From Glutamicibacter soli (GTDB lineage: Bacteria; Actinomycetota; Actinomycetes; Actinomycetales; Micrococcaceae): DNA of 64,000 nt. Position numbers and translations under genes: made by a program. The notes under the pieces are model-generated. The model saw nothing but the letters and a program-made list of their open reading frames with translations. It searched no databases and was not told where the DNA came from. Of the stretch, positions 1 through 64,000 are shown one piece after another (the first letter of the stretch is position 1; the number at the start of each line of letters is the position of its first letter). The stretch lies in the NCBI RefSeq assembly GCF_003309065.1, contig NZ_POAF01000006.1:62001-126000 (forward strand). The letters are read 5' to 3'.

Positions 1-2
1 TG

Positions 3-815
3 TCCGGCGCCTTCGCGCTGTGGAACCGGAAAACCTTCAAGAAAGCGTCCGAACCCCTGCCGGCAGGGTACGCCGGCGACATCCGCGCCCGGCACCTCTG
101 GGTCTTTCGGGGGCTGCGGCTCTACCGGGCAAGCTGGGTCGCCGGGCTGGTTGGCGCGCTGCTGGCCTGCTTCGATGCCGCAAGCCTGCTGGGGACCGTT
201 GTGCTGCTGCTTGGCGTGGCGGGCAGCCAGCTGGCCGCCGCGTGGGTCGACCGGGAGGCCGCCGGTGTTCCGCAGGATCCCGCGGACCGCGAGGCGCATC
301 GGCTGTTCCTGCTGCGCCGCAGCGGGTGGCTGGCCTCCGGGTTCTGGATGCGGGCGCTGATGGTGTGCATCAACCTGGTGCTGTTCGGCTACTGCGCCGC
401 CGGCGGCAGCAGGCTGGCCACGGTGCCACTGGCGGCGCTGGGCTTGGGCCTGCTGTCAGTGGCGGTGCCCCTGATCGTCGCGCACATCCGGTTGGGCGCG
501 GCGGGCAACGCATTTGCCTACGGCCAGGTCGTGGGAGCCTCCTCCAAGCACCGTCGCGCGGCGCTGGTCCGCGGCAACGTGGCGGGGATCTACTTCATCG
601 GGTTGCACCTGGTGCCCGGCCTGTTGGCGACTGGATTCGCCGCCGCGCTGCTGGTCGTGGGCCCTTCCGCACTGGCCCCCACTGACCCGTTGCCGATGGA
701 TCCCAAGCGGTCCGAGCTGGATTTCAACCTGCTCGACGAGAGCCTTGACGAGCTGCGCACCCAACACCCGGAGATCGTTGAACTGCCCTCGCTGCCGGCC
801 GTTGAGCTGCCCTAG
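3..815 (+). CDS. Membrane protein of unknown function, 5' end outside window
   Basis: The frame is open from the first bases of the window to a TAG at 813-815, so the true start lies upstream; 270 codons are visible. Counting from the first visible codon there are hydrophobic stretches at about 44-80, 112-135, 140-160 and 188-213, giving at least four membrane passes. The tail of about 55 residues is soluble, acidic and proline-containing (LDESLDELRTQHPEI). I do not recognise the family. No operon partner is visible, because the next gene begins 128 bases downstream behind its own ribosome binding site. That it is a real coding frame rests on codon-position GC bias and its uninterrupted length. 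Confidence 0.7.
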   Translation, partial: SGAFALWNRKTFKKASEPLPAGYAGDIRARHLWVFRGLRLYRASWVAGLVGALLACFDAASLLGTVVLLLGVAGSQLAAAWVDREAAGVPQDPADREAHRLFLLRRSGWLASGFWMRALMVCINLVLFGYCAAGGSRLATVPLAALGLGLLSVAVPLIVAHIRLGAAGNAFAYGQVVGASSKHRRAALVRGNVAGIYFIGLHLVPGLLATGFAAALLVVGPSALAPTDPLPMDPKRSELDFNLLDESLDELRTQHPEIVELPSLPAVELP

Positions 816-943
816 CGGCCGTTGCCGCGAGGCATGGATCACGATGGCCGGGTCGTCTTGGCACATGGAACGCCACAGCTTAAGATGAAGTGCTACCGAA
901 CTGCGCGCGCAGTTCACTTCCCGAGCACGAGGTGGAAAAACAG

Positions 944-1312
944 ATGGCACAAATGAGCGAGGAGCTCATTGAGCAGTGGGCAGATGCCACTGCCGAAATC
1001 TACAATGAGTCCCTGACCGGTATTAATCTGACCAGGTTGCCCGATGCCGTGGCTCAGTACACTGATCTCTTCGCCCAGAGCGAGGACCTGACGTTCAATG
1101 AGGGCGCCACCCCGACCGACTACTTCGAGCACCATCCGTTCGTGGCGATCACCGCGATCCTCAACAGTCCCGATGCGCTCGAGGTGCTGGACTCGGACGC
1201 GCAGGACGCCTTGGACTCCATGGCCGACTTCGCCGAGGCCTGGTACAACTTCGACCTGGAGCAGGAGCCTGAACTCGGCATCTCCGAGGCGGACGAAGAC
1301 GAAGACTGGTAA
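944..1312 (+). CDS. Small acidic cytoplasmic protein, unknown function
   Basis: A 122-residue protein starting MAQMSEELIEQ. The start at 944 is chosen because a purine-rich GAGGTGG lies 8 nt upstream; a longer frame from 890 and an internal ATG at 953 are alternatives. It is strongly acidic, has no signal peptide or membrane segment, and ends in a run of Glu/Asp followed by Trp (EADEDEDW). Predicted structure is mainly helical. I do not recognise a family. A long GC-rich hairpin at 1354-1400 follows it and may end its transcript. Confidence 0.65.
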   Translation: MAQMSEELIEQWADATAEIYNESLTGINLTRLPDAVAQYTDLFAQSEDLTFNEGATPTDYFEHHPFVAITAILNSPDALEVLDSDAQDALDSMADFAEAWYNFDLEQEPELGISEADEDEDW

Positions 1313-1353
1313 ATCATCCCTCCCGCCCGGCCACCACGCCGGAAGGAAGGGCC

Positions 1354-1400
1354 GCAGGCCGGTTCACGCAGCGCCCCGGGCGCCGCGTGAGCCGGCCTGC
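1354..1400. terminator. 16-bp inverted repeat between 944 and 1492 genes
   Basis: Arms at 1354-1369 and 1385-1400 pair over 16 bp with a single G-U, and the loop region is itself self-complementary (GCGCCC/GGGCGC). There is no U-tract, so it is either an intrinsic terminator of the GC-rich actinobacterial type or an mRNA-stabilising hairpin. Confidence 0.5.
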
Positions 1401-1491
1401 GTTCTCCGAGCTTGCGCCGCAGCGTCCCGCGGCAGGGGCCGCGGGGCTTCCAGCCCTTGGCAAGACGGGCCGCGGATGGGACGATGCCGGT

Positions 1492-1923
1492 ATGAGCCAG
1501 TTCAGCGTGTTCGAGAGCACCGTGACCATCCATCTTCCGGTGCATCGCGTCTGGGAGCTGCTGACCGACTGGGCGGCGGCACCCCTGTGGATGCACGGCA
1601 TCGGATCCATGCATTCGGATGACCCCCAGCTGCGGGTGGGAACCACCTTGACCTACCGGGTCGCCGGGCACGAACGCCGGTACGAGGTCCGCGACCTCAT
1701 CGAGAACCGGCTGCTGGTGCTGCACACCTCGCAGAACCCCGACGGGTTGTCCTACCGCTACGACCTGAAGGACGACGCCGGGTACACCGAAGTGGTGCTC
1801 CAGGTGGCAATCATCAATCCGGACCTGAGTGTGGAGGAGTGCGAGGAGCTGGCCGGGCATGTGCGTGAAAGCGAGGAAGACAAGCTCGACCAGCTGCGCA
1901 TGTACGCCGAAACCGCTCCCTGA
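1492..1923 (+). CDS. SRPBCC-fold (START/PYP-like) ligand-binding protein
   Basis: A 143-residue protein, MSQFSVFEST onward. An opening strand (VTIHLPVHRVWELLTDW) is followed by a conserved-looking 'RVGTTLTYRVAGHERRYEVRDLIENRLLVL' block, then a C-terminal helix (EELAGHVRESEEDKLDQLRMYAE). This is the usual layout of the SRPBCC superfamily (polyketide cyclase/dehydrase, CoxG-like), whose members hold hydrophobic ligands. The start at 1492 was chosen because the frame upstream is low-complexity and overlaps the 1354-1400 hairpin. Ligand unknown. It ends 6 bases before the convergent deacetylase gene. Confidence 0.65.
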   Translation: MSQFSVFESTVTIHLPVHRVWELLTDWAAAPLWMHGIGSMHSDDPQLRVGTTLTYRVAGHERRYEVRDLIENRLLVLHTSQNPDGLSYRYDLKDDAGYTEVVLQVAIINPDLSVEECEELAGHVRESEEDKLDQLRMYAETAP

Positions 1924-1929
1924 CCCGAC

Positions 1930-2688
1930 TCAGCCCTGCGCCGCCGCCGGGTGCGCGCCGCGCTCATAGGCGGCGCCGGGAACGAAGTCGGTTCCGGCGA
2001 AGAGCTGGTCGACGGTCACCAGGGTGTAGCCCTGCTCCTTGAGCTTTCCGACCAGGTCCGGGACCGCCTGGACCGAGCTCTTATGGATGTCGTGCATCAG
2101 GATGATCGAGCCGGGCTTGACCTCTTCCATGGCGATCTTCACGGTCTTCACCGGATCGTGGTGCTTCCAGTCCAGCGTGTCCACGTCCCACAGCACCAGC
2201 GGGTAGGGGACCAGCCGGTCGTAGACCACGCCGTGGCTGCCATAGGGCGGGCGCAGCACATCGGGCTTGCGCCCGGAGGCCTTCTCGATGGCCTCGTCGG
2301 TCCACTGGACCTCGTGCTCGATCTTCTCCTTGGTCAGCGTCGTGATGTCCGCATGGTCCCAGGTGTGGCTGCCCAGCTCGTGCCCCTCGGCGACCATGCG
2401 CTTGACGGTGTCAGGGTATCTGCCCACGTTCTTGCCCACCATGAAGAAGGTGGCCGGGGCGTCGGCTTCCTTCAACTCATCCAGCAGCCGGTCGGTGAAT
2501 TCGCCCGGCCCGTCGTCGAAGGTGAGCGCCACGCACTTGGCAACGGTGCAGTCGACCGGCGCGGCGCTTTCCTCCGGCGGGGCGCTCGCCGTCTCGGAGG
2601 GGGCGGGGCCGGAAGCGCACCCGGTGAGCAGGCCGAGGCTCAGCAGCACTGCGGCGGCGCGCGGCAAGATGGTGGACGAAGACCTCAT
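1930..2688 (-). CDS. Polysaccharide deacetylase lipoprotein (NodB domain)
   Basis: 252 residues. The N-terminus is a lipoprotein signal with lipobox LTGC (Cys24), followed by a Pro/Ser/Glu linker to about residue 45. The NodB domain of carbohydrate esterase family 4 follows. Its motifs are all present: TFDDGPG (catalytic Asp and metal Asp), SHTWDH (two metal-binding His), RPPYG, WDVDTLDW and LMHDIH. Family members remove N- or O-acetyl groups from peptidoglycan or other surface glycans outside the membrane. The start at 2688 puts the signal peptide directly at the N-terminus; a longer frame adds 16 charged residues. It closely resembles the lipoprotein at 10162-11019 in architecture, so the window has two such enzymes. 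Confidence 0.88.
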   Translation of the reverse strand: MRSSSTILPRAAAVLLSLGLLTGCASGPAPSETASAPPEESAAPVDCTVAKCVALTFDDGPGEFTDRLLDELKEADAPATFFMVGKNVGRYPDTVKRMVAEGHELGSHTWDHADITTLTKEKIEHEVQWTDEAIEKASGRKPDVLRPPYGSHGVVYDRLVPYPLVLWDVDTLDWKHHDPVKTVKIAMEEVKPGSIILMHDIHKSSVQAVPDLVGKLKEQGYTLVTVDQLFAGTDFVPGAAYERGAHPAAAQG

Positions 2689-2761
2689 GCGTCCACCATC
2701 TCGCTTTTCGCTCCGCGCCGCATCAATGCCACGCATCCGGTGCTGGATTTTCGGTGAACAA

Positions 2762-4063
2762 CTAGCCGTTCTCCAGTTCAGCCACGGGATCCGGGGTATC
2801 CAACGGATTGGCCAGCTCGTCCTTGGCGAATTTCCCGGCTTTCCAGGCGATGATCCCGAAGACCGGGGAGATGACCCCGGCGAAGATGAAGATCGCCTGC
2901 AGGCTCAGCAGCTGGCTCAACGGCCCGGCCACCGCCATGGACACCGGCATCAGCGCCAGCGAGACGAAGAAGTCCAGGCTGGAAATCCGTCCCAGCAGGT
3001 GCTTCGGCACCCGCCGCTGCAGCAGCGTGCCCCAGATGACCATGCCCGCCGCGTCGGTCAGCCCGAAGACCACCAGGATGGCGAAGAGCATCCAGGCGGC
3101 GTCGACATAGCCGACGAGGGCCAGCGGCAGCGTGCCCAGGCACCAGCAGGCGGTCATCAGGCTGAGGTAGCGCCGCGGGAACCGGGAGGAGGCGATCAGC
3201 AGTGATCCCGCCGCCGAGCCGATTCCGAAGAACGCCAGCGCGTAGCCGAACAGCGTGGCGTCCCCGTGCAGCTGGTCGCTGACGATGAACGGCAGCAGCA
3301 CCTCGAAGGGCCCGATGAAGGAGAACACCGAGACCGCCGAGAAAAGTAGCGTCCAGCGCAACCAGCTGGTGCGCATTGTGTAGCCCACGCCTTCGCGCAG
3401 CTGTGTCAGGATGCCGGGCTGGCCCTGCTCGTCTTCCGGGGCCGCGGTGTCGTATTCCGGACGCCGCCGGATGAACTGCAGCACCGCCAGGGCCGTAAGG
3501 TGGCACAGAGCCACCCCGAGGATCGCATGGGCGGGGGAAATCAGCGCGACCAGGAAGCCCGCGGCCATGGGCCCCAGCGCGGTCTGCACGACCGGGCGGA
3601 CCGTTCCCTCCAGTCCGTTCGCGGCCAGCAACTGTTCCCCGGGAAGCATCCTGGGCAGCAGCGCGGAATACGCCGGGTAGAAGAAGGCCGCCCCGGCACC
3701 GGCGAAAAAGCCGGTAACGCTCAGGTGCCACAGCTGCACCGCGCCGGTCAGCGACAGCACCGCGGTGCCGGACATGACCAGCAGGTACAGCGCCTGGATG
3801 CCGATCACGATCCTGCGGCTTGAATAGCGGTCGGCCGCGATCCCGCCGACCAGCACCAGCGCCAGCAGCCCGACGCTGTTCACGGTGGCGACCACCGACA
3901 GCTCCATCGGCCCGCCGCCCAACGCGCGCACCTGGTAGACCATTGCCACGGCCCACATGCCCGAGGCGAAGGTTGATGCCACCATGGCGCTGGCCAGCAG
4001 CGCATAGTCCCGTTGTGAAAATGGCCTGACCAGGCGCTGCATGGAAGTCGTCAAGGTGCTCAT
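2762..4063 (-). CDS. MFS exporter (EntS-like)
   Basis: 433 residues, about 12 hydrophobic segments, with the MFS loop motif GGIAADRYSSRRIV between segments 2 and 3 and the weaker repeat GRISSLDFFVSLALMPVS in the second half. The overall pattern is that of MFS_3/enterobactin-exporter-type drug or siderophore effluxers. The ATG at 4063 follows GGAG by 7 nt; an upstream ATG at 4096 would add 11 residues without a good binding site. Expression may be repressed through the TGATTGA repeats at 4093-4128. Substrate unknown; no adjacent regulator or biosynthetic gene is present to suggest one. Confidence 0.8.
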   Translation of the reverse strand: MSTLTTSMQRLVRPFSQRDYALLASAMVASTFASGMWAVAMVYQVRALGGGPMELSVVATVNSVGLLALVLVGGIAADRYSSRRIVIGIQALYLLVMSGTAVLSLTGAVQLWHLSVTGFFAGAGAAFFYPAYSALLPRMLPGEQLLAANGLEGTVRPVVQTALGPMAAGFLVALISPAHAILGVALCHLTALAVLQFIRRRPEYDTAAPEDEQGQPGILTQLREGVGYTMRTSWLRWTLLFSAVSVFSFIGPFEVLLPFIVSDQLHGDATLFGYALAFFGIGSAAGSLLIASSRFPRRYLSLMTACWCLGTLPLALVGYVDAAWMLFAILVVFGLTDAAGMVIWGTLLQRRVPKHLLGRISSLDFFVSLALMPVSMAVAGPLSQLLSLQAIFIFAGVISPVFGIIAWKAGKFAKDELANPLDTPDPVAELENG

Positions 4064-4092
4064 GACGTGCTCCTGTCCCGCATGTGTAGAAA

Positions 4093-4128
4093 TCAATCAT
4101 CAGGCCACTGATTGAATTTTGTCAATCA
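4093..4128 (-). promoter_or_regulatory. Promoter of MFS gene with three alternating TGATTGA half-sites
   Basis: On the + strand: TCAATCA (4093-4099), TGATTGA (4109-4115) and TCAATCA (4122-4128), forming two overlapping inverted repeats with 9 and 6 nt spacers. On the minus strand a TTGACA -35 (4125-4120) lies in the outer repeat, with a weak -10 (TGATGA) 17 nt on. This arrangement suggests a dimeric repressor such as MarR or TetR type. Confidence 0.5.
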
Positions 4129-4157
4129 CTATTTTGCGATCTTTCGGGCAAAACAGC

Positions 4158-4197
4158 GGCGCCGGCGGCCCCGGGAAAATCGGGGGCCGCCGGCGCC
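4158..4197 (-). terminator. Intrinsic terminator of the fru/pts operon
   Basis: A 15-bp perfect stem (4158-4172 with 4183-4197). Read on the minus strand it is followed within 5 nt by TTTT. It lies just after ptsH and before the MFS promoter. Confidence 0.8.
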
Positions 4198-4214
4198 GTG
4201 GCCAGCTGCTGGAA

Positions 4215-4493
4215 CTACTCGGAGTCGTGGTCGGTTTCCAGAACCTTGACCAGTTTGTCCAGGGCTTCCTCGGCGCCCTCGCCCTCGGCGCGCAGGATGA
4301 CGGTGGTGCCGTATTCGGCGCCAAGCCCCATGAGGGAGAGGATGCTGGAGGCGTCCAGCGCGTCTTCGGCCGGTTCGCCTTCCAAGGCGATGGTGACCTC
4401 TACGGGGGCCTCGGCCGCGGCTTCGGCGAAGATGGCTGCCGGGCGGGCGTGCAGTCCCACGCGGCTGCCGATGATTGCTTGACGTTCTGCCAT
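4215..4493 (-). CDS. ptsH: HPr phosphocarrier protein
   Basis: 92 residues, the normal HPr length. It carries the phosphoryl group from enzyme I to the EIIA domains of sugar PTS permeases. The active site GLHARPAA puts the phosphorylated His at position 15. The helix-2 segment DASSILSLMGLG matches the regulatory Ser46 region of Bacillus HPr, with Ser50 in the equivalent place; whether an HPr kinase exists in this organism cannot be seen. AAGGAG lies 8 nt upstream of the ATG at 4493. It is the last gene of the operon, 38 bases after ptsI, and is followed by a strong terminator. Confidence 0.95.
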   Translation of the reverse strand: MAERQAIIGSRVGLHARPAAIFAEAAAEAPVEVTIALEGEPAEDALDASSILSLMGLGAEYGTTVILRAEGEGAEEALDKLVKVLETDHDSE

Positions 4494-4531
4494 GACAGGC
4501 TCCTTTGATCTGGTGGTTTGTTTTCTTGGTT

Positions 4532-6223
4532 CTACAGGCCGAAGCGGTCCAGCTCCGGCAGTTCGGCGCGCACGAGCCGCCGGGCCTCGGAGGCCGAGTC
4601 GGCGTCCAGGGCGAGCGCTGCCAGACGTCGGGCGGCGGGCAGGTCCACCGTGCGCAGCACCGCCGCGACCGGGGACAGCGCCCGCTTGTTCATGGACAGT
4701 GTGTTCACGCCCAGGCCGACCAGCACCACGGCCAGCGCCGGGTCGGCCGCGGCCTCGCCGCACACGCCCACCGGCTTGCCTCCGGCGCTCCGGGCACCCT
4801 CGGAGGTGGCCTTGATCAGGTGCAGCACCGCCGGCTGCCACGGGTCGTTCAGCTCGGCCATGGCGCCCAGCTGGCGGTCGGCGGCCATCGTGTACTGGGT
4901 CAGGTCGTTGGTTCCCAGCGAGACGAAGTCGCAGCGGGACAGGATGCCGCCGGCCAGCACCGCCGCGGAGGGAACCTCGATCATGGCGCCGCCGGTGGGC
5001 AGGCCCGCCTCGGCGACCATGGCCGCGAACGCGCCGGCCTCGGCCGGGGTGGAGATCATCGGGGCCATGGTCCAGACCTCGGCCTGGTGCTCCCCGGCCG
5101 CCTGCGCGATGGCCGCCAGCTGGCGGGACAGCACGCCGGGGCTGGCCGCGTCAGTGCGGTAGCCGCGCACACCCAGGGCGGGGTTCGGCTCGGTGGTGTC
5201 GGTCAGGAAGGGCAGCGGCTTGTCCGCGCCGGCATCCAGCGTGCGCACCACGACTTTCTTGCCGGCGAAGGCCTCGAAGACCGCGCCGTAGGCGGCCACC
5301 TGCTCCTGGTGCGTCGGCTCGGCATCGCGGCCCAGGAAGCAGAACTCGGTGCGCAGCAGTCCCACGCCCTGGGCACCGGCGGCCGCGGCCGCCTGGGCAT
5401 CAGTCCCGCTGCCCACATTGGCCAGCAGCGGAACCAGATGCCCGTCGGCCAGCATGCCGTTGCCGTCGAAGTCCGGCAGCGGTTCGCGGTTTGCGTAGGT
5501 GGCTGCCAGGTGCTCCTGCTCGGCGCCGGGGTTCGTGGTTACGGTGCCGCTGATGCCGTCGGCGAAGACCAGCATGCCGTCATCCAGCGCGGTGGTGCCG
5601 GCGGCGGCGACGATGGCGGGCAGGCCCAGCGAGCGGGCGATGATCGCGGTGTGCGACTGCGGCCCGCCGTCGGAGGTGACCAGGGCCAGCACCTTGGCCG
5701 GATCCAGGGTGGCGGTGTCGGCCGGGGCCAGATCCACCGCGGCCAGCACGAACGGCACGTCCGAGTCCGGGATGCCCGGGGCGGGCACCCCGCGCAGCTC
5801 GGCCACGATGCGGGCGCGCACGTCCAGCACGTCGCCGGCGCGTTCGGCCATGTAGCCGCCCAGCGCCGCGAGCTGGGTCGCCACCGCGTCGGCGGCTTCC
5901 CAAATGGCCGATTCGGCGCAGGTGCCGCCGGAGACCAGCTTGCTGGCGGACTTGAGCAGGGTGCGGTCGCTGGCCATCAGCGCGGTGGCCTTCAGCACGG
6001 CCTGCGCGTCTCCGGTGGCGGTGGCCGCGCGGGCCTTGAGGGCTGCGGCGACGGACTGCGTGGCCGCGGCCAGGCGCTCGATTTCAGCGTCGGCGGTGGA
6101 GCCTTCAGGCAGCGGGGCGCCGTCGGCCGGGGCGGTGATCGGATCGGGCATGCGCAGCACCGGCCCGATCACGCGCCCGGCGCTGACGCCGACGCCGTGG
6201 TAGGAAACCTGCTGCGTGCTCAT
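4532..6223 (-). CDS. ptsI: PTS enzyme I (phosphoenolpyruvate-protein phosphotransferase)
   Basis: 563 residues. It takes phosphate from PEP and passes it to HPr. The N-terminal HPr-binding and phosphohistidine domain carries GGPQSHTAIIAR with the active His at about 191. The C-terminal PEP-binding barrel shows LLRTEF, VRTLDAGADKPL and the catalytic Cys region GVCGEAA. The start codon overlaps the stop of fruA by 4 bases (ATGA), implying translational coupling. Having the general PTS proteins in the same operon as the fructose permease suggests that fructose is the main or only PTS sugar feeding this regulation. Confidence 0.95.
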   Translation of the reverse strand: MSTQQVSYHGVGVSAGRVIGPVLRMPDPITAPADGAPLPEGSTADAEIERLAAATQSVAAALKARAATATGDAQAVLKATALMASDRTLLKSASKLVSGGTCAESAIWEAADAVATQLAALGGYMAERAGDVLDVRARIVAELRGVPAPGIPDSDVPFVLAAVDLAPADTATLDPAKVLALVTSDGGPQSHTAIIARSLGLPAIVAAAGTTALDDGMLVFADGISGTVTTNPGAEQEHLAATYANREPLPDFDGNGMLADGHLVPLLANVGSGTDAQAAAAAGAQGVGLLRTEFCFLGRDAEPTHQEQVAAYGAVFEAFAGKKVVVRTLDAGADKPLPFLTDTTEPNPALGVRGYRTDAASPGVLSRQLAAIAQAAGEHQAEVWTMAPMISTPAEAGAFAAMVAEAGLPTGGAMIEVPSAAVLAGGILSRCDFVSLGTNDLTQYTMAADRQLGAMAELNDPWQPAVLHLIKATSEGARSAGGKPVGVCGEAAADPALAVVLVGLGVNTLSMNKRALSPVAAVLRTVDLPAARRLAALALDADSASEARRLVRAELPELDRFGL

Positions 6224-8250
6224 GCTGCGACTCCTGCCGATTCGGCGGCTGCCGGCTGGGCCTGGACGGCCGGGGACTTGCGGACGAACTTCTTCAGGAT
6301 GATGACCAGCAGCGCCGAGATCACCGTACCAATCACGGTGGCAAGCAGGAAGAGCGGCCAGGTGTTGTTCATCGCGAAGAAAACGAAGATGCCGCCGTGC
6401 GGAGCCTGGCTGACCACGTTGAAGACCATGACCAGCGAGCCTGTGACGCCGGCGCCCACCATGGAGGCGGGGATGACGCGCAGCGGGTCGGCCGCGGCGA
6501 ATGGGATGGCTCCCTCGGAGATGAAGGCGGCGCCCAGCAGCCAGGCGGCTTTGCCGTTTTCGCGCTCGGCCCCGCTGAACAGCTTTGGGGCGATCACGGT
6601 GGCCAGGGCCATGGCCAGCGGCGGCACCATGCCGGCGGCCATCACTGCGGCCATGATCATCAGCGGGGCGGGGTTCTCCACCAGCGAGCCGGCGCCCAGG
6701 CCTGCCACGGCGAAGGAGTAGGCGACCTTGTTGACCGGACCGCCCAGGTCCACTGCCATCATCAGGCCCAGGATCAGGCCCAGGCCGGCGGCGGCCACAC
6801 CCGACATGCCCGAGAGCCAGTCGTTCAGCGCTTCGGTCAGGCGCGCGATCGGCCCGCCGAGCACCAGGAACATCAGCCCGGAGGCGATGATGGAGCCCAG
6901 CAGCGGCACGATGACCACCGGCATCAGCCCGCGCAGCCAGCGCGGCACGGACCAGGAGTTGATCCAGCGGCAGGCCAGGCCGGCGATCACGCCGCCGACG
7001 ATGCCGCCGATGAAGCCTGCGCCCATGAATCCCGCCACCGCGCCGGCGGTGAAGCCAGGGGCGATGCCCGGACGGTCGGCGTAGGCGTAGGCGATATAGC
7101 CGGCCAGCGCCGGGACCAAAAAGCCCATCGACAGCGAGCCGATCTTGAAGGCGGCGGCGCCCAGGTAGGCGAGCAGCCCTGCCTCGGGCAGGTTCCAGAG
7201 CGTGTTCTCGCCCAGGTAGGTGTCGGCCACGTCGGTAATGGCGTAGCCGCCGAGCAGGAAGCCCAGCGCGATCAGCAGGCCGCCGCCGGCGACGAACGGG
7301 ATCATGTAGGACACGCCGGTCAACAGCGCGCGCTTCAGCCCTCCGCCGAAGCTTTCCTTCGTGGCGTCCGGACCCTGGGCGGGATCCTCGGCCGCAGCTG
7401 CAGGGACCCGGCGGGCGTGCGGGTCGGTGGAGGCCGCCACCGCGTCGGTGAGCAGCTTGGCCGGCTCGTCCACGCCGCGCTTGACCGGCACCTGGATGAC
7501 AGGCTTGCCGGCGAAGCGGCCGCGGTCGCGCACGTCCACGTCCACGGCGAAGATCACCGCGTCCGCCTCATTGATCAGCGCCGCATCCAGCGGGGTGGAG
7601 CCGGAGGAGCCCTGGGTTTCCACGGCGAAGTCGATGCCCAGCTCAGCGGCGGCCTGGGCCAGCGCGTCGGCAGCCATGTAGGTGTGCGCGATGCCGGTCG
7701 GGCAGGCGGTGACCGCGACGACCTTCGCGCGCTTGGTGACGGCCGGTTCGGCCGCTGCCGGTTCAGTCGCGGCCGGGGCTGCTGCTGGCGCGGCCGGGGC
7801 GTCGGAGATGACCTCGGCGACCAGGTCCACGATTTCCCGGGGGCTCTTGGCCTCGCGCAGCGCGGCGGTGAAGCTCTTCTTCACCAGCGCGCGGGCCAGC
7901 TTGGAGAGCAGCTTCAGGTGGTCCTTGTCCGCGCCTTCCGGGGCGGCGATGAAGAAGATCAGGTCGGCCGGGCCGTCCTTGGCGCCGAAGTCCACCGGAT
8001 CGGCCAGCCGGGCCATGGCCAGGGTCGGGGCGGTCACCGCGGCCGAACGGCAATGCGGGATCGCGATGCCTCCGGGCACGCCGGTGGCGGTTTTCGCTTC
8101 GCGGGCCAGCGCGTGCTCGGCCAGTTCCGCGGCATCGGTGGCCCGGCCCTGCGCGGTGATCTGGTTGGCCAGATGCGTGATGACGTCATGGGTGGTGGTG
8201 CCCAGGGAGGCATCCAGAGTGACGAGTCCGGGGGTGATCAGATCGCTCAT
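6220..8250 (-). CDS. fruA: PTS fructose permease EIIABC
   Basis: 676 residues in the order IIA-IIB-IIC. IIA occupies about 1-150 with active His66 in AIPHCRS; an Ala/Pro/Glu linker follows. IIB spans about 175-275 with the phosphorylated Cys183 in TACPTGIAHTYMAA. IIC spans about 305-650 with roughly ten membrane segments. This is the full-length single-chain form; the product imports fructose as fructose 1-phosphate. It lies 2 bases after fruK and overlaps ptsI by 4 bases. The linkers are rich in Ala, as is usual in high-GC hosts. Confidence 0.95.
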   Translation of the reverse strand: MSDLITPGLVTLDASLGTTTHDVITHLANQITAQGRATDAAELAEHALAREAKTATGVPGGIAIPHCRSAAVTAPTLAMARLADPVDFGAKDGPADLIFFIAAPEGADKDHLKLLSKLARALVKKSFTAALREAKSPREIVDLVAEVISDAPAAPAAAPAATEPAAAEPAVTKRAKVVAVTACPTGIAHTYMAADALAQAAAELGIDFAVETQGSSGSTPLDAALINEADAVIFAVDVDVRDRGRFAGKPVIQVPVKRGVDEPAKLLTDAVAASTDPHARRVPAAAAEDPAQGPDATKESFGGGLKRALLTGVSYMIPFVAGGGLLIALGFLLGGYAITDVADTYLGENTLWNLPEAGLLAYLGAAAFKIGSLSMGFLVPALAGYIAYAYADRPGIAPGFTAGAVAGFMGAGFIGGIVGGVIAGLACRWINSWSVPRWLRGLMPVVIVPLLGSIIASGLMFLVLGGPIARLTEALNDWLSGMSGVAAAGLGLILGLMMAVDLGGPVNKVAYSFAVAGLGAGSLVENPAPLMIMAAVMAAGMVPPLAMALATVIAPKLFSGAERENGKAAWLLGAAFISEGAIPFAAADPLRVIPASMVGAGVTGSLVMVFNVVSQAPHGGIFVFFAMNNTWPLFLLATVIGTVISALLVIILKKFVRKSPAVQAQPAAAESAGVAA

Positions 8251-8252
8251 GG

Positions 8253-9236
8253 TTAGGATCCTTGTCTTGGCGTGAGAGCGGTGACGGCGACAGCGTCAGT
8301 GCGGAGGTCGTGGCGGGTGGGAATGGTCGAACCGGGCAGCGAGGCCGCGGCCGTTCCGTAGGCGATGGCCAGGCGCAGTTTCTGCGCCGGGTCCGCTCCC
8401 GCCGTATCTGCCAGCAGATAGCCGGCCAACGATGAATCCCCGGCGCCCACGGTGCTGCGCACGGTGATCGGGTCATGGATTCCATGCCAGGAGCCGTCCG
8501 CGGTGGACAGCACCGCCCCGGCGGCGCCCAGCGTGGCGAGCACGGCGCCGGCTCCGCGTTCCAGCAGCGTGGCGCTGGTGCGGGCAGTGAGTTCGGGGGA
8601 GGCTTCCAGCTCGTCCTCGGTGAGCGTGGATCCGGCCAGTTCGGCCAGTTCCTCGCCATTGGGCTTGAGCAGGTCCGGGACGTGCTGCGGGCCGTGGGCG
8701 AACAGCTGGCGCAGCGGGGCTCCGGAGGTGTCCACCGCGATCTTCGGGCAGCCGGTGCCCAGCCTCTGGCGCAGCCGCGCGGTCAGCTTGGCGTAGTAGT
8801 CGTCCGGGACCCCTGGGGGCAGCGAGCCTGCCATGACCAGCCAGGACGCCGAGGTGGCGGCCAGCTGCTCGGTGATCAGCTGTTCCAGCTGGGCCAGGGT
8901 GGCGGCGCCGAGCACCGGGCCCGGTTCATTGATCTTGGTGGTGACGCCTTGGCGGTCCACCAGCGTGATGTTGGTGCGCAGCGGGGCCGCGATGGGCAGC
9001 GCGCGGTGCGGGAGCTTGTCGGCGGCCAGCGCCATGACCAGCGGGTCGCTGGCGTCCCCGGGCAGCAGGGCCAGGGATCCTGATCCCGCGGCGGTGATGG
9101 CTCGGGTGACATTCACTCCCTTGCCGGCCGCCTGCACGCGGCTGGAGTCGGCGCGCTGCACGGCCCCCGGCACCAGCGCAGCGCCCAGCTCGATGGTCTT
9201 GTCCAGCGCCGGGTTGCAGGTCAGGGTGACGATCAT
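8253..9236 (-). CDS. fruK: 1-phosphofructokinase
   Basis: 327 residues, PfkB (ribokinase-like) family. It phosphorylates fructose 1-phosphate to fructose 1,6-bisphosphate. The N-terminal glycine motif AAGKGVNVTRA binds substrate, and the C-terminal signature TVGAGDSSLAGYLL contains the catalytic Asp. The start overlaps the fruR stop by 4 bases (ATGA). Position between the regulator and the IIABC permease supports 1-phosphofructokinase rather than 6-phosphofructokinase or tagatose kinase. Confidence 0.94.
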   Translation of the reverse strand: MIVTLTCNPALDKTIELGAALVPGAVQRADSSRVQAAGKGVNVTRAITAAGSGSLALLPGDASDPLVMALAADKLPHRALPIAAPLRTNITLVDRQGVTTKINEPGPVLGAATLAQLEQLITEQLAATSASWLVMAGSLPPGVPDDYYAKLTARLRQRLGTGCPKIAVDTSGAPLRQLFAHGPQHVPDLLKPNGEELAELAGSTLTEDELEASPELTARTSATLLERGAGAVLATLGAAGAVLSTADGSWHGIHDPITVRSTVGAGDSSLAGYLLADTAGADPAQKLRLAIAYGTAAASLPGSTIPTRHDLRTDAVAVTALTPRQGS

Positions 9237-10009
9237 GCCACGATCACCTCGACGTCGGCTGCTTCCAGCGCCGCGGCCAGCTCGGCGCCCGGCTGCCGGT
9301 CGGTGACCAGGGTGTCGATGGCGTGCAGCGACGCGAAGCGGACCAGGGTTTCCTGGTCGAATTTCGAGCCGTCGGCCAGCAGCACCACGCGGCGGGCGCT
9401 GGCCACCAGCGAGCGCTTGACCGCCGCCTCCAGCGGATCGGGGGTGCTCAGCCCGAAGTCCGCGGCGAGCCCGTTGGTTCCGATGAAGGCGATGTCCGCG
9501 CGGTAGTTGGCGTATTCCTGGGCGGTGCGGGCGCCGCTGGCCGCGCCGGTGATGCCGCGGACGCGTCCGCCGATCAGCTCCAGGGCGATGTGCTGGCTCT
9601 GCACGAGCACCGAGGCAATGGGCAGCGCGTGGGTGATGACCACCAGGCTGTTTCCGGTGTTCGTCTTGAGCATGCGCTCGGCCAGGATTTCGGTGCTGGT
9701 CCCGGCGTCCAGGATGACCGAGGCCTCGGAGACCGGGATCAGGCTCAGCGCGCGCTGGGCGATGCGGGCCTTGGCCTCGGCATGGATGGCGGTGCGCACC
9801 ACGTAGCTTTCCTCGCGGGTGCTTGCTTCGCTGGTGGCTACGGCGCCGCCGTGCACGCGGCGCAGGTGGTTCTCGGATTCGAGCTGCGCCAGGTCCCGGC
9901 GCACGGTTTCACGGGTGATGCCGAAGCGGTCGGCGAGCTGCGCCACGGTGACTTTTCCGTCGACCGCGAGCTGCTCTACGATCAGCCGGTGTCGTTCTTC
10001 GGCGAACAT
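9233..10009 (-). CDS. fruR: DeoR-family regulator of the fructose operon
   Basis: 258 residues. The N-terminal helix-turn-helix (VAQLADRFGITRETVRRDLAQLE, about residues 21-43) is the DeoR signature. The C-terminal sugar-phosphate sensor domain includes VILDAGTSTEILAE and the effector-binding GTNGLAADFGLSTPD block. It probably represses its own operon, with fructose 1-phosphate as inducer, as known for other DeoR-type FruR proteins; the effector here is inferred. GGAGG lies 7 nt before the ATG. Candidate operators are the paired ATCTGTGTTT sites at 10048 and 10120. Confidence 0.9.
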   Translation of the reverse strand: MFAEERHRLIVEQLAVDGKVTVAQLADRFGITRETVRRDLAQLESENHLRRVHGGAVATSEASTREESYVVRTAIHAEAKARIAQRALSLIPVSEASVILDAGTSTEILAERMLKTNTGNSLVVITHALPIASVLVQSQHIALELIGGRVRGITGAASGARTAQEYANYRADIAFIGTNGLAADFGLSTPDPLEAAVKRSLVASARRVVLLADGSKFDQETLVRFASLHAIDTLVTDRQPGAELAAALEAADVEVIVA

Positions 10010-10047
10010 TTCTGCCTCCGCTGGGATTCATGACCTGCAACACATGG

Positions 10048-10132
10048 ATCTGTGTTTAGATGACTTTATGCCCGATTGCGTGGCTGGGTCAAGTGAAATG
10101 CGGAGAAACTTTTGGCTTTATCTGTGTTTGAG
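10048..10132 (-). promoter_or_regulatory. fru operon promoter with duplicated ATCTGTGTTT boxes
   Basis: Minus-strand -35 TTGACC (10092-10087), 16-nt spacer, -10 CATAAA (10070-10065). Two + strand copies of ATCTGTGTTT plus a purine-rich tail lie at 10048-10060 (just downstream of the -10) and 10120-10132 (upstream of the -35). The 72-nt spacing and flanking positions fit a looping repressor such as FruR. Confidence 0.65.
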
Positions 10133-10161
10133 TGGGTTTTGCGGGCCGCGGGTGCGCCGGA

Positions 10162-11019
10162 CTAGCGGATCTGGTTGCGGCTGGCGTAGGCGGTCGAGCT
10201 GTTGAACTCCTGCCCGTCGAACAGCTCGTCGATGGTGACTGGGGAGTAGCCCTGCTGCTTCAGCCGCTTGATGAGCTCGGGCACGGCCTTGACCGTGCTC
10301 TCATGGATGTCGTGCATCAGGATGATCGATCCGTCGCGCACTTCCTCCATGGCGATGCTCGCGACCTTCGCCGGGTCGCGGTGCTGCCAATCCAGCGTGT
10401 CCACGTCCCAAAGCACCAGCGGGGCGTCGATGAGCGCATCGACCTGGGCGTTGTGCGCACCGTAGGGAGGACGCACGGTGCCGGGATGGACGCCGGTCAA
10501 ATCCTTGATGATGGCAGCCGCCGTGTCGATCTCGTGGGTGATCTGCGAGCTGCTCAGCGCGGTGAGCGCCTTGTGGTCGTGGGTGTGGCTGCCCAGCTGG
10601 TGCCCTTCGATGACCATGCGGTGCAGGGTTTCCGGGTACTTCTGCGCGTTCTGCCCCAGCAGGTAGAACGTGGCCGGGACATCCGCGGCGGCCAGGTGGT
10701 CCAGCAGCCGCTCGGTGTGGCGCCCCGGCCCGTCGTCGAAGGTCAGCGCCACGCACTTGGACTGGTCGCAGTCGACCTCGGGGCGCGGATGCAGCCGCAT
10801 CGGCCCGGCCGGCGCCACTACGGCGGGGATCTGTGGGGCGGCTTGCGCGAGAACGCCGGTGGACCCCGAAAGCCGAGGGCTTTCCTGGCCGGGAAGCAGC
10901 TTCGCCACCGCCTGCTTGGCGAAGCCGTCCTCGGCTTGGACCTGCGAGGTGCAGGAGGCCAAAAGCAGTGCGGACGCGACGACAGGGAGCACCGCAAGGC
11001 GGCGGGAAAGGGGAGGCAT
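10162..11019 (-). CDS. Polysaccharide deacetylase lipoprotein, second copy
   Basis: 285 residues. The signal peptide has lipobox LASC (Cys23), followed by a linker of about 60 residues and then a NodB domain. All CE4 motifs are present: TFDDGPG, SHTHDH, RPPYG, WDVDTLDW and LMHDIH. It shares the Cys-x4-Lys-Cys opening (VDCDQSKCVALTFDDGPG) with the gene at 1930-2688, which has VDCTVAKCVALTFDDGPG; this suggests a conserved disulfide and a recent common origin. Probable role: de-acetylation of cell-wall glycan from the outer membrane face. It sits alone between the fru promoter and the siderophore permeases. Confidence 0.88.
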   Translation of the reverse strand: MPPLSRRLAVLPVVASALLLASCTSQVQAEDGFAKQAVAKLLPGQESPRLSGSTGVLAQAAPQIPAVVAPAGPMRLHPRPEVDCDQSKCVALTFDDGPGRHTERLLDHLAAADVPATFYLLGQNAQKYPETLHRMVIEGHQLGSHTHDHKALTALSSSQITHEIDTAAAIIKDLTGVHPGTVRPPYGAHNAQVDALIDAPLVLWDVDTLDWQHRDPAKVASIAMEEVRDGSIILMHDIHESTVKAVPELIKRLKQQGYSPVTIDELFDGQEFNSSTAYASRNQIR

Positions 11020-11167
11020 TAATCAACCTTCCCGCGCCGCCGCCGCGGTTTTCAAACTGGCGGACCGCGTTGTCCGCAAACTCCACCGAATTGTTATCAA
11101 AACCGCTGAAAACCACCGGAATTCCGGGGATAAATGTGCCTTGGGTCTCAGTCGGGCGTGCGGGGCG

Positions 11168-12196
11168 CTACCCGCGGACCTTCTGGGTTCCGCGATTGAG
11201 CAGGTACACCAGGTAGATGCCACCGATGCAGACGGTGACCACACCTACCGGCAGCTGGATCGGGGCGAAAAGCCGCTGGGCCAGCAGGTCTCCCAGCGCC
11301 AGCAGGAAGGCCCCGGTCAGCGCCGTCGGGATCAGGTTCAACGAGCCCCCGCCCACCAGGCGCCGCGCCAGCTGCGGGGCGACCAGCGCAACGAAAGCGA
11401 TCGGGCCGGCCAGGGCGGTCACCGCGGAAACCAGCAGGACCGCCAGCGTCACCAGCACCAGCTTGGTGCGCTCGACCTTCATGCCCAGGGCGCTGGCCAG
11501 GTCGTCGCCCATCTGCAGCATCTGCAGGGACTTCGAGCCGACAAGCACCGCGGCTAGGGAGGCCAGCACGACAATCGACACGGGAATCACCCCGGCCCAG
11601 GTCACGCCGTTCAGGGTGCCGGCGCCCCACACTGCGGCGGCCATGGCCACGTCCAGTTCCGCGCGCAGTACCAGGTAGTGGTTGAACGAGGCAAGCACCG
11701 CGGAGACGCCGATGCCCACCAGGATCAGCCGGAATCCGTGGGTGCCGTTGCGCCAGGCCAGCAGGTACACCACGAAGGCGGTCAGCAGGCCGCCGGCCAG
11801 CGCGCCGAGGCTGGTGGCGAGGAATCCGCCGCCGACCACCGTCAGCACCACCAGCGCCCCGGTGTAGGCGCCGGTGGAGAAGCCGATGATGTCGGGGGAG
11901 CCCAGCGGGTTGCGGGTCAGCGTCTGGAAGACCGCGCCGGACACGGCCAGGCCGGCGCCGAAGACCAGTGCGGCGGTCGCCCGGGGCATGCGCCATTGCC
12001 AGACGACGGTGGTCTCCAGCCCCTCGCCGCCGCCGAAGAGGATCGTCAGGACCCGCCACGGGCTGAGAGAGTACTCGCCGCCGGATACCGCGAAGACGGT
12101 GGCCAGCAGGACGGCGGCCGCCAGGGCGAGCCCGACCGAGCGGGAGCGGGTGGAACGCTTGAGGCTCCGGGTCTTGTTGGTCGATACGATGCTCAC
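11168..12196 (-). CDS. FecCD-family iron-siderophore ABC permease (FepG-like)
   Basis: 342 residues with about nine to ten hydrophobic segments. Family motifs are visible: RMPRATAALVFGAGLAVSGAVFQTLTRNPLGSPDIIG near the N-terminus and GPIAFVALVAPQLARRLVG towards the C-terminus. It forms the channel half of a BtuC-type importer, together with the gene just upstream. The start is GTG, overlapping the stop of the upstream permease by 4 bases (GTGA). No ATP-binding subunit follows; the next gene downstream is the deacetylase lipoprotein. Confidence 0.9.
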   Translation of the reverse strand: MSIVSTNKTRSLKRSTRSRSVGLALAAAVLLATVFAVSGGEYSLSPWRVLTILFGGGEGLETTVVWQWRMPRATAALVFGAGLAVSGAVFQTLTRNPLGSPDIIGFSTGAYTGALVVLTVVGGGFLATSLGALAGGLLTAFVVYLLAWRNGTHGFRLILVGIGVSAVLASFNHYLVLRAELDVAMAAAVWGAGTLNGVTWAGVIPVSIVVLASLAAVLVGSKSLQMLQMGDDLASALGMKVERTKLVLVTLAVLLVSAVTALAGPIAFVALVAPQLARRLVGGGSLNLIPTALTGAFLLALGDLLAQRLFAPIQLPVGVVTVCIGGIYLVYLLNRGTQKVRG

Positions 12197-13227
12197 AGGG
12201 CCGCCGCCTTGGGGCTGCGGGCCAGCATGATCAGCATCGGCGCGCCGATGAACGCGCAGACCACGCCGGCCTGCAGCTCGCCGGGAAGCATGACGCGGCC
12301 CAGCACGTCCGCGACGAGCAGGAGCATGGGTGCCAGCAGGCAGGTGTAGGCCATGACCCAGCCGGTGCCGGAACCTGCCAGCCGGCGCGCGGCATGCGGC
12401 GCCATCAGGCCGATGAAGCCGATGGCGCCCACCGCGGCGGTGGCCGAAGCAGCCAGGATGGTGATGGCGATCAGCACCAGGATGCGGGTGTTGCGCACGT
12501 TCACGCCCAGCGCGGTGGCCGCGTCGTCTCCGAGCGCCAGCCCGTCCAGCGACCGCGCGCAGAGCGCAGCGAGCAGGATTCCGACGGCGGTCAGCAGCGC
12601 CAGCGGAACGATGATGGAGGCGTCCCGGCCCTGCAGCGAACCGATGGTCCAGGCGCGCAGCTGGTCGAAGGCCTGCGGGCGCACTAGCGACAGGGCGGTG
12701 CCAAGTCCGGTGAAGATCGCGCCGATGGCTACACCCGAGAGCACCAGGCGCACCGGGTCCGAGGAACCCGCGCGGGGACGGCCGATCAGGTAGACCAGCG
12801 CTGCGGTGAGCAGGGCGCCGAGGAAGGCGAAGGGGACATAGCCGGCGAACCCCGAGACGCCCAGGAATCCGACAGCGGTCACGATGGCCAGCGAGGCGCC
12901 GGCGTTGACACCCAGGATGCCCGGTTCGGCCAGCGGGTTGCGTGTCAGCGATTGGGCCAGCAACCCTGCCACACCCAGCCCGGCGCCGGCGAAGACTGCC
13001 AACAGCGCGCGCGGCAGCCGCGAGGACAGGATGAGGCTGCGCTCGACGGACTCCACGGGATCTGCCAGCGCGGAAAAAATTTGTTGCAGGCTCAGGGATT
13101 TTGAGCCGATGGTCAGCGACACGGTGGCCAGAGCGACCAGCAGGACCGCCAGCATCGCGAGAATCAACAAATGTTTGCTCGGTGACTTGCTACGTTGCAA
13201 ATCATCGGGTGGAGATAAGGTCTTCAC
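12193..13227 (-). CDS. FecCD-family iron-siderophore ABC permease (FepD-like)
   Basis: 344 residues with about nine membrane segments and the paired motifs RLPRALLAVFAGAGLGVAGLLAQSLTRNPLAEPGILGVNAG and GAIGFIGLMAPHAARRLAG. It is the partner of the permease at 11168-12196. The listed start is GTG (13227-13225) without a clear Shine-Dalgarno sequence, so the true start is uncertain by some residues. It is transcribed away from the substrate-binding protein gene at 13344, and the 116-base region between them carries a DtxR/IdeR-like site. Confidence 0.88.
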   Translation of the reverse strand: MKTLSPPDDLQRSKSPSKHLLILAMLAVLLVALATVSLTIGSKSLSLQQIFSALADPVESVERSLILSSRLPRALLAVFAGAGLGVAGLLAQSLTRNPLAEPGILGVNAGASLAIVTAVGFLGVSGFAGYVPFAFLGALLTAALVYLIGRPRAGSSDPVRLVLSGVAIGAIFTGLGTALSLVRPQAFDQLRAWTIGSLQGRDASIIVPLALLTAVGILLAALCARSLDGLALGDDAATALGVNVRNTRILVLIAITILAASATAAVGAIGFIGLMAPHAARRLAGSGTGWVMAYTCLLAPMLLLVADVLGRVMLPGELQAGVVCAFIGAPMLIMLARSPKAAAL

Positions 13228-13290
13228 GGTGTGGGGGTCGCACTTTCACGCTGAGAATGGTGACTGGAACACCTTATCGTGAATGTTGCA

Positions 13291-13337
13291 GTAGATGATG
13301 CTTACCTATCAAGCTGCGCGACTGAATACGGTATATT
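13291..13337 (+). promoter_or_regulatory. DtxR/IdeR-like box and -10 of the siderophore-binding gene
   Basis: The 19-mer at 13291-13309 matches the DtxR/IdeR consensus TTAGGTTAGSCTWACCTAA at 14 of 19 positions, with the right half GCTTACCTA nearly perfect. A TATATT -10 lies at 13332-13337, only 6 nt before the GTG start, predicting a leaderless mRNA. The -35 region is poor. Placement in the divergent region fits iron repression. Confidence 0.6.
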
Positions 13338-13343
13338 GGCGTT

Positions 13344-14378
13344 GTGAATTTCTTGAACACTCGTACTTCGTGGGGCCGCACCATCCTCGGCGCCACCGCT
13401 GCACTCATGGTTGCAGTCACCGCCGGCTGCGGCGCAGCCACCAGCACCTCGGACTCCAACGCCGGTAACAAGGACGTTGCCGTAGGCGGCCAGAGCTTCA
13501 CGACCGCGGATGAGGAAACCGCCAAGTTCGGCTCGGATGCCGAAGCCGGCCAGTTCCCCCGCACCGTGACCCACGCCAACGGCACCACCGAAATCCAGGC
13601 CAAACCGCAGCGCGTGGTCGTGCTGGATACCGGTGAGCTGGACGCGGTGCTCTCCCTGGGCGTCACCCCGGTAGGCATCCCGTCCACCGAGGGCGCGAAC
13701 TCCGTGCCGAGCTACCTGGCCGACGAGGTCAAGGATGCCAAGACCGTGGGCACCATCCAGGAGCTGAACCTGGAGGCCATCGCCGCGCTGAACCCGGATC
13801 TGATCATCGGCTCCCAGCTGCGCGCAGACAAGCTGTACAGCCAGCTCAACCAGATCGCCCCGACCGTCTTCTCCATCCGCCCGGGCTTCCCGTGGAAGGA
13901 GAACTTCCTGCTGGCCGGCGAGGCGCTGGGCGAGGAAACCAAGGCGGTTTCCGTGCTGAACGACTACCAGGCCAAGGCCACCGCGCTGAACGAAGACGTC
14001 GAGGGCGATCCGAAGATCTCGCTGCTGCGCTTCATGCCGGAGAAGATCCGCCTGTATGCCAACAAGTCTCTGATCGGCGTGATCCTGGCCGACGCCGGAT
14101 TCTCTCGTCCGGACAACCAGGACATCGACGACCTGGCCGCAGAAATCTCCGCGGAGAACCTGGCGGATGCCGACTCCGACTGGCTGTTCTACACCTCCTA
14201 CGGAACCCCGGAAGCCACCGGCGAGAAGGCCGCGGTGGAAGGTCCGCTCTGGGGCCAGATGCAGGCGGTCAAGGACGGCCAGGCCATCCGCGTGAACGAC
14301 GACGTCTGGTTCCTGGGCCTGGGCCCGACCGGCGCCAACCAGATCCTGGACGACCTGCGCGGCTACTTGGTCAAGTAG
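13344..14378 (+). CDS. Iron-siderophore ABC substrate-binding lipoprotein
   Basis: 344 residues starting with GTG. The signal peptide has lipobox TAGC (Cys29), then a Ser/Asp/Asn-rich linker. The mature part is a FepB/FhuD-type periplasmic-binding fold: PQRVVVLDTGELDAVLSLGVTPVG, a central helix, and NPDLIIGSQLRADKLYSQLNQIAPTV. It would capture a ferri-siderophore outside the membrane for the divergent FecCD permeases. The start is set by the -10 at 13332, giving a probable leaderless transcript. A 14-bp hairpin follows the gene. Confidence 0.9.
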   Translation: MNFLNTRTSWGRTILGATAALMVAVTAGCGAATSTSDSNAGNKDVAVGGQSFTTADEETAKFGSDAEAGQFPRTVTHANGTTEIQAKPQRVVVLDTGELDAVLSLGVTPVGIPSTEGANSVPSYLADEVKDAKTVGTIQELNLEAIAALNPDLIIGSQLRADKLYSQLNQIAPTVFSIRPGFPWKENFLLAGEALGEETKAVSVLNDYQAKATALNEDVEGDPKISLLRFMPEKIRLYANKSLIGVILADAGFSRPDNQDIDDLAAEISAENLADADSDWLFYTSYGTPEATGEKAAVEGPLWGQMQAVKDGQAIRVNDDVWFLGLGPTGANQILDDLRGYLVK

Positions 14379-14392
14379 CGCCGAAAAAGACA

Positions 14393-14437
14393 ACACAGCG
14401 GTGCCGCCCTTCATTCAGAAGGGCGGCACCGCCGTGT
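14393..14437. terminator. Bidirectional terminator
   Basis: A 14-bp perfect core stem (14398-14411 with 14419-14432), extended by ACAC/GTGT after one mismatch. On the minus strand it is followed by TGTCTTTTTC. It separates the convergent 13344 and 14454 genes. Confidence 0.85.
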
Positions 14438-14453
14438 TCGTCCCGGAGATTCC

Positions 14454-14948
14454 CTAGGCCAGCAGCTGGCGCTTGGAGGAAATCACGCCGGTGTTGAATC
14501 CGGCCAGGCGCAGCCCGCCGTGGAAGCGGGCATGCTCGATCTTCACGCAGCGGTCCATGACCACGTTCAGGCCCGCGGCCTCGGCACGGTGGGCCACTTC
14601 TTCATGCCAGGTGCCCAGCTGCAGCCACAGGGTCTTCGCCCCGACCGCCAGCGCCTCGTCCAGCACGCCCGGGATGTCCTCGTGCTTGCGGAACACCTCG
14701 ACCAGGTCCGGGGACTCCGGCAGGTCGGCCAGCGACTTGTACACCGGCTGGCCCAGGATCTCGTCCAGCACCGGGTTGATGAAGTACACCTTGTACTTCG
14801 AGGAGGACAGCAGGTAGGTGGCCACGAAGTAGCTGGCCCGCGAGGGCTTGTTCGAGGCGCCGACAATCGCGATGGTCTTGGTGTCGCGCAGGATGTTCAG
14901 GCGCTGCGCGGCGCCCGGGCCCTGCCAGGTGCGTTCAGCGGTGCTCAT
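14454..14948 (-). CDS. CoA-binding-fold protein (YccU-like) coupled to metY
   Basis: 164 residues with the Rossmann-type CoA_binding domain. The nucleotide-binding turn IAIVGASNKPSRASY is at about 26-40, then YFINPVLDEILGQPVYKSLADLP, and the late motif LWLQLGTWHEEVAHRAEAAGLNVVMDRCVKIEH with the Cys-x-Lys-x-Glu-His signature of the family. Its stop and start overlap metY in a TAATG junction, so it is translated from the metY transcript and falls under the SAM riboswitch. Function of the family is not established; the context suggests sulfur or CoA metabolism. A diverged paralog lies at 47117-47533, again next to SAM-riboswitch genes. Confidence 0.85.
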   Translation of the reverse strand: MSTAERTWQGPGAAQRLNILRDTKTIAIVGASNKPSRASYFVATYLLSSSKYKVYFINPVLDEILGQPVYKSLADLPESPDLVEVFRKHEDIPGVLDEALAVGAKTLWLQLGTWHEEVAHRAEAAGLNVVMDRCVKIEHARFHGGLRLAGFNTGVISSKRQLLA

Positions 14949-16315
14949 TAGTTCGCTCCCTTCGAAGCGGCGGGAACGGCGCAGGATGCTCCGTCGTAGG
15001 CCGGTGCCGCGAAGTCGGACTCCAGCGTGCCTTCCTGCGAGGCGGCCAGCGCCTGGTCGAGGTCCCAGAGGATGTCCTCGACGTCCTCCAGGCCGACCGA
15101 CAGGCGGATCAGGTCTTCCGGAACGCCGGCGGCGACCAGCTGTTCGGCGCTGAGCTGCTGGTGGGTGGTTGAGGCGGGGTGCAGCACCAGGGTGCGGGCG
15201 TCGCCGATGTTCGCCAGGTGGCTTGCCAGCTGCAGCGCGTCGATGAACTTGGCGCCGGCCTCGCGGCCGCCCTTGACACCGAAGCTGAAGACCGAGCCAA
15301 CGCCCATCGGCAGCAGCTTGGCTGCCTGCTCGTGCTGCGGGTGGGATTCCAGCCCCGCGTAGTTCACGTAGGTGACTCGCTCGTCGGCTTCCAGCCAGGC
15401 GGCGACCTGCTTGGCGTTGGAAAGGTGGTTGTCCATGCGCTGGGGCAGGGTCTCCAGGCCCTGCAGCAGCTGGAAGGCCGACTGCGCCGGCAGCGCCGGG
15501 CCGAAGTCGCGCAGCTGCTCGCTGCGCAGCTTGGTCAGGAAACCGTATTCGCCGAAGTTGGCCCACCAGGAGACGTTGCCGTAGCTGGCCACCGGCTCGG
15601 TCATGGTCGGGAACTTGCCGTTGCCCCAGTTGAAGGTGCCTGACTCGATGACCACGCCACCCAGGGTCGTGCCGTGGCCGCCGATGAACTTGGTGGCCGA
15701 GTGGATCACGATGTCCGCGCCGTGCTCGATCGGGCGCAGGATGTACGGCGGAGTCAGCGTGGAGTCGACCACCAGCGGGATGTCGTGGCGATGCGCCACC
15801 TCGGCCAGTCCGGCCAGGTCCGCGATGTCTCCGGAAGGGTTGGCCACGACCTCGGTGTAGACGGCCTTGGTGTTCTCGCCGATCGCCGCCTCGAAATCGG
15901 CCGGGTCGTTGGAGTCGACGAAGGTGGTGTCGATGCCGAAGCGGCGCAGCGAGACGTCCAGCTGCGTAATGGTGCCGCCGTAGAGCTTGGCCGAGGCCAC
16001 GATGTGGTCGCCGGCCTGGGCCAGCGCGGCGAAGGTGACGAACTCCGCGGCCATGCCGGAGCCGGTGGCTACCGCGCCGAGGCCGCCTTCCAGCGAGGCC
16101 ATGCGTTCCTCGAACGCGGCCACGGTCGGGTTGCCGATGCGCGAATAGATGTTCCCGTACTTCTGCAGGGCGAACAGGTTCGCGGCATCGTCGGCGTCCT
16201 TGAAGACGAACGAGGTGCTCTGGTAGATCGGCACCGCGCGGGCGCCGTGCTCGGCATCGGGGGTGCCTCCGGCGTGCAGCGCGCGGGTGCGGAATCCAAA
16301 CTTGTGGTCTGCCAT
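14948..16315 (-). CDS. metY: O-acetylhomoserine sulfhydrylase
   Basis: 455 residues, Cys/Met metabolism PLP-dependent family. It makes homocysteine from O-acetylhomoserine and sulfide, or methionine directly from methanethiol. The PLP lysine is Lys209 in HSATKFIGGHGT. The substrate-cofactor Tyr motif YSRIGNPTV and GMAAEF are present. Length and the N-terminal FGFRTRALHAGG fit metY rather than the shorter metB/metZ. AAGGAG lies upstream of the ATG at 16315 with a longish 12-nt spacing. A SAM-I riboswitch occupies 16430-16520 in its leader, consistent with shut-off when SAM is plentiful. Confidence 0.93.
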   Translation of the reverse strand: MADHKFGFRTRALHAGGTPDAEHGARAVPIYQSTSFVFKDADDAANLFALQKYGNIYSRIGNPTVAAFEERMASLEGGLGAVATGSGMAAEFVTFAALAQAGDHIVASAKLYGGTITQLDVSLRRFGIDTTFVDSNDPADFEAAIGENTKAVYTEVVANPSGDIADLAGLAEVAHRHDIPLVVDSTLTPPYILRPIEHGADIVIHSATKFIGGHGTTLGGVVIESGTFNWGNGKFPTMTEPVASYGNVSWWANFGEYGFLTKLRSEQLRDFGPALPAQSAFQLLQGLETLPQRMDNHLSNAKQVAAWLEADERVTYVNYAGLESHPQHEQAAKLLPMGVGSVFSFGVKGGREAGAKFIDALQLASHLANIGDARTLVLHPASTTHQQLSAEQLVAAGVPEDLIRLSVGLEDVEDILWDLDQALAASQEGTLESDFAAPAYDGASCAVPAASKGAN

Positions 16316-16429
16316 GGTGGCTTATGACTCCTTGTCGATACGTTCTTGGCCTCCGTGCCGAACACGGAAGCCATCGAGGCAGGAATCCCGGTCAATGTCG
16401 CTTGAACGCCGGGTAGGCGGAAAGCAGCT

Positions 16430-16520
16430 CCATCGTTTCTGGCGGTAGCACCGTATCCACCGGCTGTGGCAGGTTGCTGCGGCGTCATCGAACCAGTTCT
16501 CTCGGCCGCTCGGGATGGTT
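16430..16520 (-). promoter_or_regulatory. SAM-I (S-box) riboswitch of metY
   Basis: Minus strand. P1 closes CCATC with GATGG. Core elements follow in order: GAGCGGCCGAGAGA, CTGG, GACGCCGCAGCAACC and GGTGCTACCGCCAG. These are the S-box conserved blocks in their actinobacterial form. The 114-nt leader that follows contains a short hairpin (GGC-TCCGTG/CACGGA-GCC) at about 16350-16374 but no U-tract, so control is more likely translational or by another mechanism. Confidence 0.88.
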
Positions 16521-16634
16521 GTAACAATCTTCGCAACATGACCGAAAATGACCCAACTATGAGTCGTAACGTTGCGTATTGCTTCCTTCGCCACAGATTC
16601 TTCGATATCTTTGCGCTGCGCCTATGCTCGAGTC

Positions 16635-17195
16635 ATGGACACCGCGTTGGCATTGGTACGACATGGGCAGACCGACTGGAATCTGGCCGGCCGCCTGCAG
16701 GGCCGCACCGACATCGAGCTGAACGACACCGGACGCCACCAAGCGCGCAGCCTGGGGCGCTTCCTGAAGGGCAAAGGCTGGGACCTGCTGCTGGCCTCCC
16801 CGCTGGCCCGCGCCCAACAGACTGCGGCGCTGATCGCCGAGCAGCTTGGGGCCGAGACCGGACCGGCGGTGCCCACCCTGACCGAGCGCAGTTTCGGCCC
16901 GCTGGAGGGGCGCATCATGGCCGAGGTCAGCGATCTGGAAGCCGCCGAGGTGCAGCACGAACTGGAAACCCACCAGCAGATCCTTGACCGGGCGCTGCCT
17001 GCGCTGCTCCAGCTGGTGCAGGAGCACGCGGGGCGCAGGATCATGGTCGTCAGCCACGGCGCGACCATGCGCACTATCCGCGACGCGCTCGCCGGAAGCC
17101 GGCAGCCCCAGGGCGTGGAGAACGGCGAAGTGATCGACATCGACCTGAAGCGGCTGGAAGAAATCGCCGCTGACTTGGACACGGTGCGCCTGTAG
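16635..17195 (+). CDS. Histidine phosphatase family protein (phosphoglycerate mutase-like)
   Basis: 186 residues. The catalytic motif LVRHGQTDWN (phosphorylated His in RHG) is at about residues 7-16, the second catalytic His is in VVSHGATMR, and LTERSFGPLEGR carries the family acid. These are cytosolic phosphohydrolases with varied substrates such as sugar phosphates or alpha-ribazole phosphate; the substrate here is unknown. The ATG at 16635 follows a TATGCT -10-like box (16623-16628) by 6 nt, so the message is probably leaderless; the open frame continues 21 codons upstream but runs through that promoter. It is divergent from the metY riboswitch. Confidence 0.85.
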   Translation: MDTALALVRHGQTDWNLAGRLQGRTDIELNDTGRHQARSLGRFLKGKGWDLLLASPLARAQQTAALIAEQLGAETGPAVPTLTERSFGPLEGRIMAEVSDLEAAEVQHELETHQQILDRALPALLQLVQEHAGRRIMVVSHGATMRTIRDALAGSRQPQGVENGEVIDIDLKRLEEIAADLDTVRL

Positions 17196-17320
17196 CTGGC
17201 TTCTCCGATTGCGCCTTGGCGCCGCGGAGCAAAAAATTTTCGCTCCCGACCTCACAAACCGCCCCTGCGGTACGTTTACAAGGTGAGAGCCCGCAAGGGG
17301 AAGCAGCCGCCGGGAGAGCC

Positions 17321-17818
17321 ATGCAGATACCGTTCGAACGGATTGTCCAGGACCATGGGCTGGCCGTGCTGCGTGTGTGCCGTGCCCTGCTGGATGAGCA
17401 TCGCGCCCAGGATGCGTGGTCGGAAACGTTCCTAGCCGCGCTCAAGGCCTATCCGGATCTGCCGGATGATGCCAACGTGCAGGCCTGGCTGGTCACCATC
17501 GCCCATCGCAAGGCCATCGACGAACTGCGCAAGAACCCGTCCGAGGTGTTGGCCGAGGTGCTGCCCGAGACAGAAGTCGGGCAGGCGGGACGGCCCGAAG
17601 CCAGGATCATGGATGGAGAACTGTGGCAGGCGGTCAAGGCGCTGCCTCAGAAGCAGCGTTTCGTGCTCGCCTACCGGTACCTGGGCGGATTGAGCTACGC
17701 GCAGATCTCGCAGATCCTTTCAGGTTCCGAAGCGGCCGCCCGCCGCGCGGGCAGCGACGGAATCAAGAACCTGCGTACCCATTGGAAGCACGCGCAGATG
17801 CTGGAGGAGTTGTCATGA
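17321..17818 (+). CDS. RNA polymerase sigma factor, sigma-70 family (ECF-like)
   Basis: 165 residues. Region 2 is recognisable (FERIVQDHGLAVLRVCRALLDEHRAQDAWSETFLAALKA and AWLVTIAHRKAIDELRK), and region 4 follows (LPQKQRFVLAYRYLGGLSYAQISQILSGSEAAARRAGSDGIKNLR). It lacks regions 1 and 3, as ECF sigmas do. GGGAGAG lies just upstream of the ATG at 17321; an in-frame start 35 codons earlier has no such site. The last four bases overlap the start of the alkyltransferase gene (ATGA). This pairing suggests a role in DNA alkylation or stress response. No anti-sigma gene is adjacent. Confidence 0.85.
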   Translation: MQIPFERIVQDHGLAVLRVCRALLDEHRAQDAWSETFLAALKAYPDLPDDANVQAWLVTIAHRKAIDELRKNPSEVLAEVLPETEVGQAGRPEARIMDGELWQAVKALPQKQRFVLAYRYLGGLSYAQISQILSGSEAAARRAGSDGIKNLRTHWKHAQMLEELS

Positions 17819-18444
17819 GCGAACGGACTGCCGCCGTCCCTGCAACGCGGGACGAAGAACGGATCCTGGCCGAATTGAACAAAAAATTTGTTCATGATGC
17901 CCGCAGCCAGCAGCTGATCGAGATTTCCTACCGCATTGTCGACAGCCCGATCGGTGCTCTGCTGCTGGCCTCCACCGAGGCCGGGCTGGTCCGGGTGGCC
18001 TTCGAGACCGAGGGGCATGAGCGCATCCTCGAGGTGCTCGCGCACAAGGTGGGTCCGCGGATCCTGAAGGACGACCGGTCGCTCGACGATGCGGCCAGGC
18101 AGCTCGACCAGTACTTCTCCGGTTCGCTGCAGGAATTCAGCCTTCCGCTGGACCTGCGGCTTTCCACCGAGTTCCGTCGGCAGGTGCAACTGGAACTGGG
18201 CCGCATCGCCTACGGGCGGACGCAGAGCTACGCCCAGGTGGCCGAGCACATCGGCAAGCCGAAGGCGGTGCGGGCCGTCGGCTCGGCCTGCGCCACGAAC
18301 CCGCTGCCCATTGTGCTTCCATGCCACCGCGTGCTGCGCACGGACGGTTCGCTGGGCGGCTACCTCGGGGGACTGGACGTGAAAACGCAGCTGCTGAAGC
18401 TGGAGAACCCGGAATTCGACGGCGGCGAAGCCACCCTGTTCTGA
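17815..18444 (+). CDS. ogt: Methylated-DNA--protein-cysteine S-methyltransferase
   Basis: 209 residues. It removes alkyl groups from O6-alkylguanine by irreversible transfer to its own Cys. The active site LPCHRVLR places the acceptor at Cys170, preceded by the DNA-binding helix YAQVAEHIGKPKAVRAVGSACATNPLPIV. The N-terminal 35 residues (MSERTAAVPA onward) are an extra, charged extension compared with minimal Ogt proteins. Translation is coupled to the sigma factor through the ATGA overlap. A strong terminator follows. Confidence 0.92.
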   Translation: MSERTAAVPATRDEERILAELNKKFVHDARSQQLIEISYRIVDSPIGALLLASTEAGLVRVAFETEGHERILEVLAHKVGPRILKDDRSLDDAARQLDQYFSGSLQEFSLPLDLRLSTEFRRQVQLELGRIAYGRTQSYAQVAEHIGKPKAVRAVGSACATNPLPIVLPCHRVLRTDGSLGGYLGGLDVKTQLLKLENPEFDGGEATLF

Positions 18445-18488
18445 GCATGCCGCCAACACTGTGCCGGCAGCAACTGCAAATGAAGAGA

Positions 18489-18530
18489 CCGGTGGCCGCC
18501 GCCTTCCCGAAGGAAGGCGGCGGCCACCGG
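18489..18530. terminator. Bidirectional terminator between ogt and katG
   Basis: A perfect 19-bp stem (18489-18507 with 18512-18530) with a 4-nt loop lies between convergent genes. There is no clear U-tract on either side. Confidence 0.8.
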
Positions 18531-18559
18531 CTTCTCAGCTAGAAGCTAGCGCAAGGGAA

Positions 18560-20743
18560 CTAGTTCTTGCGGGCCAGCTCGAAGCGGTCTGCGTCCATGA
18601 GCTTGGCCCAAGCCGCTGCGAAGTCCTTGACGAACTTCTCCTTGGCATCGTCCGAAGCGTATACCTCGGCGAGGGCGCGCAGCTCGGAGTTGGAACCGAA
18701 GACCAGATCCACGCGGCTGCCGGTCCAACGGCCGTCGGTGGTGGTGTAGGTCTGCTCGTCTGCCGACGGGGTCCACTCTAGGCCGAGCTCCAGCAGGTTC
18801 GCGAAGAAGTCGTTGGTCAGTGCGCCCGGGGTGTCGGTGAAGACGCCCAGGTTGGAGCCGTCCCAGTTATTGCCGATAACGCGCAGGCCGCCGAGCAGCA
18901 CGGTCATCTCCGGAGCCGACAGGCCCAGCAGATTCGCGCGGTCGATCAGCAGGTACTCGCTTGGCAGGTCCAGGAAGCCCGAGTCGTAGTTGCGGAAGCC
19001 GTCGGCGACCGGCTCCAGCCAGGCGAACTGCTCGACGTCGGTCTGCTCCTGGGTGGCGTCTACGCGACCCGGGGTGAACGGAACTTCTACCTGCTGGCCT
19101 GCGGCCAGGGCAGCCTGCTCGACACCCACGTTGCCGGCCAGGACCACAACATCGGCGAAGGAAGCCTTGATCTCGGAGGTGGCGTTGAACTGGTCAACGA
19201 TTTCCTCGAGCTTGGCGATCACCGGCTTCAGCTGCGCTGGCTGGTTGACCGACCACGAAACCTGCGGCTCCAGGCGGATGCGGCCGCCGTTGACGCCGCC
19301 GCGCTTGTCCGAGGAACGGAAGGTCGCTGCGGCCTTCCACGCGGTGGAGACCAGCTGCTGCACCGACAGTTCGGCGCCGTTGATCAGGGACTTCAGCTCG
19401 GCGATTTCCTTGGCACCCAGGGTGACCTCAGGAGCTGCCGGCAGCGGATCCTGCCAGAGCAGATCCTCGGCCGGAACCTCCGGGCCGAAGTAGCGGGACT
19501 TCGGGCCCATGTCGCGGTGGGTCAGCTTGAACCAGGCACGGGCGAAGGCATCGGCGAACTGGTCCGGGTTCTCCTTGAAGTTCTTGGAGATCGGGCCGTA
19601 GATCGGGTCGAAGCGCAGAGCAAGGTCGCTGGTTAGCATGCGCGGTTCGCGGTGCTCCAGGGTATCGAATGCCGGCTGGACCAGGCCTGCGCCGCCGCCG
19701 TTGACCGGGCGCCATTGCTTGGCACCTGCCGGGGACTCGAAGAGCTCCCACTCGTAGGCGAAGAGGATGTGGAAGAACTCGTTGTCCCAACGGGTTGGGT
19801 GGTAGGTCCAGGTGACCTCGAGGCCGGAAGTCACGGTGTCCGCGCCCTTGCCGGTGCCGTGGCCGTTCTTCCAGCCCAGACCCTGCATTTCCAGCGGGGC
19901 TGCTTCCGGATCCGGGCCGATCTTGTCATCGGCGTGGGCGCCGTGGGTCTTGCCGAAGGTGTGGCCGCCGGCGATCAGGGCTACGGTCTCTTCGTCGTTC
20001 ATGCCCATGCGGCGGAAGGTTTCGCGGATGTCGATAGCCGAAGCCAGCGGATCCGGGTTGCCGTCCGGGCCCTCAGGGTTGACGTAGATCAGACCCATCT
20101 GGACTGCAGCCAGGGGGGCTTCCAGGTCGCGCTTGCCGGTGTAGCGCTCGTTGTCCAGCCACACCTTCTCCGGGCCCCAGTAGACGTCGTCGTCAGCTTC
20201 CCAGACGTCCTTGCGTCCGCCGCCGAAACCGAAGGTCTCGAAGCCCATGTCTTCGAGAGCCACGTTGCCGGCAAGCAGGATCAGGTCGGCCCAGGAGATG
20301 GCCTGGCCGTATTTCTTCTTCACTGGCCACAGCAGACGGCGAGCCTTATCCAGCGACACGTTGTCCGGCCACGAGTTCAGTGGCGCGAAGCGCTGCTGGC
20401 CTGCGCCGCCGCCGCCACGGCCGTCGTGGGAGCGGTAGGTGCCGGCGGAGTGCCATGCCATGCGGATGAAGAACGGACCGTAGTGTCCGAAGTCTGCTGG
20501 CCACCAGTCGTGGGACTGGGTCATGATTTCAGCCAGATCGGCCTTGACGGCCGCGAGGTCGAGGGCGCTGAAGGCCTCGGTGTAGTCGAAGTCCTCGTCC
20601 AGCGGGTTCGAAACCTGCTGGTTCTTGGCCAGGATCTTCAGGTTCAGCTTGCTCGGCCACCACTCGGTGTTGGCGTTGCCCTGGGTTGGGTGCACTCGGC
20701 CAGCGCCGACTACTGGGCACTGACCTGCTGTCGTCTCAGACAT
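18560..20743 (-). CDS. katG: Catalase-peroxidase
   Basis: 727 residues, the full length for bifunctional KatG. Distal heme residues Arg94, Trp97 and His98 lie in [12 protein letters not shown]; the proximal heme ligand is His261 in [13 protein letters not shown]. The Met-Tyr-Trp cross-link partners are present: Trp97, Tyr220 ([11 protein letters not shown]) and the Met of [13 protein letters not shown]. The degenerate C-terminal half-domain is complete. It destroys hydrogen peroxide in the cytoplasm. GGAAGGAAG precedes the ATG. It lies 94 bases downstream of furA in the classic furA-katG order and is probably co-transcribed with it. Confidence 0.97.
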
Positions 20744-20837
20744 ATGCTCTTCCTTCCGGTTTAAGGGGTTTTTGGGGCAGCGTCCGCCGGGAGGCTTTCA
20801 GCCCATCCGGCGGGGCTTGGGAACTAAGGGGTGCTTT

Positions 20838-21266
20838 TCAGCTGTTCAAGGCTTGGCAATCCGGGCATTTGCCCCAGTAGATCACTTCGGCTTCATCTAT
20901 CTGGAAGCCGTGATCGTCTGAGGCGTGCAAACACGGAGCTGCCCCGACCGAACAATCGACATCCGCCAGATGCCCGCAGGAGCGGCACACCACATGGTGG
21001 TGATTGTCGCCAACGCGGGTCTCATAGCGGGCGATGTGCCCCTGAGGCTGGATCTGCCGCACAACACCCAGACTCGTGAAGAGCTTGAGCGAGTCGTATA
21101 CCGCCTGGTGGGACACATGCGGATGCTCCTCATGCACAGCCGAAATAATGGTTTCGGTGTCGGCATGGGGGTTCGCAGTCACCGCGGCGAGTACCGCAAC
21201 ACGAGGTTGCGTCACCCGCATGGATGCCTCTTTCAGCACCTGCTCGATCCCTGCCTTTGATGTCAT
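20838..21266 (-). CDS. furA: Fur-family regulator FurA
   Basis: 142 residues. The winged-helix segment is MRVTQPRVAVLAAVTANPHADTETIISAVHEEHPHVSHQAVYDSLKLFTSLG. The metal site HHHVVCRSCGHLADVDC and a second CPDC give the paired CxxC structural zinc motif of the family. In other actinobacteria FurA represses itself and katG and is released by peroxide; this role is inferred from position. The ATG lies 6 nt after a CATGCT -10, so the transcript is likely leaderless. Confidence 0.93.
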   Translation of the reverse strand: MTSKAGIEQVLKEASMRVTQPRVAVLAAVTANPHADTETIISAVHEEHPHVSHQAVYDSLKLFTSLGVVRQIQPQGHIARYETRVGDNHHHVVCRSCGHLADVDCSVGAAPCLHASDDHGFQIDEAEVIYWGKCPDCQALNS

Positions 21267-21301
21267 GTCTCAAGCATGCCTACTTATTTTGAATGAGTCA
21301 A
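21267..21301 (-). promoter_or_regulatory. furA-katG promoter with FurA-like operator
   Basis: Minus-strand -35 TTGACT (21301-21296), 17-nt spacer, -10 CATGCT (21278-21273), start codon 6 nt later. The spacer reads CATTCAAAATAAGTAGG, an AT-rich stretch resembling the operator known upstream of furA in mycobacteria and Streptomyces (CTTGACT-n-ATTC-n-AAAAGTG type). Confidence 0.75.
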
Positions 21302-21934
21302 GATAAGAATTGGTGTGTTGCGGGTTACTTTTTTCCGAACAAGGGATGAATGTCCTCGAATATCGCTTGACATGTATATATGCGTCTCCATGGATGTAAT
21401 TGGTTTCAGGGATCACAACTCTCCCTGATCCATGTGGTGGCCACGGAACTGCGCGCTTCGAGGTGGCGCGCGCCGCTCTCGGGCGTAGCGGGGCATCTTT
21501 GAGCGGTGTGAATTTCTTGAATTCACGATCATGAGAAAAAGTTTTCTGCAATCTTTCAAAAATCCCTTGTCGAAAATATCCGAATATATCCAACTTTATT
21601 GCGGTATAAATTAGACAAATTCAACCGGCGACGAAGCTCACATTCGATGCCTGCATCCCTCTAGTCACGGGAAACATCGATTGTAATTCCGTGGAATAGA
21701 AGCGCTGACTGATTTGTGAAGTTTGACCTTGCTGTCGATCTCGCTAATGATGGAAAAGCCCTAATTGGGCCCGTTTGAGCCAAGGTTCGACAAATAATTT
21801 CCGCCAAATTGCCTGGTTTGTACGTAGAGTATGGGCACAAGCACGCAAGCTTTCATCGTGTGCCGCGGGTCGATCTTGGATTCAGTGAACCGAAGCAGTC
21901 AAAGCAATCCTCAACCGAATGCACTAGCCGGATG
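21302..21934. other. AT-rich intergenic stretch without a supported gene
   Basis: About 630 bases of lower GC than the flanking genes. Short open frames here lack ribosome binding sites and coding bias. Inverted repeats are present: CAGGGA (21407-21412) with TCCCTG (21422-21427), and GTGAATT (21508-21514) with AATTCAC (21520-21526). A TTGACA at 21368-21373 on the + strand could be a -35, with a poor -10 (ATGGAT) 17 nt on. It probably holds the promoter and operators of the BCCT transporter, and possibly a small RNA. Confidence 0.4.
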
Positions 21935-22019
21935 GCGTTCCCCCGCAAGGGAGCTGGCGCCCCCGATAGTCAGGTGGCCGATATGCTCGGCCCCTGCCTG
22001 GCTGGTGGGGAAAGAACGC
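21935..22019 (+). promoter_or_regulatory. Structured 5' leader of the BCCT gene, candidate cis-regulatory RNA
   Basis: A closing helix joins GCGTTC (21935-21940) plus CCCC (21941-21944) to GGGG (22007-22010) plus GAACGC (22014-22019), with an AAA bulge. It ends one base before the ATG and buries the GGGGA Shine-Dalgarno. Inside lies a strong hairpin, CAGG-t-GGCCGA (21971-21981) with TCGGCC-CCTG (21987-21996). It matches no riboswitch class that I know. Confidence 0.5.
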
Positions 22020-22020
22020 A

Positions 22021-23904
22021 ATGAAGCAGAGTGACCAATCAATAGAAGAGATCGTTGGCGAGCTGCACTCAGCTCGGCAGCGTAAGCCGAAGAAGTACAA
22101 GCTCGAAGGCACCGACTACTGGGTGTTCGGCATTGCCGGAGCACTCGCACTGGCCTTCATCATCTGGGGTTTCATCACGCCCGATGGACTGGGCACAGTA
22201 GCGGACGCAGCCCTTGACTGGGTCATTACCAATACGGGCTGGCTGTTCATCATCGCCGCCTCGGTCTTCGCCGTCTTCGCCATCGTCGTGGCGGCCAAGA
22301 ACTTCGGCCGCATCCCGCTGGGCAAGGACGACGAGAAACCTCAATTCAGCACGGTGTCGTGGATTTCCATGATGTTCGCAACCGGCATGGGCATCGGACT
22401 GGTGTTCTACGGTGTCGGCGAACCCCTGTTCTTCTACATGTCCCCTCCACCGGGAACCGTCGAGGGGCAGACGGATGCGGCGCTGAGCACCGCCATGGGC
22501 ACCACGCTGTTCCATTGGACCCTGTTCCCGTGGGCCATGTATGCAATCGTGGGCCTGGGCATGGCCTACGGCAGTTTCCGCCTGGGGCGCCCGCAGCTGT
22601 TCTCCTCGATGTTCACCCCGATCTTCGGCGACCGGGCCATCCATGGATGGGGCGGCCGCGTCATCAACATCCTGGCCATCATCGCCACGCTGTTCGGCTC
22701 GGCCTGTTCCCTGGGGTTGGGCGCGTTGCAGATCGGCGGCGGCATCCAGGCCACCGGCATGATGGAAAAGGTCGGATCCGGAGTCCTGGTCGTGATCATC
22801 GCGATCCTTACGGCGCTGTTCGTGGCCTCGGCGGTCTCCGGCATCGAGCGCGGCATCCAATGGCTGTCGAACACCAATATGGTGCTGGCAGTGATCCTCG
22901 CCCTGATCGTGTTCATCGGCGGGCCGACCCTGTTCATCCTCAACGTCATCCCGAACGCCATCGGTTCGTTCATCGGCGACCTGCCGCAGATGGCCTCGCG
23001 CACCGCGGCCTCGGGCGATGAAGCGGTTTCCTCCTGGCTGTCCTCGTGGACCGTGTTCTACTGGGCCTGGTGGGTCTCCTGGACCCCGTTCGTGGGCCTG
23101 TTCATCGCGCGTATTTCCCGCGGCCGCACCATCCGCCAGTTCGTGACCGGCGTGCTGCTGGTGCCTTCCACGGTGACTCTGCTGTGGTTCGCGATCTTCG
23201 GCGGCGGAGCCATCGGCATCCAGGAGCGCGCGGAGCGTGCCGGGGATACCTCGGCGCAGTTGGCGCAGATCGTGGACGGCGCTCCGGACATCAACTTCGA
23301 CCTGATTCTCTTCGACATGCTGGGACAGCTTCCGGTTGCCGGATGGGTGTCGGTGGTGCTGATGGTGCTGGCAGTGCTGCTCATCGCGATCTTCTTCGTC
23401 ACCGGAGCGGACTCCGCGTCCATCGTGATGGGCGCCCTGAGCGAGAAGGGCGCCGAGAACCCCACGCGGAAATCGGTCGTCTTCTGGGGTGTGGCCACCG
23501 GAGCGGTGGCTGCCGTGATGCTGCTGGCGGGCGGCGACAATCCAGCCGAAGCGCTGAACGGCCTGAAGAACATCACCATTGTGTCGGCGCTGCCGTTTGT
23601 CGTCGTGATGCTTCTGTTGTGCGTGGCCATCTGGAAGGACCTGAGCAAGGATCCGCTGGTGCTGCGCAGCACCGTGGCGCGCCAGGTCCTGGAGAATTCG
23701 GTCTCGCGCGGCGTGGACCGCCATGAGGGCGGCGGATTCAGTCTGATGACCACCGAGATTCCGGTGGTCGAGGCGGCGAAGCTGGGCACCGAGGACGGGA
23801 CGGTGGTGGAAGAGCGCGAAGTGCTGCTGGCCACCGAACCAGCTGACCCAACCGAGCCAACCGACACGGCCGGGCCGAAGCCCGGCGATCCGAAGAAATC
23901 CTGA
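22021..23904 (+). CDS. BCCT-family osmolyte transporter (BetP-like)
   Basis: 627 residues with about 12 membrane segments between residues 35 and 545. Family hallmarks are GMGIGLVFYGVGEPLFFY in segment 3, FHWTLFPWAMYAIVGLGMAY, and the signature WWVSWTPFVGLFIARISRGRTIRQF. Members import betaine, choline, carnitine or ectoine with sodium or protons, often in response to osmotic stress. The C-terminal tail of about 85 residues is acidic and Pro/Thr-rich, and an N-terminal charged tail is also present; in BetP such tails sense osmotic conditions. It is monocistronic and bounded by a 20-bp terminator hairpin. Substrate not determinable. Confidence 0.92.
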   Translation: MKQSDQSIEEIVGELHSARQRKPKKYKLEGTDYWVFGIAGALALAFIIWGFITPDGLGTVADAALDWVITNTGWLFIIAASVFAVFAIVVAAKNFGRIPLGKDDEKPQFSTVSWISMMFATGMGIGLVFYGVGEPLFFYMSPPPGTVEGQTDAALSTAMGTTLFHWTLFPWAMYAIVGLGMAYGSFRLGRPQLFSSMFTPIFGDRAIHGWGGRVINILAIIATLFGSACSLGLGALQIGGGIQATGMMEKVGSGVLVVIIAILTALFVASAVSGIERGIQWLSNTNMVLAVILALIVFIGGPTLFILNVIPNAIGSFIGDLPQMASRTAASGDEAVSSWLSSWTVFYWAWWVSWTPFVGLFIARISRGRTIRQFVTGVLLVPSTVTLLWFAIFGGGAIGIQERAERAGDTSAQLAQIVDGAPDINFDLILFDMLGQLPVAGWVSVVLMVLAVLLIAIFFVTGADSASIVMGALSEKGAENPTRKSVVFWGVATGAVAAVMLLAGGDNPAEALNGLKNITIVSALPFVVVMLLLCVAIWKDLSKDPLVLRSTVARQVLENSVSRGVDRHEGGGFSLMTTEIPVVEAAKLGTEDGTVVEEREVLLATEPADPTEPTDTAGPKPGDPKKS

Positions 23905-23947
23905 CATCGACTGATGGGTTGCCCCGGCAAGGCAACCGGAACTGAAC

Positions 23948-23990
23948 AAGCTGGCCGGGCCCGTGCATGGTGCACGGGCCCGGCCAGCTT
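23948..23990. terminator. Bidirectional terminator between BCCT and acs
   Basis: A perfect 20-bp stem (23948-23967 with 23971-23990) with a TGG loop; the ends AAG/CTT give a short T-run on both strands. It separates convergent genes. Confidence 0.88.
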
Positions 23991-24016
23991 CTAATCAGTG
24001 CGGACAGCGGCTGCGG

Positions 24017-25978
24017 TCAGCCCCGGGCGCGGCAGATCTCGTTGATTTCCGGGATGCACGGCTCATTTTGCAGGCTTGTCGTGTCGCCCAGCGTGGTGCC
24101 CTCGAAGAGCTGGGTGAGCAGGCGCCGCATGATCTTCCCCGAGCGGGTCTTCGGGACGTCCGGAACCAGCACCACATCGCGCGGCTTGGCGATCGGGCCG
24201 ATCTGAGCGGCCACGGTGCCGCGCAACTGGGCGATGAACTCGGCCTGGCGTGCGGCGGTGGCCTCATCGGGATCCAGCGCGATCAGCGACTTGTCCAGCG
24301 GGACCACGAACGCGGTGGCCGCATGCCCGGTCTTGGCATCCTGGGTTGGGCAGACCCCGGCCTCCACCACGCCGGCGTTGGTGACCAGTGCCGACTCGAT
24401 CTCGATGGTTGACAGCCGGTGCCCGGAAATGTTGATCACGTCGTCCGTGCGGCCGAGGATGTAGATGTCCCCGTCCTCATCGAAGCGCGCGCCGTCCCCG
24501 GCGAGGAACCAGCCCTGCTCGACGTATTGCTGCCAGTAGCTGGTGTAGTAGCGCTGCGGGTTGCCCCACACGGTGCGGGCCATGGACGGCCCGGTCTCGG
24601 TGATGACGATGTTTCCCTGCTGGTTCGGCCCCACGGTGTTCCCCGCTGCGTCCACGATGTCCACGCTCACCCCGGGCAGGGCGCGCGCGGCGCAACCCGG
24701 CTTGAAGTGGGTGTCGGTGGGCAGCGGGGAGAGGATGGTCGCCCCGGACTCCGACTGCCACCAGGTATCCACCATGGCGATGCCGTCGGCGGTGTCGCGG
24801 CCTACCTGGTTTCGCAGCCAGCGCCAGGCCTCGGGGTTAACCGATTCGCCTACGGTGCCGCCGATCTTGATCGAGGACAGGTCATAGCTGGCAGGGATGC
24901 CGTCCGGGAACCAGCCCATCAGCGAACGGACCAGGGTCGGCGCGGTGTAGTAGCTGGTCACGCGGTAGCGTTCGATGATCTCGAAGTGGCGTCCCGGGTG
25001 CGGGGCATTCGGCACGCCCTCATAGATGACCTGGGTGACGCCGTTGGCCAGTGGACCGTAGATCTCGTAGGTGTGCGCGGTGACCCAGGCCAGGTCCGCG
25101 GTGCACCAGTGCACGTCGTCGGCGCGCTGGGTCCGGTCGGGGTTGGCGAACAGCAGGTTGTAGCTGTAGGCCGCCTGGGTGAGGTAGCCGCCGGTGGTGT
25201 GCACCAGGCCCTTGGGCTGGCCGGTGGTTCCGGAGGTGTACATGATGAACAGCGGCGTCTCGGAGTCGAAGAACTGTGGGGTGTGCTCGGTGGACTGGGT
25301 CTCGACGACCTCGTGCCACCACACGTCGCGGCCTTCGGTCCAAGCGATGTCATCGCCGGTGCGGCGGATGACCAGCACCTTCTCGATGCTGTTCTCCCCG
25401 GACACGGCCTGGTCGGCATTGTCCTTCACCGGCACCGAGGTGCCGCGGCGGAACTGCCCGTCGGTGGTGACCAGCAGCTTCGCCTTGGTGTCTTCCACGC
25501 GGAATTTCAGGGCCTCTGCGGAGAACCCGCCGAAGACCAGCGAGTGGATGGCGCCGATGCGGGCGCAGGCCAAGGTGATCACCACGGTTTCGATGAGCAC
25601 CGGCAGGTAGATGACCACGCGGTCGCCCTTGGTGATGCCCAGCTCCAGCAGCGCGTTGGCGGCCTGCGAGACGCGTTCTTGCAGGTTCTTGTAGGTGACC
25701 GCGATGCGGTCGCCCGGTTCGCCCTCGAAGTACAGGGCCACCTTGTCCCCGTTGCCGGCGGCCACGTGGCGGTCCGCGCAGTTCACTGCGGCGTTCAGCG
25801 TGCCGCCCAGATACCAGGAGATCTGCGGGCCGCGCTGGGCCTGGGGATCCGCCGGAATGATCTGGCTGGTAGTGTGCCAGGGGGTTTCCCAATCCAGAAG
25901 GTTTGCCGCCTCGTCCCAGAATTCGTGGCGGTTCTCCGTGGTCGCGGCTGCTGTGCTGGATGCCAATTCGGCGGTCAT
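24017..25978 (-). CDS. acsA: Acetyl-CoA synthetase
   Basis: 653 residues, usual length. It activates acetate to acetyl-CoA through acetyl-AMP. Adenylation motifs are present: YTSGTTGQPKGLVHTTGGYL (phosphate loop), DTWWQSESG, and the C-terminal catalytic lysine motif PKTRSGKIMRR, the known site of regulatory acetylation in this family. AAGGA lies 8 nt before the ATG. It is 73 bases downstream of the SsuC-like permease on the same strand with no terminator between, so read-through from the SAM-controlled operon is possible, though a separate promoter is more likely. Confidence 0.95.
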   Translation of the reverse strand: MTAELASSTAAATTENRHEFWDEAANLLDWETPWHTTSQIIPADPQAQRGPQISWYLGGTLNAAVNCADRHVAAGNGDKVALYFEGEPGDRIAVTYKNLQERVSQAANALLELGITKGDRVVIYLPVLIETVVITLACARIGAIHSLVFGGFSAEALKFRVEDTKAKLLVTTDGQFRRGTSVPVKDNADQAVSGENSIEKVLVIRRTGDDIAWTEGRDVWWHEVVETQSTEHTPQFFDSETPLFIMYTSGTTGQPKGLVHTTGGYLTQAAYSYNLLFANPDRTQRADDVHWCTADLAWVTAHTYEIYGPLANGVTQVIYEGVPNAPHPGRHFEIIERYRVTSYYTAPTLVRSLMGWFPDGIPASYDLSSIKIGGTVGESVNPEAWRWLRNQVGRDTADGIAMVDTWWQSESGATILSPLPTDTHFKPGCAARALPGVSVDIVDAAGNTVGPNQQGNIVITETGPSMARTVWGNPQRYYTSYWQQYVEQGWFLAGDGARFDEDGDIYILGRTDDVINISGHRLSTIEIESALVTNAGVVEAGVCPTQDAKTGHAATAFVVPLDKSLIALDPDEATAARQAEFIAQLRGTVAAQIGPIAKPRDVVLVPDVPKTRSGKIMRRLLTQLFEGTTLGDTTSLQNEPCIPEINEICRARG

Positions 25979-26051
25979 TGCGGTTTTCCTTGGGTTGAAA
26001 TGCGAAATCGGGTGGTGGCGGACTAGAACATGGGCTGTGTCGGTGCCCGGT

Positions 26052-26888
26052 TTACGTCCAGCGCCGGATGGCCCAGCGTTCGGCCACCGACAGCAGGGCG
26101 TCGGTGATCTTGCCGAAGATCGCGAGCAGGATGATGGTCAAGATCAAGCGGTCCAGACGGCCGTTGTTCTGCGAATCCGTCAGGAGGAATCCGAGCCCCA
26201 TCGAGGCGCCGAGCAATTCTGCTGCCACGAGGAACAGCCAGGCCTGGGCCAGTGCAAGCCGGAGTCCGGAGAAAATGGACGGGACCACTGCCGGCAGCTG
26301 TACCGTACGCAGCAGGTTCAGGCCCTTGAACCCGAAGGAGCGTGCGGCTTCCACCAGCTGCGCATCGACGTGGCGCAGGGCCAGCGAGACGGTGGTGAAG
26401 GCCGGGAAGAACGCGCCGATGATGATCAGCGTGACCTTGGAATCCTCGCCCATCTTCATCCACAGCACCAGCAGCGGTACCCAGGCAAGTGAAGGGACCG
26501 CGCGCAGAGCCCCGATGCTCAGGCTCAGCAGGGCGTCGGCGAGCTTGGACAGGCCCACCAGCGCGCCAAAGAGCAATCCGAGCAGCGAGCCGATCGCGAA
26601 GCCCAGTAGGACTCGCTGGGTGGAGATTCCGACATGCTTGCTCAGATCTCCGTCTTGGAACAGCTCACCGGCCGCGGCGAGCACCGCACCCGGGGTCGGC
26701 AGCGACCAGGGGGCGACGATGCCGCTGACCGTGACGTACTGCCATACCGCTACAATGACCACCGGCAGGATCAAGGACAACAGCCACTTGGGCGCCTGCA
26801 GGATCCGAGCGGCGAAGCCAGGTTTGTGCCGGTCGGCAGCGGCAGAGCTGCCGTCGGCTGCCTGGGAAATCTGAGTTGGCGTGGACAT
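26052..26888 (-). CDS. ABC permease, SsuC/TauC/NrtB type
   Basis: 278 residues, about six membrane segments between 35 and 270. The cytoplasmic loop that docks the ATPase reads EAARSFGFKGLNLLRTVQLPAVVPS, the EAA motif of binding-protein-dependent permeases for nitrate, sulfonate and taurine. It follows the binding-protein gene by 5 bases and is third in the ATPase-binding protein-permease operon that begins after the SAM riboswitch at 28834-28932. The SAM control and the divergent monooxygenases suggest an organosulfur substrate rather than nitrate. Confidence 0.9.
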   Translation of the reverse strand: MSTPTQISQAADGSSAAADRHKPGFAARILQAPKWLLSLILPVVIVAVWQYVTVSGIVAPWSLPTPGAVLAAAGELFQDGDLSKHVGISTQRVLLGFAIGSLLGLLFGALVGLSKLADALLSLSIGALRAVPSLAWVPLLVLWMKMGEDSKVTLIIIGAFFPAFTTVSLALRHVDAQLVEAARSFGFKGLNLLRTVQLPAVVPSIFSGLRLALAQAWLFLVAAELLGASMGLGFLLTDSQNNGRLDRLILTIILLAIFGKITDALLSVAERWAIRRWT

Positions 26889-26893
26889 GATGA

Positions 26894-27916
26894 TTACTCT
26901 CCGGAAATGTTCTTGGCGTCGGCCTTGGTGGCGAACTGATCATCCACCAGGGTGGCCAGCGCTTCGTCAACGGTTTCCTGCTTGGATACGTCGCCGCTGG
27001 CAACCAAGGTAGGGGCGATGTTGCCGAGCACCTTGGTGAAGGATTCGCCGGGAACGGTGTCCACGTCCAGGTTCGAGCGTTCGTTGATCACCGTCTGGGC
27101 GACTTCGGACTCCAGTCCTGCGACCTCGGCCAGAATGTCCGCGGTTTCGTCCGGATTCGCAACGGCCCATTCGCGGGCCTTCTCGTACGAGTCGACCACC
27201 AGCTGGGCCAGCTCCGGGCTTTCCTCGATGAAGTCCGCGCGGGCATTCAGTGCGCCGTAGGTGTTGTAGTCCAGGTTGCGGTGGAACAGCTTGGCGCCGT
27301 CCTGTTCGGCGGCGGCCATGATCGGGTCGAGACCGGACCATGCGTCGACCGAGCCGTTGGCCAACGCGGTGCGCCCATCGGCGTGCTGGACGTTCTGCAG
27401 GGTGATGTCCTTTTCGCTCAGACCGGCCTCCTCAAGGGTCTGCAGCAGGAAGAAGTACGGATCAGTGCCCTTGGTGGCGGCGACCGACTTGCCCTTCAGG
27501 TCTGCCGGGGTGGTGATCTTCGAGTCCTTGTTGACCACCAGCGCCGCCCATTCAGGCTGCGAGTAGAGCGAAATGGTCTTGATCGGCGAGCCGTTGGAGC
27601 GGGCCAGCAGTGCGGCGGAGCCAGCGGTGGAACCGACCTGCACAGCGTCGGCGCGCAGCGCTTCATTTGCCTTGTTCGATCCGGCGGATTGGATCCACTC
27701 GACGGTGACACCCTGTTCCTTGGCTGCCGCATCCAGCCAACCCTTTTCCTTGAGCACCAGGCTCAGCGGGTTGTAGGTGGCGTAGTCGATGGACAGGGTT
27801 TTGCCGTCGCCGGCTGCCGAGGCGTTCTCTCCGGCACAGCCGGAGAGGGCCACGGCACCGACGGCCAGGGCGGTGATGGACAGTGCGGTACGACGGGTGA
27901 CACGGTTTGCGAGCAT
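26894..27916 (-). CDS. ABC substrate-binding lipoprotein, SsuA/TauA type
   Basis: 340 residues. The N-terminus MLANRVTRRTALS leads to lipobox LSGC (Cys27); the twin Arg may allow Tat export. The mature protein has the NMT1/SsuA-like fold: TLSIDYATYNPLSLVLKEKGWLDAAAKEQGVTVEWIQS, then a hinge strand and KGKSVAATKGTDPYFFLLQTLEEAGL, typical of aliphatic sulfonate and taurine binders. AAGGA precedes the ATG by 7 nt. An open frame extends 77 codons upstream but lacks a start context. It is second gene of the SAM-riboswitch operon. Ligand unknown. Confidence 0.9.
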   Translation of the reverse strand: MLANRVTRRTALSITALAVGAVALSGCAGENASAAGDGKTLSIDYATYNPLSLVLKEKGWLDAAAKEQGVTVEWIQSAGSNKANEALRADAVQVGSTAGSAALLARSNGSPIKTISLYSQPEWAALVVNKDSKITTPADLKGKSVAATKGTDPYFFLLQTLEEAGLSEKDITLQNVQHADGRTALANGSVDAWSGLDPIMAAAEQDGAKLFHRNLDYNTYGALNARADFIEESPELAQLVVDSYEKAREWAVANPDETADILAEVAGLESEVAQTVINERSNLDVDTVPGESFTKVLGNIAPTLVASGDVSKQETVDEALATLVDDQFATKADAKNISGE

Positions 27917-28004
27917 GGAAATTCCTTGATTTGTGCGTGCGAGTGCAGCGGCTGCGTGGATGCAGCCGTAGAAGAAAGTCGAGATGCCGGTGGCGAAGCC
28001 GGTA

Positions 28005-28826
28005 TTAGTGGTTTGCGGTGTCGACGCCCAGCAGTCCCAGCAGGTGGGCGCGGTTGGTGACGAACAGTGCGTCGCTGTGGCTGCGCGGGTGCGCCGCGGA
28101 CAGCCGGAGGTCCTCGATGACCGTCGCTGATTGCTGGCCATTGGCACGCCCCAGGACGATCACCCGATCTGCCAGGGTCAGCGCCTCGTCGACGTCGTGG
28201 GTCACCATCAGGACGGTGGTCGGGAACGACGCATGGATGGACAGGAGCAGGTCCTGCATTTTCAGGCGGGTCAGTGCATCCAGTGCGCCGAATGGTTCAT
28301 CGAGCAGCAGCACGCCGGGGCGGCGGGCCAGTGCTCGGGCGAGCGATACGCGCTGTGCCATGCCGCCGGAAATTTCGCGTGGCCGCAGATCGGCCGCGTG
28401 GGTCAACCCGGTCAGCTCCAGCAGCTGGTTGATGAGTTCAATGCCGGCCGGCTTGCTGGTCCCCGGAGCCAGTCCGAGTGCGATGTTCTCGCGCACCGAA
28501 CGCCATGGCAGCAGCCGTGGCTCCTGGAAGGCCACCGCGCACAGCTCGTTGATGTCGTTGACTTCCCGGGTGCCGGTGAAGACTGCGCCGCCCGTGGGGT
28601 GGTCCAAGCCGGACACCGAGCGAAGCAGCGTCGACTTGCCGCAGCCGCTGGCTCCGAGGATCGCCACAACCTGTCCTGCTTCGATGTGGAGGTTGACGTC
28701 TGCGAGGACGGTGCGCTGCTCCTTCTTGGTGGTGAAGGTGCGCGAGACATTGTGGAAGTCCACGGACAGCGCGCTGGATGCGCTGGTTGCAACCTCGGTC
28801 TGAGGCAGGGCAAAGGCAGTAGCCAT
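28005..28826 (-). CDS. ABC ATPase, SsuB/TauB type
   Basis: 273 residues. Walker A GASGCGKS is at 58-65, the Q-loop is AFQEPRLLPWRSV, the signature is EISGGMAQRVSLARALA, Walker B is VLLLDEPFGALDA, and the switch His is in MVTHDVDEAL. This is the SsuB/TauB/NrtD subgroup. The ATG at 28826 was chosen because GGAG lies 6 nt upstream; longer frames would start inside the riboswitch. That GGAG (28836-28833) overlaps the 3' strand of riboswitch helix P1, so SAM binding should hide the ribosome site directly. Confidence 0.92.
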   Translation of the reverse strand: MATAFALPQTEVATSASSALSVDFHNVSRTFTTKKEQRTVLADVNLHIEAGQVVAILGASGCGKSTLLRSVSGLDHPTGGAVFTGTREVNDINELCAVAFQEPRLLPWRSVRENIALGLAPGTSKPAGIELINQLLELTGLTHAADLRPREISGGMAQRVSLARALARRPGVLLLDEPFGALDALTRLKMQDLLLSIHASFPTTVLMVTHDVDEALTLADRVIVLGRANGQQSATVIEDLRLSAAHPRSHSDALFVTNRAHLLGLLGVDTANH

Positions 28827-28833
28827 GATCATC

Positions 28834-28932
28834 TCCATCGGTCCTGGCGGTAGCACCGGCCGTGAATTCCGGGAATTCAACGGTGGTTGCTGCGGCGTCG
28901 TAGAGCCAGATCTCTCGGCCGCTCGGGATGGT
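28834..28932 (-). promoter_or_regulatory. SAM-I riboswitch of the SsuBAC-like importer operon
   Basis: Minus strand. P1 ACCATC...GATGGA; blocks GAGCGGCCGAGAGA, CTGGCTC, GACGCCGCAGCAACC and GGTGCTACCGCCAGGACC are present in order. The P3 arm is lengthened by a GAATTC-containing palindrome (GTTGAATTCCCGGAATTCACG). The 3' P1 strand (28840-28835) overlaps the Shine-Dalgarno GGAG, predicting translational control. Confidence 0.92.
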
Positions 28933-28941
28933 TACGCATCC

Positions 28942-28971
28942 ATTACACGCATTCGAACGATTCCATTGCAA
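28942..28971 (-). promoter_or_regulatory. Promoter of the importer operon
   Basis: Minus-strand -35 TTGCAA (28971-28966), 18-nt spacer, -10 TGTAAT (28947-28942). The start point should fall just upstream of riboswitch helix P1. Confidence 0.6.
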
Positions 28972-29163
28972 ATCCTGCGTAACATGAAAAATATTCGATG
29001 TAAGCGCGTAATCTGTGGGATATTTCGTTATTTATTTCATTGAGCGTTGGTTTGATCGATCTTTGCCCCTCTTCCTTGGGTCATCTTCGGCGGTTCGCGG
29101 CAATCGGCACTCGCGAGTCCCTGCAACCCGTGCGTTTTCAGCGACGAAATATGACTTCGGGGC

Positions 29164-29193
29164 TTGGAGCCGCCCGATTGTTACGGCTACAAA
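29164..29193 (+). promoter_or_regulatory. Promoter of the divergent monooxygenase operon
   Basis: TTGGAG (29164-29169), 18-nt spacer, TACAAA (29188-29193). The start point would lie a few bases before the riboswitch at 29203. The 190 bases between the two divergent promoters hold no gene. Confidence 0.5.
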
Positions 29194-29202
29194 TGATTAC
29201 GA

Positions 29203-29289
29203 CCCATCCAGAGCGGCTGAGAGATCTGGCTCCACGACGCCGCAGCAACCACCCATGACAGGGACGGTGCTACCGCCAGGATCGATGGA
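29203..29289 (+). promoter_or_regulatory. SAM-I riboswitch of the first monooxygenase pair
   Basis: P1 CCATC (29204-29208) with GATGG (29284-29288); GAGCGGCTGAGAGA, CTGGCTC, GACGCCGCAGCAACC and GGTGCTACCGCCAGG follow in order. The Shine-Dalgarno CGAGGA (29296-29301) lies just 7 nt after P1, so expression could be controlled at ribosome access. It faces away from the riboswitch at 28834-28932, forming a divergent pair. Confidence 0.93.
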
Positions 29290-29307
29290 AAGAATCGAGG
29301 ACTTTTT

Positions 29308-30651
29308 ATGTCTTTTGGCGCACCCCAAAACGATTTTGAGGTGGACTTTAACACGCTGAGCACCCCGGGCGCCGGCAATGCGCTGGAGCTTGACGAGTTC
29401 ACCGAAGACCGTCCGACCCGCCAGCTGCTCAAGGTGACTCCGGGGCCGGGGGCCGACGAAGACTACGAGCGCCTTGCAGCGATTTTCCGTCCGGTGTTCG
29501 CCCAGATCGCCGCCGGCGCCAAGGAGCGCGACCGCAACCGCATCCTGCCCTTCGAGCAGGTGGGCCTGCTGAACCGCGACCGCTTCGGGGCGCTGCGCCT
29601 GCCGGTCGCCGACGGCGGCCACGGGGCCCGGCTCAGCGACGTCTTCCGCCTGCTCATCGAGCTTTCCGAGGCCGATTCCCATATCGGCCAGCTCTGGCGC
29701 GCGCACATTGCCTTTGTCGAGGACGCGCTGCGCCTGCAGGACGAGCAGCTGAAGGCCAAGTGGTTCGCCCGCATCGCGGCCGGGCAGATCGTTGGCAACG
29801 CCTACACCGAAAGCGGCGGCAACGCGCTGGGCACGCTGAACACCAAGGCCAGCCAGGTCGACGGCCGCTGGGTGGTCAACGGCGAGAAGTACTACTGCAC
29901 CGGCACCATCTTCGCGGACTGGACCACCGTCGCGGTGGCCCATCCGGAGCGCCCGGGACGCCAGATCGCCGTGGTCTCTACCCAGCACAGCGGCGTGAAG
30001 ATCCTGGACGACTGGGACGGCTTCGGCCAGGGGCTGACCGGCACCGGAACCACCGAGTTCCACCAGGTGCCGGTGGACAGCTTCATGCCGGAGGATCCCA
30101 ACGACCCCGAGGCCTCGATCTTCCAGCTGGTGCTCATGGCGGTGCAGGCAGGCATCGGCCGCGCGGCGCTGAACGACATGCGCAGCTCGGTGCAGGCGCG
30201 CACCCGCAGCTTCACCACCGGCACCGGCGTCCCGGTGCACCGCGAACCGCAGGTGCTGCAGCTGGTGGGGGAGGTCTCCGCGGAGGTCTTCGCCGCGGAC
30301 TCGGTGGTCATCGGCGCGGTGCTGGAGGTCGAAGCCGCGCTGCAGGACGCGCAGCTGAACGCGGAGGAGCGCTTCGCGGTCTGCGAGCTGGCCGCCAACC
30401 GGGCGCAGACCATCGTGCAGCCGCTAGTCATCAGCGCCACCAGCAAGCTCTTCGACGGACTGGGCGCCTCGTCCACCCGCAGCAGCTGCAACATGGACCG
30501 GCACTGGCGCAACGCACGCACCATCGCCACCCACAACCCAGCGATCTACAAGGCGCGCATCGTGGGGGACTACGAGATCAACGGGGTCCAACCCCAGCGC
30601 CTCTCGGTCACCGGCGACCTCGCCGCACCCACCGGGCACCACGCCAGCTAG
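29308..30651 (+). CDS. DszC/SfnC-like flavin-dependent monooxygenase (acyl-CoA dehydrogenase fold)
   Basis: 447 residues. It has the acyl-CoA dehydrogenase fold used by reduced-flavin monooxygenases such as DszC (sulfide/sulfoxide oxidation) and SfnC. Visible blocks are LPFEQVGLLNRDRFGALRLPVADGG, NAYTESGGNALGTLNTKAS, GEKYYCTGTIFADWTTVAVA, LDDWDGFGQGLTGTGTTEF and the late HWRNARTIATHNPAIYKARIVGDYEING. It lacks the catalytic Glu context of true acyl-CoA dehydrogenases. It needs reduced flavin from a reductase not found in the window. It is first gene after the SAM riboswitch. A close paralog sits at 44355-45599. Confidence 0.88.
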   Translation: MSFGAPQNDFEVDFNTLSTPGAGNALELDEFTEDRPTRQLLKVTPGPGADEDYERLAAIFRPVFAQIAAGAKERDRNRILPFEQVGLLNRDRFGALRLPVADGGHGARLSDVFRLLIELSEADSHIGQLWRAHIAFVEDALRLQDEQLKAKWFARIAAGQIVGNAYTESGGNALGTLNTKASQVDGRWVVNGEKYYCTGTIFADWTTVAVAHPERPGRQIAVVSTQHSGVKILDDWDGFGQGLTGTGTTEFHQVPVDSFMPEDPNDPEASIFQLVLMAVQAGIGRAALNDMRSSVQARTRSFTTGTGVPVHREPQVLQLVGEVSAEVFAADSVVIGAVLEVEAALQDAQLNAEERFAVCELAANRAQTIVQPLVISATSKLFDGLGASSTRSSCNMDRHWRNARTIATHNPAIYKARIVGDYEINGVQPQRLSVTGDLAAPTGHHAS

Positions 30652-30713
30652 CGGCCGCCGCGCCGCGCACCCACCAGACTTCCACTTCTCAACCACGAAC
30701 AAGGGGCACATCC

Positions 30714-32132
30714 ATGAGCGAGAACCAGCCACACAACGCGAAGCGGGAAATCCTCTTCAACGCCTTCGACATGAACTGCGTCGCCCACCAGTCCCCGGGC
30801 CTGTGGCGCCACCCGAAGGACAAGGCCGCCGACTACAAGACCATCGGCTACTGGACCCACCTGGCCAAGGTGCTGGAAAAGGGCAAGTTCGACGGCCTGT
30901 TCATCGCCGACGTGCTGGGCACCTACGACGTGTACAACGGCACCAACGAGTCCCCGCTGCGCACCGGCGCCCAGGCCCCGGTCAACGACCCGTTCCTGCT
31001 GGTCTCCGCCATGGCCGCGGTGACCGAGAACCTCGGCTTCGGCGTCACCGCCGGCACCGCCTACGAGCACCCGTATCCCTTCGCCCGCCGCCTGGCCACC
31101 CTCGACCACCTGACCAACGGCCGCGTGGGCTGGAACGTGGTCACCGGCTACCTGCCTTCGGCCGCCCGCAACATGGGCCAGGAAGACCAGATGGAGCACG
31201 ATGAGCGCTACGACCATGCGGACGAATACCTCGAGGTGGTCTACAAGCTGCTCGAAGGCTCCTGGGAAGACGACGCGGTGCAGGCCGACAAGGAAACCGG
31301 CGTCTACACCGACCCGGCCAAGGTGCACCCGATCAACCACGATGGCAAGTACTTCAAGGTTCCGGGCATCGCCATTACCGAGCCGAGCACCCAGCGCACC
31401 CCGGTCATCTACCAGGCAGGCACCTCGCCGCGCGGCCTGAAGTTCGCCGCGCAGAACGCGGAGGCGGTTTTCGTGACCAGCCCGACCCGCGAAATGCTCA
31501 AGGACACCGTCACCAAGATCCGCGACCATGCCGAGGCCGCGGGCCGCGGCCGCTACGACATCAAGATCTTCGCGATGCAGACCATCATCACCGCCGAGGA
31601 TTCGGCAGCAGCCCAGGCCAAGTATGAGGACTACAAGTCCTATGCGGACATCGAGGGCGCCATGGTGCTGATCTCCGGCTGGATGGGCATCGATTTGTCC
31701 ACCTTCAACCCGGACGAGGTCATCGGCGCCGACGTGAAGTCCAACGCCATCCAGTCTTCCGTGGCCACCTTCCAGAAGGCCAGCGGCGACGAGGGCAACC
31801 CGTGGACCGTGCGCCAGCTGGCCGAATGGGTTGGCGTGGGCGGCTTCGGCCCGATCACCGTGGGCTCCGGCGCCGAGGTCGCCGAAAAGCTCATCGACTG
31901 GGTCAACTACACCGACGTCGACGGCTTCAACCTGGCCTACGCCATCACCCCGGGCACCTTCGAGGACATCGTCGAGTACGTGGTTCCCGAGCTGCAGGCC
32001 CGCGGCGCGTACAAGACCGAGTACGCCGACGGCTCGCTGCGCAACAAGCTGTTCGGCGCAGGCGACCACGTCAAGGACACCCACCGCGCGGCGTCCTTCA
32101 AGGTCTCCAACCGCTTGGCCGCCCAGGTCTGA
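30714..32132 (+). CDS. FMNH2-dependent monooxygenase, NtaA/SnaA/DszA/SfnG family
   Basis: 472 residues, luciferase-like barrel of the NtaA/SnaA/DszA group. N-terminal REILFNAFDMNCVAHQSPGLWRHP leads to YWTHLAKVLEKGKFDGLFIADVLGTYDVYNG; then come HPYPFARRLATLDHLTNGRVGWNVVTGYLPSAARNMG and VIYQAGTSPRGLKFAAQNAEAVF. These enzymes split C-S or C-N bonds, for example in dibenzothiophene sulfone or nitrilotriacetate, with FMNH2 and O2. The start at 30714 follows AAGGGG and a 62-base gap after the DszC-like gene. Together they form a two-step oxidation pair under SAM control. Substrate not known. Confidence 0.9.
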   Translation: MSENQPHNAKREILFNAFDMNCVAHQSPGLWRHPKDKAADYKTIGYWTHLAKVLEKGKFDGLFIADVLGTYDVYNGTNESPLRTGAQAPVNDPFLLVSAMAAVTENLGFGVTAGTAYEHPYPFARRLATLDHLTNGRVGWNVVTGYLPSAARNMGQEDQMEHDERYDHADEYLEVVYKLLEGSWEDDAVQADKETGVYTDPAKVHPINHDGKYFKVPGIAITEPSTQRTPVIYQAGTSPRGLKFAAQNAEAVFVTSPTREMLKDTVTKIRDHAEAAGRGRYDIKIFAMQTIITAEDSAAAQAKYEDYKSYADIEGAMVLISGWMGIDLSTFNPDEVIGADVKSNAIQSSVATFQKASGDEGNPWTVRQLAEWVGVGGFGPITVGSGAEVAEKLIDWVNYTDVDGFNLAYAITPGTFEDIVEYVVPELQARGAYKTEYADGSLRNKLFGAGDHVKDTHRAASFKVSNRLAAQV

Positions 32133-32154
32133 TCCCGGAACTACCGCACGGCCT

Positions 32155-32192
32155 ACCGGCCCCGCAGCCCAGTCAAGGGCGGCGGGGCCGGT
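32155..32192 (+). terminator. Terminator after the first monooxygenase pair
   Basis: An 11-bp perfect stem, ACCGGCCCCGC (32155-32165) with GCGGGGCCGGT (32182-32192), 16-nt loop, in the gap between convergent genes. Confidence 0.7.
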
Positions 32193-32226
32193 CGGCAGTT
32201 AACCAGCGGTTGTGCTGCGCCACAGG

Positions 32227-32757
32227 TCAGTGGATCGGCACGCCGGCGCTGTCCACGACCCACCACACGTCGCTGACCGCCTGGCCCTTGGTGTCTCCGG
32301 GTTTGCTGTCCGAAACGTAGTAGTACATGGGCCAGCCGTTCAGCGTCAGCTGCGGCTTGCCATCGGCGCCGGTGATGGTGCCCAGCTTCCCGGTGATGCC
32401 CTTGGCATCGCTCAGCGAGGCCGGGCCCGAGGGGACCGGAGGCCACAAGTCGAGGCATCCGCCGGTGCAGGAGGAAGCCCCGGAGTTCTGCGTGTCCTCG
32501 TCGAACTGGTAGATGCTCATGCCCCGCTGGTCGGTGGCGATGCTGCCCAGCTCGGTCTGCCGCATTTCAAGGATCGCTCCGTTCTGCTTGAGATTCGGCA
32601 CCGGGCTGCTGCCGGTATTCGGCACCCCGTAGTTCGAGGTTCCGGAATTGCCCTGGCCTGGATTGTCCTGGGCTGAACCGTTCTGGCCGGAGCACCCGGC
32701 CAGAACCAACGTCAAGGCTGCGGTGAGGACCGCGGCTTTCGAAAATGCCTTGCCCAT
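32227..32757 (-). CDS. Secreted Yx(FWY)xxD-repeat lipoprotein
   Basis: 176 residues. The signal peptide has lipobox LAGC (Cys22), then a Gly/Asn/Ser-rich linker to about residue 60. Two copies of the COG4315 repeat follow: MSIYQFDEDTQ...CTGGCLDLWPPV and TLNGWPMYYYVSDSKPGDTKGQAVSDVWWVV. The two Cys of the SSCTGGC motif may form a disulfide. The function of these repeats is unknown. AAGGAG lies 8 nt upstream of the start. The promoter at 32830-32857 matches that of the sigma-factor operon at 36.8 kb. Paralog: 34975-35502. Confidence 0.88.
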   Translation of the reverse strand: MGKAFSKAAVLTAALTLVLAGCSGQNGSAQDNPGQGNSGTSNYGVPNTGSSPVPNLKQNGAILEMRQTELGSIATDQRGMSIYQFDEDTQNSGASSCTGGCLDLWPPVPSGPASLSDAKGITGKLGTITGADGKPQLTLNGWPMYYYVSDSKPGDTKGQAVSDVWWVVDSAGVPIH

Positions 32758-32829
32758 GATCGTGCTCCTTGTTCGTCCTGGTTCCTCCCGCAGAGCCGAG
32801 GGCGGGAGCGTGGAAAACCGTACAAGGTG

Positions 32830-32857
32830 AGAACGAGACAGAGCCCGCTCCGGTTCA
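32830..32857 (-). promoter_or_regulatory. ECF-type promoter of lipoprotein 1
   Basis: Minus strand TGAAC (32857-32853), 15-nt spacer, CTCGTTCT (32837-32830). The spacing and both boxes are shared with promoters at 35547 and 36813; similarity continues into the spacer next to the -35 (TGAACCGG-n-n-CGGGCT). Confidence 0.72.
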
Positions 32858-32904
32858 GCATCCCGCAAGCTTTTTTGCGCGGGCAGCCAGTGGCTTAGCA
32901 CGCT

Positions 32905-32933
32905 GTGCCCCGTCCGCAGGCCGGACGGGGCGC
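32905..32933 (-). terminator. Hairpin after the gamma-glutamyltransferase gene
   Basis: A perfect 10-bp stem (32907-32916 with 32922-32931), extended by two more pairs. It lies between the ggt stop and the ECF promoter of the next gene. No U-tract. Confidence 0.6.
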
Positions 32934-32964
32934 AGGAGCGGCGCAGCGGGCGGCGCCCGCCGGG

Positions 32965-34788
32965 CTACTTGGCCGGCTTCACCACCATCGCGGAGCCGCC
33001 GCCGCGGCGCACTGGTTCGGCGGCCGCGGTGAGCTTGCCGTGGGAGTCGACCTCCACGGCCGCCACCGCGCCGATTTCAGCCTGCGGGGTGAACGAGTCC
33101 CCGGCAGGGGTCAGCTTGTGGCCGAAGGCCTCCAGCGCGGAACCGTAGGCGGTGATGAACTCCGGTTCGGCCGTGACCGCCGCGGTATTGCGCTGCGAGG
33201 CGCGCGGGGCGGCGATGGCCTGGCCGATGTCCATACCCAGGTCGATGCGGTTGACCAGGGTCTGCAGCACCGTGGTGATGATGGTCGAGCCGCCCGGCGA
33301 GCCGATGGCCAGCGCCGGCTGCCCGTCGCGCAGCACGATGGTCGGGGACATCGAGGAACGCGGGCGCTTGCCCGGGTCGATGCGGTTCGGATCCTCGGGG
33401 TTGTACACCGTGGAGAAGTCCGTCAGCTCGTTGTTCAGCAGGAAGCCGCGCCCCGGAACCATCATGCCGGACCCGCCGGTCTGCTCGATGGTCAGCGTGT
33501 AGGAAACCATGTTGCCCCAGCGGTCCACCACCGACAGGTGCGTGGTGGACACGTTCTCGGTGTCCTGCTCGTCCACCGGTGCGCCGGTTTCCGCCGGGCA
33601 CAACCCGTCGAAGTTCTCGACGTCCCCGGGAGCCACCGGCTTGACGGCGGCACGCGCCGGATCCAGCGCGCAGGCTCGTTCGGCGCCGAAGAGCTGGCTG
33701 GTCAAGGTCCTGGTCGGCACATCCACGAATGCCGGGTCGCCGACGAACTTGCCGCGGTCGGCATAGGCCAGTGCGGTGGCTTCCAGGTAGTGGTGCAGCG
33801 CGGACGGGGTCTGCATGGAGGACAGGTCGAACTGCTCCAGGATGTTCAGCGATTCGCCGATGGTGGTGCCGCCGCTGGAGGACGGGGCCATGCCGAAGAC
33901 CTCGAGCCCGCGGTACTCGACCTTGGTCGGCGCCTGCTCCACCACGGCGTAGTCGGCCAGGTCCTTTGCGGTGATGAAGCCGGCCGGCACCGGCAGGTCG
34001 GTGTCCGCGTTCTTGGGCGGCGCGGTGACGGTGTCAGCGATCTCCTGCGCAAGCTCTCCTTGGTAGAAGGCCTTCGGCCCGCTCTTGGCCAGCAGCCGGT
34101 AGGTGGCCGCCAAGTCGTGGTTCTTGAAGATGCTGCCGACCTTCGGGGCGTCCCCGCCGGGCAGGTAGAGCTCGCTGGTGTCGGGGAACGCCTCGAAGCG
34201 CTTCTTGTTGTCCAGCGTCTGTTCACGGAAGGTCGTATCCACCACGAACCCGCGCGACGCGGTCTGGATGGCGGGGTGCAGCACCTTCTTCAGGTCCTGG
34301 GTGCCCCAGTTGTCCAGCGCCCGCTGCCAGGTGGCAAGGGTTCCCGGAACGCCGACCGCGGCGCCGCTGGTGACCAGCTCGGGGGTGAAGTTGTAGGGTT
34401 TGCCGGTGGCCGGGTCGATGAACGCATCGTGCGGCATGGCCGCCGGGGCGGTCTCGCGCCCGTCGATGGTGCTGACCTTGCCGGTTTTGGCGTTGTAGTA
34501 CATGAAATATCCGCCGCCGCCGATGCCGGCGCTATAGGGTTCGGTAACGCCCAGGGCCGCCGCAGTGGCGACCGCCGCGTCCACGGCGTTGCCGCCCTTG
34601 CGCAGGATCTCGATTCCCGCTGCGGAGGCCTGGGGGTCCACGGAGGCGACGGCGCCTCCGCTGCCCTGGGCGATGGGGTCCTTCTCGGTCTGTCTGGGAT
34701 CGGCGCTCGCCGGTACTGCGGATGCTGCTCCCAGTCCTAGGGCCAGCGCTGCGGCGCAGGCAAGGGCCCGGATACGTGGTCGTGACAT
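32965..34788 (-). CDS. ggt: Secreted gamma-glutamyltransferase
   Basis: 607 residues with a Sec signal peptide cleaved near ASA-DPRQ (about residue 29). It is an N-terminal nucleophile hydrolase that self-cleaves before Thr415 in NVSTTHLSVVDRWGN; the small-subunit nucleophile is this Thr. The substrate carboxylate motif RPRSSMSPTIVLRDG and oxyanion GSPGGSTIITTVLQ are present. Outside the membrane it removes gamma-glutamyl groups from glutathione and similar thiols, so it could feed sulfur or amino acids to the cell. It lies between the two ECF-controlled lipoproteins, but no matching ECF promoter was seen before it. Confidence 0.94.
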   Translation of the reverse strand: MSRPRIRALACAAALALGLGAASAVPASADPRQTEKDPIAQGSGGAVASVDPQASAAGIEILRKGGNAVDAAVATAAALGVTEPYSAGIGGGGYFMYYNAKTGKVSTIDGRETAPAAMPHDAFIDPATGKPYNFTPELVTSGAAVGVPGTLATWQRALDNWGTQDLKKVLHPAIQTASRGFVVDTTFREQTLDNKKRFEAFPDTSELYLPGGDAPKVGSIFKNHDLAATYRLLAKSGPKAFYQGELAQEIADTVTAPPKNADTDLPVPAGFITAKDLADYAVVEQAPTKVEYRGLEVFGMAPSSSGGTTIGESLNILEQFDLSSMQTPSALHHYLEATALAYADRGKFVGDPAFVDVPTRTLTSQLFGAERACALDPARAAVKPVAPGDVENFDGLCPAETGAPVDEQDTENVSTTHLSVVDRWGNMVSYTLTIEQTGGSGMMVPGRGFLLNNELTDFSTVYNPEDPNRIDPGKRPRSSMSPTIVLRDGQPALAIGSPGGSTIITTVLQTLVNRIDLGMDIGQAIAAPRASQRNTAAVTAEPEFITAYGSALEAFGHKLTPAGDSFTPQAEIGAVAAVEVDSHGKLTAAAEPVRRGGGSAMVVKPAK

Positions 34789-34916
34789 ACCTGAATCTCC
34801 TCAGAAGATGGGGATGAAGTATGCGCCAATGTACGGGACAAACATCATTCCAGCGCCGCGTGACACGCGCCACATGCTGATTTCGCCCGATTATTAAACC
34901 GGCCGCGGGCATGGAA

Positions 34917-34954
34917 ACGCCCGGGCGCACGCAACGCTGCGTGCCCCCGGGCGT
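34917..34954. terminator. Terminator downstream of lipoprotein 2
   Basis: Outer stem ACGCCCGGG (34917-34925) with CCCGGGCGT (34946-34954); inner stem GCACGCA (34927-34933) with TGCGTGC (34938-34944). It ends the minus-strand sigma/anti-sigma/lipoprotein region. Confidence 0.75.
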
Positions 34955-34974
34955 CCTGCCGGCCTGTGCTTCGG

Positions 34975-35502
34975 CTACTTGATCGGGGTGCCGGCGGCAT
35001 CCAGCACCCACCAGACGTCTTTCACGCCCTGGCCTGCGGTGTCGCCGGCCTTCTTGTCGCCGGCGAAGTAGTACAGCGGCCACCCGTCCAGCGTCAGCTG
35101 GCTTTCGCCGTTCACCCCGGTAATGGTGCCGGTCTTGCCGGTGACCCCGTCAACCGTGACATCGGTTCCGCCCGGGACCGCTGGCCACTGGTCTTCGCAG
35201 GGTCCGGTGCAGGCCGAGGAATCGGCGCCCTGGGTGTCCTTGTCGAACTGGTACACCGTCATGCCCTTGCCATCGACCACGATCTTGCCCAGCGAGGAGT
35301 CGGCGAGCGCCAGGGACGCGGCACCCATGTCGCCGCTTGGGCTGCTTTCCGCCGGGGCGGAGGACACGGCGCTGGACTGGGCGTCGGCGGAGGGGGAAGC
35401 GGTATCGGTGGATCCCGAGTCGTTCGCGCATCCGGTCAGGGCCAATGCCAAGGCCACGACGGCTGAGGTTGCTGCGCACCAGGACTTCAGTGACGATTTC
35501 AT
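34975..35502 (-). CDS. Secreted Yx(FWY)xxD-repeat lipoprotein, second paralog
   Basis: 175 residues. Lipobox LTGC (Cys25) is followed by a Ser/Ala/Asp linker to about residue 60. Repeats read MTVYQFDKDTQ...CTGPCEDQWPAV and TLDGWPLYYFAGDKKAGDTAGQGVKDVWWVL. The CxGxC/CTGPC cysteines and the closing DVWWVLDAAGTP tail match the 32227-32757 lipoprotein. It lies 69 bases after the anti-sigma gene yet has its own ECF-like promoter at 35547-35574, so it is likely a direct target of the adjacent sigma factor. Role unknown; extracellular or membrane-surface redox or ligand binding are possibilities only. Confidence 0.88.
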   Translation of the reverse strand: MKSSLKSWCAATSAVVALALALTGCANDSGSTDTASPSADAQSSAVSSAPAESSPSGDMGAASLALADSSLGKIVVDGKGMTVYQFDKDTQGADSSACTGPCEDQWPAVPGGTDVTVDGVTGKTGTITGVNGESQLTLDGWPLYYFAGDKKAGDTAGQGVKDVWWVLDAAGTPIK

Positions 35503-35546
35503 GAGCTGTGCCTTTCTCGTGGTGTCCGCGTGAGCGGCTTGCCTGC

Positions 35547-35574
35547 TACACGAGGCGCAGCCCGTCCCGGTTCA
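35547..35574 (-). promoter_or_regulatory. ECF-type promoter of lipoprotein 2
   Basis: Minus strand TGAAC (35574-35570), 15-nt spacer, CTCGTGTA (35554-35547), followed by GCAGGCA. The downstream segment CTCGTGTA-n-CAGGCA is the same as in the sigma-factor promoter at 36813. It overlaps the end of the anti-sigma gene. Confidence 0.78.
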
Positions 35575-36258
35575 CTGATCCAGCAAATTCTTGTCCATCG
35601 GCGACTGCAGGACCGTCAGTCCGGCCAGGGTCTTCACCGTCACCTCGGCGATCTGGTCGACCGGCAGCGAGGTGGCGGCTTGGAGGGTGATCTTCTTGCC
35701 GGGCACTGCCTTCCACGTGGCGACCTGCATGGTGCTTCCCTTGGTGTCGGTCACCAGCAGCGCGTAGGACCACGGGCCGTTGGCGTCGCCGAATTCGTAG
35801 CCTGCGGGATAGTCGCAGTCGATGTTCAGCCGGGTGCCCCACGCCACCGACTCGAAGCCGACGTCGGCGCTCAGCGACTGCTCGGCAACCTGCTGCAGGG
35901 CAAGCACCGGTCCGGGAGCGGCAGGGCGCAGCAGGAACGGCAGGCCGATGCCCAGGATCACGGCGACGGCGGCCGCGGCCAGCAGGACCAAGCGGGTGCC
36001 GCGGCGCCGGCGCGCGGAGACCGCGCGCCGGGCGGTCTTCTCGAACAGGTCCGCCGGGGGCTGCGGCACCAGGGCCGTCACCTCTTCCGGGTCGTGCGCG
36101 CGCGAGAGCAAGCCCGGCAGCGCGCTGAGCTCGGATACGGCGCCCTGGCAGCGTTCGCAGTTCTCCAAGTGCTCTTCGAACAGCCGGCGGTCGGCCGGCT
36201 CCAGCGCGCCCAGCACATAGGCGGCATCCCATTGGGCGAACTTCTCATGCTCGCTCAT
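35572..36258 (-). CDS. Anti-sigma factor (RskA-like, zinc-motif)
   Basis: 228 residues. The N-terminal cytoplasmic domain has the zinc-binding anti-sigma motif HLENCERC (His30, Cys34, Cys37). After an Arg-rich stretch (ARRRRGTR) comes one membrane segment at about 88-111. The outer C-terminal domain resembles the RskA/anti-sigma-K domain (WSYALLVTDTKGSTMQVATWKAVPGKKITLQAATSLP). Its start overlaps the sigma gene stop by 4 bases. It should hold the ECF sigma factor inactive until an outside signal triggers release. Confidence 0.88.
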   Translation of the reverse strand: MSEHEKFAQWDAAYVLGALEPADRRLFEEHLENCERCQGAVSELSALPGLLSRAHDPEEVTALVPQPPADLFEKTARRAVSARRRRGTRLVLLAAAAVAVILGIGLPFLLRPAAPGPVLALQQVAEQSLSADVGFESVAWGTRLNIDCDYPAGYEFGDANGPWSYALLVTDTKGSTMQVATWKAVPGKKITLQAATSLPVDQIAEVTVKTLAGLTVLQSPMDKNLLDQ

Positions 36259-36806
36259 CGTGTTACTCCCCGTTCCTGGAGGGCCAGCTTCAAGGCCCTC
36301 ATCCCATAATGCAGCCGGGACTTCACGGTTCCGTCCGCGATGCCCAATTCCGTTGCGATCTGCTGCGTGCTGTAGGCGCCGTAGTAGGCCAGCACCACCA
36401 CCTGCCGGTGGGGTTCGCTGAGCGCAGCGAGCGCGTCATGAATGAGGATCTCGTCGAAAATCTGGTCGGCGTGATCCTCGGCGGGCTGATCAGGCAGCCG
36501 TTCGATGCTGCGTTCATGCCGTGAGCGTGCGCTGCGGGACTGGTCGATCACCAAGTTCCGAGCCACGGTGAACATCCACCCGCGGACCTCTTCCACCGGC
36601 TCGTCGAGAATCCGAGGGGAATTCCACGCCTTGAGCAGGGTCTCCTGGACGATGTCCTCCGCCTGGTGCGAGTCCCTGGTCAGTGAGAAGGCATAGCGCC
36701 ACAGCGGCTGCGCGTACCGTTCGTGCAGCAGCCGCAAGGTGGCATCATCACTGGAAGTCACGCGCCCCTTTCGCGGCCGGGATTTTCCGAGTTGATTCTC
36801 GCTCAT
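36255..36806 (-). CDS. ECF RNA polymerase sigma factor (SigK-like)
   Basis: 183 residues. Region 2 contains LHERYAQPLWRYAFSLTRDSHQAEDIVQETLLKAWNSPRIL and GWMFTVARNLVIDQSRS; region 4 is ALAALSEPHRQVVVLAYYGAYSTQQIATELGIADGTVKSRLHYGMRALKLAL. The start at 36806 is only 6 nt past the ECF-type -10 (CTCGTGTA), so the mRNA is probably leaderless. The gene is coupled to its anti-sigma factor by an ATGA overlap. The self-similar promoter implies autoregulation. Confidence 0.9.
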   Translation of the reverse strand: MSENQLGKSRPRKGRVTSSDDATLRLLHERYAQPLWRYAFSLTRDSHQAEDIVQETLLKAWNSPRILDEPVEEVRGWMFTVARNLVIDQSRSARSRHERSIERLPDQPAEDHADQIFDEILIHDALAALSEPHRQVVVLAYYGAYSTQQIATELGIADGTVKSRLHYGMRALKLALQERGVTR

Positions 36807-36812
36807 GCCTGA

Positions 36813-36840
36813 TACACGAGCGAATCGGGCATTTCGTTCA
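36813..36840 (-). promoter_or_regulatory. Autoregulatory ECF-type promoter of the sigma operon
   Basis: Minus strand TGAAC (36840-36836), 15-nt spacer, CTCGTGTA (36820-36813). It has the same boxes and spacing as the two lipoprotein promoters at 32830 and 35547. Confidence 0.75.
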
Positions 36841-36902
36841 ATCCAGGCCAAGGATATCCGCAATCAGCCGGCGTGCGCTCGCCGGGGCCGAAGGCGCCGT
36901 GC

Positions 36903-37766
36903 CTATCTGTTCAGGGCCTGCTTGATGGCCCTGCCCAGCGGGGTGGGTGCGCGGCCGATCAGCCGGGCGAGGTCCGAGCCGTGCACCTCAAGGGCGCCGT
37001 CGCGGATACGCACGTCGGTGTCCACCAGGATCTCGGCGTAAACCTTGGGAATTCCGGACTCTTCGTAGATGCCGGCCAGGGTCTGCGGGTCCAGATCCCG
37101 GTAGGTGACCTCTTGCCCGGTGGCGGCGCCGAACGCTCCGGCCAGCTGGCCGAGCGTGAAGGGCTTGTCTCCGCCGAGCTCGTAGATGGTTCCCCCGGCA
37201 ACCTGCTCATCCAGCAGGACGGCCGCGGCAGCCTCGGCGAAGTCCGCGCGGGTGGCGGCGCTGATTTTTCCCTCGCCCGCCGTGCCGAGGATGACCCCGC
37301 TATTGAGGTAGCCCATGAGCTGGTCCGTGTAGTTCTCGATGTACCAGCCGTTGCGCAGCAGGACATAGGGGATCCCGGAGGCCGCCAGCAGGTCCTCGGT
37401 GGCCACGTGTTCGGCGGCCAGCTTCAGCGCTCCGGTGCGCGCATTGGCGATGGATGTGTAGGCGATCATCGAGACGTTAACACGACGGGCGGCATTGATG
37501 ATGTTCTCGTGCTGCGGGATCCGGTGTCCCACGTCGCTGCCGGAAATCAGCAGCAGCCTGTCGACGCCTTCGAGGGCCGCGACGAGCGTGTGCGCCGCGT
37601 TGTAGTCGGCGGCGCGGGTCTCCACGCCCTTGGCTGCCAAGGCGGCGAGTTTCTGCGGGGACCTGCCGAGCGCGACCAGGCTGCCCGCTGGGGCGCCCCG
37701 GGATAACAGCGCATCGATAACGAGGGTGCCGAGTTTTCCGGTAGCTCCGGCGACTGCGATCTTCAT
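36903..37766 (-). CDS. NmrA-like NAD(P)-binding reductase (QorB-like)
   Basis: 287 residues, atypical short-chain dehydrogenase. The dinucleotide-binding GATGKLG is at residues 7-13. The fold continues with TRAADYNAAHTLVAALEGVDRLLLISGSDVG, AYTSIANA and LLRNGWYIENYTDQL, as in quinone oxidoreductase 2/NmrA proteins. The usual Tyr-x3-Lys pair is absent, as in this subgroup. GGAGG lies 8 nt before the ATG. A small palindrome (ACGGTTACCGT, 37779-37789) just upstream may be an operator. Substrate unknown. Confidence 0.85.
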   Translation of the reverse strand: MKIAVAGATGKLGTLVIDALLSRGAPAGSLVALGRSPQKLAALAAKGVETRAADYNAAHTLVAALEGVDRLLLISGSDVGHRIPQHENIINAARRVNVSMIAYTSIANARTGALKLAAEHVATEDLLAASGIPYVLLRNGWYIENYTDQLMGYLNSGVILGTAGEGKISAATRADFAEAAAAVLLDEQVAGGTIYELGGDKPFTLGQLAGAFGAATGQEVTYRDLDPQTLAGIYEESGIPKVYAEILVDTDVRIRDGALEVHGSDLARLIGRAPTPLGRAIKQALNR

Positions 37767-37860
37767 GAGTTTCCTCCGTTGACGGTTACCGTTGCCAACG
37801 ACGTGCCGGCCGAAGGCATTCCCGCGGCCGGTGGCAGGTCGGTGCAGAACTTCCGAAAAC

Positions 37861-38529
37861 CTAGGATGCGGCGCTCAGCTCGCTGGCGCTTGCCTTCAGC
37901 AGGTCCTCGAAGATCGCCTTGTTCCACTGGAACCCGCGCTTCGCCTCGTCCAGCACCGCTTCGGCATGCGAGGTGTTCGCCCCGAAAACATCGAGTTTGT
38001 CGCGGTAGGAATCCTTGTAGATTTTTGGCTTGTCGATGGCCTCGAACTTCCACATGTTCAATGCTTCATCGGGAATGGAATAGTGGCGGGGTACGAGCTT
38101 TCCGATGGCTAGGCCGCCGGACAGGTCTCCCAGGTAGCGCAGGTAGTGGTGGGCGACGAGGCGCGCCGGTTCCGCCGCCGAGGCGCGGATTGCCGCAACG
38201 TAGGCCTCGGTGGCCGGCAACGCCGCTGGGATCTCCTTCAACCCGTGGGCCGGCAGCAGGACATCCAGGTCTTTTGCAATCTGCCCACTGCGTTCAAGTG
38301 CCGCGTCCAAGATTTCGCCAAGTTCCGGATCCGCGGCAAGCACCCGGACTTCTTCTTCCAACGCACCGTAGATGTAGTGGTACTGGGCAATCAGCAACAT
38401 GTAGTCGCGTGCCGAGCGTTCCCCGCCCATCAGCGTGGTGATGAAGTCGCTGGATTCTGCGGCGTGGTGATCTTCCTGGGTGACGCTGCGAAGCCGGGCG
38501 GAAAACTGTGTTGCGTCGGTGGCGCTCAT
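37861..38529 (-). CDS. hmuO: Heme oxygenase
   Basis: 222 residues, all-helical heme oxygenase. The proximal heme ligand is probably His21 in TQEDHHAAE, and the distal flexible helix carries GDLSGGLAIGK. It opens heme to biliverdin, CO and iron, so it supplies iron from heme. The ATG at 38529 was chosen because a longer frame starts upstream of the DtxR/IdeR box. That box at 38570-38588 predicts repression by iron. No heme transporter is adjacent. Confidence 0.92.
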   Translation of the reverse strand: MSATDATQFSARLRSVTQEDHHAAESSDFITTLMGGERSARDYMLLIAQYHYIYGALEEEVRVLAADPELGEILDAALERSGQIAKDLDVLLPAHGLKEIPAALPATEAYVAAIRASAAEPARLVAHHYLRYLGDLSGGLAIGKLVPRHYSIPDEALNMWKFEAIDKPKIYKDSYRDKLDVFGANTSHAEAVLDEAKRGFQWNKAIFEDLLKASASELSAAS

Positions 38530-38569
38530 GTTGCCCGTCTTTCTTAGCGAGATTGGAATGGCGAAATTT

Positions 38570-38588
38570 TTTATTAAGGCTAACCTAA
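38570..38588 (-). promoter_or_regulatory. DtxR/IdeR iron box of the heme oxygenase gene
   Basis: A 19-mer matching the consensus TTAGGTTAGGCTAACCTAA at about 15 positions, with a perfect half GGCTAACCTAA. It lies 41 bases before the start codon in the AT-rich promoter region. Confidence 0.82.
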
Positions 38589-38943
38589 TTTCCGGTTTCA
38601 ATCGAGGGTTGTTCCATTCTGCAGGAGACGGTGATTTCCGTGTTCACCGGACGGCGGACGCATCGGCTTGGGAAGGGCGGGCCGTGGTCGCTGATATCGC
38701 GATTTTGTCCAACCAGCTCCTTCATCCATGGAGCCGCAACAGATCTTGCTTCCTGGTGCCGAGTCAAGAATTTGTCAGAGCTGTCGACAAGAATCGTCAC
38801 AAGACGCTTTGTGACGTGCAAAATGACTCGTTTCAAGAGCGTTGATAACCGTTGCTGGGTTTCATGACGTTTTACTTACGTCACGCTTGGTCATATTCAA
38901 CTCCGTGTTCGACACTGAAATTGTTCAAGAAATTGGACACCAC
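38589..38943. other. Promoter-rich intergenic stretch with two palindromes
   Basis: No supported gene. It holds CGTCACAA (38795-38802) with TTGTGACG (38809-38816), a perfect 8-bp inverted repeat over 22 bp. It also holds TGACGT (38865-38870) with ACGTCA (38878-38883). Both lie upstream of the SAM riboswitch at 38944 and may be operators of the 39-47 kb operon. Short frames here lack coding bias. Confidence 0.5.
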
Positions 38944-39031
38944 ACCATCCAGAGCGACTGAGAGACCTGGCTCGTTGACGTCGCAGCAACCACCCGACAT
39001 CGGGAGCGGTGCTAAGGCCAGGACCGATGGA
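38944..39031 (+). promoter_or_regulatory. SAM-I riboswitch of the 39-47 kb operon
   Basis: P1 CCATC (38945-38949) with GATGG (39026-39030); GAGCGACTGAGAGA, CTGGCTC, GACGTCGCAGCAACC and GGTGCTAAGGCCAGG follow in order. A long leader of 124 nt follows. AGGACCG (39020-39026) can also pair with CGGTCCT (39050-39056), an alternative helix exclusive with P1, so a transcriptional or refolding switch is possible. Confidence 0.92.
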
Positions 39032-39154
39032 GATTGCTAGATTTCGCAACGGTCCTTCAAGGGGAGATCTCTGCCTTCCCTCGAACTCGCTACAAGCGGA
39101 TCGTTGAACATCAGGCGTAATCCTCGGGTCCAACACCGAGAGGAACACACGAAG

Positions 39155-40789
39155 ATGCGTACTTCGCACCTGAGCTTGAAAGCAGCGGCCCTTGTCACCG
39201 TCCTAGGCCTGACGCTGACTGCCTGCGGCGGAAACTCGACAACTGCCGCCCCAGCGGAAGGCGCCCCGACCGCCTCCGGCGAACCGGTTGAAGGCGGCAC
39301 CTTCACCTTCGCCGAGGTCACCCCGATCAACAACTGGCAGACCCAGGCAGCGCGCTTCTACGAGAAGGCCAACGTGCTGAACTCGGTCCTTGACCGCCTG
39401 ACCTACTTCGACGTTGAATCCGGCAAGCTGGTGGGCTGGATTGCCAAGGATTTCAAGGCGAACAAGGAGCAGACGGAATTCACCTTCACCATTCGCGACG
39501 GAGTGACTTTTTCGGATGGATCCGCGCTTGATGCCGAAGCGGTTAAGCTGAATCTTGACGCGCTGGGTCTGGGCATCAAGGATGCACAGATCGCTCCAAA
39601 CGTGGACTTCGGCGCCTACAAGTCGGCCGAGGTCGTGGGGGAGAACCAGGTGAAGGTGACGCTGAAGCGTCCCGACGCCAACTTCCTGCGCGCTACTTCT
39701 TCGGTCGCCGCAGGCCTGGTCTCCCCGAAGACCTTGAAGCTGGACAATGCAGGCCAGTCAGCCATCGCCAAGATCGTCGGTTCCGGCCCGTTTGTCTTCG
39801 AATCGGAAAAGCCGGACGAAGAAGTGGTGTTCACCAGCCGCGATGACTACGCCTGGGCCCCGGAAACCGCCCCGAACCAGGGCGACGCATACCTTGACTC
39901 CCTCGTGGTCAAGTACCTGCCTGAAGTCGCAAGCCGCGCCGGCGCCGCCCAGTCGGGCCAGGTCGACCTGGTCCGAGGTCTGCAGCCGGTGGACGAGCAG
40001 GTACTGGCAGCCAACGGCGGCCAGGTCTTCGCCGCGCAGGGAGTGGACCTGACCACGAACCAGGCAGCAGTGCGCATCGGCTCCGGCAAGCTGGCGGACG
40101 CCAAGGTCCGCCAGGCGCTGCAGGTCGGAATCGACCGCCAAGCCATCAAGGACACCGTGCTGTCCGACAGCTACGTCGTGGCGGGATCGATCTTGAACCA
40201 CAAGGCCCCGGGTTTCGTCGACCTGTCCTCTGAAATCGCCTACAACCCGGAGAAATCAAAGCAGCTCCTGGACGAAGCAGGCTGGAAGGTCGGCGCCGAC
40301 GGCATCCGTGAGAAGGACGGCGAAAAGCTGGAAATCACGGTGGCCACCTCGAACAACTCGGTTGTCATCAAGCCGGCCTTCGAATTGATCGAGCAGCAGT
40401 GGCGCGACCTTGGCGTGAAGCTGGTCAACCGCGCGGCCGACAACACCTTCCTGGTCAACGCACTGGTCGACGACAAGGTCGAATTCTTCGGCACCCGCCA
40501 GTTCGCCCTCGGCGGCCTCGGCCCGGTGTACGCGCCGGCCAACAATACCCAGACCCTGAACTCCGACGAGGAACTGAACAAGCTCTTCGCCAAGGAACAG
40601 GCGGCAACCAGCGAAGAAGAGCATCTGAAGCTGGTCGAGGAAGAACAGCGTGCACTGGTGCTGGACAAGGCCCTGACGCTCGTACTGTGGGACGAAGTCC
40701 AGGTTTACGGCGCGAACAAGTCAGCCCACGTCGAGTTCACCTCCGGTACCGCCCCGATCTTCCAGGGCGCTTGGAAGAGCGAAGGCTAG
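39155..40789 (+). CDS. ABC substrate-binding lipoprotein, peptide/nickel/opine class
   Basis: 544 residues. Signal peptide with lipobox LTAC (Cys24). The mature protein is of the SBP_bac_5 family: LDRLTYFDVESGKLVGWIAKDFKANKEQTEFTFTIRDGVTFSDGSALDAEAVKLNLD is the diagnostic block, later VRQALQVGIDRQAI. The usual ligands of this class are peptides, nickel or opines, but SAM control and the co-transcribed monooxygenases suggest an organosulfur molecule. The start at 39155 follows GAGAGGAAC; a frame from 39104 would add charged residues before the signal. First gene of a six-gene operon. Confidence 0.9.
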   Translation: MRTSHLSLKAAALVTVLGLTLTACGGNSTTAAPAEGAPTASGEPVEGGTFTFAEVTPINNWQTQAARFYEKANVLNSVLDRLTYFDVESGKLVGWIAKDFKANKEQTEFTFTIRDGVTFSDGSALDAEAVKLNLDALGLGIKDAQIAPNVDFGAYKSAEVVGENQVKVTLKRPDANFLRATSSVAAGLVSPKTLKLDNAGQSAIAKIVGSGPFVFESEKPDEEVVFTSRDDYAWAPETAPNQGDAYLDSLVVKYLPEVASRAGAAQSGQVDLVRGLQPVDEQVLAANGGQVFAAQGVDLTTNQAAVRIGSGKLADAKVRQALQVGIDRQAIKDTVLSDSYVVAGSILNHKAPGFVDLSSEIAYNPEKSKQLLDEAGWKVGADGIREKDGEKLEITVATSNNSVVIKPAFELIEQQWRDLGVKLVNRAADNTFLVNALVDDKVEFFGTRQFALGGLGPVYAPANNTQTLNSDEELNKLFAKEQAATSEEEHLKLVEEEQRALVLDKALTLVLWDEVQVYGANKSAHVEFTSGTAPIFQGAWKSEG

Positions 40790-40800
40790 GAGTCGAAGCC

Positions 40801-41757
40801 ATGGGCGGATACATTGCCAAGCGCGTAGGCCAGGCCCTGCTGGTGATCTGGCTTGCCTACACCGCGGTATTCATCGCAGTTCAGTCGCTTCCCAACGACC
40901 CGGTGACGATTTTCCTGAACTCGGACTCGGCAGCTGATCCGGCGACTATCGCGCAGATGAAGGAGTACTACGGGTACGACCAACCGGTCATTGTCCAGTA
41001 CTTCTCCCAGCTGCTCGGTCTGCTGCGCGGAGATCTGGGATACTCCCTGTCCAGCGGCTCTGAAGTATCCGCCCGCATCGGCGAAGTCGCCGGTTCAACG
41101 CTGGTGCTGGCAGGCTCGGCCTTCGTTGTCGCGGTCGTTTTCGCTGTGGCGCTCACGGCCGCGGCCAGCCTGGCCCGCGGCGCCAAGCTGCGCAACCTGC
41201 TGCTGAATCTTCCGCCGCTCATGGTTTCCATCCCGGTCTTCTGGCTTGGGCTGGTGCTGCTGCAGCTGCTGGCGGTCCAGCTCGGCGTGATGTCGCTGTT
41301 CCCGGACGATTCGTTCCTCTCTCTGGCGGTGCCGATTTTCGTGCTGGCGGTGCATTTGAGCGCACCCATCGCCCAGGTGCTCATCAAGAGCGTGCAGGAA
41401 GTCAACACCCAGCCATTCGTGGACGTGCTGCGGGCCAAGGGCGCCAGCGAATCGTGGATTTTCTACCGCCATACGCTGAAGAACGCCGCGCCCGCCGCGC
41501 TGTCCATTGCCGGCATCACCATCGGAACGCTGCTTGCCGGGTCGGTGATCACCGAAACCGTTTTCGCCCGTGCAGGGTTGGGCCAGCTGATTCTCCAGTC
41601 GGTCACCGTCCAGGACATCCCGCTGGTCCAGGGGCTGGTCCTGCTGACCGCCGTCGTGTTCACAACAGTCAACCTGCTGGTTGACCTCATCCATCCGAAG
41701 CTCGATCCGCGTATCATCACCGCCCGCTCCGGTTCGCCCCGCGCGCTTGCGGCCTAG
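40801..41757 (+). CDS. ABC permease, DppB type
   Basis: 318 residues, about six membrane segments. The N-terminal segment YIAKRVGQALLVIWLAYTAVFIAVQSLPNDP and the large outer loop containing GYDQPVIVQYFSQLLGLLRGDLGYSLSSG are typical of DppB/OppB. The coupling loop is FVDVLRAKGASESWIFYRHTLKNAAP. It starts 11 bases after the binding-protein gene behind GGAG and is followed by its DppC partner. Confidence 0.92.
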   Translation: MGGYIAKRVGQALLVIWLAYTAVFIAVQSLPNDPVTIFLNSDSAADPATIAQMKEYYGYDQPVIVQYFSQLLGLLRGDLGYSLSSGSEVSARIGEVAGSTLVLAGSAFVVAVVFAVALTAAASLARGAKLRNLLLNLPPLMVSIPVFWLGLVLLQLLAVQLGVMSLFPDDSFLSLAVPIFVLAVHLSAPIAQVLIKSVQEVNTQPFVDVLRAKGASESWIFYRHTLKNAAPAALSIAGITIGTLLAGSVITETVFARAGLGQLILQSVTVQDIPLVQGLVLLTAVVFTTVNLLVDLIHPKLDPRIITARSGSPRALAA

Positions 41758-41771
41758 GGAAGGAAAAGTCC

Positions 41772-42659
41772 ATGAGCCTTCTGGCAGACAACGTCGATAC
41801 GACCGCCGCACCCCTGGCCGCTTCCGAACAGCCGGTTGCGCGGACCTCGGGATCCTCCGCGGCGCGGCGCCGGCTGGCGCGGTGGTGGGTCCTGGTTCCG
41901 CTGGCCATCGTGCTGTTGTGGGCCTTGGTTCCCTCGCTGTTCACCGGCCACGACCCGATCACCGGAGTGCCGGCGGACAAGCTCCTGGCTCCAAGCTCCG
42001 AGCACCTGTTCGGCACCGATCACCTGGGACGCGATGTCTTCTCCCGAGTTGTGTACGGAACCCGGCAGACGCTGCTCACCGCGGGGCTTGCCTGCCTGAT
42101 CGGCAGCATTGTCGGTTCGATCCTCGGGCTGCTTGCCGGAACCGCCGGCAGGTTTGCCGATAGCGCAGCCATGCGCCTGGTGGATGTCATCCTGGCAGTC
42201 CCGGCGTTCCTGATCGCCCTGATCCTGGTGACCGCGACCGAACCCGGCCCGCTGTCGCTGGGACTCGGTGTCGGGATCGCTTCCATTGCGGCCTTCGCAC
42301 GGCTGGTGCGCACCGAGGTGCTCCGGGTCCGTTCCCGGGACTTCGTGCAGGCCGCGCTGATGAGCGGGGGCGGATACTTCACCGTTCTGCGCCGACATAT
42401 CATTCCACACGTGATCGGGCCAGTGCTCTCGCTGCTGGCCGTTGACCTCGGCGCGGCAATCCTGGCGATCTCGGGGCTCGGTTTCCTCGGCTTCGGTTCC
42501 CCGCCGCCGACCCCGGAGTGGGGTCTGCTGATCTCCGAGGGACGGCAGTACCTTTCTGTCGCCTGGTGGCTCACCACCCTTCCCGGCCTGGTCATCGTTG
42601 CCGCAGTGATGCTGATGGCCACCTTGGGGCGAGCCGTCAACAAAGCCTTCCGCTTCTAG
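41772..42659 (+). CDS. ABC permease, DppC type
   Basis: 295 residues. A hydrophilic N-terminal tail of about 40 residues precedes five to six membrane segments. DppC features include HLFGTDHLGRDVFSRVVYGTRQTLLTAG and the coupling loop LRVRSRDFVQAALMSGGGYFTVLRRHIIPHVIGP. GGAAGG lies upstream of the ATG, 14 bases after the DppB stop. It pairs with the gene at 40801 to form the membrane channel. Confidence 0.92.
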   Translation: MSLLADNVDTTAAPLAASEQPVARTSGSSAARRRLARWWVLVPLAIVLLWALVPSLFTGHDPITGVPADKLLAPSSEHLFGTDHLGRDVFSRVVYGTRQTLLTAGLACLIGSIVGSILGLLAGTAGRFADSAAMRLVDVILAVPAFLIALILVTATEPGPLSLGLGVGIASIAAFARLVRTEVLRVRSRDFVQAALMSGGGYFTVLRRHIIPHVIGPVLSLLAVDLGAAILAISGLGFLGFGSPPPTPEWGLLISEGRQYLSVAWWLTTLPGLVIVAAVMLMATLGRAVNKAFRF

Positions 42660-42687
42660 CGCCGTACCCGGTTGAAAGGAGAGATCC

Positions 42688-44310
42688 ATGAATGCCCCAC
42701 AGAATACCGCCAATCCGGTGATCCGGATTGAAGACCTCACGGTTCAGTACGCGCAGGGAACCATCGCCGCGGACAACATCAACCTCCAGATTCCCGGCGG
42801 GCAGATCGTTGCCATCGTCGGCGAATCCGGCTCCGGCAAGTCGACGCTGACCAAGTCCCTGATCGGTTTGCTGCCCCAGGGCACCAAAAGCACCGGCAGC
42901 GTGCGCTTTGGCGGCACCGAAGTGACCACGTTGAACGTGCACGAATGGCGCAAGATCCGCGGGGCAGGCATCGGGCTGGTGCCGCAGGACCCGGGCGCCT
43001 CCCTGGACCCGGTGAAGACCATCGGCTCCCAGGTGATCGAGGTGTTCAGGCTGCACCCCAGCCGTTCGGTCCCCAAAGCCCAATGGCGTTCCAAGGCGAT
43101 CGAGCTGCTGGAAAGCGTGGGCATTGACCGCGCCGAAAGCAGGATGTCGCAGTACCCGCATGAGCTGTCAGGCGGGTTGAAGCAGCGTGTACTGATCGCC
43201 ATTGCGTTCGCACTGAACCCGAAGCTGCTCATCGCCGATGAGCCTACGAGCGCGCTGGATGTCACCGTGCAGCGGACCGTGCTGGAGATCTTCGTGTCGC
43301 TGGCACGCAAAAACGGAACCACCGTGCTGTTCGTGACCCACGACCTGGCCGTCGCCACGGATATCGCCGACCGCGTCCTGGTCATGAACTCCGGGCGCAT
43401 CCTCGAAGACCGGAGCGTGGCGGAATTGGTCTCCCAGAGCATCGACCCGTATACCAAGGCGCTGCTTGACCAGGCCTACGCCACCGCGAACCAGCAGGAC
43501 ACGCGGAGCACCGATGACCTGGCGATCTCGGTCGCGAACCTCGGCAAGGTTTTCGGCAAGGGGACTGCGGCCCATACTGCGGTGTCTTCCGTGTCCTTCG
43601 ACGTCGCCCGGGGGACCACGTTCTCTCTGGTCGGCGAATCCGGCTCGGGAAAATCCACCACCGCGAAAATCATCATGGGCCTGCTCGAAGCCAGCAACGG
43701 CAGCGCGCGAGTCAACGGCAACGAGGTGACCGGCATCGGAGGAAAGCAGCGCTACGCGCTGTGGCGCGAAGCCCAGCTGGTCTACCAGAACCCGGACTCC
43801 GCGCTGGATCCCCGGCAGCGGGTCGAAGCGATCATCGCCGAGCCAATGGTCAACTACCGCCTGGGCGACGCGGCCTGGCGTCGCGCTCGCGTGGCCCAGC
43901 TCATGGAACAGGTCAATCTGGGTGCGGAGCTTGCCTCCAAGCGGCCCGGCGAACTGTCGGGCGGCCAGCGGCAGCGGGTGGCCATCGCCCGGGCACTGGC
44001 AAACGGCGCTAAGATCCTGGTGCTCGACGAGGCGCTGAGCGCACTGGACGTCCTGACGCAGGAACAAATCCTGGAACTGCTCGATACGCTGCAGCGCGAG
44101 GAAAACCTCACCTACCTGTTCATCTCCCACGACCTGCACGTGGTTGAACGCATCAGCCACCAGGTCGGCGTGATGCGCGGCGGCGAACTGGTCGAGGTCG
44201 GATCCGTCGCACAGGTCTTCTCCGACCCGCAGCACGAGTACACCCGAACACTGCTGGCAGCGAACCCCGGCCGCGTACTGCGCGAGCTCGCCGAGACGCG
44301 CAGCCGCTGA
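42688..44310 (+). CDS. Fused double ABC ATPase, DppD-DppF type
   Basis: 540 residues with two ATP-binding domains in one chain. Domain 1 (about 1-265): Walker A GESGSGKS at 45-52, signature LSGGLKQR (Gln replaced by Leu), Walker B LLIADEPTSALD. Domain 2 (about 275-540): Walker A GESGSGKS, signature LSGGQRQRVAIARAL and Walker B LVLDEALSALD (Ala replaces the common Pro). Such fusions serve OPT-type importers. AAAGGAGA precedes the ATG by 6 nt, and the gene follows the two permeases. It energises the importer. Confidence 0.92.
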   Translation: MNAPQNTANPVIRIEDLTVQYAQGTIAADNINLQIPGGQIVAIVGESGSGKSTLTKSLIGLLPQGTKSTGSVRFGGTEVTTLNVHEWRKIRGAGIGLVPQDPGASLDPVKTIGSQVIEVFRLHPSRSVPKAQWRSKAIELLESVGIDRAESRMSQYPHELSGGLKQRVLIAIAFALNPKLLIADEPTSALDVTVQRTVLEIFVSLARKNGTTVLFVTHDLAVATDIADRVLVMNSGRILEDRSVAELVSQSIDPYTKALLDQAYATANQQDTRSTDDLAISVANLGKVFGKGTAAHTAVSSVSFDVARGTTFSLVGESGSGKSTTAKIIMGLLEASNGSARVNGNEVTGIGGKQRYALWREAQLVYQNPDSALDPRQRVEAIIAEPMVNYRLGDAAWRRARVAQLMEQVNLGAELASKRPGELSGGQRQRVAIARALANGAKILVLDEALSALDVLTQEQILELLDTLQREENLTYLFISHDLHVVERISHQVGVMRGGELVEVGSVAQVFSDPQHEYTRTLLAANPGRVLRELAETRSR

Positions 44311-44354
44311 ACATCCACGAACCACTTATTTCACTGAATTCCGAAAGAGATACT

Positions 44355-45599
44355 ATGAGCACCGACGCCCTGGAATCGACCCTGACCATTACCGCACCGT
44401 ACGGCAGCGAAGCCGCCTACCAGCAGCTCTCGGCCCGCTTCAGCGAGGTATTCGCGCGCATCGCCGAAGGCACCCGGGAACGCGAACAGCAGCGCATCCT
44501 GCCTTTCGAGCAGGTCCAGTGGCTGAAGGACGCCGGATTCACCACGTTGCGCGTGCCGGCAAGCCACGGCGGGGATCCGGTCAGCCACGAGCATCTTTTC
44601 CGCCTGCTCATTGAACTGTCGGCCGCCGACTCCAATGTGTCGCACCTGCTGCGCAGCCACTTCTCCTTCGTGGAAACCATTGCGCTGCAGCCGCAGGAAT
44701 TCCAGGATCGCTGGTTCCCGCGTGTGCTCGCCGGGGAGATTTTCGGCAATGCCGCCACCGAGCGCGGCGGCAACGCGCTGGGCAGCACCAACACCAAGCT
44801 CGTCAAGACCGATGCCGGGTGGGTGCTGCGCGGCGAGAAGTACTACACCACCGGCTCGATCTTCGCCGACTGGGTAGTTGTCATGGCGACCACGGACGGC
44901 GTCGAGGGGCGCCAGTACGCGGTGGTCGACCGCCATGCCCAGGGCGTTGAGATCCTCGACGACTGGGACGGCTTTGGCCAGCCGCTGACCGGCACCGGCA
45001 CCGCGATCTTCACCGACGTCGCGGTGGACGAGCAGAACATCATCCAGCGTAAGGTGGCCTCCACCCTGGAGCCCGCGTTCTTCCAGCTGTGCCTGCTTTC
45101 GGTGCTGGTCGGCATCGGCAAGGCGGCCCGCAACGAAGCCGCCCGCATTGTGGCCACCCGCACCCGTACCTTCAACACCGGCTCCGGCGCGCTGTTCAAG
45201 GACGACCCGCAGATCCAGGAGCTCGTGGGACGCCTGGCCTCCAACGTGTTCGCCGCGGAATCGATCGTGGTGTCGGCGGCCCGAGACCTGGACGCCGCGC
45301 TGGACCCGGGCCTCGGACTGGATGCGGAGGCCGCCTTCCTGCGCGCCGAGCTCGCAGTGCAGCAGGCGCACGTGGCGGCCCCGAAGCTGGTCCTGGACGC
45401 CACCAGCGAGCTCTTCGACGTCACCGGCGCCTCGGCGGTCTCCACCTCCAAGTCGCTTGACCGCTTCTGGCGCAATGCCCGCACCGTCGCCACCCACAAC
45501 CCGGTCGCCTTCAAGGCCCGCTCAGTGGGCGACTACTTCATCAACGGAACCATCCCGACGGGACTGCACTCGATCGGCGAAGCCAAGGGAGCCAAGTAG
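44355..45599 (+). CDS. DszC/SfnC-like flavin-dependent monooxygenase, second copy
   Basis: 414 residues, acyl-CoA dehydrogenase fold. It shares with the 29308 protein the blocks ILPFEQVQWLKDAGFTTLRVPASHGG, GNAATERGGNALGSTNTKLV, GEKYYTTGSIFADWVVVMA, LDDWDGFGQPLTGTGTAIF and FWRNARTVATHNPVAFKARSVGDYFING. It is about 33 residues shorter at the N-terminus. It lies 44 bases after the ABC ATPase and 2 bases before its DszA-like partner, so it is likely co-transcribed with the importer. Reduced flavin must come from a reductase elsewhere. Confidence 0.9.
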   Translation: MSTDALESTLTITAPYGSEAAYQQLSARFSEVFARIAEGTREREQQRILPFEQVQWLKDAGFTTLRVPASHGGDPVSHEHLFRLLIELSAADSNVSHLLRSHFSFVETIALQPQEFQDRWFPRVLAGEIFGNAATERGGNALGSTNTKLVKTDAGWVLRGEKYYTTGSIFADWVVVMATTDGVEGRQYAVVDRHAQGVEILDDWDGFGQPLTGTGTAIFTDVAVDEQNIIQRKVASTLEPAFFQLCLLSVLVGIGKAARNEAARIVATRTRTFNTGSGALFKDDPQIQELVGRLASNVFAAESIVVSAARDLDAALDPGLGLDAEAAFLRAELAVQQAHVAAPKLVLDATSELFDVTGASAVSTSKSLDRFWRNARTVATHNPVAFKARSVGDYFINGTIPTGLHSIGEAKGAK

Positions 45600-45601
45600 C
45601 C

Positions 45602-47020
45602 ATGGGAACCTTCGACTCGCGGCCGCGCTTCCTGCTCTCGGCCTTCCTGATGAACACCTCCAGCCACATCCTCGGCGGCATGTGGCGCCACCCTCAGGCC
45701 GAGCAGCACAAGTTCAACGAGCTGGCGCTCTGGGTGGAGCTGGCCAAGAAGCTGGAAGACGCCAAGTTCGACAGCCTGTTCTTCGCCGACGTGGTGGGCT
45801 TGTACGGCGACCACGAGGGCGGCTGGGCCTCGCTGGTGCGCAAGGGGCTGCAGGTTCCGAGCCAGGACCCGCTGGTGCTGCTCTCCGCGCTGTCCGCCAC
45901 CACCAGCGACATCGGGCTGGCCATGACCAGCTCGGTGGTGCAGGCGCACCCGTTCCAGTTTGCCCGCCAGGCCTCCACGCTCGACCACCTGTCCAACGGC
46001 CGCGTGGCCTGGAACATCGTGACCAGCGTGCTGGAGAACGCGCACCGCAACTTCGGCGGCGACAACCTGGTCGCGCACGACGACCGCTACGCCTGGGCCG
46101 AGGAGTACGTGGAAGCCGCCTACAAGCTCTGGGAGGGCTCCTGGGAGGACGATGCGCTCAAGGCAGACAAGGGGTCGGGCATCTACGCCGACCCGGCCCG
46201 GGTCAACAAGATCAACCACCGCGGCCAGCTGTACTCGATCGACGGACCGCACCTGGCCCTGCCCAGCGTCCAGCGCACCCCGTTCCTGTTTCAGGCGGGG
46301 TCCTCGCCGCGCGGCTCGCAGTTCGCCGCCACCCATGCGGAGGCGACGTTCCTGTTTGCGCCGCACCCGGAATACGTGGCCAAGAAAAACGCCCAGCTGA
46401 TCGGCAACCTCGAAGCCGCCGGCCGCACCCGCACGGATATCAAGGTCTTCGCAGGGCTCTCCTTCGTGGTCGGTTCCACCGAAGCAGAGGCCAAGGCCCT
46501 GGAAGCGGAATACGACCAGTATCTAGACCTGGAGGCCATCGTTGCCCATATTGGGGGAGGCATCGGCGTCGACCTCGGCGGGCTGGACTTGGACACTCCA
46601 CTGGGCGCGGTGAAGACCGAAGGCGCCCAGGGCGTGCTGGAAGCGGTACTGGCCTCGACCCCGGGACGCAATCCAACCCTGCGCGACCTGGCGAACTACC
46701 GGGCCAAGGCCCAGCAGATCGTGGGCACCCCGGAACAGATCGTCGACGAGCTGGAGCGCTGGCAGGATGCCGGGATCGACGGGCTGAACATCATGAACCA
46801 CGTGCTGCCCGGCTCGTACGACAACTTCATCGAAGGCGTCCTTCCGGAGCTGCGCCGCCGCGGCCTGGCGCAGAGCGAGTATGCGCCGGGAAGCCTGCGG
46901 CAAAAGGTCTTCGGACGCGGGGACAAGCTCCCGGCAAACCATCCGGCAGCCCAGTACCGCGGCGCCTTCACCGAATACTCGGCCGCAAATTCCGAGGCCA
47001 GCATGCAGTACCAGGGCTAG
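45602..47020 (+). CDS. FMNH2-dependent monooxygenase, NtaA/SnaA/DszA family, second copy
   Basis: 472 residues, the same length as the 30714 paralog. Blocks: RFLLSAFLMNTSSHILGGMWRHPQAEQ, LAKKLEDAKFDSLFFADVVGLYG, HPFQFARQASTLDHLSNGRVAWNIVTSVLENAHRNFGG, FLFQAGSSPRGSQFAATHAEATF and IDGLNIMNHVLPGSYDNFIEGVLPELRRRGL. It starts 2 bases after the DszC-like gene and ends the operon, followed by a terminator. It probably carries out the second oxidation, releasing sulfur (as sulfite, sulfinate or a thiol-derived product), in analogy with DszC/DszA. Confidence 0.9.
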   Translation: MGTFDSRPRFLLSAFLMNTSSHILGGMWRHPQAEQHKFNELALWVELAKKLEDAKFDSLFFADVVGLYGDHEGGWASLVRKGLQVPSQDPLVLLSALSATTSDIGLAMTSSVVQAHPFQFARQASTLDHLSNGRVAWNIVTSVLENAHRNFGGDNLVAHDDRYAWAEEYVEAAYKLWEGSWEDDALKADKGSGIYADPARVNKINHRGQLYSIDGPHLALPSVQRTPFLFQAGSSPRGSQFAATHAEATFLFAPHPEYVAKKNAQLIGNLEAAGRTRTDIKVFAGLSFVVGSTEAEAKALEAEYDQYLDLEAIVAHIGGGIGVDLGGLDLDTPLGAVKTEGAQGVLEAVLASTPGRNPTLRDLANYRAKAQQIVGTPEQIVDELERWQDAGIDGLNIMNHVLPGSYDNFIEGVLPELRRRGLAQSEYAPGSLRQKVFGRGDKLPANHPAAQYRGAFTEYSAANSEASMQYQG

Positions 47021-47031
47021 CAACAAAGCTT

Positions 47032-47067
47032 GGCAGGCAGATCCAACTGGGAGGGGATCTGCCTGCC
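47032..47067 (+). terminator. Terminator of the 39-47 kb operon
   Basis: A perfect 13-bp stem (47032-47044 with 47055-47067) followed by ATTTCC, 11 bases after the last stop codon. Confidence 0.8.
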
Positions 47068-47116
47068 ATTTCCTGATCCGCAGACTTTCATCGGCAACGG
47101 CGGTATCGTTGCGCAC

Positions 47117-47533
47117 ATGGGCACCAACCACGTAAACGATCCCGCAGTCATCCGGCGACTGCTGACAAATCGAGGCCGCTGGGCAGTTGTCCGCCTGACC
47201 AACAATCCGCGGCGCGTCGCGCCTTCGGTCGCACGCTTCCTCCAGGACTCGCTGGGCATGGAAATCATTCCGGTGTCGCTCACCGGGGAGTCGGTATTCG
47301 GCCGGAGCGGTTACGAGAAGCTGGCGGATATCCCGGGCACGATCGACGTGGTGAACTGCTTCGTCAATTCGCAGAAAGTCGGCGACGTCGTCGACCAGGC
47401 AATTGCCGTCGGCGCGCGGGCAATCTGGCTTCAACTAGGGGTGATAGACCAGAGCGCGGCACAGAGGGCAGCCGCTGCCGGCTTGGACGTCGTCATGGAC
47501 ACCTGCCCCATGATCGAATTTCCGCGTATTTAG
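47117..47533 (+). CDS. CoA-binding-fold protein, diverged paralog
   Basis: 138 residues. The middle and end align by eye with the metY-coupled protein at 14454-14948: SVFGRSGYEKLADIPGTIDVVNCF, DQAIAVGARAIWLQLGVIDQSAAQRAAAAGLDVVMDTCPMIE. The N-terminal nucleotide-binding turn is altered: VRLTNNPRRVAPS replaces VGASNKPSRASY, so CoA binding may be lost or changed. The ATG at 47117 is 7 nt after TATCGT (47104-47109), implying a leaderless transcript separate from the operon upstream. Function unknown. Confidence 0.8.
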   Translation: MGTNHVNDPAVIRRLLTNRGRWAVVRLTNNPRRVAPSVARFLQDSLGMEIIPVSLTGESVFGRSGYEKLADIPGTIDVVNCFVNSQKVGDVVDQAIAVGARAIWLQLGVIDQSAAQRAAAAGLDVVMDTCPMIEFPRI

Positions 47534-47636
47534 CGACCCGGTATCGTCGGGGCGCCGATAGCCCAGCACGAAGCCGATTCAGGCTGATACCGTTGGCTCC
47601 GAAACGTGGATCGTTGAGTGAACCGGGGAGCTCACA

Positions 47637-48044
47637 ATGTCGGGCAATGGATCGTCGCATAGCGACAAGGAACGCACGGAAAATGCCTGGCGGGCCTTGT
47701 GCCTGCAGATGCCCCGCGCCTATGAAGACCATCCGTTCGGGCCGGAAACGACAGTCTTCAAGGTCGCCGGCAGGGACCGGGAGAACGGCAAGCTGTTTGC
47801 CTTGATCATGCACCTGCACGGCGAACTGCTGCTGAACCTGAAATGCGAACCCGCGCTGGCTGACCAGCAGCGAAGCGAGCACCCGGAGATCACCCCGGGA
47901 TATCACATGAACAAGAAGCACTGGAATTCGGTGCGAATGGGGCTGGACGAGCAAACCATGCGCGAGCTCATCGAGGACTCCTATGATCTGGTCGTCGACG
48001 GAATGCCGAACCGGGACAAGGAAGTCATCCGCCGTTCCTGGTGA
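47637..48044 (+). CDS. MmcQ/YjbR family DNA-binding-like protein
   Basis: 135 residues of the YjbR (DUF419) family. Diagnostic stretches are MPRAYEDHPFGPETTVFKVAGRDR, KLFALIMHLHGELLLNLKCEPALADQQRSEHPEITPGYHMNKKHWNSV, and the C-terminal MRELIEDSYDLVVDGMPNRDKEVI. The fold (CyaY-like) is known from structures but no firm function has been given. GGGGAG lies 8 nt before the ATG. It is monocistronic and convergent with the 6C-like RNA. Confidence 0.88.
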   Translation: MSGNGSSHSDKERTENAWRALCLQMPRAYEDHPFGPETTVFKVAGRDRENGKLFALIMHLHGELLLNLKCEPALADQQRSEHPEITPGYHMNKKHWNSVRMGLDEQTMRELIEDSYDLVVDGMPNRDKEVIRRSW

Positions 48045-48065
48045 ATGCCGGCCAAGCCGGCAAGG

Positions 48066-48182
48066 CAAAAAGTATCGGGAGGGGCGGCTCTCCACCGTAT
48101 TGGGGGTAAGTGGAGAGCCTCGCTGCCGCACAAATAACTTGGGGGATTATTTGCGCCGCCCCGGCAACAATGGATGGTTGCA
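48066..48182 (-). ncRNA. 6C-like small RNA
   Basis: Minus strand. A closing helix pairs 48158-48162 with 48081-48085 (GGGGC/GCCCC) and encloses two hairpins. The first has stem CAAATAA/TTATTTG (48153-48131); the second has a 10-bp stem GGCTCTCCAC/GTGGAGAGCC (48119-48086). On the transcribed strand both loops carry CCCCCAA, the C-rich double-loop hallmark of actinobacterial 6C RNA. Five Us follow (48071-48067). A -10 TAGGAT (48194-48189) with TTCATC 16 nt upstream places the 5' end near 48182. Each loop has five, not six, Cs. Confidence 0.75.
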
Positions 48183-48476
48183 AGCGCCATCCTAAATTCA
48201 GTCTTGTCAGGATGAATTTGGAATTCAATATACGGCTCAATCATTCACTACCTATATTTGCCCAGGCTGCTACCTGCAAATAGAAACAAGCGGCTCCTGC
48301 TTTCGGCATCGCCCGGGCCGGACGCCTCTATCCAAGGCACCGGGCCTGCGGCGCATGGTCCTGCTTCCGGGAATCTGGGGCCTGAGTCCAGGTCGGGGAC
48401 CGGAGCCTTCGCGGATGCTTGAGGCGAGCCGACGCGGGGCATTGACAGCGCATCGTCGAATGAGAACCATGGATTC
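48183..48476. other. Intergenic stretch with the 6C promoter and no gene
   Basis: About 290 bases. The left part is AT-rich and holds the minus-strand promoter of the 6C-like RNA. The right part is GC-rich upstream sequence of the VOC gene. No coding frame with a ribosome site was found. Confidence 0.5.
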
Positions 48477-48881
48477 ATGAGCCTGTTCATTACGTGCCCC
48501 GTCCAGAGCGTCGAGCGGGCCACTGCGTTCTACACAGCCCTCGGTTGGACGCTGAACTCCGAGATGTCCAGCGACGAGGTCGCCTGTTTTGCGATCTCGG
48601 CTGATCAGTATGTCATGCTCGGCAGCCGTGAAATGTATGCGAGTGTCGGAGGCGTGGAAGAACTTATCGGCGGGCCCGATACGCCCTCGAAGGTCACGGT
48701 GTCATTCGACCTGGGCAGCCGCGAAGCGGTCGACGAGCTGGTCGAGCGAGCTGGAGCCGCAGGAGGAAAAATCGGCGACACCGATGACTATCCGTTCATG
48801 TACCAGCGGCAGTTCGACGACCCGGACGGATACCACTATTCTCCGTTCTGGATGAAGGACGAGGCCGGCCCGACCACTTAA
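48477..48881 (+). CDS. VOC-superfamily (glyoxalase/bleomycin resistance-like) protein
   Basis: 134 residues with the paired beta-alpha-beta modules of the VOC fold: SLFITCPVQSVERATAFYTALGWTLNSEMS...ACFAISADQYVMLGSREMY and KVTVSFDLGSREAVDELVERAGAAGGKIGDTDDYPFMYQRQFDDPDGYHYSPFWM. The closing DPDGYHY motif is typical of lactoylglutathione-lyase-like members. The start at 48477 has no strong ribosome site. Activity not predictable. Confidence 0.85.
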   Translation: MSLFITCPVQSVERATAFYTALGWTLNSEMSSDEVACFAISADQYVMLGSREMYASVGGVEELIGGPDTPSKVTVSFDLGSREAVDELVERAGAAGGKIGDTDDYPFMYQRQFDDPDGYHYSPFWMKDEAGPTT

Positions 48882-49020
48882 GCCCCTATCTGCCTCATGC
48901 CTTCTTGCCAGCCTCCGGAGAAGGTTCTGGCCGGGACCTGTGGACCACGGTTTCGCCAAAGGGACCAAGAATACATGTGCTGAAGGGCCCAAAACGCCGG
49001 TGGATCAATAGACTGGAAGC

Positions 49021-49344
49021 ATGTACTTCATCGTTGTTAAATATCAGGTAAAGCCAGAATTCACCGACAGCTTCATGGACCACGTTGCCGAGTTCACCAA
49101 GGCCACCCGCGCCGAAGAAGGCAACCTGTGGTTTGACTGGTCGATCAGCGTCGAGGATCCCAACGAGTTCGTGCTCGTCGAGGCATTCCGCGATGACGAA
49201 GCCGCTGGCGCCCACGTCAACTCCGCACACTTCGCAGCCGGCCTGGAGTCCATGCGCCCGCTGCTGGTAACCACCCCGAAGATCGTCTCCCGCAAGGTCG
49301 ACGGCGAGGACTGGGACGCCATGGGCGAACTGGTCATCGACTAA
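49021..49344 (+). CDS. Antibiotic biosynthesis monooxygenase-like (ABM) protein
   Basis: 107 residues, ABM/YgiN-like ferredoxin fold: MYFIVVKYQVKPEFTDSFMDHVAEFTKATRAEEGNLWFDWSISVEDPNEFVLVEAFRDDEAAGAHVNSAHF. The Asn/His residues of the active pocket in related quinol monooxygenases are partly present (HVNSAHF). GGAAG lies just before the start. It is monocistronic, followed by a 15-bp terminator. Confidence 0.88.
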   Translation: MYFIVVKYQVKPEFTDSFMDHVAEFTKATRAEEGNLWFDWSISVEDPNEFVLVEAFRDDEAAGAHVNSAHFAAGLESMRPLLVTTPKIVSRKVDGEDWDAMGELVID

Positions 49345-49361
49345 TTCACTCATTAAGCGTT

Positions 49362-49395
49362 GAAGGCGCGGACCCCGTCAGGGGTCCGCGCCTTC
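49362..49395. terminator. Bidirectional terminator
   Basis: A perfect 15-bp stem (49362-49376 with 49381-49395), between convergent genes. Confidence 0.85.
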
Positions 49396-49423
49396 GCTCT
49401 ACGCAGCTGGTGCGGCGATCAGC

Positions 49424-51709
49424 CTAGTGGCTGTTCTTGTTTCCGAAGCGGCGTACCAGCAACAGGAGGATGCCCAGCAGGACGATGCCCCCGGCTGCCA
49501 TGCCGATCCAGGATGCGCTGAAACCAGTCTGCGCCAGGTCATCACGGTCATTCTGGTTGCCGTTGTCCGTCGGGGTGGCCGAAGCTGTCGGCGTGGCCGA
49601 GCTGGTCGGCTCGCCCGACTCGTCAGGAGTCTGTGTCGGGGACGGGCTTGCAGTGGGCGATGCGCTTTCCGAAGGCGTCGGGCTGGCCGGCGGCTCGGCG
49701 GCCACCACGGTGAACGTGGTGGAGATGCTTTCGCGCTGCACCTGCGAGATCAGCAGCTCGTAGTCGCCGGCCTCGGTATCTTCGGCGATCGGCAGGGTGA
49801 ACGTGGTGCTTCCCTGCGCATCGGCCGCCGGAATGTCGGTGATCTCCAGCTCGCCTCCGAAGGCCGACGCGGTGATCTGAGCGCCTTCCTCCAGCCCGGT
49901 GATGGTGACCTCGATGTCCTGGCCGGCTTCCGCCTCGGTGGCGGAAAGCTCGACCTGGGCCCAGTCGGTGCCTGCGACCATCGCGCGGCCCAGCGGGGCC
50001 GGGTCGACGACGTCGTGGGACTTGAAGTAGTTCACGGTGGCCTCCAGGTCGATCTGCCCGGAGTCGGCGTGGTTCGTGCCCTCGGCGAAGGCCGCGAAGT
50101 TGTCGCCGCCAGCGGCCAAAAACGCATTTGCTGCAACCTGGAAGGTGGCGGCTTCGTCCAGCGGTTCGCCGTTGAAGGTGATGTCCTTGATGTGCTCCCC
50201 GCGAGGTGCGTCCTCGACGTAGGTGTAGGACAGACCCTCGGAGATGCCCAGATGCAGCTTGGACCGCTCGGAGCCCTCCGGCTGCCACTGTTGTTCCAGC
50301 GCCTCGCGTACCTGCGCACCGGTCATTTCGAAGGTGATCAGCGTGTTGGCGAACGGTTGCACATCGGCGGCTTCCTTGTAGGAAACTTGGCCGTCCTTGT
50401 CGCTAGGAACCTTCGGGGCCTTCGCATACACCAGGTCTGCGCGCAGGCCACCCGGGTTCATGAAGGCAATCTGCGCCGGAGTTCCGGCGAAGTCCTCATT
50501 CGAGGTGGCCCACAAGTGGATGTCTGCTACAGTGTTGCCCAGCGTGGATTCCACACCGCGGTCGGATCCCGGTTTCTTGCCACCGCGCAGGATATCGGCG
50601 GAAATTTCTCCGACCTTCACGTTGCCGACTTCTTCGGAATCCGCCACCGCCTTCTTCACGATGTTTTGTACTGTTGCGTTCGCGGTGTAGTTTGGCTTCC
50701 AGTCGCCGGCCTCGTCCTCAGTTGCCAGTGGCAAGAGCCCAGTCGAGAAGCTGGTCACTTCACCGCTGGTTCGGTCGACCACGAGGGAGATCTTGCCCAG
50801 GGTTGTGCCGTACTGGTGGGCTTGGATGACCGGACGTTTAGTGCCCGTGGGCCCTGCGATGTTATCGCACTTGTACCCCTGGTGGGTGTGGCCGGACACA
50901 ATGGCGTCCACTTGCTCGCTGGCACCACGGACCAGCTCGCCGTAGGTGGTTTTCTCTGCGGCGATAGCTTCGCAGGTGGTACTTTCCGAGCCGTTGTGGG
51001 TCAACGCGACAATGACAGATGCTTCGCCGTTGGTCGTGTCGCCGTCGGAAAGCTGCTTGGCGACGCGGTTGACCGCTTCGAGCTCGTTGCCGAACGCCAG
51101 GTCCTTGATACCTGTGGGAGTGACTAATGACGGGACATCTTCGGTCACGGTTCCGATGAAACCGACGTTGATGCCATTGACTTCCCGAATCGCGTATTCG
51201 CGCAGGGCTGGGATCTTGGTGCCCTTTTCATACACATTTGCTCCAAGGGCGAAATCTTCACCTTCCTGCCCCGACGCAGTGGCGTAGCGGTTGATGACGC
51301 GCCTGTCGCGGCCACTGAGATCGTCGAATCCCTTGTCGAATTCGTGGTTGCCTACCGCGGAAACATCGAGCCCGCCCGCGGCCAACGCGTCAATGGTCGG
51401 GTTGTCGTCCTGCGAGGCCGAAGCGAAGGTCGAGGCGCCGATGTTGTCGCCAGCTGAGACGAACAAGGTGTTCGGGTTTTGCGCGCGCAGTTCGTCGACT
51501 GCTCCTGCCAGGACTGCTGCGCCGGCAGAGTCGCTGTTGGGAGCGATGCGCCCGTGGAAATCATTGATGTCCAAGATGTCCAGGGTGAAAGTTTCGGCAG
51601 CTGGCTCTGCCACCGTTGCGGCCTGGGCTACCGCGCAACCGGCCGCAACCAAGGATGCGGTAGCCAGGGAAGTCAGCGAAATGTTCTTGATCCGCCTGAG
51701 CGCAGGCAT
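49424..51709 (-). CDS. Cell-wall-anchored 5'-nucleotidase/2',3'-cyclic phosphodiesterase (UshA/YfkN-like)
   Basis: 761 residues. Signal peptide about 1-31. The calcineurin-like metallophosphatase domain (about 40-330) has LDINDFHGR, SAGDNIGAS, VGNHEFDKG, THNGSE and SGHTHQGY, all five metal-binding blocks. The 5'-nucleotidase C-terminal domain (about 365-560) contains NPGGLRADL and YKEAADVQPFANTLITFEMTGAQVREALEQQW. A Pro/Ser/Thr-rich stalk (about 670-720) leads to a sorting signal: LAQTG, a hydrophobic segment and an Arg-containing tail. The product should be covalently attached to the wall by a class E-type sortase and scavenge nucleotides outside the cell. Confidence 0.93.
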   Translation of the reverse strand: MPALRRIKNISLTSLATASLVAAGCAVAQAATVAEPAAETFTLDILDINDFHGRIAPNSDSAGAAVLAGAVDELRAQNPNTLFVSAGDNIGASTFASASQDDNPTIDALAAGGLDVSAVGNHEFDKGFDDLSGRDRRVINRYATASGQEGEDFALGANVYEKGTKIPALREYAIREVNGINVGFIGTVTEDVPSLVTPTGIKDLAFGNELEAVNRVAKQLSDGDTTNGEASVIVALTHNGSESTTCEAIAAEKTTYGELVRGASEQVDAIVSGHTHQGYKCDNIAGPTGTKRPVIQAHQYGTTLGKISLVVDRTSGEVTSFSTGLLPLATEDEAGDWKPNYTANATVQNIVKKAVADSEEVGNVKVGEISADILRGGKKPGSDRGVESTLGNTVADIHLWATSNEDFAGTPAQIAFMNPGGLRADLVYAKAPKVPSDKDGQVSYKEAADVQPFANTLITFEMTGAQVREALEQQWQPEGSERSKLHLGISEGLSYTYVEDAPRGEHIKDITFNGEPLDEAATFQVAANAFLAAGGDNFAAFAEGTNHADSGQIDLEATVNYFKSHDVVDPAPLGRAMVAGTDWAQVELSATEAEAGQDIEVTITGLEEGAQITASAFGGELEITDIPAADAQGSTTFTLPIAEDTEAGDYELLISQVQRESISTTFTVVAAEPPASPTPSESASPTASPSPTQTPDESGEPTSSATPTASATPTDNGNQNDRDDLAQTGFSASWIGMAAGGIVLLGILLLLVRRFGNKNSH

Positions 51710-51856
51710 AGATTCTCCTCAGAGTTAAGCGTGTGACTTCTCTCATGTTTATCCCATGAAGGTGAACCTGTCGATGCTTGAACGTAAATTTCACGTATAA
51801 AACAGATCTTTTTGTGCAGCAAGAGTCCTGTTCGGTGGGTTGCATCACTGGAAATG

Positions 51857-51889
51857 CCGCATGCCCTGCCGATGCGGCAGGGCATGCGG
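51857..51889 (-). terminator. Terminator of the 51909 gene
   Basis: A perfect 14-bp stem (51857-51870 with 51876-51889); on the minus strand ATTTCC follows. It lies 20 bases beyond the stop codon of the small membrane protein. Confidence 0.75.
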
Positions 51890-51908
51890 TGAAAAAGAGT
51901 CGGAGGCT

Positions 51909-52118
51909 TTAGCGCTGGCGCTTGCGTCGTGGATCTCCGGCGGTCACCGAGGAAGATCCGACGATGCCGCTGAGGAGCAGCATGGCTGCCGCAATGAACA
52001 TCAGGGTTGAAGTGACCCAGCAGGTGGTTGCCAGAGAGCGTTGGGAGTTGTCCAGCGCGAGCACGAAAATGCAGACGCTGGCCAGCAGCAGTACTACGCC
52101 GAGCAACCGTGACTTCAT
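51909..52118 (-). CDS. Small two-helix membrane protein, unknown function
   Basis: 69 residues: MKSRLLGVVLLLASVCIFVLAL (first hydrophobic helix), a short polar turn (DNSQRS), ATTCWVTSTLMFIAAAMLLLSGIVG (second helix), and a basic tail (DPRRKRQR). AAGGG lies 8 nt before the ATG, and a proper terminator follows, which support a real gene despite its size. No family recognised. Confidence 0.65.
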   Translation of the reverse strand: MKSRLLGVVLLLASVCIFVLALDNSQRSLATTCWVTSTLMFIAAAMLLLSGIVGSSSVTAGDPRRKRQR

Positions 52119-52159
52119 CGTGCACCCTTGAATTGTCGATTTTCGCCAAATAATCGCGA

Positions 52160-52210
52160 AAACAATTCGCTATCGGCTGGAATAACATCAATGATGCCAT
52201 AAATCCAGCC
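52160..52210 (-). terminator. Probable terminator of the HNH nuclease gene
   Basis: ATCGGCTGGA and TCCAGCCGGT (about 52172-52216) form an imperfect 9-bp stem with a long loop; on the minus strand GCGAATTGTTTTC follows. A second repeat, GGGAAAC...GTTTCC, lies at about 52231-52276. Confidence 0.4.
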
Positions 52211-52290
52211 GGTTGAACATACGCCCAAAGTGGTAATTTACTGGGAAACGCTCAATCTGTGGGTTGAGAACGGTTTCCGAAGATCTTCTG

Positions 52291-52992
52291 CTAAACGCAG
52301 GACGTCAGGATCTTCTTGATGGAATCATGCTCGGCTTGTGTCATCCATGCACCGTACTTGGCCTTGACCTGGGTCTGCCGCGACACGTATTCGCAGCGGA
52401 AGTCCTTGTTTGGTGGCAGCCATGTTGCCGCGTCCTTGTCGCCCTTGGCGGCGTTTGTGGGTCCGTCCGAGGCGAGGAGATTCAACGGATCGTTGGCGAA
52501 CTGGAGGCGCTCATCCTTGCTCCATTTCTGGGCGCCCTTCTGCCAGGCGTCCGACAGCGCGACGACATGGTCGATCTGTACGGCGGAACTTGTGGTTTGG
52601 CCGCGCTCGAAATTGATCGTCTTGCCCGTGTAGGGGTCATGGAAAGTTCCGCTCAATACCACGCAGTCGACCCGGGCCGGTTTGTATTCAACATTGTCCA
52701 GATCGCGAGCGAGGATATCGTTGCGCGCATCGCAGCCGTTGTTGTCGGTATCTTTCCATCCGTTGCTGAATTGCTCGCGAGAGTAGCCGGTCTTCGGTGC
52801 GCGACCCTTGATGGCGATGTCTTCCAATTGGTTCAGGGACGTGGCATACGTCGCCTGCTGATCGGCTGTCGGGGTCGCGGCCTGGGCGCCGTTTGTCCCG
52901 GTGAAATCCGTGGAAGCCAGCGATGAGCAGGAAACCAGTCCGAGGGTGGATGCGACGAGAACTAGGGACAGGGTGCGGCGCAGCAGTCGCAT
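52291..52992 (-). CDS. Secreted HNH-family nuclease lipoprotein (DUF1524-like)
   Basis: 233 residues. A signal peptide with lipobox VSC (Cys22) and an Ala/Thr linker precede a nuclease domain of the HNH/DUF1524 type. Key motifs: DARNDILARDL, YTGKTINFERG, VQIDHVVALSDAWQKGAQKWSKDERLQFANDPLNLLASDGPTNAAKGDKD. The Asp-His pair in IDHVVAL and the Asn of NDPLNLL are the predicted catalytic and metal residues. This domain is common in secreted actinobacterial proteins and may degrade extracellular DNA. The start at 52992 gives the lipoprotein signal; a longer frame adds 25 charged residues. Confidence 0.88.
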   Translation of the reverse strand: MRLLRRTLSLVLVASTLGLVSCSSLASTDFTGTNGAQAATPTADQQATYATSLNQLEDIAIKGRAPKTGYSREQFSNGWKDTDNNGCDARNDILARDLDNVEYKPARVDCVVLSGTFHDPYTGKTINFERGQTTSSAVQIDHVVALSDAWQKGAQKWSKDERLQFANDPLNLLASDGPTNAAKGDKDAATWLPPNKDFRCEYVSRQTQVKAKYGAWMTQAEHDSIKKILTSCV

Positions 52993-53246
52993 GCGGTGGT
53001 ACTTCTCCTTGAATATGCGGCGGGACTGCAATCCGCGGTCCCAGCATTCGACTCTATGTGCCTGCACCGACGAAACTCTGATTCGCTCCAGGTGTCTTGC
53101 TGTGATTCTCTTCTCGGAAGTTGGCAGGCTGAATTGAAAAAGTTACCATTTTGCCGCCATAATCCGCTGTGACAAGTATTGTTTTCTTTCGGTAGACGAA
53201 ATATGGTCAGCATGATGCTGATTTGAATGACCATCGGGATGTTGCT

Positions 53247-53870
53247 GTGAAGAAGTTTCTGTATCCACTGCTGGCCGGCGTACTGCTGCTCAGTGCCTGT
53301 ACGACACCCGTATCCAAGCTTAAACCCGTGGAACAGCAAGATCTCGGCGGGTATGACTCGGCCTGGGAAGCGGAACAACACGGTGACGATCCCTACGCGA
53401 AGTATTACCAAGAAGGTGTTCCGATTTTCTCAGAGCTGCAAACACAGGTTCTGCGAGCTACCCCGATCTTCGGCGACCTTGATACGCGTGATGATGTGGA
53501 CGAATTTGCCATGGGACTTTCGGGATTTTTCCGATCCACGACCTTTATAGGCGAAAATGGCGAGCAAGAGGTTATCAACGATTCGACATCCATGAGCGGC
53601 ACCGCGGAAGAAGCGGGTGATTACAAGGTTGAATTTGGTTGCTGGGGTGTTGGGCGCGCGGCCGTGCAGGTTTTCATCAACGTAGATTTTCCGGAAATTG
53701 GCATGGAGCCATCGGTCGAGATCCCATTGACCTGCGAGGTCCCCGCAGCAACCACCCACGGCGAGTTTGAAATCGGTCCATCCGCCGAGAGCTACAGCAT
53801 TTTGGTTTCCGGTGATCCCGAAACCATCGGATCCTACGAACTCAACCTGTACCAAAATGATGGCAAGTGA
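53247..53870 (+). CDS. Lipoprotein of unknown function, first of a paralogous pair
   Basis: 207 residues, GTG start chosen because it gives an ideal lipoprotein signal, MKKFLYPLLAGVLLLSAC (Cys18). An upstream TTG would add eight polar residues. The mature part is acidic; TTPVSKLKPVEQQ after the Cys recurs as TTPVSQLGPLDRE in the next gene. The rest includes SGTAEEAGDYKVEFGCWGVGRAAVQVFI and a C-terminal beta-rich segment (SYSILVSGDPETIGSYELNLYQND). No known family recognised. Its stop is 4 bases before the ATG chosen for the next gene. Confidence 0.8.
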   Translation: MKKFLYPLLAGVLLLSACTTPVSKLKPVEQQDLGGYDSAWEAEQHGDDPYAKYYQEGVPIFSELQTQVLRATPIFGDLDTRDDVDEFAMGLSGFFRSTTFIGENGEQEVINDSTSMSGTAEEAGDYKVEFGCWGVGRAAVQVFINVDFPEIGMEPSVEIPLTCEVPAATTHGEFEIGPSAESYSILVSGDPETIGSYELNLYQNDGK

Positions 53871-53874
53871 GCGA

Positions 53875-54480
53875 ATGAAGAAAATGCTGCCTCTGCTCGG
53901 AGCTGTAATTCTTGCGCTCACGTCCTGCACAACTCCGGTGTCCCAGCTCGGCCCGCTAGATCGCGAATCGCCCAGGCAACAGTCAAACACCCTCCAATTC
54001 CAGCAACCCGTCGAGGAATCGTCGCCTGAGGAGATCGCCCACCGCCAAGAAGTTGCACTGCACTACCCGCCGCTGATGTATCTGGCGATGGTCGGAATAT
54101 CCTCAGACCCTACCGCTATGGACGGCATAGGATTCTGGCAGGGCGAAATCGAGCAGCGCGGCTACCACGGGTTGGTTGCATGGGCTGCCCAACGCTTTCA
54201 ATACCAACAGGGCGGAACCCTTGCGCCTGAAGAGTTATCTTTGGAAACGGATGGCTTGCCGGGCCCGTATCTGATCAAGTACACCTGTTCAGGCTCGGGC
54301 CGGACCGACGTTCGAATCAAGGACGGGCCAAAGATGCTGCGGCAAAAAATTGTCCAGTGCTCGACAGATCCGAATGTCGTGGAATTCGAACTTGACGAGA
54401 AAAATATCGAGAATCTGGTCATCGAGCTGATCCCGGAGCTCTCGGCTCCGGCGGGTTTTGAAGTCCAGGTCATCCAGTAG
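53875..54480 (+). CDS. Lipoprotein of unknown function, second of the pair
   Basis: 201 residues from ATG 53875: MKKMLPLLGAVILALTSC (Cys18) then TTPVSQLGPLDRES. ATGs at 53857 and 53860 are alternatives that overlap the previous gene. The C-terminal half has the same plan as its neighbour: LPGPYLIKYTCSGSGRTDVRIKD...VVEFELDEKNIENLVIELIPE, i.e. a Cys-containing strand followed by charged beta strands. The two proteins probably arose by duplication and then diverged strongly. Both mature parts contain two or more Cys, allowing disulfides. Function unknown. Confidence 0.75.
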   Translation: MKKMLPLLGAVILALTSCTTPVSQLGPLDRESPRQQSNTLQFQQPVEESSPEEIAHRQEVALHYPPLMYLAMVGISSDPTAMDGIGFWQGEIEQRGYHGLVAWAAQRFQYQQGGTLAPEELSLETDGLPGPYLIKYTCSGSGRTDVRIKDGPKMLRQKIVQCSTDPNVVEFELDEKNIENLVIELIPELSAPAGFEVQVIQ

Positions 54481-54545
54481 CTCCGGAAACACCCGGCGAA
54501 GACACGTGTTCGGCCGTCCCGGACGGCTTGTGGTACTAATGGGAC

Positions 54546-54630
54546 GTAGTGACACGGGGTGCCGCCATGCGGCTGAGATAAAACCCGTCGAACCTGATCC
54601 AGTTAGCACTGGCGAAGGGAATGTCCTGGA
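54546..54630 (+). promoter_or_regulatory. TPP (thi-box) riboswitch
   Basis: All conserved thi-box blocks are present in order: ACACGGGGTGCC, GGCTGAGATAAAACCCG, GAACCTGATCCAGTTAGCACTGGCGAAGGGAA (given here only as successive short blocks: GAACCTGATCC, AGTTAGCACTGGCG, AAGGGAA). The ATG of the next gene follows about 70 nt later, with AAGGAG at 54683-54688. A TACTAAT -10-like box is at about 54534. The sensor controls a dehydrogenase-monooxygenase pair, not known thiamine genes. Confidence 0.95.
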
Positions 54631-54699
54631 TACCTCGATGCCACGCATCTACGCCGGGGTCCCGTTCGCCTTGACACATCTTCAAGGAGTTCGAGCACC

Positions 54700-55509
54700 A
54701 TGAACGCACACGCAGCAACCGACACCGCAGCTTCTTCCACCACCGCACTGCCGCTCAAGGAACAACTGGTGCTGGTCACCGGCGGCGCCCGCGGGCTGGG
54801 CGCGGCCATCAGCGCCGCTTTTCTGGACGCCGGGGCGAAGGTCGTCGTCAACTACCGCAGCTCGTCGCAGGCGGCCGAGGAACTTGCCGCCGCATTCCCC
54901 GGACAGGCGCTGGCATTGCAGGCCGACGTGCGCGACGCCGCCGGGCTGAAGGACCTGGCCGCCGCCGCGGCCGAGCACTTCGGCCGCCCGATCACCACCT
55001 TGGTCAACAACGCGCTGGTGGATTTCTCCTTCAACGCAGATGCCCGTTCCAAGGCAGACGAGCTGTCCGCCGAAGAGCTCACGGCCCAGTTCGCCGGTTC
55101 CGTGCTCGCACCTGTCGCCGCGATCCAGGCAGTGCTGCCGAGCATGCGCCAGGCGGGCTTCGGACGCATCGTCAACATCGGCACCAACCTGTTCCAGCAC
55201 CCAGTGGTCCCGTACCACGACTACACCGCGACCAAGGCGGCGCTGCTCTCGCTGACCCGCACCTTCGCGGACGACCTGGGCCCGGAAGGCATCAACGTCA
55301 ACATGGTTTCCGGAGGCCTGCTGCGCACCACGGATGCCTCGGCCGCCACTCCTGAAGAGGTCTTCGACCTGATCGCCTCCGGCACCCCGTTGCGCCGGGT
55401 GACCTCGCCGGCCGAGCTCGCCGACGCGGTGCTGTTCTTCGCCTCGCCGCTCTCGCGCGGGGTGACCGGACAGAACCTGATCGTCGACGGCGGCCTGGTC
55501 AAGGGATGA
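54700..55509 (+). CDS. Short-chain dehydrogenase/reductase
   Basis: 269 residues, classical SDR. The NAD(P) motif is TGGARGLGAAIS (about 27-38), VNYRSSSQ suggests NADP preference, LVNNALVDF holds the NNAx motif, and the catalytic Tyr-x3-Lys is in PYHDYTATKAALL. The closing block is GVTGQNLIVDGG. It resembles 3-oxoacyl-ACP reductases. It is translated after the TPP riboswitch and is coupled to the monooxygenase by an ATGA overlap. Substrate unknown; thiamine-related or organosulfur substrates are both plausible. Confidence 0.9.
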   Translation: MNAHAATDTAASSTTALPLKEQLVLVTGGARGLGAAISAAFLDAGAKVVVNYRSSSQAAEELAAAFPGQALALQADVRDAAGLKDLAAAAAEHFGRPITTLVNNALVDFSFNADARSKADELSAEELTAQFAGSVLAPVAAIQAVLPSMRQAGFGRIVNIGTNLFQHPVVPYHDYTATKAALLSLTRTFADDLGPEGINVNMVSGGLLRTTDASAATPEEVFDLIASGTPLRRVTSPAELADAVLFFASPLSRGVTGQNLIVDGGLVKG

Positions 55510-56858
55510 GCGCATCGAGGAAGCAGGCCCGGTTCAACCTGTTCATCTACGGCGCGGGGCACCACCAGGCGGCCTGGCGGGCGCCGGATTCCCCGGCCGA
55601 GCGGCTGGGCGAGACCGCGTACTACGTCGAATTGGCGCAGCTGGCCGAACGCGGCCTGCTGGACGCGGTGTTCCTGGCCGACGGCCAAGCCGTCTCCCCG
55701 GAGGCCGCGGCGGCAGGTCCTACCTGGTTCTTCGAACCGTTTACGCTGCTGTCCGCGCTGAGCCAGAAGACCAGCCGGATCGGTCTGGTCTGCACGGTGT
55801 CCTCCAGCTTCTACACCCCGTTCCACGCCGCGCGCATGCTGGCCAGCCTGGACCGGCTCTCCGGCGGCCGGGCCGGCGCCAATGTGGTCACCAGTATGTG
55901 GGATACCGAGGCGCAGAACCACGGGCGCGAAACCCTGGGCGACCATGCCTACCGCTACGGCCGCGCCGACGAGTTCATCACGGTGCTGCGGGGGCTGTTC
56001 GGATCCTACCCCTCAGCGGCGGTGCGGGCCGACCGCGCAGGCGTGTTCACCGACCCGCGGCAGCTGTCGGCCATCGACCACGCGGGCGAGCACTTCGGTG
56101 TGCGCGGGCCGCTGAATATCCCCGACGGGCCGCAAGGCTCCCCGGTGCTGTTCCAGGCAGGGGCCTCCGCCCAGGGGCGCGAGCTCGCGGCGGCCCATGC
56201 CGAGGCGATCTACGCGGTGGCCGCCGACCGGCAGATGGCGCTGGACTACGCACAGGACGTGCGGTCCCGGGCCGCCGCGGCAGGGCGCGATCCGCAGGCC
56301 CTGGCCATCATGCCGGGGCTGGTCGCCTACGTGGGCCGCACGCTGGAGGAGGCCAAGGACAAGCAGCGCCGGCTCAACGACCTGCTGCCCGTCGAGCAGG
56401 CACTGGCCCAGCTGGCGATATTCGTGCAGCAGGACACCAGCGCCTGGGAGCTGGATGCACCGGTGCCCGAACTTCCCTCCGCCGCAGACTTCACCGGCCC
56501 GGCCGGACGCTACGCGACGATCCTGCGGTTGATCGAGATCCACCAGCCGACGGTGCGCGAGCTGCTCGGGCTGCTGGCGGCCGGGGGAGGGCACTGCACC
56601 TTGGTCGGAACGCCGGAGATGATCGCCGACGAGATCGAGCTCTGGCTGGATACCGGGGCGGCTGACGGCTTCAACCTGATGCCGCCGAGCCTGCCCGACG
56701 GCTTGGCGGATTTCGTCGAGCTGGTGATCCCCGAGCTGCAGCGCCGCGGACGCTTCCGCACCGCCTACGAGCACCGCACGCTGCGCGGCAATCTGGGCCT
56801 GCCGGCGCCGGTGGCCGGGGGACGCGCTCGCCGGCCCGCATTAGGAGCTGCGTCGTGA
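55506..56858 (+). CDS. FMN-dependent monooxygenase, NtaA/SnaA/DszA family, third copy
   Basis: 450 residues, luciferase-like barrel. Family blocks: ARFNLFIYGAGHHQAAWRAPDSP, YYVELAQLAERGLLDAVFLADGQ, TPFHAARMLASLDRLSGGRAGANVVTSMWDTEAQNHG, VLFQAGASAQGRELAAAHAEAIY and DGFNLMPPSLPDGLADFVELVIPELQRRGRF. It is closer to the DmoA/NtaA group than to bacterial luciferase. It overlaps the SDR stop by 4 bases and shares its TPP riboswitch. No flavin reductase is adjacent. The likely reaction is oxygenolytic cleavage of a C-S or C-N bond; the substrate is not known. Confidence 0.9.
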   Translation: MSASRKQARFNLFIYGAGHHQAAWRAPDSPAERLGETAYYVELAQLAERGLLDAVFLADGQAVSPEAAAAGPTWFFEPFTLLSALSQKTSRIGLVCTVSSSFYTPFHAARMLASLDRLSGGRAGANVVTSMWDTEAQNHGRETLGDHAYRYGRADEFITVLRGLFGSYPSAAVRADRAGVFTDPRQLSAIDHAGEHFGVRGPLNIPDGPQGSPVLFQAGASAQGRELAAAHAEAIYAVAADRQMALDYAQDVRSRAAAAGRDPQALAIMPGLVAYVGRTLEEAKDKQRRLNDLLPVEQALAQLAIFVQQDTSAWELDAPVPELPSAADFTGPAGRYATILRLIEIHQPTVRELLGLLAAGGGHCTLVGTPEMIADEIELWLDTGAADGFNLMPPSLPDGLADFVELVIPELQRRGRFRTAYEHRTLRGNLGLPAPVAGGRARRPALGAAS

Positions 56859-56936
56859 TGCGCTGGCGGGAAGACAAGCGAAGTGGATTGCGTTCGTGGA
56901 TTCTTCTCCGGGGCCGGCAGGCCGCCGGCACAGCGG

Positions 56937-58124
56937 TCAGCGCATCAGCCGTCCTTCGCGCAGCGTCCAGTAGGAGGAAATGTGGCTGGAGCGCTTCGAC
57001 AGGTTCCAGCGGTCGCAGATGCGGCTGATGGCCTTGACGGTGCTTCGTTCAGCATGGGCCACGACACCCAGACCTTGGCGCGGGACCGCCAGCGTCTGGA
57101 AAGCCTCGGCCAGGACGTCGCTGCGTCCTGCCGGCACGCCGTCGCGGGAAAGCCAGCGTAAAACAATGCCCTGGGGATGTTTCACGTCAAACATTGCTCG
57201 TTCGTCGGCAATTTCAAGCAGCGCCACACCCTGCGCGTGCTCCGGCAGAGTTTCGAGGATCTTGGAGATCGCCGGTATCCCGGCTTCATCCGCGGCCAGC
57301 ACATAGTAGTCGGCGCCCAGCTGGATGGAGGTCTTGCTGCGCGCCGGGGAAATGACCAGCGCCGCACCGGGCTCTACAGTGCCTGCCCAGTGCCCGACAG
57401 TTCCGGGCTCGCCGTGGAGCACGAAGTCGATGGCCAGCTCATCGACCACCGGATCGATCCAGCGGATGGTGTAGGACTTCGAGCGCGGCACCTGCTCGCG
57501 CGGCAGCCGCTGGCGAAGCTCTCTCAGGTCGTAGGGCGGAACCAGCCCGAGGGCGGGATCCGCGGCATACACCTTGACGTATTCATCCAGTGCGCCGTTG
57601 GAGCGGTAGCCGTCGAGCTTCGGTGCGCTGGCCACGAGGCGCACCAGCTGGTCGCTGAGCTTTTGCACCCGGGTGATGGTCAGGACATGCTGGTCGATCT
57701 TGTGCCGAGGGGCTTCGACTTGGCTGACCGGCGGTGAATAGCGGGCCAACGGCTCCTCGTAGGTTTCGGAATACGGCTGCGTCTCCTGCGCGGCAGCGGG
57801 TGCTGCGTCAGACGCCGCGCCGGGAGCCGGCGGAGCGTAGTGGCTCGGCCTGAATGAGGTGCGCAGCGTCTTGTCCAGGACCTTGCGCGCCGCGGCGAGC
57901 GCCGCCGCGGCCCCGGCCCGTTCGGCGGCGGCCAGCAGTTCGTCGGTCTGCTGCTCGTTCAGCAGCGACCCCCTGGCGATGCTCTGATACAGGTGTTCCT
58001 TGGCTGTTGCCTGCCCGGCTTGGGCTCCGGCCTTCTCGGCAAGCTTGAGCACCTCAAGAGTCAGGCCCTCCTTGGCGGAGATGGACACCTGGGGGCCGTA
58101 CTTGTTGTATTTGTGCTTCGACAT
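56937..58124 (-). CDS. Siderophore-interacting protein with N-terminal extension
   Basis: 395 residues. The C-terminal 260 residues form the SIP/ViuB domain: FAD-binding motif SKSYTIRWID (the usual RxYTxR pattern), IDFVLHGEPGTVGHWAGTVEPGAALVISPARSK, and the NAD(P)-binding end DYYVLAADEAGIPAISKILETL. It reduces ferric siderophores in the cytoplasm. The first roughly 125 residues are unusual: a helical, Ala-rich segment (AKEGLTLEVLKLAEKAGAQAGQ...AERAGAAAALAAARKVL) and a Pro/Ala linker. The start at 58124 is the only good one. Read from the end, the C-terminus RLMR ends 78 bases past the neighbouring monooxygenase. Confidence 0.9.
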   Translation of the reverse strand: MSKHKYNKYGPQVSISAKEGLTLEVLKLAEKAGAQAGQATAKEHLYQSIARGSLLNEQQTDELLAAAERAGAAAALAAARKVLDKTLRTSFRPSHYAPPAPGAASDAAPAAAQETQPYSETYEEPLARYSPPVSQVEAPRHKIDQHVLTITRVQKLSDQLVRLVASAPKLDGYRSNGALDEYVKVYAADPALGLVPPYDLRELRQRLPREQVPRSKSYTIRWIDPVVDELAIDFVLHGEPGTVGHWAGTVEPGAALVISPARSKTSIQLGADYYVLAADEAGIPAISKILETLPEHAQGVALLEIADERAMFDVKHPQGIVLRWLSRDGVPAGRSDVLAEAFQTLAVPRQGLGVVAHAERSTVKAISRICDRWNLSKRSSHISSYWTLREGRLMR

Positions 58125-58286
58125 GGTGTGCCTTCCCGCGCTGTTCGGGCTACTGCTCCTAGCCTGAGTATGAGCGAATCGGACCGGCCAGGCAAGGGCG
58201 AGTCCCACTGGCAGGGGTCTCTGCCGGCAGCCGGAAAACGCCCGCTTTGCGAAGAGGAATCCGCTTCCGTCCGATATTCGATTCGG

Positions 58287-58316
58287 TCGACAATAAACAG
58301 GTCAGCTCACTAAAAT
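58287..58316 (+). promoter_or_regulatory. Promoter of the PhnA-like gene, leaderless
   Basis: TCGACA (58287-58292), 18-nt spacer, TAAAAT (58311-58316); the ATG is 7 nt after the -10, predicting a leaderless transcript. Confidence 0.65.
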
Positions 58317-58323
58317 TAGCTCC

Positions 58324-58671
58324 ATGTCTGATACTTTGCCGCCATGCCCGAACTGCTCCAGCGAGTACGCCTACCAGATGGATGCGCTGCTGGTCTGCCC
58401 CGAATGCGGCCATGAATGGAACGCCGAGGCCGAGGCGGTTGAAACGGCCGAGGCAGTCATCAAGGACGCCGTCGGAAACGTCCTGCAGGACGGGGATACC
58501 GTCAGCATCACCAAGACCATGAAGGTCAAGGGGGCGCAGAGTGCGCTGAAGGCCGGAACGAAGGTGCGCAATATCCGTCTGGTGCAGGGCACCGGAGACC
58601 ACGACATCGCCGCCAAAGTCGACGGCTTCGGCCAGATGGAACTGAAGTCCTCGATCGTGAAGAAGATCTAG
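58324..58671 (+). CDS. PhnA/YjdM family zinc-ribbon protein
   Basis: 115 residues. The N-terminal zinc ribbon is CPNCSSEYAYQMDALLVCPECGHEW (Cys at 8, 11, 26 and 29), followed by the PhnA domain DAVGNVLQDGDTVSITKTMKVKGAQSALKAGTKVRNIRLVQGTGDHDIAAKVDGFGQMELKSSIVKK. Although named for phosphonate uptake, this family's role is uncertain and this protein need not act on phosphonates. No other phn gene is near. A 14-bp terminator hairpin follows. Confidence 0.92.
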   Translation: MSDTLPPCPNCSSEYAYQMDALLVCPECGHEWNAEAEAVETAEAVIKDAVGNVLQDGDTVSITKTMKVKGAQSALKAGTKVRNIRLVQGTGDHDIAAKVDGFGQMELKSSIVKKI

Positions 58672-58693
58672 GACCGGCAACTCCCGCCGCAAA

Positions 58694-58727
58694 AATGCCC
58701 GCCCCTTCGGTTGAAGGGGCGGGCATT
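58694..58727. terminator. Bidirectional terminator
   Basis: A perfect 14-bp stem (58694-58707 with 58714-58727), flanked by AAAAA on the left, which reads as a U-tract for the minus-strand reductase gene. Confidence 0.85.
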
Positions 58728-58739
58728 GCCATTTGCTGC

Positions 58740-59402
58740 CTACTGGCCGGCGGTCGGGGCCGCCGGGACGGCCAAGCCGATGAGCTCGGCCAGCCGCTCG
58801 CGGTTCTGGTTCGCGCCGAATGCCGGCTGTCCGGGCTGCAGCCGCACGCCCTCGGCCAACGAGCCGATCGGCAGCGGATCGAAGCCGAAGGCATCGATGA
58901 TCCGGCTGGTCTCCTCCACGTCCGCGGGACGGTCGCCGGCCAGCGCAATGGCCTTGCGCTGTTCGGCGCCAGCTGGACGGGCTTCGTCCTCAAGGTCGTG
59001 GTAGCCCATGTGGTTGAATGCCTTCACGAGCCGCGAGCCCGGCAGGAAGTCCTGGATCAGCGCGGAGGTGGAAACCCCCGGGGTGTTCAGGTCGTCGCGG
59101 ATCCCGTCGGTCTCCCACCAGTAGTTCATGGCGTCGATGACCAGCTTGCCCTGAAGCTGCGCGGCCGGGATGCTCCGGTACTTGCCCAGCGGCAGGGCGA
59201 GGATGACGATGTCGGCCTGGCCGGCGGCGGTGGCAGGGTCCACGGCGACCGCGCCCGGGGTCAGCACCTCGATGGTCAGCGCGATGGCGCTCGGGTCGCC
59301 GGATCCGGCGATGAGCACCTTATAGCCTGCCGCCAGCGCGCGGCGGGCGAGCACGGTGCCGATCTTGCCGGCGCCGAGGATGCCGATGGTCTGCTGCTCC
59401 AT
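58740..59402 (-). CDS. NADPH-dependent F420 reductase-like (NpdG/Fno fold) oxidoreductase
   Basis: 220 residues. The dinucleotide-binding turn is [31 protein letters not shown], then [13 protein letters not shown] and [56 protein letters not shown], the pattern of the F420-oxidoreductase (NADP_oxidored, Fno) family. It follows the luciferase-like gene by 20 bases and may supply it with reduced cofactor, though F420 versus FMN use is unclear. A terminator lies right after it. Confidence 0.85.
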
Positions 59403-59422
59403 GTTCTCTGCCTCCTGGCTGC

Positions 59423-60484
59423 TTAGTTGTTGATCTTGGCGGGCTTCTCGGCGAGCATTTCGCGCACCAGCGGGATGACCTTGGTGCCGTAGAGTTCCAC
59501 GGCCCGCAGGCGGGCGCCGGCGTCCACTGCGCCGCCCGAGTAGATCAGGTCGAAACGTCCGATGTCCAGACTCTGCACGGTGGTGGCGATCTTGCGCGCC
59601 ACGGTCTCCGGGGAGCCGATGTACAGCGAACCTTCGGCGGCTTCATGCTCGAATTCGCTGCGGCTCATCGGGCTCCAGCCGCGCGAGGCGCCGATCCGGT
59701 CACGCTGTTCCTTGTAGGCGTCGAACATCAGCTCGCGGGCCAGCTCGTCGGTATCTGCCACGAAGCCGGGGGAGTGCAGGCCCACCGGAAGGGTCTCGTG
59801 CCCGAACTGGTCGTTGGCCCGGCGGTACAGGTCCACGTACGGGGCGAAGCGCTCCGGGGAGCCGCCGATCACGGCGAGCATCATGCGGAAGCCGTAGTGG
59901 GCGGTGCGGATCACCGACTGCGGCGAGCCGCCCACGCCCACCCAGGTCTTCAGGCGCCCGGACTCGGTCTTCGGGAAGACCTCCACGTCCTGCAGCGCGG
60001 CGCGCGTGGTGCCGTTCCAGGTCACCGGCTTCTCGCCCAGCAGCTCGTTGAACAGGTTGATCTTCTCGTCGAAGAGGATTTCGTAGTCGGCCATGTCGTA
60101 GCCGAAGAGCGGGAAGGACTCGGTGAACGATCCACGGCCCAGCATGACTTCGGCGCGCCCGTTGGACAGGGCGTCGACCGTGGCGAAGCGCTGGAAGACG
60201 CGCACCGGGTCGTCGGAGGAGAGCACCGTGACCCCGGAGCTGAGGCGGATGTTCTCGGTGGCTGTCGCGATGCCTGCCAGGACGGTTTCGGGGCTGGAGA
60301 TGGCGTACTCAGGGCGGTGGTGCTCGCCCACGGCGATCACGTCCACGCCGGCCTGGTCTGCGACCACGGCTTCCTGCACCGTGGCGCGGATGGCTTGGGC
60401 ATGCGATACCAGCTCGCCCGACGGCCCGCTGGGCACGTCGCCGAAGGTGTCGATGCCGAATTCGATGTTCTCGATGGCGTTCAT
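59423..60484 (-). CDS. LLM class flavin-dependent oxidoreductase
   Basis: 353 residues, bacterial-luciferase fold. Blocks: [93 protein letters not shown] and [20 protein letters not shown]. Unlike the NtaA-type proteins in this window it belongs to the shorter LuxA-like group. The start at 60484 follows GGGGA. It is co-transcribed with the NpdG-like gene from the promoter at 60521-60550. Substrate unknown. Confidence 0.9.
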
Positions 60485-60520
60485 CTGCAGTCCCCGTTTC
60501 CGAAATAGGTTGATAGCCCA

Positions 60521-60550
60521 ATCATGCATCAAACTTGTTGACGTGTCAAC
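60521..60550 (-). promoter_or_regulatory. Promoter with a palindrome over the -35 (LLM-reductase operon)
   Basis: Minus-strand -35 TTGACA (60549-60544), 17-nt spacer, -10 CATGAT (60526-60521). The -35 lies inside the perfect palindrome GTTGAC-GT-GTCAAC (60537-60550), a likely repressor site. Confidence 0.7.
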
Positions 60551-60591
60551 TATAGGAGACGAGATGGTGCGCGGCGGCCCGGAAATGCGCG

Positions 60592-60626
60592 ACGGCGGCC
60601 GCTCCCGAAGTGGGAGCGGCCGCCGT
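60592..60626 (-). terminator. Terminator of the pur operon
   Basis: A perfect 15-bp stem (60592-60606 with 60612-60626), just past the purL stop on the minus strand. Confidence 0.8.
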
Positions 60627-60647
60627 GGCGCGGCAGTACGGTCGGGG

Positions 60648-62960
60648 CTAGCCGAAGTACTTTTCCATGGTGCCTTCGTGGGCTTCGCGCAGGTCGTCCA
60701 CCGAAACGGTGAACTCGCCCTGGACCTCCAGGGCGCCGGACTGCGCGTCGACGACACCCAGGCGGGCCACGGTGACGCCGCGGGCGCTGGTCATGTCGTT
60801 GAAGCGGACCTCTTCGCTGCGCGGCACGGCCACCAGGGCGCGGGCCTGCGACTCGGAGAACAGCGCGGTGAACGCGTCGATGCCGTCGCGGGACTTGATC
60901 TCGTCAAGTGCCACGCGGGCGCCGACGCCGTAGCGCAGCACCATCTCGGACAGCGCGGCGGCCAGGCCGCCCTCCGAGAGGTCGTGCGCCGAGTCGATCA
61001 TGCCGTCGCGGCTGGCGTTGATCAGGATCGCGCCCAGCGCCTTCTCGGCTGCCAGGTCGACCTTCGGCGGCAGGCCGCCGAGGTGTCCGCGCAGGTTGGC
61101 GAACTCGGAGCCGTCCAGTTCATCTTTGGTGGTGCCGATCAGGTAGATGGCCTGGCCGTCGGCCTCTTCGCGCCAGCCCGACGGGGTGCGGCGGGCGACG
61201 TCGTCCAGCTTGCCTAGGGTCGCAACCACCGGGGTCGGGTGGATGGCCTTGTCGCCGGTCTGGTTGTACAGCGAGACGTTGCCGCCGGTGACCGGGACAC
61301 CCAGCTCCATGCAGGCGTCCGACAGGCCGCGGATGCCCTCTGCCAGCTGCCACATGACGTCCGGATCCTCGGGGGAGCCGTAGTTCAGGCAGTCGGAGAC
61401 GGCCGCGGGGATGGCGCCGGAGGTGGCGACGTTGCGGTAGGACTCGGCCAGCGCCAGCTGGGCGCCGGCGTACGGGTCCAGGTAGGTGTAGCGGCCGTTG
61501 GCGTCGGTGGCGATGGCCACACCCAGGCCGGTTTCCTCGTCGATGCGGACCACGCCTGCATCATCCGGGGAGGCCAGAGCGGTGTTGCCGCCCACGTAGC
61601 GGTCGTACTGGCGGGTGATCCAGGATTTGTCGCACATGTTCGGGCTGGCGATCAGCTGAAGCACGGCGGCCTTGAGTTCTTCGCCGGATGCCGGAAGGTT
61701 CTTCCCGGCCTCCGAGGAACGGAAGGTGTCGGCCTGCAGGGCATCCTGCCATTCCGGGCGGGCGTACGGGCGGTTGTATTCCGGGCCGTCCACCGCAACG
61801 GTGCTCGGGTCCACGTCGACGATGACCTCGCCGTTCCAGGTGATGGTCAGGCGGTTGTCGTCGGTCACCTCGCCCAGCCAGGAGTACTCGACGTTCCACT
61901 TGGCCATGACGGCTTCGAAGGCTTCCACGTTCTGCGGGGAAACCACTGCCATCATGCGTTCCTGCGACTCGGACATCAGGATCTCGCCCGGGGTCAGGGT
62001 GGAGTCGCGCAGCAGCACGTTGGTCAGCTCGACATTCATGCCGCCGTCGCCGTTGGCCGCCAGTTCCGAGGTGGCGCAGGAGATGCCCGCGGCCCCCAGG
62101 TCCTGGATGCCCTCGACCAGCGAGGCCTTGAACAGCTCCAGGCAGCACTCGATGAGCACCTTCTCGGCGAACGGGTCGCCGACCTGCACTGCAGGGCGCT
62201 TGGACGGCTTGGTGTCGTCGAAGGACTCGCTGGCCAGCACCGAGGCGCCGCCGATGCCGTCGCCGCCGGTGCGCGCGCCGAAGAGCACGACCTTGTTGCC
62301 CACGCCGGAGGCGTTGGCCAGGCGCAGGTCCTCGTGGCGCAGCGCGCCAACCGCCAGCGCGTTGACCAGCGGGTTGCCCTGGTAGATCGGGTCGAACACG
62401 GTTTCGCCGCCGATGTTCGGCAGGCCCAGCGAGTTGCCGTAGCCGCCGATGCCGGAGACCACGCCGTGCACCACGCGCTGCGAATCCTCGTGGTCGATCG
62501 CGCCGAAGCGCAGCGGATCCATCACGGCGATCGGGCGGGCGCCCATCGAGATGATGTCGCGCACGATGCCGCCGATGCCGGTGGCGGCACCCTGGTACGG
62601 CTCCACGTAGGACGGGGAGTTGTGCGACTCGATCTTGAAGGTCACGGCCCAGCCGTCGCCGAGGTCGGTGACACCGGCGTTTTCGCCCATGCCGACCATC
62701 AGGTCCTTCTTCATCTCTTCGGTGACCTTCTTGCCGAACTGGCTCAGGTGGGTCTTGGTGGACTTGTAGGAGCAGTGCTCGGACCACATGACCGAGTACA
62801 TCGCCAGCTCCGCCGCGGTCGGGCGGCGGCCCAGGATCTTGACGATCTCGGCGAATTCGTTGTCCTTCAGGCCCAGCTCGGCCCACGGCAGCTCGACCTC
62901 GGGGGTCACTGCCGCGTTATCGACGGTGTCGATGTTGAATGCTTGAGTCTGCTCGCTCAC
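60648..62960 (-). CDS. purL: Phosphoribosylformylglycinamidine synthase II
   Basis: 770 residues, the small PurL of the PurSQL complex. It makes FGAM from FGAR, ATP and ammonia delivered by PurQ. ATP-grasp-like AIRS fold blocks: [63 protein letters not shown] and [14 protein letters not shown]. The start is GTG at 62960, chosen because GGAGG lies 7 nt upstream and GTGA overlaps the purQ stop; longer frames run through purQ in another frame. A terminator follows. Confidence 0.95.
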
Positions 62961-63709
62961 TTCTTGCCTCCAACGAGGTGGGTCAAAACACTGGTGAAGA
63001 ACGTCAGGCCGTCGGTGCCGCGGTGATCCGGGCCGAAGCCTGCCTCGATGGCGTGCTCCGGGTGCGGCATGAGGCCCACGACGTTGCCCGCCTCGTTGGT
63101 GATGCCGGCGATCGAGCGGCGCGAGCCGTTCGGGTTCCAGCCCACGTAGGAGAATGCGACGCGGCCTTCGCCCTGAAGCATGTCCAGGGTCTTCTCGTCG
63201 GCGACGTACTGGCCGTCCTGGTTCTTCAGAACGATGGTGATCTCCTGGCCGGCTTCGTAGCCGTTGGTCCAGGCGGTCTGGTTGTTCTCCACGCGCAGCA
63301 CCTGGTCGCGGCAGATGAACTTCAGGTGGTCGTTCTTGATCATCGAGCCGGGCAGCAGGTGCGCCTCGGTGAGGATCTGGAAGCCGTTGCAGATGCCCAG
63401 CACGGGCAGCTTGGCGTCCGAGTTCGCGGCGTCCACGATCTTGCCCATCATCGGGGCGAAGCGGGAGATGGCGCCTGCGCGCAGGTAGTCGCCGTAGGAG
63501 AAGCCGCCGGGGATCACCACGGCGTCGACGTCCTGCAGGTCGGTGTCGGCGTGCCACAGGGACACTGCCTGGGCGCCGGCGGCGCGCACTGCACGTGCTG
63601 CGTCGCGGTCGTCGAGGGTGCCCGGGAAGGTCACCACGCCGATGCGGGCGCCCGACAGTTCAGCGGTTGGCGTCGAGTAGTCGCCAATCAGGGGAAGTTC
63701 GGTGCTCAT
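62957..63709 (-). CDS. purQ: Phosphoribosylformylglycinamidine synthase I (glutaminase)
   Basis: 250 residues, class I glutamine amidotransferase. The nucleophile Cys is in [11 protein letters not shown]; the catalytic His/Glu pair is in [10 protein letters not shown]. It releases ammonia from glutamine for PurL. It overlaps purS by one base (TAATG) and purL by four (GTGA). The first 25 residues ([24 protein letters not shown]) extend beyond the shortest PurQ proteins. Confidence 0.96.
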
Positions 63710-63960
63710 TAGTCCGCAACGACCTCGACGTTGACAACATCTTCGATGACCGGGTTGGACAGCAGGGTCTCGGCGGCCTCGCGGGCCTGGGCCAGGATTG
63801 CGTCGGTCACCTCGCCGTCTACGGTGAGTTCAAAGCGCTTGCCCTGACGGACGGCCTCGAAGGAGTTGAATCCCAGGCGGGGCAGTGCTCCCGCAATGGC
63901 CTTACCCTGGGGGTCAAGGATTTCTGGCTTGAGCATGACATCTACAACGATGCGGGGCAT
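63709..63960 (-). CDS. purS: Phosphoribosylformylglycinamidine synthase, PurS subunit
   Basis: 83 residues, complete Pur[48 protein letters not shown]. It holds PurQ and PurL together in the FGAM synthase complex. AGGAG lies 9 nt before the ATG at 63960. First gene of the purS-purQ-purL operon, whose promoter is probably beyond the window's right edge. Confidence 0.95.
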
Positions 63961-64000
63961 CCGGCGTATCTCCTGTGCGCGAAGGGGTTAAATGCCACAC

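Follow-up and report, generated by a model that had tools for sequence, protein, structure and literature searches.

The window, by which we mean the whole analysed stretch of 64,000 nucleotides from Glutamicibacter soli, contains two overlapping genes for an SDR oxidoreductase and an FMN-dependent monooxygenase directly downstream of a TPP riboswitch. From the conservation of this arrangement we conclude that the pair almost certainly belongs to the TPP riboswitch regulon. The explanation of its function that we favour, held tentatively and with a little less than even confidence, is that the two genes form a TPP-repressed operon that salvages the thiamine pyrimidine.

Riboswitch, leader and enzymes of the window

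The TPP riboswitch aptamer (THI element, RF00059) was identified by cmscan of the whole window against Rfam at positions 54545..54638 on the forward strand. It scores 70.5 bits, compared to a gathering score of 54.3 (E 7.5e-12), and is full-length, since the match covers positions 1-105 of the 105 positions of the model. The same site, 54545..54638, was recovered when the window's own genome was searched. In the leader that leads from the aptamer to the start codon (54639..54699, forward strand), RNA folding of 54540-54705 predicts a hairpin over the Shine-Dalgarno-like AAGGAG, in which this element, located before the SDR start, is paired with an upstream arm. Such a pairing would fit translational control. 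The leader fold as a whole (54540-54705) is no more stable than that of shuffled sequences (z-score -0.57), and no promoter- or terminator-like site was called between position 54300 and the SDR start.

The first gene (54700..55509, forward strand) encodes an SDR oxidoreductase of 269 aa (PF13561), the proposed aldehyde reductase of the pair, which matches NF006393 with 401.7 bits (cut-off 292). Both the TGxxxGxG and the YxxxK motif are present, with T27, G28, G32, G34, Y175 and K179 conserved among 130 distinct SDR sequences from the loci described below; Y175 and K179 are retained in at least 97% of them. The position of the usual catalytic Ser of SDRs is occupied by T162, as judged by eye. 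The second gene (55506..56858, forward strand) encodes an NtaA/DmoA-family (LLM class) FMN-dependent monooxygenase of 450 aa, with 492 bits against TIGR03860 (NtaA/DmoA, cut-off 279.7), and its start shares four nucleotides with the SDR stop (ATGA, 55506-55509). The AF2 model of the monooxygenase has a mean pLDDT of 89.8. Its best fold matches in the PDB are NTA monooxygenase (3sdo), CmoJ/YtnJ (6ask and 1tvl), BdsA, EmoA, LadA, RcaE and DmoA, of which 3sdo, 6ask and 1tvl support a predicted luciferase-like fold. No flavin reductase gene is located inside the two-gene operon.

These results agree with the earlier note on this DNA, which had recognised a TPP riboswitch by its thi-box blocks, had proposed a covariance search with the Rfam TPP model as a check, and had described the downstream genes as a coupled pair of SDR and FMN monooxygenase. 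The covariance score is high, the coordinates it gave were correct to one base, and the pair is borne out by the two family matches above their cut-offs (NF006393, TIGR03860) together with the 4-nt overlap.

Conservation of the riboswitch with the pair

A protein scan of genome contigs yielded a first set, from which at least 80 loci were kept. Among the matches listed, 47 loci were classified as orthologous, 46 of them based on a monooxygenase identity of at least 58%, and one from Jeotgalicoccus (L048) at 47% because it is located inside the same clade; the other 33 listed loci, at 43-48% identity, were classified as paralogous. The flanks were searched with a TPP model constructed from 15 riboswitches belonging to the genus of the window. 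Among the matches listed, 42 of the 47 orthologous loci have a TPP riboswitch upstream on the strand of the pair, compared to no TPP match at E < 1e-3 in any of the 33 paralogous loci. Using Rfam's own model, TPP riboswitches above the cut-off were detected in all of the host genomes searched (36/36). Regarding the misses, no riboswitch was found at L014, L038 and L042 when these were rechecked with filters off, and at L023 (Achromobacter) the sole riboswitch, again with filters off, is that of a divergent symporter; the fifth, L008, starts at a contig edge. An adjacent SDR match is present in 43 of the 47 orthologous loci among the matches listed, being split in L057 and cut in L008, and is missing at L031, L033, L041 and L042. 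Four weak TPP matches (E 0.009-0.05) in paralogous loci lie inside the monooxygenase gene.

The monooxygenase tree comprises 87 sequences, six of the 93 given having been left out due to stops. A single clade with a support of 100/100 unites 54 rows, 49 of which have the riboswitch, and it is found in none of the 33 rows outside this clade. The clade spans Actinomycetota, Alcaligenaceae, Carnimonas and Jeotgalicoccus, the latter on a long branch and therefore of unsure placement. Since taxa are intermixed within the clade, with Alcaligenaceae next to a Micrococcaceae row and Curtobacterium next to Kocuria, the tree suggests that the pair has been horizontally transferred. The riboswitch stays with the pair over many genera and three phyla. 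Clustering of the flanks of the 47 loci revealed, besides frames overlapping the pair, mostly families common within Rhodococcus (among the matches listed). L008 and three Kocuria loci have one flank family in common.

The family of the window, Micrococcaceae as judged by the nearest relatives on the tree, was surveyed in 197 genomes. Full-length identities were split into values of at least 56% or at most 47%, which resulted in 56 carriers, including two from partial matches (G087, G147); the partial matches of G086 and G167 (54-55% over 233 residues) were left out. In 48 of 50 Micrococcaceae loci (L113-L162, some being the same places fetched twice), a riboswitch stands in front of the pair or of the operon that contains it. 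Of the other two, L127, which is the same locus as L014, has no riboswitch when rechecked with filters off, and at L148 the contig ends within the monooxygenase, so that the riboswitch position is unjudgeable. As a second family we used that of the Rhodococcoides genome G036, with 401 genomes and E up to 1e-110. Here, 75 carriers were identified at 57-63% identity (the rest at 50% or less; G465 partial), and at least eight of these genomes had also contributed loci to the first set. A riboswitch was detected in 74 of the 75 loci, in all 74 on the strand of the pair and upstream within 355 nt; L201 has none, rechecked with filters off. The SDR is adjacent in 70 of the 75 loci, and in the other five the riboswitch is located directly before the monooxygenase.

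The genes thiM, thiE or thiD share an operon with the SDR or the pair behind the riboswitch in homologous loci, which is not the case in the window. The order TPP-thiM-thiE-SDR-monooxygenase is found in Pseudarthrobacter (L015) and in Ruania (L049), in the latter together with a convergent TPP-thiD. Among further loci, L143 has TPP-SDR-thiM-thiE-thiD and a separate TPP-monooxygenase, L144 and L145 (the latter by tblastn) have TPP-SDR-monooxygenase followed by TPP-thiD-MFS-thiM-thiE, and L146 (parts of it by tblastn) and L147 have TPP-thiM-thiE-thiD-SDR-monooxygenase, with the monooxygenase in pieces in both. At L148, TPP-thiM-thiE is accompanied by genes for an NMT1-type binding protein, a permease and an ATPase, with the monooxygenase on the other strand. 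Transport-type genes also occur at L149, where TPP-SDR-monooxygenase is continued by a ykoE-type gene and, at some distance, a CbiQ-type gene, and at L166 and L167, which have a divergent TPP-ykoE-type gene, L166 in addition ATPase and CbiQ genes. In Jeotgalicoccus (L048), a TPP riboswitch with a TenI-like gene, thiG and thiF is divergent from TPP-SDR-monooxygenase; in Achromobacter (L023) and Alcaligenaceae (L030), a divergent TPP riboswitch precedes a sodium:solute symporter gene. Altogether, 15 of 77 distinct loci have other searched thiamine genes in the fetched flanks and 62 have not, numbers that reflect both flanks which were often short and the choice of L143-L148 for their nearby ThiM. 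Within the unselected first set, thiamine neighbours were found in 6 of the 47 loci among the matches listed (L015, L023, L030, L041, L048, L049), and in the second family in 1 of 75 (L197, identical to the L041 locus), from which we conclude that the stand-alone operon is the usual form. ThiC had no match in the examined flanks of pair loci.

The earlier note had suggested a comparison of gene order in related genomes and had named, as speaking against its reading, a riboswitch that precedes another gene in genomes where the pair is unrelated. The comparison instead revealed a riboswitch kept with the pair in 42/47 listed loci of the first set and 74/75 of the second family. Its proposal that the pair takes part in a new salvage or repair step of thiamine, or else makes a precursor, is supported by this retention and by the operons shared with thiM, thiE and thiD in several genomes.

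Thiamine genes of the carrier genomes

The window's own genome (G000; 3.84 Mb, 25 contigs, completeness 100) carries four TPP riboswitches, one of which is that of the pair. According to the Pfam names, the others are located before thiM, thiE and a fused thiD-tenA (L163), before genes for a ThiO-like FAD oxidoreductase, thiS, thiG and thiF (L164), and before a ykoE-type gene (L165; PF09819), which we take to encode YkoE, part of a thiamine or HMP transporter. Thus, ThiO/S/G/F, ThiM, ThiE and ThiD-TenA, and with the latter a TenA domain, are present, and judging from this gene content the strain is probably able to make the thiazole half. ThiC, the HMP synthase, had no match in this genome. 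The pyrimidine half is thus left without a recognisable synthase, in a genome that has thiazole genes.

Across Micrococcaceae, ThiG is present in 51 of 56 carriers compared to 82 of 141 other genomes (p 3e-6). ThiM is not enriched in the carriers (28/56 vs 52/141, p 0.11); all five carriers without ThiG have it. For the absence of ThiC, no association was found over all 197 Micrococcaceae genomes (37/56 carriers vs 82/141 others, p 0.34), and ThiC fragments in G100, G133, G145 and G190 were counted as absent. Among the 133 ThiG-positive genomes, ThiC is missing in 32 of 51 carriers vs 28 of 82 others (p 0.002), an effect which is no longer significant after stratification by genus (MH odds ratio 2.2, p 0.29). 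Of the 36 host genomes searched with Rfam's own model, a set which overlaps the other sets, 15 have ThiG without ThiC, 4 have neither, 16 have both and 1 has ThiC without ThiG; the ThiC-less carriers include Rhodococcus, Corynebacterium, Kocuria and Glutamicibacter. In the second family, ThiC is missing in 50 of 75 carriers vs 51 of 326 others (401 genomes, Fisher p 1e-17, kinship ignored), and 30 of these 50 carriers form one clade. All tests of an association between ThiC and the pair ignore phylogeny, and the ThiG data of the second family are limited to genomes that overlap other sets. The monooxygenase tree does not represent the species phylogeny and gives the changes no direction; mapped onto it, ThiC switches between presence and absence at least 10 times (12 by parsimony), also between tree neighbours such as G370/G401, G334/G359 and G369/G346. 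We read this as a background of repeated ThiC loss, on which the pair would not be a strict substitute for ThiC. Counted by eye, TenA domain hits are listed for all Micrococcaceae carriers except G054, G074, G077, G104 and G159, which makes 51 of 56.

The reading of the pair as a simple ThiC substitute was rejected in view of the presence of ThiC in 25/75, 19/56 and 17/36 carriers. A replacement of the thiazole branch, which was first read from the thiM-thiE context, was demoted to a rival explanation, given that 51/56 Micrococcaceae carriers keep ThiG and 28/56 are without ThiM.

Proposed pyrimidine salvage, rival explanations and significance

The evidence from gene content and context on which half of thiamine is concerned leans towards the pyrimidine. 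Enzymes of the fold of the monooxygenase (NTA monooxygenase, EmoA, CmoJ, DmoA) oxidise a CH2-N or CH2-S bond, the carbon of which leaves as an aldehyde, and the SDR with its conserved Y175 and K179 would be a natural aldehyde reductase. In the proposed scheme, the leader would open at low TPP. The FMN-dependent monooxygenase, with FMNH2 supplied by a flavin reductase encoded elsewhere, would cleave pyrimidine-CH2-X oxidatively to 4-amino-2-methylpyrimidine-5-carbaldehyde, where X may be an N or S leaving group, as in thiaminase I, sulfite or thiol adducts or other thiamine fragments. The SDR would then reduce the pyrimidine aldehyde to HMP, the substrate of ThiD, and ThiD, ThiE and the thiazole branch would complete thiamine phosphate. 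We infer all chemical steps of this scheme; it would explain why two enzymes of these types stand under a TPP switch, why thiM-thiE-thiD and importer genes occur as partners, and how ThiC is distributed in the second family.

Several observations argue against pyrimidine salvage. ThiC shows no association with the pair over the 197 Micrococcaceae genomes (p 0.34), and among ThiG carriers the genus-stratified p is 0.29; 25/75, 19/56 and 17/36 carriers have ThiC. In the second family, 30 of the 50 ThiC-less carriers belong to one clade, and the direction of the ThiC changes is not given by the tree. TenA, a known HMP salvage enzyme, is present in 51/56 Micrococcaceae carriers, including the window's genome. 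Moreover, thiamine neighbours are rare (1/75, and 6/47 among the matches listed), the pair stands beside thiazole genes in Jeotgalicoccus, and riboswitch and monooxygenase occur without an adjacent SDR in 5/75 loci. The Jeotgalicoccus arrangement, in which the pair diverges from a TenI-like gene, thiG and thiF, would rather suit a role of the pair in salvage or repair of the thiazole half, e.g. of a hydroxyethylthiazole that has been oxidised or modified and is subsequently phosphorylated by ThiM. Operon partners are most often thiM and thiE, and all 5 ThiG-less Micrococcaceae carriers have ThiM, which points in the same direction; we nevertheless regard this role as rather unlikely, because 28/56 Micrococcaceae carriers are without ThiM (enrichment p 0.11), ThiG is kept in 51/56, and the window's genome misses ThiC and not the thiazole set.

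A repair or clearance of damaged thiamine or toxic analogues, recovering usable vitamin or both halves, would be consistent with genes of both halves (thiM, thiD) in the same operons, and the weak ThiC link in Micrococcaceae makes a ThiC-independent role possible; for clearance alone, a TPP switch would not be expected, nor would it track ThiC as in the 401 genomes, and we consider this explanation unlikely. Quite improbable in our view is an oxygen-dependent, ThiC-independent route to the thiamine pyrimidine, in its boldest form one by which the pair makes HMP from a common cellular metabolite in addition to thiamine fragments, beside ThiC and the yeast THI5 enzyme; it would explain why many carriers lack ThiC and yet have the thiazole pathway. 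The riboswitch might also have captured an unrelated sulfur- or carbon-scavenging pair, its regulation being without functional meaning for thiamine. Going by PDB names, those members of the monooxygenase family that have been named act in desulfurisation or on xenobiotics, and 62/77 distinct loci are without another searched thiamine gene in the fetched flanks; the retention of the riboswitch with the pair over many genera and three phyla and the thi genes that join the operon in several genomes make such a capture very improbable.

Pyrimidine salvage by the pair would resemble the TenA/YlmB salvage of base-degraded thiamine in the recovery of HMP, there from aminopyrimidine, and in its control by a TPP riboswitch, under which tenA was placed in two Paenibacillus genomes in the consulted part of that source (PMC5627462). 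TenA is not homologous to the SDR or the LLM enzyme, as they belong to different Pfam families, and the proposed route would be oxidative and then reductive. Since TenA is already present in 51/56 Micrococcaceae carriers, the pair would use other substrates. CmoJ (earlier YtnJ), a flavin monooxygenase of Bacillus subtilis, shares family and fold with the monooxygenase at 38-39% identity and is among its best PDB matches; it belongs to sulfur salvage and performs a cysteine S-dealkylation to an aldehyde. Unlike CmoJ, the orthologues described here are located behind TPP riboswitches, usually with an SDR. NtaA, EmoA and RcaE were matched by sequence and fold, the window protein belonging to the NtaA/DmoA family. 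The NTA/EDTA monooxygenases (NtaA, EmoA) and the riboflavin lyase RcaE are catabolic enzymes of C-N cleavage, and the fold neighbours CmoJ, EmoA, NTA monooxygenase and RcaE cut C-S or C-N bonds. The 33 paralogous loci, unlike the orthologues of the window, have no TPP riboswitch (among the matches listed). With the known TPP regulon the pair shares the aptamer family, and in some genomes it joins thiM-thiE-thiD operons.

The aptamer and both enzyme families are already known. Rodionov et al. 2002 reportedly named a THI-linked reductase-like gene oarX, so that an earlier mention of the SDR is possible. Among the top-ranked results of full-text literature searches, no paper ties the pair to thiamine, and no paper was retrieved for a TPP riboswitch with nitrilotriacetate monooxygenase; the consulted parts of PMC10269752, PMC10470507 and PMC12442306 contain nothing on the pair. 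Sun et al. 2013 assigned TPP-regulated genes to biosynthesis and transport and the remainder to a Miscellaneous class, which could hold the pair; in the main text of that paper, the words "dehydrogenase" and "monooxygenase" are both absent (PMC3766115).

If pyrimidine salvage by the pair is true, an oxidative branch would be added to thiamine salvage, and one clade of NtaA/DmoA monooxygenases would obtain a function. Thiaminase I exchanges the thiazole for nucleophiles, e.g. pyridine or cysteine, and its pyrimidine product was proposed to be imported and phosphorylated directly, as stated in the consulted part of PMC5627462; an enzyme that frees HMP from thiaminase I adducts would be an alternative to this route. 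Genomes without thiC are commonly counted as thiamine auxotrophs, and strains with thiL and without thiC, thiG or thiE were classified accordingly in the consulted part of PMC11346370. A pair that regenerates HMP, if true, would change the auxotrophy predictions for ThiC-less carriers in Rhodococcus, Corynebacterium, Kocuria and Glutamicibacter.

Variation at the loci of the pair

At several of the fetched homologous loci (L176, L180, L184, L189, L197, L031, L033 and L041, with L197 being the same place as L041), the monooxygenase is located immediately 3' of the riboswitch without an adjacent SDR; L031 and L033 originate from Dietzia, and a different reductase may stand in for the SDR at these loci. 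Two TPP riboswitch matches with a spacing of about 200 nt were identified 5' of the pair at L179 in genome G430 (5615-5707 and 5909-6002, minus strand), which possibly represent a tandem arrangement. The single strain Kocuria rhizophila TA68 harbors the pair twice, at L014 and L021, and no TPP riboswitch was detectable at L014. In the window, the pair is followed 3' by a convergent gene encoding a siderophore-interacting FAD-binding protein (56940-58208, minus strand; PF04954, PF08021).

Fragmentary ThiC matches

Matches to the HMP synthase ThiC were split or fragmentary in four genomes, i.e. G133 (C2:967689-968441), G190 (C1:911724-912987), G100 (C10:163857-163994) and G145 (C78:35214-35342), reflecting either thiC decay or assembly errors. 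The pair is present in G133 and G100; G190 and G145 are outside the 56 counted Micrococcaceae pair carriers.

SAM riboswitches in the window

The scan of the whole 64-kb window revealed four SAM riboswitches (16427-16521 and 28832-28934, minus strand; 29201-29291 and 38942-39033, plus strand). The genes downstream of them encode a PLP enzyme of Cys/Met metabolism (14951-16315), an ABC ATPase with a binding protein of the NMT1 type (26897-28880), a protein resembling acyl-CoA dehydrogenases (29308-30648) and a solute-binding protein of family 5 (39104-40786), which look like functions in sulfur scavenging.
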